In this document: in pieces, positions 1 through 33,782 of the stretch
How the letters are laid out: the number at the start of each line of letters is the position of its first letter
Numbering within the stretch: the first letter of the stretch is position 1
Origin: Gemmatimonadota bacterium
Lineage (GTDB): Bacteria; Gemmatimonadota; Gemmatimonadetes; Longimicrobiales; Gaopeijiaceae
Assembly: GCA_003564295.1 (NCBI GenBank)
Contig: PXFI01000075.1
Span: forward strand, 1-33,782
Reading direction: 5' to 3'
Length of the DNA stretch: 33,782 nucleotides
Notes under the pieces: generated by a model
Database searches by the model: none
The model's input: the letters and a program-made list of their open reading frames with translations, nothing else
Told to the model about the DNA's origin: nothing
Program-made: the position numbers and the translations under genes

Positions 1-651
1 CAGGTCTCCCAGGTCCTGGAGGACCCTGTCAGCACCTGCAGCCTCCAGGGTGTCCGGTGGGAACTTCCCCGTGGCAACAGCCACGGTCCTGGTCCCTCCA
101 TGCTTCCCGCAGGCCACGTCCCGGGGGGTGTCCCCAACCACTACCACGGAGGCAGGATGGAAGATCCGGCCCCACTTCGTGGCGGCACGCCGCATGGCAA
201 CCGCCGGGAGATCGTTCCGGATCTCGCTGTCGGACCCATAGCTCCCGATGGGGAAGTAACCCATGAGATCCACGGACTCCAGCTTCAAACGGGCACCATC
301 CACGATGTTCCCCGTGATGAGCCCCAGTCCGACCCCCTCCTCTTCCAGGTGCTGCAGCAGGGGGAGAACCCCCGGTAGGACCCTCATGGGTTGTCCCGGC
401 AACCGCCGCTCCAGCTCCTCCACGTAGACCGACCAGAGGGCATCCAATCCCGCATCGATTCCCCGGTCCTCGAGCCCCTCACCTCTCAGGAGCTCCCTGG
501 CGATCTGGGGATCCGTCTTTCCCGAGAAGTCCGGGAGGTCCCTCACCCCGTCCACACCGAAGACCTGGCCGATTGCCCGCAGAAAGGCTGTCTTGGCCGG
601 TCCTCCCCTCACCAGCGTACCGTCGATATCGAAGAGGAGGAGACGTTTCAT
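1..651 (-). CDS. HAD-family hydrolase (phosphoglycolate phosphatase-like), 3' end truncated by window
   Basis: Reverse-strand reading from ATG at 651 gives MKRLLLFDIDGTLVRGGPAKTAFLRAIGQVFGVDGV..., with HAD motif I DIDGT and a later VVVGDTPRDVACG motif. Not in the ORF track because no stop falls inside the window. Start overlaps the upstream stop (ATGA). Confidence 0.85.
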   Translation of the reverse strand, partial: MKRLLLFDIDGTLVRGGPAKTAFLRAIGQVFGVDGVRDLPDFSGKTDPQIARELLRGEGLEDRGIDAGLDALWSVYVEELERRLPGQPMRVLPGVLPLLQHLEEEGVGLGLITGNIVDGARLKLESVDLMGYFPIGSYGSDSEIRNDLPAVAMRRAATKWGRIFHPASVVVVGDTPRDVACGKHGGTRTVAVATGKFPPDTLEAAGADRVLQDLGDL

Positions 652-1622
652 GAACTTACCTCCTGGTCAAGTGTTGCTCTTCTCCGGTCAACCGAAACCG
701 CCCGCCGGACGGCCTCTTCCAGAACCTGGCCGGCTGCAACTCCAACGCTCAGCAGTTCCTCCGGCGATACTGCCTTCTCCTTCTCGCTGGTGGTTACGGC
801 GAAGATGATGTCCCCGTCGAAGGGAGTGTGCACGGGTACCACGGCCCGTGGCAGCGCCGTAGCGGCCATCCGGGCCAATCTCCTGAGCTCCACTCGAGAG
901 AGGGGCAGATCCGTGGCTACCACCGCCAGGGTGGTGTTGGCTCCGGCTGGCCTGCCTCCCCGGGCGCTACCCCTCTCCAGGCCTGGCTTCCAAGGCTCTT
1001 TCCGGCCCCCGCCTGCCGGTTCAACGCCACCACCCCCGGACAGTACGCTCCCGTCCTCCGCCACCACGTCCCCCAGAGCGTTCACCACAGCAAGGGCACC
1101 CACCGTTGCCTCACCCAGGCTTCCCCCTTCCACGCGCCGCGACCAGCTACCGACACCGCCCGGGGCGACCCCTTGCATGCCCCGAATCTTGCCCACGGTG
1201 GCACCGGCCCCGGCCCCCACACGCCCTTCGGACACTGGTCCGGTGCTGGCCGCCTCACAGGCCCGCCGACCCTCCTGGGGGCCCGGCCGCCCTACTCCGG
1301 CAACCAGGTCGAAGATAACGGCGGCAGGCACCAGCGGGACCCGAGCCAACCCCGTGTCAAACCCCTCGCCACGCTCCTCCAGCCACGCCATGACGCCGTC
1401 CGCCGCCGAAAGGCCGAAGGCGGATCCACCCGTCAGAAGCAGGGCGTTCACCCGATCCACCAGGTGATGGGGAGAGAGCACATCCAGCTCCCGGCTCCCC
1501 GTGGCCTGTCCAAGGATCTCCGCAGCACCCCGGAAGGGTCCCAGGATCACGGTGCATCCACTCCCACCCCCGGACACGTCCGCATGGCCGACCCGGATAC
1601 CGGACACTGCGGTAAGGGTCAT
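648..1622 (-). CDS. P1 family peptidase (DmpA/NylC-like N-terminal-nucleophile hydrolase)
   Basis: MTLTAVSGIRVGHADVSGGGSGCTVIL..., LLTGGSAFGLSAADGV and NTTLAVVATDLPLSRVELRRLARMA..PVHTPFDGDIIFAV are P1-family hallmarks. Start chosen inside ORF 648..1724. Confidence 0.85.
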   Translation of the reverse strand: MTLTAVSGIRVGHADVSGGGSGCTVILGPFRGAAEILGQATGSRELDVLSPHHLVDRVNALLLTGGSAFGLSAADGVMAWLEERGEGFDTGLARVPLVPAAVIFDLVAGVGRPGPQEGRRACEAASTGPVSEGRVGAGAGATVGKIRGMQGVAPGGVGSWSRRVEGGSLGEATVGALAVVNALGDVVAEDGSVLSGGGGVEPAGGGRKEPWKPGLERGSARGGRPAGANTTLAVVATDLPLSRVELRRLARMAATALPRAVVPVHTPFDGDIIFAVTTSEKEKAVSPEELLSVGVAAGQVLEEAVRRAVSVDRRRATLDQEVSS

Positions 1623-1653
1623 GCCCTGCACCCGCCCTTCGCCGAAGGTCCCA

Positions 1654-2652
1654 TCAGGCCTCCACCTCCGAAGGGCCCTCCCCGGCCAGACGCTCCAGGA
1701 GCGATGGATCCAGGTTTCCGCCACTCAAAACCAGCGCCGTCCGGAGACCACTCGCCTCCACTGCTCCCGACATCACCGCCGCCAGGGTAGCGGCTCCGGA
1801 ATACTCCACTACCAGCTTCCGGCGAAGGAGGAGGGCCTTCGCGGCGCTCCGAATGGCGTCGTCCCTCACCAGCACCACGTCGTCCAGGAATTCCCGGGCG
1901 TGGAGAAAGGTGAGGGAGCCGGCCTTTACGGGGGCAAGTCCGTCGGCGATGGTTTCGGTCCGGGGAAGGGTCACGGGCTCGCCAGCGTCCAGGGCTGCCC
2001 GCATGGCAGACGCACCTTCGGGCTCCACCCCCACCACTCGGACCCGGGGCAGAAGCCTCTTCACGGCCGCCGCCGTGCCGCTGGCCAGGCCTCCGCCGCC
2101 GATGGGCACCAGGACCAACTCCACCTCGGGCCAGTCCTGGACGATCTCCAGTCCCACCGTGCCCTGACCGGCGATGATGCGAGGGTGATCGAAGGGCGGT
2201 ACCATGGCCAACCCTTCCTCCCCGGCCATGGCCTCGGCTCGAGCCTTCCTCTCCAGGGAGGTAGTGCCCTCGAAAACCACTTCGGCCCCCAGACGCCTGG
2301 CGCCCTCCACCTTCACGCCGGGAGCCGTCACGGGCATCACCACAACGGCCCGGACCCCCTTCTCCCGGGCCGCAAGGGCTACGGCCTGGGCATGGTTCCC
2401 GGAGGAGTAGGTGATGATCCCCCTCGCCACCTCATCCCGGGAGAGCTGGGACACGAAGTTGTACGCGCCCCGGATCTTGAAGGAGCCGGCCCGTTGGAGG
2501 GATTCACACTTCAGGCGAACGTCCCCACCCGTTTCCTCGGAAAGCTCCGGAAAGGGGACGAGGGGGGTGGGAACCGCCACCCCACGAATCCGAACAGCCG
2601 CCCCTTGGATCTCGCCTAACGTCACCAGGTCGGGAGACACCTCCGTGCCCAT
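1654..2652 (-). CDS. ilvA: Threonine ammonia-lyase / serine-threonine dehydratase (PLP fold type II)
   Basis: PLP-lysine motif SFKIRGAYNF, SSGNHAQAVALAA, GGGGLASG; full-length 332 aa. The catabolic (tdcB-like) versus biosynthetic role is not resolved. Confidence 0.85.
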   Translation of the reverse strand: MGTEVSPDLVTLGEIQGAAVRIRGVAVPTPLVPFPELSEETGGDVRLKCESLQRAGSFKIRGAYNFVSQLSRDEVARGIITYSSGNHAQAVALAAREKGVRAVVVMPVTAPGVKVEGARRLGAEVVFEGTTSLERKARAEAMAGEEGLAMVPPFDHPRIIAGQGTVGLEIVQDWPEVELVLVPIGGGGLASGTAAAVKRLLPRVRVVGVEPEGASAMRAALDAGEPVTLPRTETIADGLAPVKAGSLTFLHAREFLDDVVLVRDDAIRSAAKALLLRRKLVVEYSGAATLAAVMSGAVEASGLRTALVLSGGNLDPSLLERLAGEGPSEVEA

Positions 2653-2658
2653 CTTCGT

Positions 2659-5250
2659 TCACTCCTCCGGATGATCGTCGGTGGGTACGCCCAGCTCCTC
2701 AGGCTCCTCCCGCTGCTCCCGGACCTCTTCCCGAACGGTCTCGCCCTCGTCCCCGTTCATCGCGGCGCCGTTGGCCCCGGGACCGTTGTCCGAGATGACC
2801 CGGGCCACATCCATGACCTGGTCGCCCTCGGCGAGTGCGACGAGGCGCACGCCTTGAGTAGCCCGCCCGATGGTACGGATCTCCGCCACTCTCTGGCGGT
2901 TCACCACTCCGTTCCGGGTGATGATCATGAACTCCTCGTCCTCCACCACCGACCGCATGGCCACCACCAGCCCCGTCTTCGACGAGGTCTTGAGGTTGAT
3001 GACACCCTTGCCACCCCGGTGCTGATACGGGTAGGCGTCCACGGAGGTCCTCTTCCCCATCCCCCCCTCCGAAACCACCAGGAGTGTGCTATCGGGCCGG
3101 TTGATCACCACCATACCCACCACTTCGTCCCCACTCACAAGGCGGATGCCCCGAACTCCCGAGGTGACCCTCCCTATGGGTCGAGCTTCCTGCTCCTTGA
3201 AGCGTATGGCCATCCCCTTGCGGGTACCCAGGACGATATCGTCGTGGCCGCTGGTAACCTTTACCTCTATGAGCTCATCCCCTTCCAGGACCTTCATGGC
3301 ATTGAGGCCCACCGCACGGATGTGCCCATATGCCGAAAGAGGGGTCTTCTTGATCATCCCCTTCCGGGTCGCGAAGAGGAGGAAGTGATCATGGCTGAAC
3401 TCCCGCACCGGGACCACGGCGGCGATCTCGTCCCCGGGAAGCAGGTTCACCAGGTTCACCAGGTGCTTGCCACGGGAATGCCGGCCACCCTGCGGGAGCT
3501 CCCAGACCTTGAGCCAGTGACATTGTCCCGCGCGGGTGAAGATCATGATATAGTCGTGGGTGGAGGCCACGAAGAGGTGCTCCACCCAATCCTCCTCCTT
3601 CGTGCCCATACCCCGAAGACCCCTGCCCCCTCGCCGTTGCGCCCGATAGGTATCCACCTCCATGCGTTTGACGTAGCCCTGGTGGGACACGGTGATGACC
3701 ATGTCCTCCTCGACGATGAGGTCCTCCTCGCTCAGGAGGACGTTCCCCCCCAGGATCTCCGTCCGTCGGTCGTCCCCGTACTTCTCCGCCAGCTCCTCAA
3801 GCTCCTGGACGATGATGTCCATCCGCCGGTTCCGGCTTCCCAGGATCTCCTCCAGCTCCGCGATGCGGGTCCGAATCTCCGCCAGCTCCTGGTCCAGCTT
3901 TTCCATCTCCAGGCCGGTGAGGCGAGCCAGCCTCATGTTCAGGATGGCCTCCGCCTGCGCCTCGCTCAGCTCGAAGGCCCCCCTGAGGCGCACCGAGGCC
4001 ATTTCCGTGTCCTCGGATCCACGGATGATCCGGATGACTTCATCGATGTTGTCGACGGCGATCTTCAGCCCTTCCAGGATGTGCTCCCGCTCCTTCGCCT
4101 TTCGGAGCTCGTGCTCGCTCCTCCGGACCACCACTTCGTGCCGGTGGTCGATGAAGTGCAGCAGCATCTCCCGGAGGGCCATCACCCTGGGCACCCCGTC
4201 CACAAGGGCCAGGAGGATGGTCCCGAAGGTGGTCTGCATCTGCGTGTGCTTGTACAGACGGTTCAGGACCACACGGGGGATGGCATCCCGCCTCAGCTCG
4301 ATGACGACCCGGAGCCCCTCCCGATCCGACTCGTCCCTGAGATCCCGGATTCCGGTGATCTTCTTGTCCCTTACCCCCTGGGCAATCTGCTCGATGAGGC
4401 GGGATTTGTTCACCATGAAGGGTATCTCGGTGACGATGATCCGCTCGCCCCCCCCGGGGGCCTCCTCCACCTCGGCCTTTGCCCGGGTCACGATCCGTCC
4501 CCGGCCCGTCTGGTAGGCCTCCCGGATTCCGTCACGGCCACAGATGGCCCCCCCCGTGGGAAAGTCCGGCCCCAGGATGTGGCTTTCCAGCTCCTCCTGG
4601 GTCAGGCTGGGGTTTCGGATGAGGGCCACGATGGCGCTCACCACCTCCCGCAGGTTGTGGGGCGGGATGTTCGTGGCCATCCCCACTGCGATCCCCGAGC
4701 TACCGTTCACCAGAAGATTCGGTAGCTTTCCGGGTAGAACCGTGGGCTCTTCTATGCGACCGTCGAAGTTCGGAGCGAAGACCACGGTCTCCTTGTCGAT
4801 ATCCTCCAAGAGCTCCGTGGCCAGGGGGTGGAGACGGGCCTCCGTGTATCTGTAGGCTGCCGCCGAATCCCCGTCCACCGAACCGAAGTTCCCCTGGCCG
4901 TCAACCAGGGGGTAGCGGAGGGAGAAGTCCTGCACCATGCGAACCATGGCGTCGTAGACCGCCATGTCCCCATGGGGGTGGAACTTCCCGAGAACCTCAC
5001 CCACCACCGACGCGCTCTTCTTGTAGGCGCGCCCGGGGGAGAGGCCCAGCTCCCGCATGGCGTAGAGGATCCGGCGATGGACCGGCTTAAGACCATCCCG
5101 AACGTCCGGCAGGGCCCGCTGGACGATGACGCTCATGGAGTAGTCGATGAACGACTCCCGCATCTCGTCTTCCAGCAGCCGTGTCAGGACCTTCTGCCCA
5201 CCCCCGTCCAGCCTCAGCTGGATGACGTTATCGTGTTCCTGATGTTCCAT
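2659..5250 (-). CDS. gyrA: DNA gyrase subunit A
   Basis: [54 protein letters not shown], GyrA-box QRRGGRG in the C-terminal domain and an acidic tail. Start placed at [11 protein letters not shown]. Confidence 0.95.
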
Positions 5251-5482
5251 TTCTATCTCTGTGTGCAGTGCCTCGAGCACATGGCTCTTTTCTTCCTGGC
5301 CACGCCCCGGCAGCCAGATCCCCACAAGCCACTCCTGGAGGTGGCCGAGGATGCGGCAGCCGGCACTTCAGGTCTCGTGGTGGTAACGCTCTCATGACCG
5401 TGGGGAGCCCACTCACCAGAGCGTCTTGGAGGGGTGATTGAGGGGTGCGACCGTCACGAAGCCATTCTCCGGACGAAACCCG

Positions 5483-5506
5483 GTCTCGGCCCCGGCAGGC
5501 CGAGGC
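5483..5506 (-). other. Hairpin in predicted gyrA 5' UTR
   Basis: CTCGGCC-CCGGCA-GGCCGAG inverted repeat, extendable to 9 bp with one G-U. Confidence 0.4.
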
Positions 5507-5531
5507 TCGTGATGACCTTGAAGTCTTTGAA

Positions 5532-5560
5532 AAATAACGAGAAATGACACTTTCAGGCAA
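5532..5560 (-). promoter_or_regulatory. Candidate sigma70-like promoter for gyrA
   Basis: Reverse strand TTGCCT - 17 nt - TTATTT. It lies in an AT-richer patch of the 385-bp GT2/gyrA gap and predicts a 5' UTR of about 275 nt. Confidence 0.4.
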
Positions 5561-5635
5561 GGTCTGACCCGGATTGCGCCGGGACGGGAATCCCCCCTTG
5601 ATCCGGAGGGAAGAGGTCAGCCGGAAGAGAGGAGG

Positions 5636-6664
5636 TCAGGCCACCGCCACGAAGTCCCTCAGCTCCCTCCATCCAGCCGCCTCCAGGGCCTCCCTTATTT
5701 CCTGGCGGACACCTTCCTGACCCACCGCGGCTACGCAGAAGGAACCCCGGACACGGTCCACGTCTTCAGGTGGAATCACGGGTACTCCATGTACCCTCTG
5801 CCCCACCTTCCTGGGATCCAGATCCACGAAGGCCACAAGGGTCCCCCCCTGCCGCAAGAGCTCTCTGGCGAAGGCCTTCCCCACCGGCCCCGCCCCCCAC
5901 ACCACCAGACCCTTCCCCTCCCAGAGGTGGAACCTCCGGAGGAAATGCACCTTACACCTGCGGAAGCTTTCCTCCGAGTAGGCGCCGTGGGTCCGGGAGA
6001 GGCGTCCTTCTCCCTCCCTCCACCGCAGGAGAACCTCCGGCACCTTGGCCAAGCGACCCCCGCCTTCCCACAGGCGGAAGACCAGGTCGTAGTCCTCGGG
6101 CCATCCCAGATTCCGGTAGCCCCCCGCCACCTCTACGGCCTCCGCCCGGAGGAGGAGGGTGGGATGGGGGAGTGGGCACTCCACGAAGAGGTCTCCCTCC
6201 ATTGCCTCGTGGCTGGTGAGCCCGTTGATCCAGGTCTCATAGCGGCGGGCACCTTCCCTGACCTTCTCCGGGGGGAAGTAGGTGACACCTGTGCCACAGG
6301 CCACGATCCGCCGATCCGTGGTCATGAGATCCATCTGCCGCCTGAAGCGCCCCGGAAGAGCCAGGTCGTCGGCATCCATCCGGGCCAGATAGCGGCCCCG
6401 TGCCCTCGACCGGGCCAGCTCCAGGGCCGCCACAATCCCCTTCGGCTCCTGTGTGAGAACCTGGAACCGACGGTCCCGACCCGCCGCCTCCCGCAAGATC
6501 TCCCGGGTGCCGTCCGTGGACCCGTCGTCCACCGCCAACACCTGAAAGTCGGGGAAGGTCTGCCCCTCGAGTGAAGCCAGGGCCTCCTCCAGGAACTGGA
6601 CTCCGTTCCGGACGGGAAGAATCACGGAGAGGGGTGGGGCGGCGGCCGAGGCGCTTCTCGTCAT
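5636..6664 (-). CDS. Family 2 glycosyltransferase with C-terminal Rossmann-like nucleotide-binding domain
   Basis: LSVILPVRNGVQFLEEALASLEGQTFPDFQVLAVDDGSTDGT and ARMDADD (GT2), then a C-terminal GLVVWGAGPVGKAFARELLRQGGTLVAFVDLDPRKVGQRVHGVPVI segment. Start placed at MTRSASAAAPPLSVIL. Confidence 0.85.
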   Translation of the reverse strand: MTRSASAAAPPLSVILPVRNGVQFLEEALASLEGQTFPDFQVLAVDDGSTDGTREILREAAGRDRRFQVLTQEPKGIVAALELARSRARGRYLARMDADDLALPGRFRRQMDLMTTDRRIVACGTGVTYFPPEKVREGARRYETWINGLTSHEAMEGDLFVECPLPHPTLLLRAEAVEVAGGYRNLGWPEDYDLVFRLWEGGGRLAKVPEVLLRWREGEGRLSRTHGAYSEESFRRCKVHFLRRFHLWEGKGLVVWGAGPVGKAFARELLRQGGTLVAFVDLDPRKVGQRVHGVPVIPPEDVDRVRGSFCVAAVGQEGVRQEIREALEAAGWRELRDFVAVA

Positions 6665-6665
6665 A

Positions 6666-9524
6666 TCAGGTGGGGTGGGGGTGAACCAGAAGGGCCACCA
6701 GGTACCTTCCCGTGACGCTCTCCGGGACCTGAACGATGTCTTCGGGCCTGCCCATGGCCACCACCTCTCCCCCCTGGGCACCGGCGCCGGGGCCCAGATC
6801 TACGATCCAGTCCGCGGTCTTGATGACCTCCAGGTTGTGCTCGATCACCACCACCGAGTGGCCGGCATCCAGGAGTCGGCCCAACACGCGCAGGAGTTTC
6901 CGGATATCCTCCCCGGCGAGCCCCGTCGTGGGCTCGTCCAGAATGTAGACCTTGCGTCCCCGCTTTCCCGCTCCTCCCGCCAACTCCCGGGCAATCTTAA
7001 GGCGCTGTGCCTCCCCCCCCGAGAGGGTCGGTGCCGGCTGGCCCAGGCGAAGATACCCCAGGCCCACCTGCTGGAGATGCCAGAGGATCTGACCCAGGCG
7101 GTCCTCCCGGATGAAGAAACGGATGGCCTCGTCCACGGTGAGGTCCAGGACCTGAGCTACGTTCATCCCCTTGTAGGTGACCTCCAGCACTTCCCGCCGG
7201 TACCGGGCTCCACCGCAGATCTCGCACGGCACGAACACATCAGCCATGAAGATCATCTCCACCTCCACATGGCCTGCTCCCTTGCAGGCATCGCACCGGC
7301 CCCCGTCCACGTTGAAGGAGAAATACCCCGGGCCGTAGCGGCGCTGCCGGGCCAGGGGGAGAGAGGAGTAGATGCGACGGACCTCATCCCAGGCCTTGAT
7401 GTAGGTGACGGGATTGGAGCGGGGCGTCCGGCCGATGGGAGACTGGTCCACCAGGACCGCTTTCTCCACCAGGCCCGCTCCCTCCAGGGCCGTGTATCGC
7501 CCAACGGCCTCCCCAAGGTGCTCCTTGGCTGTGGTTTCCCCCCCGTTCAGCTCCAACTCCAGGGCTCGGTAGAGAACGTCGTGCACCAGCGTAGACTTCC
7601 CGGACCCGCTGACCCCCGTCACCACCGTCAGGGCCCCCAGGGGGATCTCCACGTCCACGTCGCGCAGGTTGTGCAGACAGGCCCCCTGGAGGACCAGCCG
7701 CCCTCCGTCCCCCCTCCGGCGCTCCTTTGGCAGAGGGATCCCCTCCCGTCCCGAGATGTATCTTCCCGTCACGGTGTCGGCGGCCTTCAGCTCCTCCGGG
7801 GTCCCCTGAAATACCACCTTGCCCCCCTTCTCTCCGGACCCGGGCCCCAGCTCCACCACGTGCTCAGCTGCCATGATGGCCAGGGGGTCGTGCTCCACCA
7901 CGATCACCGTGTTCCCGGCATCCCGCAGCCGGCCCAGGAGGCGGAGGAGGGCCCCCATATCCCGGGGGTGGAGTCCGATGGTGGGCTCATCCAGGACGTA
8001 CAGGGCATCCACCAGGCTGGAGCCCAGGGAGTTGGCCAGGCTGATGCGCTGCGCCTCCCCTCCCGAGAGGGTCCGGGCCTGCCGGTCCAGGGTCAGGTAC
8101 CCGAGCCCCACCTCCACCAGAAACTCCAGGCGGGACCTGAGCTCCCTCAGGATGGCGGTGGCGATTCGGCTTTCCATCTCCCTCAGCTCGAGCCCCTCCA
8201 CCCAACTCTTCAGCTCCTCAACGGGCATGGCGGAGATCTCGGCCAGGTTCTTGTCAGCCACCCGGACCCAGAGGGCCTCTTTCCTGATCCTGGCGCCCCC
8301 ACAGGCCCGGCATGGCCTCGGGCTCTGGTACTGCCGAAGAAAGACCCTGATGTACCGCTTGTACCGCTTCCTCTCCCGGGACCGAAGAAAGGGAATCACC
8401 CCCTTGAAGCCCTCGCCGCCGAAAAGGACCGCGCTGCGAAAATCCTCCGGAAGGCTCGCCCACGGGGCGAATACCGATAGACCCCACTCCTGGGTGAACG
8501 ACCTCAGGCGATCCTGCTCCCGGAAGTACCGGGGCTTCGTCCATGGATCCACCGCCCCGTCCTGGATGGAGCGACGCGTGTTGGGAACGACGAGCTTCTC
8601 GTCGTACTCCAGGGTGGCCCCGAAACCCGTGCACTCCGGACACGATCCCACAGGATTGTTGAAGGAGAAGAGCCGGGGAGTGGGCTCCGGAAACTCCCGA
8701 TCCGGGTGCCGGGGACAGCGGAAGCCCTCGGTGAAGTGCATGCGGGCCGGCCGCTCGAATCCGGGAGCTCCCGGAACGCCGGCCCCCTCCGCCAGAAGCA
8801 CCACCGCCTCTCCGTCACCCTCCCCGAAAGCGGTCCCCAGGGAGTCGGCCAACCGGTCCCGGACGTCCGGACGCACCCTCAGGCGGTCCACCACCACCAG
8901 AAGCTCACGGGCAGCGGTGAGGTCAACTCCCAGTCGTTCCGGATCCTCCGCACCGCCCCCCCCCACGTCCAGCAGCTCACCGTCAGCCAGGACCCGGAGG
9001 AATCCCAATGCCCGGAGGTTCTCCACCACCAGGGCGTGGCCGACCCTCCCCCCGAGCTCCAGAGGGAAGGCCACCAGGATCCGGGCACCCTCATCCACCT
9101 CCAACACCTGCTCCACGGCTCCGGACACGGTGTCAGGGCGGATCTCCCGACCGCAGTCCGGGCAGTACATCCTCCCAACCCTGGACCAGAGGAGACGCAG
9201 GTAGTCCAGAACCTCGGTGGCGGTTCCCACCGTGGACCGGCTGGACTTGGCAGGGTTCTTCTGCTCGATGGCCACTGCCGGGGCAATCCCCTCCAGGAGG
9301 TCCACCGCAGGCTTCTCCATGCGGTCCAGGAACTGCTTGGCGTACGTGGAGAGGGACTCCATGTACCGCCTCTGGCCTTCCGCAAAGAGGGTGTCCAGGG
9401 CCAGGGTGGACTTCCCCGACCCGGAGGGCCCCGTGATGACGGTCATGACCCTCCTGGGGAGGTCCAGGTCCAGGCTCTTCAGGTTGTGCTGCCGGGCTCC
9501 CCGGATTCGGATCCAATGCTCCAT
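6666..9524 (-). CDS. uvrA: Excinuclease ABC subunit A
   Basis: Two ABC ATPase units (GPSGSGKSTLALDTLFAEGQRRYMESLS; GVSGSGKSTLVHDVLY), UvrA zinc motifs CDAC...CEIC, SPIGRTPRSNPVTYIKAWDEVR; 952 aa. Confidence 0.97.
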   Translation of the reverse strand: MEHWIRIRGARQHNLKSLDLDLPRRVMTVITGPSGSGKSTLALDTLFAEGQRRYMESLSTYAKQFLDRMEKPAVDLLEGIAPAVAIEQKNPAKSSRSTVGTATEVLDYLRLLWSRVGRMYCPDCGREIRPDTVSGAVEQVLEVDEGARILVAFPLELGGRVGHALVVENLRALGFLRVLADGELLDVGGGGAEDPERLGVDLTAARELLVVVDRLRVRPDVRDRLADSLGTAFGEGDGEAVVLLAEGAGVPGAPGFERPARMHFTEGFRCPRHPDREFPEPTPRLFSFNNPVGSCPECTGFGATLEYDEKLVVPNTRRSIQDGAVDPWTKPRYFREQDRLRSFTQEWGLSVFAPWASLPEDFRSAVLFGGEGFKGVIPFLRSRERKRYKRYIRVFLRQYQSPRPCRACGGARIRKEALWVRVADKNLAEISAMPVEELKSWVEGLELREMESRIATAILRELRSRLEFLVEVGLGYLTLDRQARTLSGGEAQRISLANSLGSSLVDALYVLDEPTIGLHPRDMGALLRLLGRLRDAGNTVIVVEHDPLAIMAAEHVVELGPGSGEKGGKVVFQGTPEELKAADTVTGRYISGREGIPLPKERRRGDGGRLVLQGACLHNLRDVDVEIPLGALTVVTGVSGSGKSTLVHDVLYRALELELNGGETTAKEHLGEAVGRYTALEGAGLVEKAVLVDQSPIGRTPRSNPVTYIKAWDEVRRIYSSLPLARQRRYGPGYFSFNVDGGRCDACKGAGHVEVEMIFMADVFVPCEICGGARYRREVLEVTYKGMNVAQVLDLTVDEAIRFFIREDRLGQILWHLQQVGLGYLRLGQPAPTLSGGEAQRLKIARELAGGAGKRGRKVYILDEPTTGLAGEDIRKLLRVLGRLLDAGHSVVVIEHNLEVIKTADWIVDLGPGAGAQGGEVVAMGRPEDIVQVPESVTGRYLVALLVHPHPT

Positions 9525-9575
9525 GCATGGATCTTAGTGGAGGGGACCGTGCCGGGGTACCCGGCCACCGACGCC

Positions 9576-9603
9576 TTGACCCCTTCCACCGCCTTCTCAT
9601 AGC
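9576..9603 (+). promoter_or_regulatory. Candidate promoter for the his leader/operon
   Basis: TTGACC (9576-9581), 16-nt spacer, weak -10 CATAGC (9598-9603). Predicts a transcription start at about the leader ATG. Confidence 0.35.
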
Positions 9604-9611
9604 TTTCCATC

Positions 9612-9692
9612 ATGAAGAACCAGGCGACGGTCCGGCATCATCATCACCATGCGGCCCGCAAGGGCCCGCTGGCAGGGATGGTCTGTGCCTGA
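9612..9692 (+). CDS. hisL: Histidine-rich leader peptide (his attenuator), 26 aa
   Basis: ATG AAG AAC CAG GCG ACG GTC CGG CAT CAT CAT CAC CAT GCG GCC CGC AAG GGC CCG CTG GCA GGG ATG GTC TGT GCC TGA = MKNQATVRHHHHHAARKGPLAGMVCA. Immediately upstream of an intrinsic terminator and hisG. Too short for the supplied ORF track. Confidence 0.85.
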   Translation: MKNQATVRHHHHHAARKGPLAGMVCA

Positions 9693-9722
9693 TTGAAGCC
9701 CATAACAGACCGAAATCACCGC

Positions 9723-9754
9723 CGCGGCCCTTCACGACGGGCCGCGCTTTTTTT
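9723..9754 (+). terminator. his operon attenuator terminator
   Basis: CGCGGCCC-TTCACGAC-GGGCCGCG, an 8-bp all-GC stem, then C and TTTTTTT. Located upstream of hisG rather than downstream of a gene. Confidence 0.9.
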
Positions 9755-9829
9755 GTCCAGGCCGGCCGACAGGCTTTCCCTTGTTCGGCTGCGCCGGCGA
9801 GACCAATGGAAACAGCTTCGGAGAGAATC

Positions 9830-10696
9830 ATGGTTTTGCGAGTTGCGCTACCCAACAAGGGACGCCTGGCCGACCAGGCCCTCACCCTCTTTGAGAAAGC
9901 CGGCCTCAAGGCCGAGTCCCGGGTGGACCGAGCCCTGGTGGCGAATATGGGATCCGACTTCCAGGCCATCTTCCTCCGGGCACAGGACATCCCGGAGTTC
10001 GTGGCTGACGGAGCCGCCGACCTGGGTGTCACCGGGGCCGACCTGGTGGCCGAGTCCGGCAGGACCGTCCAAGAACTCCTCGACCTCCAGTTCGGACGCT
10101 GCCGACTGGCTCTGGCGGTTCGAGACGACAGCAGGGTGAAGGACGTGGAGGATCTGGAGCCCGGCACCCGGGTTGCCACCTCCTTTCCCCGGGTCACAGA
10201 GGGGTTCTTCCGGGAGCTCGGCCTGGAGATACGGGTCGCCCCGGTCTCCGGGGCTGCGGAGATCGCTCCCCACCTGGGCGTGGCGGAGGTCATCGCGGAC
10301 CTGGTCTCCACCGGCTCCACATTGAGAGTAAACGGTCTCAGGGAGATCGCCACCATCCTCAACTCCACGGCCCGACTCATCGGCAGCAGCAAGGTCACCC
10401 ATGATTCCTTCAAGGGTCCCCGGGTGGCGGAGCTCGTGGTGGCACTCGAGTCAGTGATCAGAGCCGCTGCCAAGCGTTACCTCATGGCCAACGTCCCAAG
10501 AGACCGCCTGGAGGAGGTGAAAGAGATCATCCCGGGCCTGTCGGGGCCCACCATCGTGGAGATCCAGAACGCCGGTCGCTGGGTGGCAGCCCATGCCGTG
10601 GTGGATGCGGACCGGATCTACCAGACCATCACCAGGCTCAAGGCCATCGGTGCCGAGGGCATCCTGGTGACGCCTATTGAACGGCTTACGCCCTGA
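9830..10696 (+). CDS. hisG: ATP phosphoribosyltransferase, long form with C-terminal regulatory domain
   Basis: VLRVALPNKGRLADQALTLFEKAGL, DLGVTGADLV, ATSFPRVTEGFF, EVIADLVSTGSTLR, and a C-terminal ACT-like region ending IGAEGILVTPIERLTP. Start MVLRVALPN preceded by GGAGAG. Confidence 0.95.
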   Translation: MVLRVALPNKGRLADQALTLFEKAGLKAESRVDRALVANMGSDFQAIFLRAQDIPEFVADGAADLGVTGADLVAESGRTVQELLDLQFGRCRLALAVRDDSRVKDVEDLEPGTRVATSFPRVTEGFFRELGLEIRVAPVSGAAEIAPHLGVAEVIADLVSTGSTLRVNGLREIATILNSTARLIGSSKVTHDSFKGPRVAELVVALESVIRAAAKRYLMANVPRDRLEEVKEIIPGLSGPTIVEIQNAGRWVAAHAVVDADRIYQTITRLKAIGAEGILVTPIERLTP

Positions 10697-10706
10697 GGTC
10701 GTGGCC

Positions 10707-12002
10707 ATGAGACTGCGCATCGACAAGCCCCTCGCTCAACTCACCCCCCGGGAGCGCTCCCGCCTCCTGGATCGACGGCCCGCTGATGAACCTCAACTTA
10801 CGGATCAGGTCCGCGCCCTGCTGGCCCGGGTGCGGCGGGAGGGGGACCGAGCCCTCCGGGAGATGGCCCGGGAATTCGACGGAGTGGAGCTCCCCGGACT
10901 GGAGGTGCCCCGGCAGCTGTGGACCGCCGCCGTCCAACGCTTGGATCCGGCCCTCCTGCAGAACCTGGAGGAAGCCGCTCGAAACATCCATGCCTTCCAC
11001 CGCGCCCAGATCCCTCAGGACATTCAAGTTACTGTCCGACCTGGTGTTACGCTCGGGAGGCGATCTGTGCCCCTCTCGGTGGCGGGAGTCTACGCTCCGG
11101 GAGGCCGGGCCGCCTATCCCACCAGCGTCCTCATGGGCGTGGTTCCGGCGAGAGCCGCAGGTGTGGGAGAGGTCATCCTGTGCTCCCCTCCCGGCCCGTC
11201 AGGATACCCCCCCGACCAGGTTCTGGCAGCTTCCGCAATCGCCGGGGCCTCTCGTCTCTTTGCTCTTGGGGGAGCCGGAGCAATCGGGGCCATGGCTTTC
11301 GGGACCGCCACTGTGCCACGGACCCAGGTCGTGGTGGGGCCGGGCAACCGTTACGTAACCGAGGCCAAACGTCAGGTGGCCGGAGAGGTCATCATCGATT
11401 CCCCGGCAGGGCCCTCGGAGGTCCTGGTCCTGGCCGACGAAAGTGCCGACCCCCGCCTCTGCGCACTGGAGCTCGTCTGCCAGGCGGAGCATGACCCGGA
11501 AGCGGCCGTGGCATTGGTGACGGATTCCGCCCCACTCCTGGACCGCGTTCGGGGCGTCCTCCTGAAGGAGGCGTCCCAGACTCCCCGATGGGAGATCGTG
11601 GAGAAGGCTCTGCACTCCAACGGTGCCCTTCTCCTGGCAGGCACATGGGATGAAGCTGTGGCCTTCGCCCGGGACTATGCCCCGGAGCACCTGGCTCTCT
11701 TCACCAAAGATCCGAGGCGCGACCTGGAAGAGATCCCGACAGCCGGCACTGCGTTCCTGGGCCAGGCGGCGGCGGTGGCCTTCGGGGATTATCTTACCGG
11801 AGCCAACCACGTCCTCCCTACGGGGGGGATGGCTCGGGCTTTTTCGAGCCTTTCAACCATCCACTTTCTCCGTATGTACACATGGCAGGAGATCACCCCG
11901 ATGGCAGCGGCAGCCATGAGCCCTGCCGTGGAACGCATGGCCGAGGCCGAGGGGCTGCCAGCCCATGCTGAAGCCGTTCGAGCCCGGAGGGTCCCCAGAT
12001 GA
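10707..12002 (+). CDS. hisD: Histidinol dehydrogenase
   Basis: VAGVYAPGGRAAYPTSVLMGVVPARAAGV, GPGNRYVTEAKRQVAGEVIIDSPAGPSEVLVLAD, YAPEHLAL, YLTGANHVLPTGG. Confidence 0.97.
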   Translation: MRLRIDKPLAQLTPRERSRLLDRRPADEPQLTDQVRALLARVRREGDRALREMAREFDGVELPGLEVPRQLWTAAVQRLDPALLQNLEEAARNIHAFHRAQIPQDIQVTVRPGVTLGRRSVPLSVAGVYAPGGRAAYPTSVLMGVVPARAAGVGEVILCSPPGPSGYPPDQVLAASAIAGASRLFALGGAGAIGAMAFGTATVPRTQVVVGPGNRYVTEAKRQVAGEVIIDSPAGPSEVLVLADESADPRLCALELVCQAEHDPEAAVALVTDSAPLLDRVRGVLLKEASQTPRWEIVEKALHSNGALLLAGTWDEAVAFARDYAPEHLALFTKDPRRDLEEIPTAGTAFLGQAAAVAFGDYLTGANHVLPTGGMARAFSSLSTIHFLRMYTWQEITPMAAAAMSPAVERMAEAEGLPAHAEAVRARRVPR

Positions 12003-12060
12003 TCTCCACCCAATCCGACCCACACGGGATGACAGGGATCCCGGCCTCCCGGAGGAACCA

Positions 12061-13116
12061 ATGACCCGCTTCCCCCGACAGGACTATGCCCAATTGACCC
12101 CCTACGACCCGGACCGCAAGCCCGTGGCCGTGGATCTCAGCGACAACAGCAACCTGTGGGGGCCAAACCCTGCGGCCCTGGAAGCCGTGCGGCAAGCTCC
12201 TCTGGAGGCCCTGACCCGCTACCCGTCCGTCTACGCCACTGAGCTCAAGGCGGCGGTGGCCCAGAAGTACGGCGTACCCGTCGACGCCGTGACCACGGGG
12301 TGCGGCTCCGACGACATACTGGACTCGGTGTGCCGGGCCGCAGTCTTTCCACCTGGCCTAATGACCTTCCCTGCTCCCTCCTTCTCCATGGCGGAGGTCT
12401 TCGCTCGTATGAACGGCCTTGAGGCCCGGGCCCTTCCATGGTCCAGGGCAGAGGTGGATCCCGCCCGGCTCCTCCTGGACGAACCGGACATCATCTACCT
12501 TTGCCGGCCCAACAATCCCACGGGAAGGTCCATTCCCAGGGATTGGATCCTGGGCCTCCTGGCTCTGGGCGGACCCGATGGCCCCGTGGTCGTCCTGGAC
12601 GAGGCCTACGGCGACTTCGCCGACGACAGCTTCCTCAGGGACGCCCCCAACACGGACCGGCTCCTGGTGGTTCGCACCCTCTCGAAGCTTTATGGGTTGG
12701 CGGGCCTCCGGGTGGGTTTTGCGGTAGGTCCCTCGACCTTGGTCCAGGAGGTCGAGAAGTCCCGGGGTCCCTACAAGGTGAGTCAACTCGGTGCCCTGGC
12801 GGCGGTGGCAGCTCTTGGAGACATATCAGGCTGGGCCGACGGTATCCGACACCGGACGCTCCAGAATCGGGACCGGCTGGCTGCGGAATTGCGCTCCAGG
12901 GGCCTTCAACCCCCTCCATCCCAGGCGAATTTTCTCCTCGTCCCGGTGGAACCCGCCGGCGCGGTGGAGGTGAATGACGCCCTCAGAGAACGGGGAGTGG
13001 CAACCCGTCCCTTCCCTCAGCTGCCCGAGCTGGGGGAAGCCCTCCGGGTCACCATCGGACCCTGGGAACAGATGGAGATCTTCCTCTCGGCCCTGGACGA
13101 GCTCCTCCAGCCATGA
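12061..13116 (+). CDS. hisC: Histidinol-phosphate aminotransferase
   Basis: DLSDNSNLWGPNP, CGSDDILD, CRPNNPTG, VVLDEAYGDF, TLSKLYGLAGLRVGFAVG; in his operon. Confidence 0.93.
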   Translation: MTRFPRQDYAQLTPYDPDRKPVAVDLSDNSNLWGPNPAALEAVRQAPLEALTRYPSVYATELKAAVAQKYGVPVDAVTTGCGSDDILDSVCRAAVFPPGLMTFPAPSFSMAEVFARMNGLEARALPWSRAEVDPARLLLDEPDIIYLCRPNNPTGRSIPRDWILGLLALGGPDGPVVVLDEAYGDFADDSFLRDAPNTDRLLVVRTLSKLYGLAGLRVGFAVGPSTLVQEVEKSRGPYKVSQLGALAAVAALGDISGWADGIRHRTLQNRDRLAAELRSRGLQPPPSQANFLLVPVEPAGAVEVNDALRERGVATRPFPQLPELGEALRVTIGPWEQMEIFLSALDELLQP

Positions 13117-13718
13117 AGATCGCTCTCTTCGACTATGGGACCGGGAACCTCCACTCCCTGGGGAAGGCCCTGGCGGCGGCAGGTGCCACGGTGACCATCA
13201 CCAGCCGTTGGAAGGACGCCCTGGCCCTGGACGCCCTGGTTCTCCCGGGGGTGGGTGCTTTCGGGTCTGCTGTCAAGTCCCTGGGGTCGGAAACCGCCAG
13301 GGTCCGGGAAGCGCTGGAAGCGGGACTTCCCTGCCTTGGGATCTGCCTGGGCATGCAGCTCCTATTCCATCGGTCCCATGAGGGAGAAGGCAAGGGGATC
13401 GGATTCTTATCGGGATCCGTGCGGCGACTCCGGACCCACATCACCCCCCAGATGGGGTGGAACGATGTGCATATTGCCCCGACGGGCTTGGAGCCCCTGT
13501 TCCAGGGTGTGGACAACCTGGTGGCTTACTACGCCAACTCCTACGTGTGCCAGCCATCGGACCAGGGTTTCGTCATCGCCACATCCACCTATCAGGGGGA
13601 CACCTTCCCCGCCGCCGTCCGCAGATTGCACACCTGGGGAGTCCAGTTCCACCCGGAAAAGAGCTCAGCCCAGGGACTCCACATCATCTCGAACTTCTTG
13701 CGGCAGGTGTGCCCATGA
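13113..13718 (+). CDS. hisH: Imidazole glycerol phosphate synthase, glutamine amidotransferase subunit
   Basis: FDYGTGNLHSLGKAL, LPGVGAFG, PCLGICLGMQLLF, GVQFHPEKSS; starts in a 4-bp overlap with hisC. Confidence 0.96.
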   Translation: MKIALFDYGTGNLHSLGKALAAAGATVTITSRWKDALALDALVLPGVGAFGSAVKSLGSETARVREALEAGLPCLGICLGMQLLFHRSHEGEGKGIGFLSGSVRRLRTHITPQMGWNDVHIAPTGLEPLFQGVDNLVAYYANSYVCQPSDQGFVIATSTYQGDTFPAAVRRLHTWGVQFHPEKSSAQGLHIISNFLRQVCP

Positions 13719-14428
13719 TCGCGATCCCCGCCCTGGACCTGAGGAATGGCCGGTGCGTTCAGCTGGTGGGCGGGCGGCCCGAAGAGGAACGGGTGTCACT
13801 GCCGGATCCGTTGGCCCAAGCCAAGTACTGGTGGGACTTCGGGTTCCGGCACTTGCATATCGTGGACCTGGACGCGGCCCTCTCCCTGGGCCAGAACCGG
13901 GGGATCATCCGGGAGATCGTGTCTACCACCGACGCCGAGGTCCAGGCAGGTGGCGGCGTACGCAGCCGGATCGACGTGGAGGAGATCCTGGCCCTGGGAG
14001 TGTGCCGGGTCATGGTGGGGACCCGGGCCGTGGAAGACCCGCAATGGCTCCAGGAGATGGCGGAAGCCTACTCACGCCGCATCATGGTGGCCACGGATAC
14101 CCGAGACGGTCTCGTCCTCCGCCGGGGGTGGACCGAGTCCAGCGGAACTCCGGTCCAGGCCCTCCTGGCCAACTTGGATCCCCTGCCCCTGGCCGGTGTC
14201 CTCTGCACCGACGTGTCCCGTGAGGGACGAATGGAAGGAATCGACCTCCCTGGAGCGGAAGCGGTCATCCGGGGAACCCGGCACCCGGTCTGGATCGCCG
14301 GGGGCATCACCACCATGGAGGAGGTCCGGGCCCTGAACCTGGCCGGGGCCGCCGGGGCCGTTTTGGGCATGGCCATCTACACGGGGGTACTGCCCCCTGA
14401 GCAGCTCGCCGAGGAGTTCGGAGCATGA
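13715..14428 (+). CDS. hisA: ProFAR isomerase (phosphoribosylformimino-5-aminoimidazole carboxamide ribotide isomerase)
   Basis: MIAIPALDLRNGRCVQLVGG, HIVDLDAALS, QAGGGVRS, GVLCTDVSREGRMEGID, WIAGGITTMEE; ATGA overlap with hisH. Confidence 0.93.
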   Translation: MIAIPALDLRNGRCVQLVGGRPEEERVSLPDPLAQAKYWWDFGFRHLHIVDLDAALSLGQNRGIIREIVSTTDAEVQAGGGVRSRIDVEEILALGVCRVMVGTRAVEDPQWLQEMAEAYSRRIMVATDTRDGLVLRRGWTESSGTPVQALLANLDPLPLAGVLCTDVSREGRMEGIDLPGAEAVIRGTRHPVWIAGGITTMEEVRALNLAGAAGAVLGMAIYTGVLPPEQLAEEFGA

Positions 14429-14964
14429 CCAGATTGAAGAGAGATACCAAGGAGACATCCATCCGCCTGGCCGTGCAGAGGTCCGGTGGCTCCATTCGGG
14501 TGGAGACGGACGACCGCTTCCTCTCCCACATGGTGGAGACCCTGGCCCGGTACGCCGGCCTGGGGTTGGAACTGGAGGCTGCAGGCGACCTGAGACACCA
14601 CCTGGTGGAGGACGTGGCCATCGCCCTGGGAACGGCCCTCCGGAAGGAGACCCCGGCCACGGCGGCCCGGTACGGATGGGCCCTGGTCCCCATGGACGAG
14701 GCCATGGCCCAGGTGGCCATGGACGTTGGGGGCCGCCCCTACTACCGGGGACCCCTTCCTTCCCGCCTCTACCAGCATTTCCTCGAGAGCCTGGCCGTGA
14801 ACCTGGGCGCCACCCTCCACGTCCGGATCGTCCGGGGCCGGGATCGGCACCACATAGTGGAAGCGGCTATCAAGGCCGTGGGCCTGGCCCTCCGGCAAGC
14901 CCTCCAGGAGGGGGAAACGGTCTTCAGCACCAAGGGATCCGTGAGCCTGGAATGGGAGGGTTGA
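14425..14964 (+). CDS. hisB: Imidazoleglycerol-phosphate dehydratase, divergent/short
   Basis: [71 protein letters not shown]; operon context. Overlaps the hisA stop. Confidence 0.85.
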
Positions 14965-15025
14965 TGCTCCCCTGTCGATTGCAGTGGGAGGACTTCTTTG
15001 GTTTCCGATGGGAAGGGGGCAGTTG

Positions 15026-15778
15026 ATGCTTCGTCCCCGGGTGGTAGTCTGCCTGGACGTGGACCAGGGCCGGGTGGTGAAGGGGACCCGCTTCAAGGGG
15101 CTCCGGGACGTGGGGGACCCGGTGGAGATGGCCCGACGCTACGAGGAGGAAGGTGCCGACGAAATAGTCTTCCTGGACATCTCGGCCTCGGCGGAGGGCA
15201 GAGGCACCCTCCTGGAGACGGTCCGGCGCACGGCGGAGGCGCTCTTCATTCCCCTTACGGTGGGAGGCGGAGTCAGGGACCTGGCAGACATGAGGGAGCT
15301 CCTCCGTGCCGGCGCCGACAAGATCAGCCTGAACACGGCCGCCGTGAGAGACCCGGAGCTCCTCACCCGGGGTGCCGAACAGTTCGGCAGGCAGTGCGTG
15401 GTGGCCAGCGTCGATGCGTCCCGGCAAGGGGAGGGCTGGCTTGCCTACATCCACGGAGGTCGGACACCCACCGGGCTGGACGGCGTGGAGTGGGCCGTGG
15501 AATGCGCCCGCCTGGGGGCCGGGGAGATCCTTCTCACCAGCATGGACCGGGACGGCGTCAGGACGGGCTACGATCTGGAGCTGACGCGCCGGGTGGCCAC
15601 GGCCGTCCACGTCCCCGTCATAGCCTCCGGCGGGGCAGGCCGGCCGGAGCACCTCAGGAACGCCTTCACGGAAGGGAAGGCATCCGCAGCCCTTCTGGCC
15701 GGGATTCTCCACGACGGACTCATCACTGTGGGGGAGATCAAGAAGGAGTTGGCTGGGTGGGGGATCGCCGTGCGATGA
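15026..15778 (+). CDS. hisF: Imidazole glycerol phosphate synthase, cyclase subunit
   Basis: [66 protein letters not shown]. Confidence 0.95.
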
Positions 15779-16518
15779 GCCTGGAGGCCAGAATGACAGA
15801 TCGCAGAATCGAGGAACCGGCGGACCTGGACGCCCTCTCCTTCCCGGAGACGGGCCTGCTCCCGGTGGTGACCCAGGACGCCGGGTCCGGGGAGATCCTC
15901 ATGTTGGCCTGGGCCAACCGCACAGCTCTGGAGCGGACCCTTGAGACGGGGCAGATGCACTACTGGTCCCGCTCCCGCCGGGAGATCTGGCACAAAGGCG
16001 CCATCTCCGGGAGCTTCCAGGATCTCCTCTCCCTCCACGCCGACTGCGACGGCGACACTCTCCTGGCGAGGGTAAGGACCCGGGGGCCCGCCTGCCACAC
16101 CGGGGACGCCACCTGCTTCGGGGAGCTGCCGGAGTCGGCTCTCCCCCTGGCCTCCGGCAGAGATCCGGCCACAGCCCAGGGCGAAGGGGCGATTCCGCTG
16201 CTCGGGGAAGAGACCATCCCCTCCACTTCCACCGTTCCCGGAGAATCCACCATCCCCGGCCTGTGGGCCGTGCTGGAGGAGCGGGCTGCCCTCCGTCCGG
16301 CCGCCAGCTACACCGTCCGGCTCCTGGAGGATGAGAATCTTCGCCTGAAGAAGCTGGGGGAGGAGACTGCGGAGCTGATTCTGGCCCTGAGCAGGGCAGA
16401 CCATGGTCGGATTCCGGAGGAGGCCGCAGACCTCGTCTACCACCTTCTGGTGGCGCTGAAGGCCTCCGGCGGAACCCTGGAAGGGCTCCTCCGGGCGCTG
16501 GAAGCCCGAAAGCCATGA
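15775..16518 (+). CDS. hisIE: Bifunctional phosphoribosyl-AMP cyclohydrolase / phosphoribosyl-ATP pyrophosphatase
   Basis: HisI part: [57 protein letters not shown]. HisE part: [32 protein letters not shown] overlap with hisF. Confidence 0.95.
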
Positions 16519-18386
16519 CTCCGAAGCCGGGTCTCCATGATGAGGAAGCCCTGGGGAAGGCATACGATGCCCGCCTCATGAGGCGGCTCTTACGCTACCT
16601 CGCTCCCCACTGGTGGCTCGTGGTGCTGGCGGTCCTCCTTCTGGCCATGGCATCCGCCCTGGAAATCGTTGGACCCTGGTTGACCAAGGTGGCCCTGGAC
16701 GATGCCATACCGGCGGGAGATGGGCGCCTCCTCTCCTGGCTGGCTCTGGCATTCCTGGGCACGTTGGCCCTGGGCTTCCTCCTCCAGTACGCAGAGAGGA
16801 TCCTCACCACCTGGCTGGGCCAACGCATCATGTACGATCTCCGGGAGGAAATCTTCCGGAAGTTCCAGACTCTGGACCTCCGTTTCTACGACCGAAACCC
16901 CGTGGGCCGCCTCATCACCCGCATCACCAGCGACGTGGAAACCCTCAACGAGCTCCTCGGCTCCGGAATTGTGAGGGTGTTTGGGGACGTCTTCACACTG
17001 GCCTTCATCGTGGCGGCCATGCTGGGCATGGATTGGAGACTGGCCCTCGTGGCCTTCAGCGTCCTTCCCTTCGTCGCCTGGGCCGCCTTCCTCTTCCGGG
17101 GCCGGATCCGGGAGGCCTACAGGGACATCCGGGTGAGGCTGGCCCGGATCAACTCCTTCCTTCACGAGCGGTTCACCGGCGTCCAGGTCGTCCAACTCTT
17201 CAACCGGGAGGAACGGGACGCCCGGGAGCACCGGGCGCTGAACCAGGACTACCTGGAGGCCCACCTCCGGTCCATCACCTACTACGCTCTCTTCTTCCCG
17301 GTCATCGAGCTCTTCACGGCCGTGGCCCTCGCCCTCATTATCTGGAGCGGGGGCGCGTCCATCCTGGAGGGAACGGTGACCGTGGGAGTGGTGGCTGCCT
17401 TCTTACAGTATGCCCGGCGGTTCTTCCGCCCCATCCAGGATCTTGCCGAGAAGTACAACCTGCTCCAAGGAGCCATGGCCTCCTCGGAGCGAATCTTCAA
17501 GCTCCTGGACACGGAGACGCGCATCGCCGATCCCCCGGACCCCCGACCCCTTCCTCATCCCACCCGGGGGGAGATCGAGTTCCGGGACGTGTGGTTCGCG
17601 TACGGAGACGAGGAAGGGGGACACCCGGCCTGGGTCCTGAAGGGGATCAGCTTCACCGTCAGCCCCGGCGAGAAGGTGGCCATCGTGGGACACACCGGAG
17701 CTGGGAAGACCACCCTCATCAACCTCCTTCTGCGCTTCTACGAACCGCAGAAGGGCGACATCCTCCTGGACGGCGTCCCCATACGAGAAGCGGGCCTCCG
17801 GGATCTCAGGAGCCGCATGGGACTGGTTCTCCAGGACGTCTTCCTGTTCAGCCAGGACGTGGCCTACAACATCCGCCTGGGCGCAACGGAGATGGACGAC
17901 GCCCGGATCCGAGAAGCGGCCCGCCGGGTGGGGGCGGACCGCTTCGTGAGCCGCCTCCCCAGGGGATATCACCAGCCCCTTGGAGAGAGGGGGGCCTCCC
18001 TGTCCGTGGGGGAGCGGCAGCTCCTCTCCTTCGCCCGGGCCCTGGCCTATGACCCTGCCATCCTCATCCTGGACGAAGCCACCAGCTCCGTGGATTCGGA
18101 GATCGAAGGGCAGATCGAGAAGGCCACCGACGAGGTCATGAAGGGAAGGACCTCCCTGGTCATCGCCCATCGCCTTTCCACCGTCCAGGGCGCAGACCGG
18201 ATCCTCCTCTTCCACCACGGCGAGCTCCGGGAAACGGGCACCCATCAGGCGCTCCTGGAGCAGGGCGGGCTGTACGCTCGCCTCCACGAGCTCCAGTTCG
18301 CCCACGCCGGGGCGTACCGAGAGGACTCGGCGGCTCACCTGGGATGGGACCGGGATTCGTCGCCTGCTTCCCCCAGCACCTCGTGA
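16515..18386 (+). CDS. ABC exporter, fused permease and ATPase (MsbA-like)
   Basis: N-terminal transmembrane region with TRITSDVETLNELL; Walker A GHTGAGKTTLINLLLRFY, signature LSVGERQLLSFARAL, Walker B AILILDEATSSVD. ATGA overlap with the hisIE stop. Confidence 0.93.
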   Translation: MTPKPGLHDEEALGKAYDARLMRRLLRYLAPHWWLVVLAVLLLAMASALEIVGPWLTKVALDDAIPAGDGRLLSWLALAFLGTLALGFLLQYAERILTTWLGQRIMYDLREEIFRKFQTLDLRFYDRNPVGRLITRITSDVETLNELLGSGIVRVFGDVFTLAFIVAAMLGMDWRLALVAFSVLPFVAWAAFLFRGRIREAYRDIRVRLARINSFLHERFTGVQVVQLFNREERDAREHRALNQDYLEAHLRSITYYALFFPVIELFTAVALALIIWSGGASILEGTVTVGVVAAFLQYARRFFRPIQDLAEKYNLLQGAMASSERIFKLLDTETRIADPPDPRPLPHPTRGEIEFRDVWFAYGDEEGGHPAWVLKGISFTVSPGEKVAIVGHTGAGKTTLINLLLRFYEPQKGDILLDGVPIREAGLRDLRSRMGLVLQDVFLFSQDVAYNIRLGATEMDDARIREAARRVGADRFVSRLPRGYHQPLGERGASLSVGERQLLSFARALAYDPAILILDEATSSVDSEIEGQIEKATDEVMKGRTSLVIAHRLSTVQGADRILLFHHGELRETGTHQALLEQGGLYARLHELQFAHAGAYREDSAAHLGWDRDSSPASPSTS

Positions 18387-19669
18387 CGCCTGGAGATGGG
18401 TACGACCTCCCCTCCCACTCTCATGACCGGTTCACTCCAAGAGGGCAGGCCCTCTGCAGGTAGCAGGGCCGCTTCCGTGTAGCGGCTCCCGGGATTCCAG
18501 AGGATCCAATCCTTCACCCCGGCATCATAGGCCGCCTGAATCTGAGCCCGAACCTCCGGGACGCCGTACCGGGGCTCACCCAGGGTGAAGTCCTGGAGCC
18601 AGGCGCAGATGGAAGCGGCGCCCGGAATGGTATCCGAGCGGGCCACTGCATCCCTTAGAGCCCGGCGCACGATCTCGTAAGGATGGGCGTTGGGGCGCTC
18701 GTACCTGAAGCTCCCGGTCCAGTAGTGGGAGGGATAGACCATGGGAAGGACCACGTCCACCTGGTCCACGAAGGACTCCCATAACTGCCCGATTCCCACG
18801 TCCCGCCGGTACGAGGTGGTGACGCCGAACACGTCGGCCGTCACCAGAACTCCCTCCGGCCGCAGGGACTCCCTGGAATAACCCAGCAAGGCCCGGATGG
18901 CATCGGTCTTGGACTGGCTTCCCGCTCCGGGATAGACGGCCCGGGCGAGGAGGTCCCTGGGGGCATCGGGAAAACGGACGTAGTCCCATTGGATCTCCGG
19001 GAACCCCATTCGGGCCACTTCCCGGGCCACATCCACGTGGTAATCCCACACCTCCCGGCTATAGGGATTCAGCCAGGTCACCCCGTCCTGATCCAACCAC
19101 ACACCACCCGCCGAGTCCTGGATGGCCAGGTCGGGACGGGCCTCCGCCAGGACCGGATCTTTCGTTATCACGATTCGGGCGATGGGATAGACCCCGTTCT
19201 CCCGCATAAGTTGCAGGAACGCCGGCAGGTTCCTGATCCGCAGATCACGGGTGGCTCCCACCTCCCGGGCCAGGGGTACCTGACTGTCGTGGCTCAGGAA
19301 GCCAGAGGCATCCTTGATGTCCACGACGAAGGTGTTCAACTCCGTGCGCCTGGCCAGATCCAATAGGGCCTCCCGCCGACGAGGGGACCCGGCCGCCCAA
19401 GCGTTCAGATAGATGCCACGGACGGTGTCGGGACGAACGAAGTCCTTGGGTGACAGGGCTACCTCCCTGACCACGGTGACCGGTGTCGATGGGTCATGGA
19501 CCCGGGAGGACGCCGGAACCGGGCCTTCCAGTCCCACCGTCAAGGACGGTTCCACCGCGCCGGCCGACGCCTCTTCCGCTCCATCTTTCCACTCCGATGC
19601 GGGACTGCGGCCCGCCTGCTCACATCCCGCCAGGACGAACAGCGCGAGGAGAGCCAGAAGCTGGCGCAT
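18335..19669 (-). CDS. Putative lipoprotein with glycoside-hydrolase-like TIM-barrel domain (DUF4015-like)
   Basis: Lipobox LFVLAGC near the N-terminus; RGIYLNAWAAGS, NTFVVDIKDASG, YPIARIVITKDP, PEIQWDYVRFPDAP, VLPMVYPSHY, GVKDWILWNPGSRY are typical of this family. Start at MRQLLALLALFVLAGC. Confidence 0.8.
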   Translation of the reverse strand: MRQLLALLALFVLAGCEQAGRSPASEWKDGAEEASAGAVEPSLTVGLEGPVPASSRVHDPSTPVTVVREVALSPKDFVRPDTVRGIYLNAWAAGSPRRREALLDLARRTELNTFVVDIKDASGFLSHDSQVPLAREVGATRDLRIRNLPAFLQLMRENGVYPIARIVITKDPVLAEARPDLAIQDSAGGVWLDQDGVTWLNPYSREVWDYHVDVAREVARMGFPEIQWDYVRFPDAPRDLLARAVYPGAGSQSKTDAIRALLGYSRESLRPEGVLVTADVFGVTTSYRRDVGIGQLWESFVDQVDVVLPMVYPSHYWTGSFRYERPNAHPYEIVRRALRDAVARSDTIPGAASICAWLQDFTLGEPRYGVPEVRAQIQAAYDAGVKDWILWNPGSRYTEAALLPAEGLPSWSEPVMRVGGEVVPISRRHEVLGEAGDESRSHPR

Positions 19670-20092
19670 CAAACGAATCGCTTGGGCTGTCAACCTACCT
19701 CCCCCTCGGATTGCGTGGCTTTCAGTTCTCGGTTCTCCTGCAGCGATCCCTCTGCTGTCCGGAGCAACGGCTTCCGGGACCCGGGCACTTGCCGCGACTC
19801 CCGGGCACCGGGGGGTCGGCCCGTGTCAGGATGCGCCGCCTGCGGTGCACCATGCCGGCCAGGCGGACCCATCACCACCCAAGATAATGCGTAACCGTCC
19901 AACCTGGACCCTATATGTCGCGAGGGCGCCACCTCCCGGGCCCACCGGGACCCTGCCCGGATCTCAGCGGTACTTGAATGAAGCGAATCCCTCGACCTGG
20001 ATTCCCACGGACCTCGAGGATTCTCAGGGCCCCTCGAGAAAGGACCCCCGGAGCTGCCAGATTATGGTAGAAGCCCGACTCGTGGACGAATG

Positions 20093-20111
20093 TTTCGAAA
20101 ATGTTTCGAAA
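20093..20111. repeat. Two TTTCGAAA palindromes, 11 bp apart (tandem ATGTTTCGAAA x2 at 20090-20111)
   Basis: Directly read: ATGTTTCGAAA ATGTTTCGAAA followed immediately by AGGAGG. Confidence 0.9.
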
Positions 20112-20121
20112 AGGAGGTACG

Positions 20122-21234
20122 GTGGGTGAGCCCCCTGGAGGCAACCTCCGGAGACCACGCCGCCTGTCGCGATGGCTGACGGCGGGAGCCGTCTGCTTGA
20201 CCGCGGCCCTCCTCCTTTTCAGCTGCTCGGGCTGCTCTCCGGTCTACGTGGCCAGGGCCGGATGGGCGGAGATGAAGATCCTGGCGGCCAGGCAGCCACT
20301 GGAGCGGGTGATCCAGGATCCCGACACCGACGAGGACACGCGCCGGAAGCTCATCCTGGCCCAACAGGCCAGGGAGTTCGCCATCAACGTCCTGGAACTG
20401 GACGCCGGCAAGTCCTACACCTCCTTCACACGCCTTGAGTCCGACACTCTGGCTCTGGTTCTTTCAGCCGCCTATCGGGACCGACTGGAACCCAAGACCT
20501 GGTGGTTCCCCGTGGTGGGCCGCGTTCCCTACCGCGGATACTTCAGCCTTTCGGCGGCGGAGAGAACCCAGCAGAGCTTGGAAAGGGAGGGACTGGACAC
20601 CCACCTCCGTCCCACCGCCGCCTTCAGCACCCTGGGGTTCTTCGCCGATCCCGTCCTCTCCACCCTCCTCCGGTACGATTCGGTGGATTTCGTGGAAACC
20701 ATCCTCCACGAACTTGCTCACAACCACCTCTTCGTGCGTGGCCACGTGCAGTTCAACGAGAGCTTCGCCATCTTCGTGGGCCGTGTGGGAGCTGTGCTGT
20801 TCTTCTGTGGCCCGGCATTCTCGCCCTCCGACGGCCGGGAGTGCCACCTGGCCCGGGAGCGGTGGACCCATTACCAGGATTTCTCCACCTTCCTGGACGG
20901 TTTCGTCCAGGAGCTCCAGGCCGTGTACGGAGATCCCCATCTCACCGTGGAGGAGAAGGTCCAGGCCCGGGAGATGCTCTTCGCCGCCACCCGGGAGGCG
21001 TACTTCACGGACGGAGCCCCTCCCCCCGGCGCCAATCCCCTCATCTCCGGCTTCCTCAGCCGTCCGTTGAACAACGCCATCCTTCTGGCGAGGATGCAGT
21101 ATTTCCACCGCCTCCCCGACTTCCAGGCTCTCCTGGACCGATACGACGGGGACCTTGTCGCGGCCATCGCGTTTCTCAAGGAGGGCACGGAAAGGGTGGA
21201 TGACCCCTTCGACCTTCTCCCCGGCGAGGGATGA
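20122..21234 (+). CDS. Putative zinc aminopeptidase (COG4324-like), lipoprotein-like N-terminus
   Basis: HEXXH-type HELAHNHLF, FVETILHE, FNESFAIFVGRVGA, WWFPVVGRVPYRGYF; lipobox-like FSCSGC. GTG start at 20122 preferred (AAGGAGG just upstream) over ATG 20101, which precedes the SD. Confidence 0.8.
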   Translation: MGEPPGGNLRRPRRLSRWLTAGAVCLTAALLLFSCSGCSPVYVARAGWAEMKILAARQPLERVIQDPDTDEDTRRKLILAQQAREFAINVLELDAGKSYTSFTRLESDTLALVLSAAYRDRLEPKTWWFPVVGRVPYRGYFSLSAAERTQQSLEREGLDTHLRPTAAFSTLGFFADPVLSTLLRYDSVDFVETILHELAHNHLFVRGHVQFNESFAIFVGRVGAVLFFCGPAFSPSDGRECHLARERWTHYQDFSTFLDGFVQELQAVYGDPHLTVEEKVQAREMLFAATREAYFTDGAPPPGANPLISGFLSRPLNNAILLARMQYFHRLPDFQALLDRYDGDLVAAIAFLKEGTERVDDPFDLLPGEG

Positions 21235-21345
21235 GGCCCGTTGAACCCCCTTGCACCCACGACTAAGTTGACCACTTGTGTTCGCGGCAGATCCGGGTCG
21301 TAAGGGAACGGCCCAGTCGCCGGATTCGAGATCGCGGGGGGGGGC

Positions 21346-23919
21346 ATGGACAAGGACCCAATGGACGGCTATCTGCCACGGGCCGTGGAAGAGAAGTGGC
21401 AGAGGATCTGGGATGAGCGGGGCACCAACCGCTTCACCGAACAGGAACTGAGGGACGCGCCGGATCCCTACTACAACCTCATGATGTTTCCCTACCCTTC
21501 AGCCGAGGGGCTCCACGTGGGAAACATCTACGCCTTCACCGGTGCTGATGTTCACGGCCGCTACCAGCGCCTCACCGGCAAGGACGTCTTCGAGCCCATC
21601 GGGTTCGATGCCTTCGGGATCCACTCGGAGAACTTCGCCTTGAAGCAGGGGGTCAACCCCATGGACCTGACCCCTCGCAACGTGGCCAACTTCACCCGCC
21701 AGCTCCGGCGCATCGGGGGAATGTTCGACTGGAGCCACACGGTGGACACGTCGGACCCCGCCTATTACCGGTGGACCCAATGGATCTTCGTGCAGCTCCT
21801 CGGGGCGGGCCTGGCTGAACGTAAGGAAGCCCCGGTGAACTGGTGCCCCTCCTGCATGACGGTCCTGGCCAACGAACAGGTCCTGGGGGGTCTGTGCGAG
21901 CGGTGCGACAGTCCCGTGGAGCAGCGGCGCATCGCCCAGTGGTTCTTCAAGACCACCCAGTACGCGCAACGCCTCCTGGACAACCTGAAGATCATCGATT
22001 GGTCCGAGACCACCCTCCGGGCCCAGGAGAACTGGATCGGCCGGAGCGGGGGCGCCATTCTCGAGTTTCCCGTGCTGACCCCGGCCCGGAGGGGTGACCT
22101 GGACCGGAGGGATTCCCCGGAACCAGCCGCCAGCTCCGACGCTGACAAGGCGGGGCGGGACGCCGGCGGCGATTCGGCCTCCACCGACACGCCCTCCATC
22201 TCCGTCTTCACCACCCGGCCCGACACCGTCTTCGGTGCCACGTACATGGTCCTCGCGCCGGAGCACCCCCTGGTGCCGGCCATCACCGCTCCGGACCGCC
22301 GGTCGGAGGTGGAGTCGTACCAGGCGCAAGCTGCCAGAATGGACCTGGTGACCCGGCAAAAGACGGACAAGACCAAGACCGGCGTCTTCACCGGAGCTTT
22401 CTGCGAGAACCCCGCTACGGGTGAGCCCATCCCGGTCTGGATCGCCGATTACGTCCTGGTGGAGTACGGCACCGGGGCAATCATGGCCGTCCCCGGACAC
22501 GACCAGAGGGATTTCGAGTTCGCTCGGGCCTTCGAGCTTCCCATTCCCCGGGTTGTGGCGGGGCCCGGTACCGACGCCCACGCTCCCCTGGAAGAAGCAT
22601 ACGTAGGTGAAGGCGTCCTCGTTAACTCCGGCCGGTTCGACGGCCTCCCATGGCGAGAGGGGGCCCGGGCCATCGTGGAGTGGCTCGAGGGGCGGGGGCT
22701 CGCGGAGCCCAGGGTGAGCTACCGCCTCCACGACTGGTGCATATCCCGCCAGCGCTACTGGGGCCCTCCCATTCCGGTCATCTACTGCGGCGCTTGCGGC
22801 CCCGTCCCCGTACCGGAGGAGGACCTCCCCGTGGTTCTGCCCCGGGTAGAGGACTTCAAGCCCGACGCGTCTGGAGTGAGCCCCCTGGCACGGGTGGAGG
22901 AGTGGTATCGAACCGTATGCCCCCAGTGTGGCGGGCAGGGCCGGCGGGAGACGGACGTGTCCGATACCTTCCTGGACTCGTCATGGTACTTTCTCCGGTA
23001 TCCTTCCACGGACCGGAACGACGTCCCCATGGATCCGGAGATCACTCGCCGGTGGCTCCCCGTGGACTCCTACATCGGGGGGGAGGAGCACGCCGTCCTG
23101 CACCTCCTATATGCCCGGTTCATCACCATGGCCCTTCACGACCTGGGTCACCTGGATTTCGAGGAGCCCTTCTCGAAGTTCAGGAAGCATGGCCTCATCA
23201 TCCGGGAAGGGGCCAAGATGTCCAAGAGCAAGGGGAACGTCATCATCCCGGATCCCATCATCGAGGAGTTCGGCGCCGACGCGTTCCGCATCTATCTCAT
23301 GTTCCTGGGCCCCTTCGCCGAGGGGGGGGACTACCGGGACGAGGGAATCCAGGGCCCCTTCGGGTTCCTCCATCGCTTCTACGACACTGTGGTGTCGGTG
23401 GTGGAAGCCGAGGACGCCGGAAAGCTGGCGGCCAGTGCTTCCCAGGATCCGGAGGTGGAGCGGAAGCTGCACAAGACGATCCGACAGGTGTCGGAGCAGC
23501 TCCCGAAGCTCCAGTACAACACAGCCGTGGCGGCCATGATGGAGTACCTGAACGCCGTCCGGTCCGGAGGCCGCAAGGCCTCCCGGGGTGAGGTGGAGCC
23601 CCTGGTGGTCCTGGTGGCCCCCGTGGCCCCCCACCTGGCCGAGGAGCTCTGGGAACGCCTGGGCCATTCCGAGTCCATCTTCCAGGGCGCCAATTGGCCT
23701 TCCTTCGATCCGGCCAAAGCTGCCGAGGATACCGTCAAGGTCGCCATCCAGGTGAACGGCAAGCTCAGGGGCACGGTAGAAGCCCCCGCCGGAGCCGGTC
23801 AGGAAGAAATAGAGGTGCTGGCCCGTTCCCAGGAGAATGTGAGCCGACACCTGGGTGCTGCCACCGTCCGGCGAGTCGTCTTCGTCCCGAACCGCCTGCT
23901 GAACTTCGTCGTTAAGTGA
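21346..23919 (+). CDS. leuS: Leucyl-tRNA synthetase
   Basis: PYPSAEGLHVGN (HIGH region), VNWCPSCMTVLANEQV, FTTRPDTVFGATYMVLAPEHPLV (CP1 editing domain), SYIGGEEHAVLHLLYARF, KMSKSKGNVI. Confidence 0.97.
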   Translation: MDKDPMDGYLPRAVEEKWQRIWDERGTNRFTEQELRDAPDPYYNLMMFPYPSAEGLHVGNIYAFTGADVHGRYQRLTGKDVFEPIGFDAFGIHSENFALKQGVNPMDLTPRNVANFTRQLRRIGGMFDWSHTVDTSDPAYYRWTQWIFVQLLGAGLAERKEAPVNWCPSCMTVLANEQVLGGLCERCDSPVEQRRIAQWFFKTTQYAQRLLDNLKIIDWSETTLRAQENWIGRSGGAILEFPVLTPARRGDLDRRDSPEPAASSDADKAGRDAGGDSASTDTPSISVFTTRPDTVFGATYMVLAPEHPLVPAITAPDRRSEVESYQAQAARMDLVTRQKTDKTKTGVFTGAFCENPATGEPIPVWIADYVLVEYGTGAIMAVPGHDQRDFEFARAFELPIPRVVAGPGTDAHAPLEEAYVGEGVLVNSGRFDGLPWREGARAIVEWLEGRGLAEPRVSYRLHDWCISRQRYWGPPIPVIYCGACGPVPVPEEDLPVVLPRVEDFKPDASGVSPLARVEEWYRTVCPQCGGQGRRETDVSDTFLDSSWYFLRYPSTDRNDVPMDPEITRRWLPVDSYIGGEEHAVLHLLYARFITMALHDLGHLDFEEPFSKFRKHGLIIREGAKMSKSKGNVIIPDPIIEEFGADAFRIYLMFLGPFAEGGDYRDEGIQGPFGFLHRFYDTVVSVVEAEDAGKLAASASQDPEVERKLHKTIRQVSEQLPKLQYNTAVAAMMEYLNAVRSGGRKASRGEVEPLVVLVAPVAPHLAEELWERLGHSESIFQGANWPSFDPAKAAEDTVKVAIQVNGKLRGTVEAPAGAGQEEIEVLARSQENVSRHLGAATVRRVVFVPNRLLNFVVK

Positions 23920-23934
23920 CTGGAGCCATACCGA

Positions 23935-25956
23935 ATGCCTTCCCTCCCAGATCCCGCCCTGGAGCAGCACCTGGTGGACGCCATCCGCGTCCTCACCATG
24001 GACGCCGTACAGCAGGCCGACTCCGGACACCCCGGAGCCCCCATGGGGCTGGCCGCCCTGGGGTACGAGGTGTGGACCCGGCACCTGCGCCACGATCCGT
24101 TGGACCCGAGCTGGCCGGACCGTGACCGGTTCGTCCTGTCCCTCGGTCATGGTTCCATGCTGCTCTATTCCCTTCTGTACCTCACGGGGTACGACATGAC
24201 CCTGGAGGACCTGCGAGCTTTCCGACAGTGGGAGTCCCGGACGCCGGGCCATCCGGAGTACCGGGAGACGCCGGGGGTGGAAACCACCACCGGCCCCCTG
24301 GGGCAGGGGGTGGCGAACTCCGTGGGGATGGCTCTTGCGGAGCGGTGGCTGGCCCACCGGTTCAACCGGCCCGGCCATACCATCGTGGATCACTTCACCT
24401 ACGCCTTCTGCTCCGACGGCGACCTCATGGAGGGGATCTCCCACGAGGCGGCGGAGCTGGCGGGGCACCAGAAGCTGGGCAAGCTCATCTGGATCTTCGA
24501 CGACAACCGGATCACCATCGAGGGGGACACGGCCCTGGCCACCTCCACCGACCAGGAGCAGCGCTTCCGTTCCTGCGGCTGGCGGGTCCTGAAGGTGGGG
24601 GATGGCAACGACCGGGAGGCCATGGACAGGGCTCTCCGGGAGGCCCGTGGAAACACCGACCAACCCACCCTCATCATCCTCAGGACCCAGATCGCCTACG
24701 GCAGCCCCAACAAGGCCGGCAGTGAGGAGAGCCATGGGGCGCCTCTTGGCGAGGAAGAGGTCCGGGCCACCAAGGAGAACTTGGGCTACCCCTCCCTGGA
24801 GCCCTTCTACGTGGATCCCGACACCCTGGCCTGGTGCCGGGAGACATGCCGGATCAGAGGCAGGAAGCTTCACGAGGATTGGGACGAGGGTTTCGCTGCC
24901 TACCAGGGAGCCTTTCCCGAGGAGGCGGAAGAGTTCGAGGCCATGATGGCAGGCGAGCTCCCGGAAGATTGGGACGCCGACGTGCCGGAGCTCTTGAGCC
25001 TTGAGAAGCCTCAGGCCACCCGGGCTTCTTCGGGGACCGTCCTCCAGGCCCTGGCGGCCCGGATTCCGAACCTGATCGGGGGCTCCGCTGACCTGGGTGG
25101 CTCGAACAAGACCGACATCAAGGGGGGCGGCAGCCTCCTGGCGGAGAACCCGCGCGGCCGGATCATCCACTTCGGGGTCCGGGAGCACGCCATGGGGGCC
25201 ATCCTGAACGGCATGGCCCTCCACGGCGGCATCCGGCCCTTTGCCGGGACCTTCCTGGTGTTTTCCGACTATATGCGCCCCGCCATCCGCATGGCGGCCC
25301 TCATGGAGATCGCTCCCATCTACGTCTTCCCCCATGACTCCATAGGCCTGGGGGAGGACGGCCCCACCCACCAGCCCGTGGAGCACCTCATGGCGCTCCG
25401 GGCCATGGCCAACCTTTTGGACCTCCGCCCCGGGGACCCGGCCGAGACGGCGGTGGCCTGGAAGGTGGCGGTGGAACGGAAGCACGGGCCCTCCTTCCTC
25501 TCCCTCACCCGGCAGGGCATCCCATGCCTGGAGCGCACCGGTCCCGAAGGAGTTGAAGGCCTCAGGCGGGGAGCCTACGTCCTGCAGGAGGCATCCACCG
25601 GGACTCCCTCCCTGATCCTCCTGGCCAGCGGCTCCGAGGTGCACCTGGCGGTGGAGGCCCGCAAGCTCCTGGAAGCCGAAGGCATTCCCACCCGGGTGGT
25701 GAGCTTCCCCAGTTGGCGCCTCTTCCAGGAACAAGAGCCCGAGTACCGGGATGCGGTCCTTCCCCCCGGAGTCACGGCCCGAGTCTCGGTGGAAGCCGGT
25801 TCCACCCTGGGCTGGGAGCGGTGGATCGGGTCCCGGGGCGTAGCTGTGGGGTTGGATCGGTTCGGCGCCTCGGCGCCCTGGAAGGTTCTCTACGAGAAGC
25901 TCGGGATCACGGTGGACAGCGTCCTGGCCGCGGCTCGGACTCTGGTGGGGAGGTAG
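23935..25956 (+). CDS. tkt: Transketolase
   Basis: VLTMDAVQQADSGHPGAPMGLA, LSLGHGSMLLYSLLYLTGY, TTGPLGQGVANSVGMALAE, SVGMALAERWLAHRF, DSIGLGEDGPTHQPVEHL. Confidence 0.96.
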   Translation: MPSLPDPALEQHLVDAIRVLTMDAVQQADSGHPGAPMGLAALGYEVWTRHLRHDPLDPSWPDRDRFVLSLGHGSMLLYSLLYLTGYDMTLEDLRAFRQWESRTPGHPEYRETPGVETTTGPLGQGVANSVGMALAERWLAHRFNRPGHTIVDHFTYAFCSDGDLMEGISHEAAELAGHQKLGKLIWIFDDNRITIEGDTALATSTDQEQRFRSCGWRVLKVGDGNDREAMDRALREARGNTDQPTLIILRTQIAYGSPNKAGSEESHGAPLGEEEVRATKENLGYPSLEPFYVDPDTLAWCRETCRIRGRKLHEDWDEGFAAYQGAFPEEAEEFEAMMAGELPEDWDADVPELLSLEKPQATRASSGTVLQALAARIPNLIGGSADLGGSNKTDIKGGGSLLAENPRGRIIHFGVREHAMGAILNGMALHGGIRPFAGTFLVFSDYMRPAIRMAALMEIAPIYVFPHDSIGLGEDGPTHQPVEHLMALRAMANLLDLRPGDPAETAVAWKVAVERKHGPSFLSLTRQGIPCLERTGPEGVEGLRRGAYVLQEASTGTPSLILLASGSEVHLAVEARKLLEAEGIPTRVVSFPSWRLFQEQEPEYRDAVLPPGVTARVSVEAGSTLGWERWIGSRGVAVGLDRFGASAPWKVLYEKLGITVDSVLAAARTLVGR

Positions 25957-25985
25957 GGGCGGAACCCAACTGGAAAGGTGCTGAC

Positions 25986-27755
25986 TTGGATCAACTGCTC
26001 GTCTTTCTGGCTCTCGGCGCCGCCCTGATCCTCTTCGCCTGGGGAGCGGTTCGCCACGATCTGGTGGCACTCATCACGTTGTTCGCCCTGGCCCTCCTCG
26101 GAATCGTCCCCAGGGACGCCGCGTTCACAGGATTCGCCCATCCCGCCGTGGTCACCGTGGCGGCCGTTCTCATCATCAGCCGGGCTCTGATGAATTCGGG
26201 CCTTGTCGATGTCATAGCTTCGTGGATTCTCAGGGTCGGCAAGTCCATCACCCTGCAGATCCTCGTCCTGACCCTCGTCATTGCCGTCGCCTCCGCCCTC
26301 ATGAACAACGTGGGGGCCCTCGCCATTCTCATGCCGGTGGCGTTGTATCTGGCGAGGAAGAGCGGCCACGCGCCCAGTCACATCCTCATGCCCCTGGCCT
26401 TCGCGTCGCTCCTGGGTGGCATGACCACTCTCATCGGCACGCCACCCAACATCATTATCGCCACGTTTCGGGGCGAGGAGCTGGGCACACCCTTCGGCAT
26501 GTTCGACTTCAGCCCCGTGGGCGTTGGCCTCGCCGTCGTCGGCATCGCCTTCATCTCCTTCGTGGGCTGGCGTTTCCTTCCCAAGAGACGTGGTGAAGCC
26601 TCTCCGGAAGACTTGTTTCAGATCGAGGATTACATCACCGAGGTGCGGGTGACAAAAGACTCCAAGCTCAAGGGGAGGGCAGTCCGCGAGATTCAGGACG
26701 TAACCGACGCAGACATCCGGATCCTCGGCTTGATTCGCAGCAAGCGGCACATCCACGCCCCCGATCCGGACGAGGAGTTGAAGACCCACGATGTCTTGAT
26801 ACTGGAAGCCGATTCGGACGACCTGAAGACGTTCGTGAACAACAGCGGCGTGAAGCTCGTCGGAGGCAAACAGTTTCGCAAGGACGCCATCGGTGCGAAA
26901 GACATCGTGATCACCGAGGCGGTGGTCACGACGAACTCCCCGCTAATAGGCAACACGGCGGCGAACCTGTCCATGCGAACAAGGTACGGTCTGAATCTTC
27001 TTGCCATAGCGCGGCAGGAGAGGAAGATGCGTCAGCGCATCGACAGCATCCGATTCAAGGCGGGGGACGTCCTGCTCCTGCAGGGAAGGGTGGTCAACGT
27101 TGATGACGCCATCGCATCCATGGGCTGCCTCCCACTGGCCCCACGTGGCCTGCAGATGGGGCGACCACAGCGGATCATCCTCGCGCTGGGAATCTTCGGA
27201 GGCGGAATTCTGTCGGTGGTGACCGGATTCTTGCCCGTGCAGATCGCGTTCCCGCTGGCCGCTTTGGTAATGGTGCTCGCAAACGTCATCTCGGTCCGGG
27301 AGATATACACCAGTGTGGACTGGCCCGTGATCATATTGCTGGGGGCCATGATACCGGTCGGCGAGGCGCTGGAGACCACCGGAGGAGCCGAGCTTATCGC
27401 TGCTCAGATCATGCGCCTGGGAAGCGACTTCCCCGTCTGGGCGACCCTTGCGATCGTGCTCGTGGTTACGATGTTTCTGTCTGATGTCATCAACAACGCG
27501 GCCACGGTGGTTCTCATGGCGCCCATAGGCATCAGCATCGCCCACGGATTGAGCGCCTCCGTTGATGCCTTTCTCATGGCGGTGGCCGTCGGCGGATCCT
27601 GCGCGTTTCTCACCCCCATCGGGCATCAGTCCAACACGCTGGTCATGGGGCCCGGCGGCTACAGGTTCTCCGACTACTGGCGGATGGGTTTGCCCCTGGA
27701 GATCATCATCGTCCTGGTAGGCGTGCCGTTGATTCTCTTCTTCTGGCCCGCCTGA
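25986..27755 (+). CDS. SLC13-family (CitT/ArsB-like) permease with two TrkA-C domains
   Basis: Hydrophobic N- and C-terminal halves (MNNVGALAILMPVAL, TTLIGTPPNIIIA, FLSDVINNAATVVLMAPI, CAFLTPIGHQSNTLVMGPGGY) flanking two hydrophilic TrkA-C-like segments. Probable TTG start at 25986; the ORF track extends it into tkt. Confidence 0.85.
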   Translation: MDQLLVFLALGAALILFAWGAVRHDLVALITLFALALLGIVPRDAAFTGFAHPAVVTVAAVLIISRALMNSGLVDVIASWILRVGKSITLQILVLTLVIAVASALMNNVGALAILMPVALYLARKSGHAPSHILMPLAFASLLGGMTTLIGTPPNIIIATFRGEELGTPFGMFDFSPVGVGLAVVGIAFISFVGWRFLPKRRGEASPEDLFQIEDYITEVRVTKDSKLKGRAVREIQDVTDADIRILGLIRSKRHIHAPDPDEELKTHDVLILEADSDDLKTFVNNSGVKLVGGKQFRKDAIGAKDIVITEAVVTTNSPLIGNTAANLSMRTRYGLNLLAIARQERKMRQRIDSIRFKAGDVLLLQGRVVNVDDAIASMGCLPLAPRGLQMGRPQRIILALGIFGGGILSVVTGFLPVQIAFPLAALVMVLANVISVREIYTSVDWPVIILLGAMIPVGEALETTGGAELIAAQIMRLGSDFPVWATLAIVLVVTMFLSDVINNAATVVLMAPIGISIAHGLSASVDAFLMAVAVGGSCAFLTPIGHQSNTLVMGPGGYRFSDYWRMGLPLEIIIVLVGVPLILFFWPA

Positions 27756-27866
27756 CCCCCTGTCCGCCTCCGCGCCAACGGCAGAGACGGGGCTGACCGG
27801 CATGGTCCCCGAAGGATTGGGCTTCCGATGCCGGCTCGGGTGAACGGTGAAGGAGAAGGACCGCCC

Positions 27867-30527
27867 CTACCTCCGCTGGACGGCGGGAGCAGGGGTGGGG
27901 GGGGCGAGGTGGAACGTCTGTATCACCCGATGCCCGGTGTTGGGAAAGGTCACCCGGTATTCGAAGGCCTCCGATCCGGACGGCGGCCCAATGACCTCGC
28001 CCTCCTCCGTCACCACGGCTTCCCCCAGGAGGTGAACGGATCCGTCAGCTCCCCCGTCTCCCTCCAGGGTCAGGACCCATTCCTCCCCATCCCGCAGGAA
28101 GTCCAGGATCCGGATCCCTGTGCTACGGTCCCCGGGCCGGTGAGGGGAGGGCGGCGTGAAGACCGACAGACCCCCTTCCCACCGGAAACGAAGCCGGATC
28201 GGACGCTCCTCCGACAGGGGAAAGGTGAGTTGGTATTGGAGGTCATGGAGACCTTCTCGAAGCTGTCCGGGCGCCTCCGGCGGGTTTCCCTCCACCCGAA
28301 CGTTACGGGCACCCAGGGGAATGGCCTGGATATAGGTGAGCGCCACCGGCGCCCCCCGGATGGCCAGCTCCACGTCCGCGTACCCGGGTCCCCCACGGTG
28401 CCGGTAGGTCAATGCCCCGTCTCCGACCCTGAGGTTCTCCACGTTCAGTTCCTCCCAGTCCGGGGGTAGCTGGGGCGCCAGAAGGGCCCGGCCCGCCGGG
28501 GCATCAGGGTCCCACCCGAGGAGACCCCGGACGAAGGGGGTCACCAACATGGAGGAGGCAAAGAACTGTTGGGGCACGGTGGCATCCACCGTCTGGTAGA
28601 AGGCCCCCGAGAGGTTCTCCGGGTGGCGTCCCAGAGCCCAATCCTCGTTAAGCCTCCACAGGGCCTGGAGGAGAGGATAGCCGGCCCAGGGTCGCCGGTA
28701 GCGGTACTGGGCCCAGCTCACAAACCCCGTCATGAACGGCCAGACCATACCGTTGTTGTAGTGCAGGGGGTCATAGAGGTCGCTCTCGGTGGAGAGCAGA
28801 CGGGCTCCCCAGTTGGACGAGATGGCGTCACGGGCCAGGTGTCGGAGCGTCCCCTCGGCTTCTTCCCTGTCCAGAAGACCGAAACTGAGGGCGGTCCCGG
28901 GCCAGGCCGTGAGGTTGTCGTTGGTGCCCCCTCCCTGGAGGATCCCGAAGGCGTGGTGGCCTTCTTGAGGCCGCCAATACGCCTCGTTCAGGGTTGTACG
29001 GGCGAGGTTCAGCAGCTCCCGGGCCTGGGAGGCCAGCTCCAGGTCTCCCAGGAAGCCGGCCATCTCCACAGTACCTCGGAGGGCTTCGATCCAGACCGCC
29101 GCCAGGTAGATGTCCTGGTGGATCCCTTCCCCGAGCCCTCCCACCTCGATGGCCCCGAGTCCCCCGGTCGTGTTCTCGATGATCCCGTCACCATCCGTCT
29201 CCACCGAAAGGCACCACCCATAGGCCTTCTCGAAAGCCGGCCAGAGCTCCCGGAGGAGCTCCTGGTCGCCGCTGGCCCGCCAATAGTGCCAGAGGGCCAG
29301 CATCCAATAGGGGGTCGTGTCGGCGTGATAATAGGTGTAGGGGTAATCCTGGAACCACGGGATCCGGCCGGCGGCCTGGCTGATCTCGTGGGGGATCTTG
29401 CCGTCGGCCCGCTGGTACCGCGCCAGGAACCGAAGGGCCTCCGCCACGGCATCCCACTGGCCCGTGACGTCCATGGCAAGGGTGTTGATGGCTGCATCGC
29501 CCCCGAAGAACCAACCAAACCCCGGGCGAAGACTGGTACCCGAGGGCCCCCATCCCGCCACAAGCCCACACCCCAGGTCCGGGTTGCAGGCCCGCTGCTC
29601 CGCCAGGTTCACCTTGGCCCATTCCAGAGCGGGACCGGCGGCGGGCCATCCACCGGATACCCTCAAGTGGGCGTCCCGGAGGTCTCGAGCCCACTCCCGA
29701 ACCTCCTGCACCAGGTGGGCGGCCCCTTCCATGAGCTCCCGGTACACGGCCAGGACCTCGTCCCTGGGAGAGACCCCGCCAGCCATGGCGATGGGGATGA
29801 ACTCCTCCCTGGCGCGAGCCGGATCCACGGGGATGACGAACACAGCGGGATGGTCCGCCAGGCGGTGGGCCGGGTGGGCCGAGCCCTCCGTGGCCCAGGA
29901 GGACCCGATGACGGCATTGCGCGTCCGGATGCTCTCGGACAGGACGAAGGCCCGATGTTCCCGGCTCCAGAACAGGTATTGCCCGCCCAGACCTCCGGGC
30001 CATCCATACTGAAGGACCGGCTGGAGCTCCACACGAATCTCCAGGTCCACCTCGGTCTCCACCTCCAGGAGAATGAGGATCCCGGGCAGCTCCCGAGGGG
30101 CCAGGATGTGCTCCCGGACCACGAAGGCGCCGTGGCTATAGGTGAGGGTGACGAGCCCCGGTCGAGTCTCCACCGTCCGGGCCACCCTGGCTCCCGGGAT
30201 GGCCTCGGCGTAGTCGGGGATCTTGAAGGCCAGGCGGATCTCCCTGGCAACCTTCAGGGGATGGACCCAGAGCTCTCCTTCCCCCGTCTCCAGTCCCAGC
30301 CAGGCGGCCCGAGATCCCACGACACCCACATACTCCCCGATCCGGGCGGGCCCAGAAAGATAGGGCAGCTCCTGGTCTTCCGCGGTGTCGAAGCCCAGGG
30401 GGAAGCGCTCCAAACGCACCTCTCCCACAGACAGCGGCCCGGCCGACTCCTGGCCTGAAACGGACATGGGGCCAGCAAGGCCGGCGGCCACCACGAGGGC
30501 CAGGGGGGCGAAAGAGTAGTTGGCCAT
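27867..30527 (-). CDS. Secreted six-hairpin glycosidase, amylo-alpha-1,6-glucosidase/GDE- or GH15-like
   Basis: Signal peptide MANYSFAPLALVVAAGLAGPMSVSG; GFGWFFGGDAAINTLAMDVTGQW, DGKIPHEIS, YHADTTPYWMLALWHYWRASGD, DGDGIIEN are typical of (alpha/alpha)6 glycosidases. Exact GH family not resolved. Confidence 0.7.
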   Translation of the reverse strand: MANYSFAPLALVVAAGLAGPMSVSGQESAGPLSVGEVRLERFPLGFDTAEDQELPYLSGPARIGEYVGVVGSRAAWLGLETGEGELWVHPLKVAREIRLAFKIPDYAEAIPGARVARTVETRPGLVTLTYSHGAFVVREHILAPRELPGILILLEVETEVDLEIRVELQPVLQYGWPGGLGGQYLFWSREHRAFVLSESIRTRNAVIGSSWATEGSAHPAHRLADHPAVFVIPVDPARAREEFIPIAMAGGVSPRDEVLAVYRELMEGAAHLVQEVREWARDLRDAHLRVSGGWPAAGPALEWAKVNLAEQRACNPDLGCGLVAGWGPSGTSLRPGFGWFFGGDAAINTLAMDVTGQWDAVAEALRFLARYQRADGKIPHEISQAAGRIPWFQDYPYTYYHADTTPYWMLALWHYWRASGDQELLRELWPAFEKAYGWCLSVETDGDGIIENTTGGLGAIEVGGLGEGIHQDIYLAAVWIEALRGTVEMAGFLGDLELASQARELLNLARTTLNEAYWRPQEGHHAFGILQGGGTNDNLTAWPGTALSFGLLDREEAEGTLRHLARDAISSNWGARLLSTESDLYDPLHYNNGMVWPFMTGFVSWAQYRYRRPWAGYPLLQALWRLNEDWALGRHPENLSGAFYQTVDATVPQQFFASSMLVTPFVRGLLGWDPDAPAGRALLAPQLPPDWEELNVENLRVGDGALTYRHRGGPGYADVELAIRGAPVALTYIQAIPLGARNVRVEGNPPEAPGQLREGLHDLQYQLTFPLSEERPIRLRFRWEGGLSVFTPPSPHRPGDRSTGIRILDFLRDGEEWVLTLEGDGGADGSVHLLGEAVVTEEGEVIGPPSGSEAFEYRVTFPNTGHRVIQTFHLAPPTPAPAVQRR

Positions 30528-30742
30528 GATCCCTCCTCTGGTGGCCGGTCTCGGGAAGCTACCTCAATCTGCCCCCTGGATTCGAGCCGGGCCAGGTGCC
30601 TCCGGGTCGGCGGCTGCCGGCGAACTGGGTTGGGTGGGGTGCCGGCGACTTGGATGGAGCCGGTGGCTGCCTGCGAGGAGAAAGACGGACCCCTGTGGTC
30701 GCTGCAGACGAGCGGCCATGGGGATCCCGGCGCGAATGGGAA

Positions 30743-31480
30743 TCAGAATGCCGCTCTGACGAACTCGCGATTCAGTCGGGCAATGTGGGCGATCTTGATG
30801 CCCTTCGGGCATTCGGCCTCGCATGCGCCCATATTACCGCACGATCCGAAGCCGAGCTCGTCCGCCTTGGCCACCATGTCTCGCACGCGCTGCTTGGCCT
30901 CCAACCTCCCCTGGGGCAGGAGGGCCAGCTGGGAGACCTTGGAAGCCACGAAGAGCATGGCGGACCCGTTGGGGCAGGCTGCCACGCAAGCGCCACAGCC
31001 GATGCAGGCTGCCGTGTCGATGGCCTCCTCGGCATTATCCCTGCTGACGGGAAGGGAGTTCGCCTCAGGGGCCGCGCCGGCGTTGGCCGAGATGAAACCG
31101 CCGGCCTGCAGGATCTCGTCAAAGGATGACCTGTCGACGATGAGGTCACGGACCACTGGAAACACCCTGGACCGCCAGGGTTCAATCACGATAGTGCTGC
31201 CCTCGGCGAACTTCGTCATCCGCAGCTCGCATGTGGTCGTGTCCTTGGCGGGCCCGTGGGGCCGGCCGTTGACGAACAGCGAGCAGCAACCGCAGATCCC
31301 CTCGCGGCAGTCGTGGTCGAAGGCGACAGGCTCCTCGCCCCGTTCGATGAGCGTCGTGTTCAGGTAGTCGAGCATCTCGAGGAGCGACATCTCCTGGGAG
31401 ACCCCATCGAGATCGTACACCACGAAACCGCCCTTGTCCTCAGCACTCGCCTGGCGCCAGATCTTCAGTTTCATCTTCAT
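30743..31480 (-). CDS. sdhB: Succinate dehydrogenase/fumarate reductase iron-sulfur subunit
   Basis: [2Fe-2S] DCREGICGCCSLF, CIGCGACVAACPN, CGNMGACEAECPKGI. Confidence 0.95.
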   Translation of the reverse strand: MKMKLKIWRQASAEDKGGFVVYDLDGVSQEMSLLEMLDYLNTTLIERGEEPVAFDHDCREGICGCCSLFVNGRPHGPAKDTTTCELRMTKFAEGSTIVIEPWRSRVFPVVRDLIVDRSSFDEILQAGGFISANAGAAPEANSLPVSRDNAEEAIDTAACIGCGACVAACPNGSAMLFVASKVSQLALLPQGRLEAKQRVRDMVAKADELGFGSCGNMGACEAECPKGIKIAHIARLNREFVRAAF

Positions 31481-31513
31481 GTCTTGACCACGGTCGGTTG
31501 GATCCCTGTTCCG

Positions 31514-31541
31514 GGGCGGCAGGGACGTCCCTCTGCCGCCC
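31514..31541 (-). other. Perfect hairpin in sdhA-sdhB intergenic space
   Basis: GGGCGGCAG - GGACGTCCCT - CTGCCGCCC, 9-bp perfect stem, no adjacent T-tract. Confidence 0.75.
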
Positions 31542-31567
31542 GCTCCCTGGTTCGTGAACTCCCGGCC

Positions 31568-33487
31568 CTACTTGTAGCTGCGCTCCTTGATCTCCACGTT
31601 CTCGAACACGAGCGGTTCCTTATGGAGCTTGTGCCCGGCGTCCTCGCCCTGGTACTCCCAGGCGGCCACGTAGGAGTATTCCTCGTCGATCCTCAAGGCC
31701 TCGCCCTCCGGCGTCTGACTCTCCTCCCGGAAGTGGGCGCCACAAGACTCCTTGCGGTCCAAAGCGTCCCGGCACATGAGCTCCCCGAGTTCGAGGAAGT
31801 CGGCAACCCTGACCGCCTTCTCCAATTCCTGGTTGAGCTGGTCCTGCCTCCCCGGCACCTTGACGTCACGCCAGAACTCCTCCTTCAGATCGGCCAGGGC
31901 CCCCAGAGCGTTCGCAAGGCCACCCCCGTCGCGGACCATCCCGCAGTCGTCCCACATGATCCGGCCGAGACGCTTGTGAAGGGAGGTGACGGTCTGTTTG
32001 CCTCCGCTGCCCATGAGCCGATCGAGCTTGTCCCGGGCGTCCTTCTCCGCCGCATCGAAATCCGGACCGTCCACCGGCATCCGAGGCTCTTTGATCTTGT
32101 CGGAGAGATAGTCGCCGATGGTGACCGGAAGGATGAAGTAGCCATCGCCGGCGCATTGCATGAGGGAGCCGGCGCCCAGTCGGTTGGCCCCGTGATCCGA
32201 GAAGTTCGACTCTCCGATGGAGAAGAGGCCTCGAACGGTGGTCATCAGGTTGTAGTCCACCCAGAGGCCGCCCATGGTATAGTGACCGGCCGGGTAGATA
32301 CGCATGGGTTCCCGGTAAGGGTCGCTGCCCGTGAGCTTGTGGTACATCTCGAACAGATTGCCGTACTTGGCCTCAATGGCCTTCTTGCCTTGCTTCTCTA
32401 TGGCACCGCTGAAGTCCAGGTAGACCGAAAGGCCCGTCTCGCCAACACCGTAGCCCGCGTCGCAGCGCTCCTTGGCTGCCCGGGATGCCACATCCCGGGG
32501 TACCAGGTTGCCGAAGGCGGGGTAGCGTCGCTCCAAGTAGTAGTCCCGCTCGCCCTCCGGAATGGTGTTGGGCGGGCGCTTGTCACCCTTTGCCTTGGGC
32601 ACCCAGATCCGGCCGTCGTTGCGCAGGGACTCGGACATCAGGGTGAGCTTCGCCTGGTAGTCGTTGAGCTGCGGCAGGCTCGTGGGGTGGATCTGCACGA
32701 AGCTCGGGTTGGCGAAGAGGGCGCCCTTCCGGTGGGCGGCCCAGGCAGCCGTGGCGTTCGATCCCACGGCCAGGGTGGCCAGGTAATAAATGGTGCCGTA
32801 GCCACCGGTGGCGAGCACTACCGCGTGTCCGGAATGCCGCTCGATCTCACCCGTGACCAGGTTCCGGGTGATGATGCCCCGGGCCTCACCGTCCACCACC
32901 ACGACTTCCAGCATGTCCCGCCGGGGGTACATGGTGACCTTACCCTTGGCCATCTGCCGGATGAGTCCGGAATAGGCGCCCAGGAGACACTGCTGGCCGG
33001 TGATTCCCCTGGAGTAGAAGGTGCGCGAGACCTGGACGCCGCCGAAAGAGCGGTTGTCGAGGTAGCCCGAGTAGTCCCGGGCGAAAGGAACGCCGGCAGC
33101 CACGAGCTGGTCGATGCTCTGGTTGCTGACCTCGGCGGCACGGTAGACGTTGGCCTCCCGGGCACGGTAGTCGCCGCCCTTGATGAGGTCGTAGAACAGG
33201 CGGTACACGCTGTCGCCGTCATTCTTGTAGTTCTTGGCGGCGTTGATCCCGCCCTGGGCGGCAACGGAGTGGGCCCGTCTCGGCGTGTCCTGAAAGCAGA
33301 ACGCCTTCACGTTGTACCCCAGCTCTCCCAGGGTTGACGCGGCCGCCGCGCCGGCGAGGCCTGTTCCGACCAGGATGATGTCCAGCTTGGTCCGGTTGGC
33401 CGGGTTCACGAGGCGAATGCTTTCCTTGTGGCTGGACCACTTGTCCGCCAGGGGACCGGAGGGGATTCTTGCGTCTAGCTTGGTCAT
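31568..33487 (-). CDS. sdhA: Succinate dehydrogenase/fumarate reductase flavoprotein subunit
   Basis: [42 protein letters not shown] (FAD-His region), [36 protein letters not shown]. Start at [12 protein letters not shown], overlapping the sdhC stop. Confidence 0.96.
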
Positions 33488-33782
33488 GGCGCGCTGCTCA
33501 CCAGGGCTTGTATCAGGAAGTATACCGGCAGGATTGCGAACCCCACCGCCACGATCACCGAGTAGAGATTGCCCACGACCGTCCAGCGACGGCGCCATTG
33601 CGCGTCACTGAGGCCCAGGGTCTGAAGGGCGGACTGGACGCCGTGGGACAGATGCAGGCCAAGAAAAACGACGGCCACCACGTAGATGGAGGAGTACCAC
33701 CAGATGCTGAAGCGGTCCGTTACCAGTCCGTAGGCGTCCTTCATCAGGATGCCTTTGACCTCCACCATGGCCGGCTCGCCGA
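33484..33782 (-). CDS. sdhC: Succinate dehydrogenase cytochrome b558-type membrane subunit (5' end beyond window)
   Basis: Hydrophobic helices with [17 protein letters not shown], directly upstream of sdhA; reading frame stays open to the window edge. Confidence 0.85.

Follow-up and report, generated by a model that had tools for sequence, protein, structure and literature searches.

A ribosome-mediated attenuator very probably controls the his operon of a Gemmatimonadota bacterium, and related leaders carry other sensor codons

Introduction

How is histidine synthesis controlled in a Gemmatimonadota bacterium in which hisG is preceded by a short open reading frame with a run of His codons? 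Leader-peptide attenuators of his genes are on record in the gamma-proteobacteria and in some Firmicutes. They have been described for hisZ/hisS* in bacilli (PMC2965389) and in several groups of the Firmicutes (PMC9413887), and a survey of the Actinobacteria reported no his leader-peptide attenuator. A reading based on the sequence alone had proposed classical his attenuation for the present locus and was not aware of such an attenuator in this lineage. This agrees with our search of the open-access literature, in which we found nothing joining Gemmatimonadota or Myxococcota to leader-peptide attenuation (subscription papers were outside its scope). Here we examine the locus within the whole stretch of DNA that was analysed, 33,782 nucleotides of contig PXFI01000075.1 (the window), and in related genomes.

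Results

A His-codon leader fronts the his operon

Gene searches identified both proposed neighbours of the leader, uvrA upstream (9524-6666, minus strand) and hisG downstream. As all his genes after hisG lie on the same strand, the leader fronts a full his operon. The distance of 75 nt between the end of the terminator T-run and the hisG ATG at 9830 (9755-9829), given in the sequence-only reading, is borne out by the coordinates, and the 26-codon open reading frame with five His codons at 9636-9650 was reproduced at exactly these positions. By chance, five consecutive His codons would be expected 0.01 times per window on both strands, and this run stands in front of a his operon. The features of the locus are as follows:

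9576-9581, plus strand: TTGACC as a -35-like element, 36 nt upstream of the leader ATG (sequence; TTGAC likewise in relatives)
9600-9605, plus strand: weak -10-like element TAGCTT (sequence; most relatives have TANNNT 11-16 nt upstream of the leader start)
9612-9692, plus strand: leader peptide ORF of 26 codons without Shine-Dalgarno motif, encoding MKNQATVRHHHHHAARKGPLAGMVCA* (translation; conserved His-rich ORF)
9636-9650, plus strand: five consecutive His codons, the proposed sensor (sequence; chance estimate)
9820-9825, plus strand: GGAGAG, likely ribosome binding site of hisG (sequence)
9830-10696, plus strand: hisG, first gene of the proposed controlled operon (TIGR00070, 5e-64)
10677-16518, plus strand: remaining his genes, namely hisD, hisC, hisH, a hisA-type gene, hisB, hisF and hisIE

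A generic consensus scan called no promoter at the site of these two elements. A comparison of the hisG loci revealed that the first base of TTGAC lies 34-40 nt upstream of the start codon chosen for the leader at 74 of 93 loci and 41-54 nt upstream in a further 14, many of which apparently had the wrong in-frame start chosen, and that the motif is essentially missing at 55-152 nt. Shine-Dalgarno-like motifs precede the leader start at only 3 of 95 loci. From the spacing of TTGAC and TANNNT we strongly infer a transcription start that coincides with the leader start codon or lies only a few bases from it. The 5' end is thus a predicted one, and the leader mRNA is probably leaderless, without a measured 5' end. 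Several thrS leaders (see below) deviate, as TTGAC lies further upstream and some have a purine-rich GGAG-type motif before the ATG. The promoter-like TTGACC and an extra hairpin around the leader stop were absent from the earlier reading.

Three competing pairings in the leader RNA

The central element of the proposed switch is a set of mutually exclusive helices:

9653-9666, plus strand: hairpin H1, GGCCC 9653-9657 with GGGCC 9662-9666, loop GCAA, hiding the antiterminator arm (covariation; model)
9660-9666, plus strand: antiterminator 5' arm AAGGGCC, partner 9726-9732 (covariation; swap test; recoding control)
9726-9732, plus strand: antiterminator 3' arm GGCCCTT, overlapping the terminator 5' arm (sequence; covariation)
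9723-9754, plus strand: intrinsic terminator, 8-bp GC stem 9723-9730/9739-9746 and T7 9748-9754 (terminator call; covariation)
9680-9711, plus strand: possible hairpin H2 spanning the leader stop, GGTCTGT 9680-9686 with ACAGACC 9705-9711 (sequence)

All three helices of the sequence-only reading were recovered: the GGCCC-GCAA-GGGCC hairpin directly after the His codons is present and its helix covaries across relatives, the AAGGGCC/GGCCCTT antiterminator that consumes the left terminator arm is present and supported by covariation, and the terminator with its 8-bp stem and T7 has the exact coordinates and likewise a covarying helix. Folding of 9612-9760, which had been suggested as a check, yielded a z-score of -2.5 against shuffles, which is modest and not decisive for a single locus. 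The weight of the structural evidence therefore rests on conservation. Hairpin H2 is retained in the closest relative (L003) with two compensatory changes; across loci it is not clearly above shuffles (mean z -0.7) and is therefore kept out of our main claims.

Conservation and covariation at hisG loci

After re-orientation of reversed loci and removal of duplicates the hisG set comprised 99 non-redundant loci, mostly from Gemmatimonadota and also from Myxococcaceae. The window belongs to a Gemmatimonadota metagenome-assembled genome, and its closest hisG relatives are mostly Gemmatimonadota with Myxococcaceae next. Upstream of hisG, 96 of the 99 loci have a stretch of eight codons that includes four or more for His, and a GC-rich hairpin with a T-run lies between leader and hisG at 95 of those 96. 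Relatives lacking the His run and the terminator had been named as an outcome that would refute attenuation, and these counts do not meet it. Locus L012 has only three His codons within eight, yet it matches the RNA model (G030:C33), and the leader is missing at two hisG loci, L016 and L030. The same His leader precedes hisG in L091 and L109, labelled Candidatus Eisenbacteria, which are either a third phylum or mislabelled contigs. L044 and L060, labelled Gammaproteobacteria and Candidatus Kuenenia, carry a Gemmatimonadota-like hisG with a His leader and are probably mislabelled or misbinned.

The core is very uniform, GGCCCGTCC-loop-GGACGGGCC-T(n), and a GACGGG copy of the terminator 3' arm directly follows the His run. 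The window carries linked changes: CCCTT stands in place of CCCGT in the terminator 5' arm and AAGGG in place of GACGGG in the antiterminator arm, with GACGGG retained in the terminator 3' arm. The antiterminator pairing is thus preserved at the cost of a shorter terminator. Covariation was analysed in an alignment of 33 sequences (A1). The terminator helix is paired in 88.5% of cells with two-sided changes at 8 of 13 pairs, the antiterminator helix in 87.2% with two-sided changes at 3 of 9 pairs, and H1 in 90.3% with strong covariation, one of its pairs occurring as six pair types (GU 9, GC 8, CG 6, UA 4, UG 4, AU 1). As a control, shifting the helices by one to three columns reduced pairing to about 32-61%.

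In a swap test with arms of equal length, antiterminator arms paired better with the terminator of their own locus than with those of other loci (overall p 1.5e-4). Within subgroups the p values were 0.04, 0.08 and 0.025, which indicates that relatedness accounts for part of the signal, and an earlier version, in which the terminator arms were unequal, had been uninformative (p 0.16). Over 32 loci, antiterminator pairing exceeds that of synonymous recodings (p 1e-6, uncorrected for relatedness); for the window alone the antiterminator was not significant in this comparison (p 0.42). Judged by these recodings, codon choice is a factor that strengthens the antiterminator family-wide beyond what the peptide requires.

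A ribosome-position model of the switch

To relate the pairings to the position of the ribosome we used a simple folding model in which the ribosome footprint is kept unpaired and the transcript ends in the terminator loop. Without a ribosome, the window leader was predicted to form H1 (0.94) rather than the antiterminator (0.06). With the A-site on the second His codon H1 still formed (0.88) and the antiterminator reached only 0.12, on the third to fifth His codon the antiterminator rose to 0.99-1.0, and from the codon after the His run onward it was 0, with H1 at 1.0 for a ribosome at the stop. Averaged over the family, the antiterminator reaches 0.82-0.90 with the ribosome on any of the first five codons of the His window and falls to about 0 at codons 9-13. 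Without a ribosome the average is nearly even (antiterminator 0.42, H1 0.52), which is one weakness of the result. Another is that, with the ribosome near the stop, the antiterminator partly returns when pairing across the ribosome is allowed, as was the case here.

The attenuation logic put forward for the locus is supported by the covarying exclusive pairings, and the ribosome-position model behaves as proposed; regulated readthrough itself remains an inference. RNA polymerase would start at or next to the leader ATG, and the first ribosome would load on the leaderless 5' end. With ample His-tRNA the ribosome would pass the His codons and reach the stop, H1 would refold behind it and hide the antiterminator arm, the terminator would form and transcription would end at about 9754. 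With scarce His-tRNA the ribosome would stall on the His codons and cover the H1 5' arm, and the freed arm 9660-9666 could capture the terminator 5' arm 9726-9732, leading to readthrough into hisG.

Paralogous leaders with exchanged sensor codons

The his leaders were used to build a covariance model (R1), which also matches leaders of other operons, and a combined model (R2) extended the search and added more. At E <= 0.01, R1 has matches in 171 of 395 Gemmatimonadota genomes and in 68 of 193 genomes of the Myxococcota, the phylum of M. xanthus; these counts include paralogues and chance matches and miss weak members. Examples of such leaders are MSCATAYRYYYYYATPNTGRWSRTR before DAHP synthase, MSSLSARANYSYRYYYATRSPGRRSERLRV before phenylalanine hydroxylase, MMRRERFFSQAFFFTTRTTGREGGCAAD before prephenate dehydratase, MSMHALRAGTTYTTTTTRVTTTTGRRRSRVR before aspartokinase and MSALITTTTTTTTGRTTGLGAACVD before ThrS. 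In a class-wide scan, 69 of 80 fetched matches could be assigned to a downstream gene. DAHP synthase accounts for 29 of these (on average 3.3 Tyr and 2.0 Phe per leader) and hisG for 28 (mean His 6.3), followed by phenylalanine hydroxylase with 7 (mean Tyr 3.1), thrS with 3 (mean Thr 8) and pheA with 2 (mean Phe 5). TTGAC spacing was one criterion for choosing start codons in this table, and its TTGAC spacing counts are therefore not independent evidence.

The window's own genome contains three leaders, for His (hisG), Tyr (DAHP synthase) and Thr (ThrS). The Tyr leader MMRRLSYYAYSYATRSAGRGGRRMRD* before DAHP synthase (L142/L170, G000:C364:6273-6395, E 3e-17) has TTGACA 36 nt before its ATG and the same scaffold as the his leader. 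The Thr leader MRAFRGATTTGTATRTTGWGPRRFV* before ThrS (L172, G000:C285:27508-27631, minus strand, E 0.012) has relatives with up to eight Thr codons in a run. Other leaders in this genome were sought with R1 and R2 only, and divergent Trp, Leu or Val types may be missed; the weak R1 matches L143-L149 lack a leader ORF with terminator and seem to be chance matches. In Myxococcus xanthus AM003 (L222, G404:C86:2120-2226) a poly-Thr ORF, VLTTTTTTTTTPRRARVV*, followed by a terminator precedes aspartokinase. Among the matches of the class-wide scan outside the 69, Tyr-rich leaders are found before prephenate dehydrogenase (TyrA) at L261 and L274 and, less clearly, at L278. In this remainder, too, citramalate synthase is preceded by Ile/Leu-codon leaders at L318 and L320, whose stem core is of a different, CTCTCGGAGAG type, which indicates that the scaffold diverges in this class. 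Eight further matches without a pathway-matched leader (L153, L195, L211, L221, L223, L284, L313, L319) were set aside.

One set of three linked columns (antiterminator arm, terminator 5' arm, terminator 3' arm) changes with the sensor class: aromatic and Thr leaders mostly have C-G-C where His leaders have G-C-G. This class-wide flip provides good evidence for selection on both pairings. We consider it likely, if less certain than attenuation at hisG itself, that Gemmatimonadota reuse one modular scaffold as a general amino-acid control whose copies differ mainly in their sensor codons, and that its His version also occurs in Myxococcota by descent or transfer. The scaffold would consist of a mostly leaderless start, sensor codons, H1 within the ORF, an antiterminator arm and a GC-rich terminator. 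Its pairs of sensor and target would be His with hisG and hisC, Tyr-Phe with DAHP synthase, Tyr with phenylalanine hydroxylase and TyrA, Phe with PheA, Thr with ThrS and aspartokinase, and Ile with citramalate synthase.

Two further observations concern individual classes. One genome has a second His leader (L151, G027:C210:21809-21937) before a hisC-type aminotransferase, about 9.5 kb from its hisG leader. Tyr leaders precede phenylalanine hydroxylase at L152, L154, L157, L161, L245, L247, L250 and L251, which suggests that the enzyme is regulated there as a tyrosine-making step.

Discussion

We are highly confident, although in the absence of expression, start-site or starvation data, that the hisGDCHABF-IE operon is controlled by its leader through ribosome-mediated transcription attenuation, with charged tRNA-His as the signal that is sensed. 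Sequence and comparison establish the individual elements with their arrangement and spacing, their conservation and covariation, and the fact that the pairings exclude one another; start site, ribosome stalling and regulated readthrough are inferred.

An ordinary short ORF with a terminator that merely insulates uvrA from hisG could be invoked, since the folding of a single locus, taken by itself, stands out only moderately (z -2.5). With the transcription of uvrA directed away from hisG, no need for insulation is apparent, and conservation over two phyla together with three covarying helices contradicts chance, so that this explanation is effectively refuted by the comparative data and hardly conceivable. 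It is also very improbable that the terminator is real and sensing does not proceed by stalling at the His codons, the His-rich peptide having a role of its own, for example in metal binding, or another factor being involved. Poly-His peptides can in general bind metals, and ribosome stalling is without measurement, but the same scaffold carries a Tyr, Phe, Thr or Ile run when the downstream gene belongs to that pathway, and outside the sensor run the peptide is constrained at the RNA level, as indicated by H1 covariation and the recoding control. The metal-binding explanation was considered and rejected. Somewhat less remote, though still unlikely, is that the terminated leader RNA of about 143 nt and/or the peptide act in trans in addition to attenuation, as reported for rnTrpL/peTrpL of Sinorhizobium meliloti (PMC7298713). 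The layout is shared with rnTrpL, a leaderless small RNA that starts at the leader ATG (PMC7298713), but the sequence indicates no target and the in-cis switch fully explains the conservation.

Attenuation by stalling at the His codons is a mechanism of a known kind, as leader-peptide his attenuators are known and leaderless attenuators have precedent. What appears to be new is the RNA family, its occurrence in these lineages and the modular way in which sensor codons are exchanged. A scan with the Rfam His_leader model, also suggested in the sequence-only reading, gave no match in the window at the gathering threshold, nor in the leader region at E <= 10. The same holds for T-box riboswitch models, no other Rfam family offered an alternative for the leader, and in ten relatives Rfam models including His_leader and T-box gave no match at E <= 1. 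With the enteric his attenuator (Rfam His_leader) the Gemmatimonadota leader shares a His-codon leader before hisG, competing antiterminator and terminator and a proposed stalling sensor, but it is probably leaderless, differs in its sequence core and has fewer segments, namely one sequestering hairpin within the ORF, one antiterminator and one terminator. The His attenuators of Firmicutes likewise combine a leader containing 3-5 or more His codons with a downstream attenuator structure, but they belong to different lineages, and no sharing of their scaffold with Tyr, Phe, Thr or Ile leaders has been reported. T-box riboswitches, which like these leaders precede amino-acid and tRNA-synthetase genes, likewise respond to tRNA charging, whereas the Gemmatimonadota leader, which has no T-box match, would sense through its leader codons.

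Precedents for a leaderless layout are rnTrpL, whose 5' end was measured at the start codon of its leader-peptide attenuator (PMC7298713), and the poly-Cys leaderless ORFs of mycobacteria (Canestrari et al. 2020, as cited in PMC13236596). Both have a start codon at the RNA 5' end, predicted in our case, and a codon run as sensor, but they concern other amino acids, phyla and RNA sequences, whereas the Gemmatimonadota scaffold is reused for several amino acids.

Regulation in Gemmatimonadota has been little studied, and the leader offers a concrete, conserved and easily annotated system for the control of amino-acid synthesis, which reaches the genetically tractable relative Myxococcus xanthus and is thus directly testable. 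Leader-peptide attenuation gains lineages and an RNA family outside Rfam, and our data suggest that leaderless initiation and attenuation may be coupled more widely than the known cases indicate. The Tyr-sensing leader before phenylalanine hydroxylase implies a role of this enzyme in tyrosine synthesis there. Furthermore, the paralogues, which have exchanged their sensor codons, amount to a natural experiment in the change of attenuator specificity.
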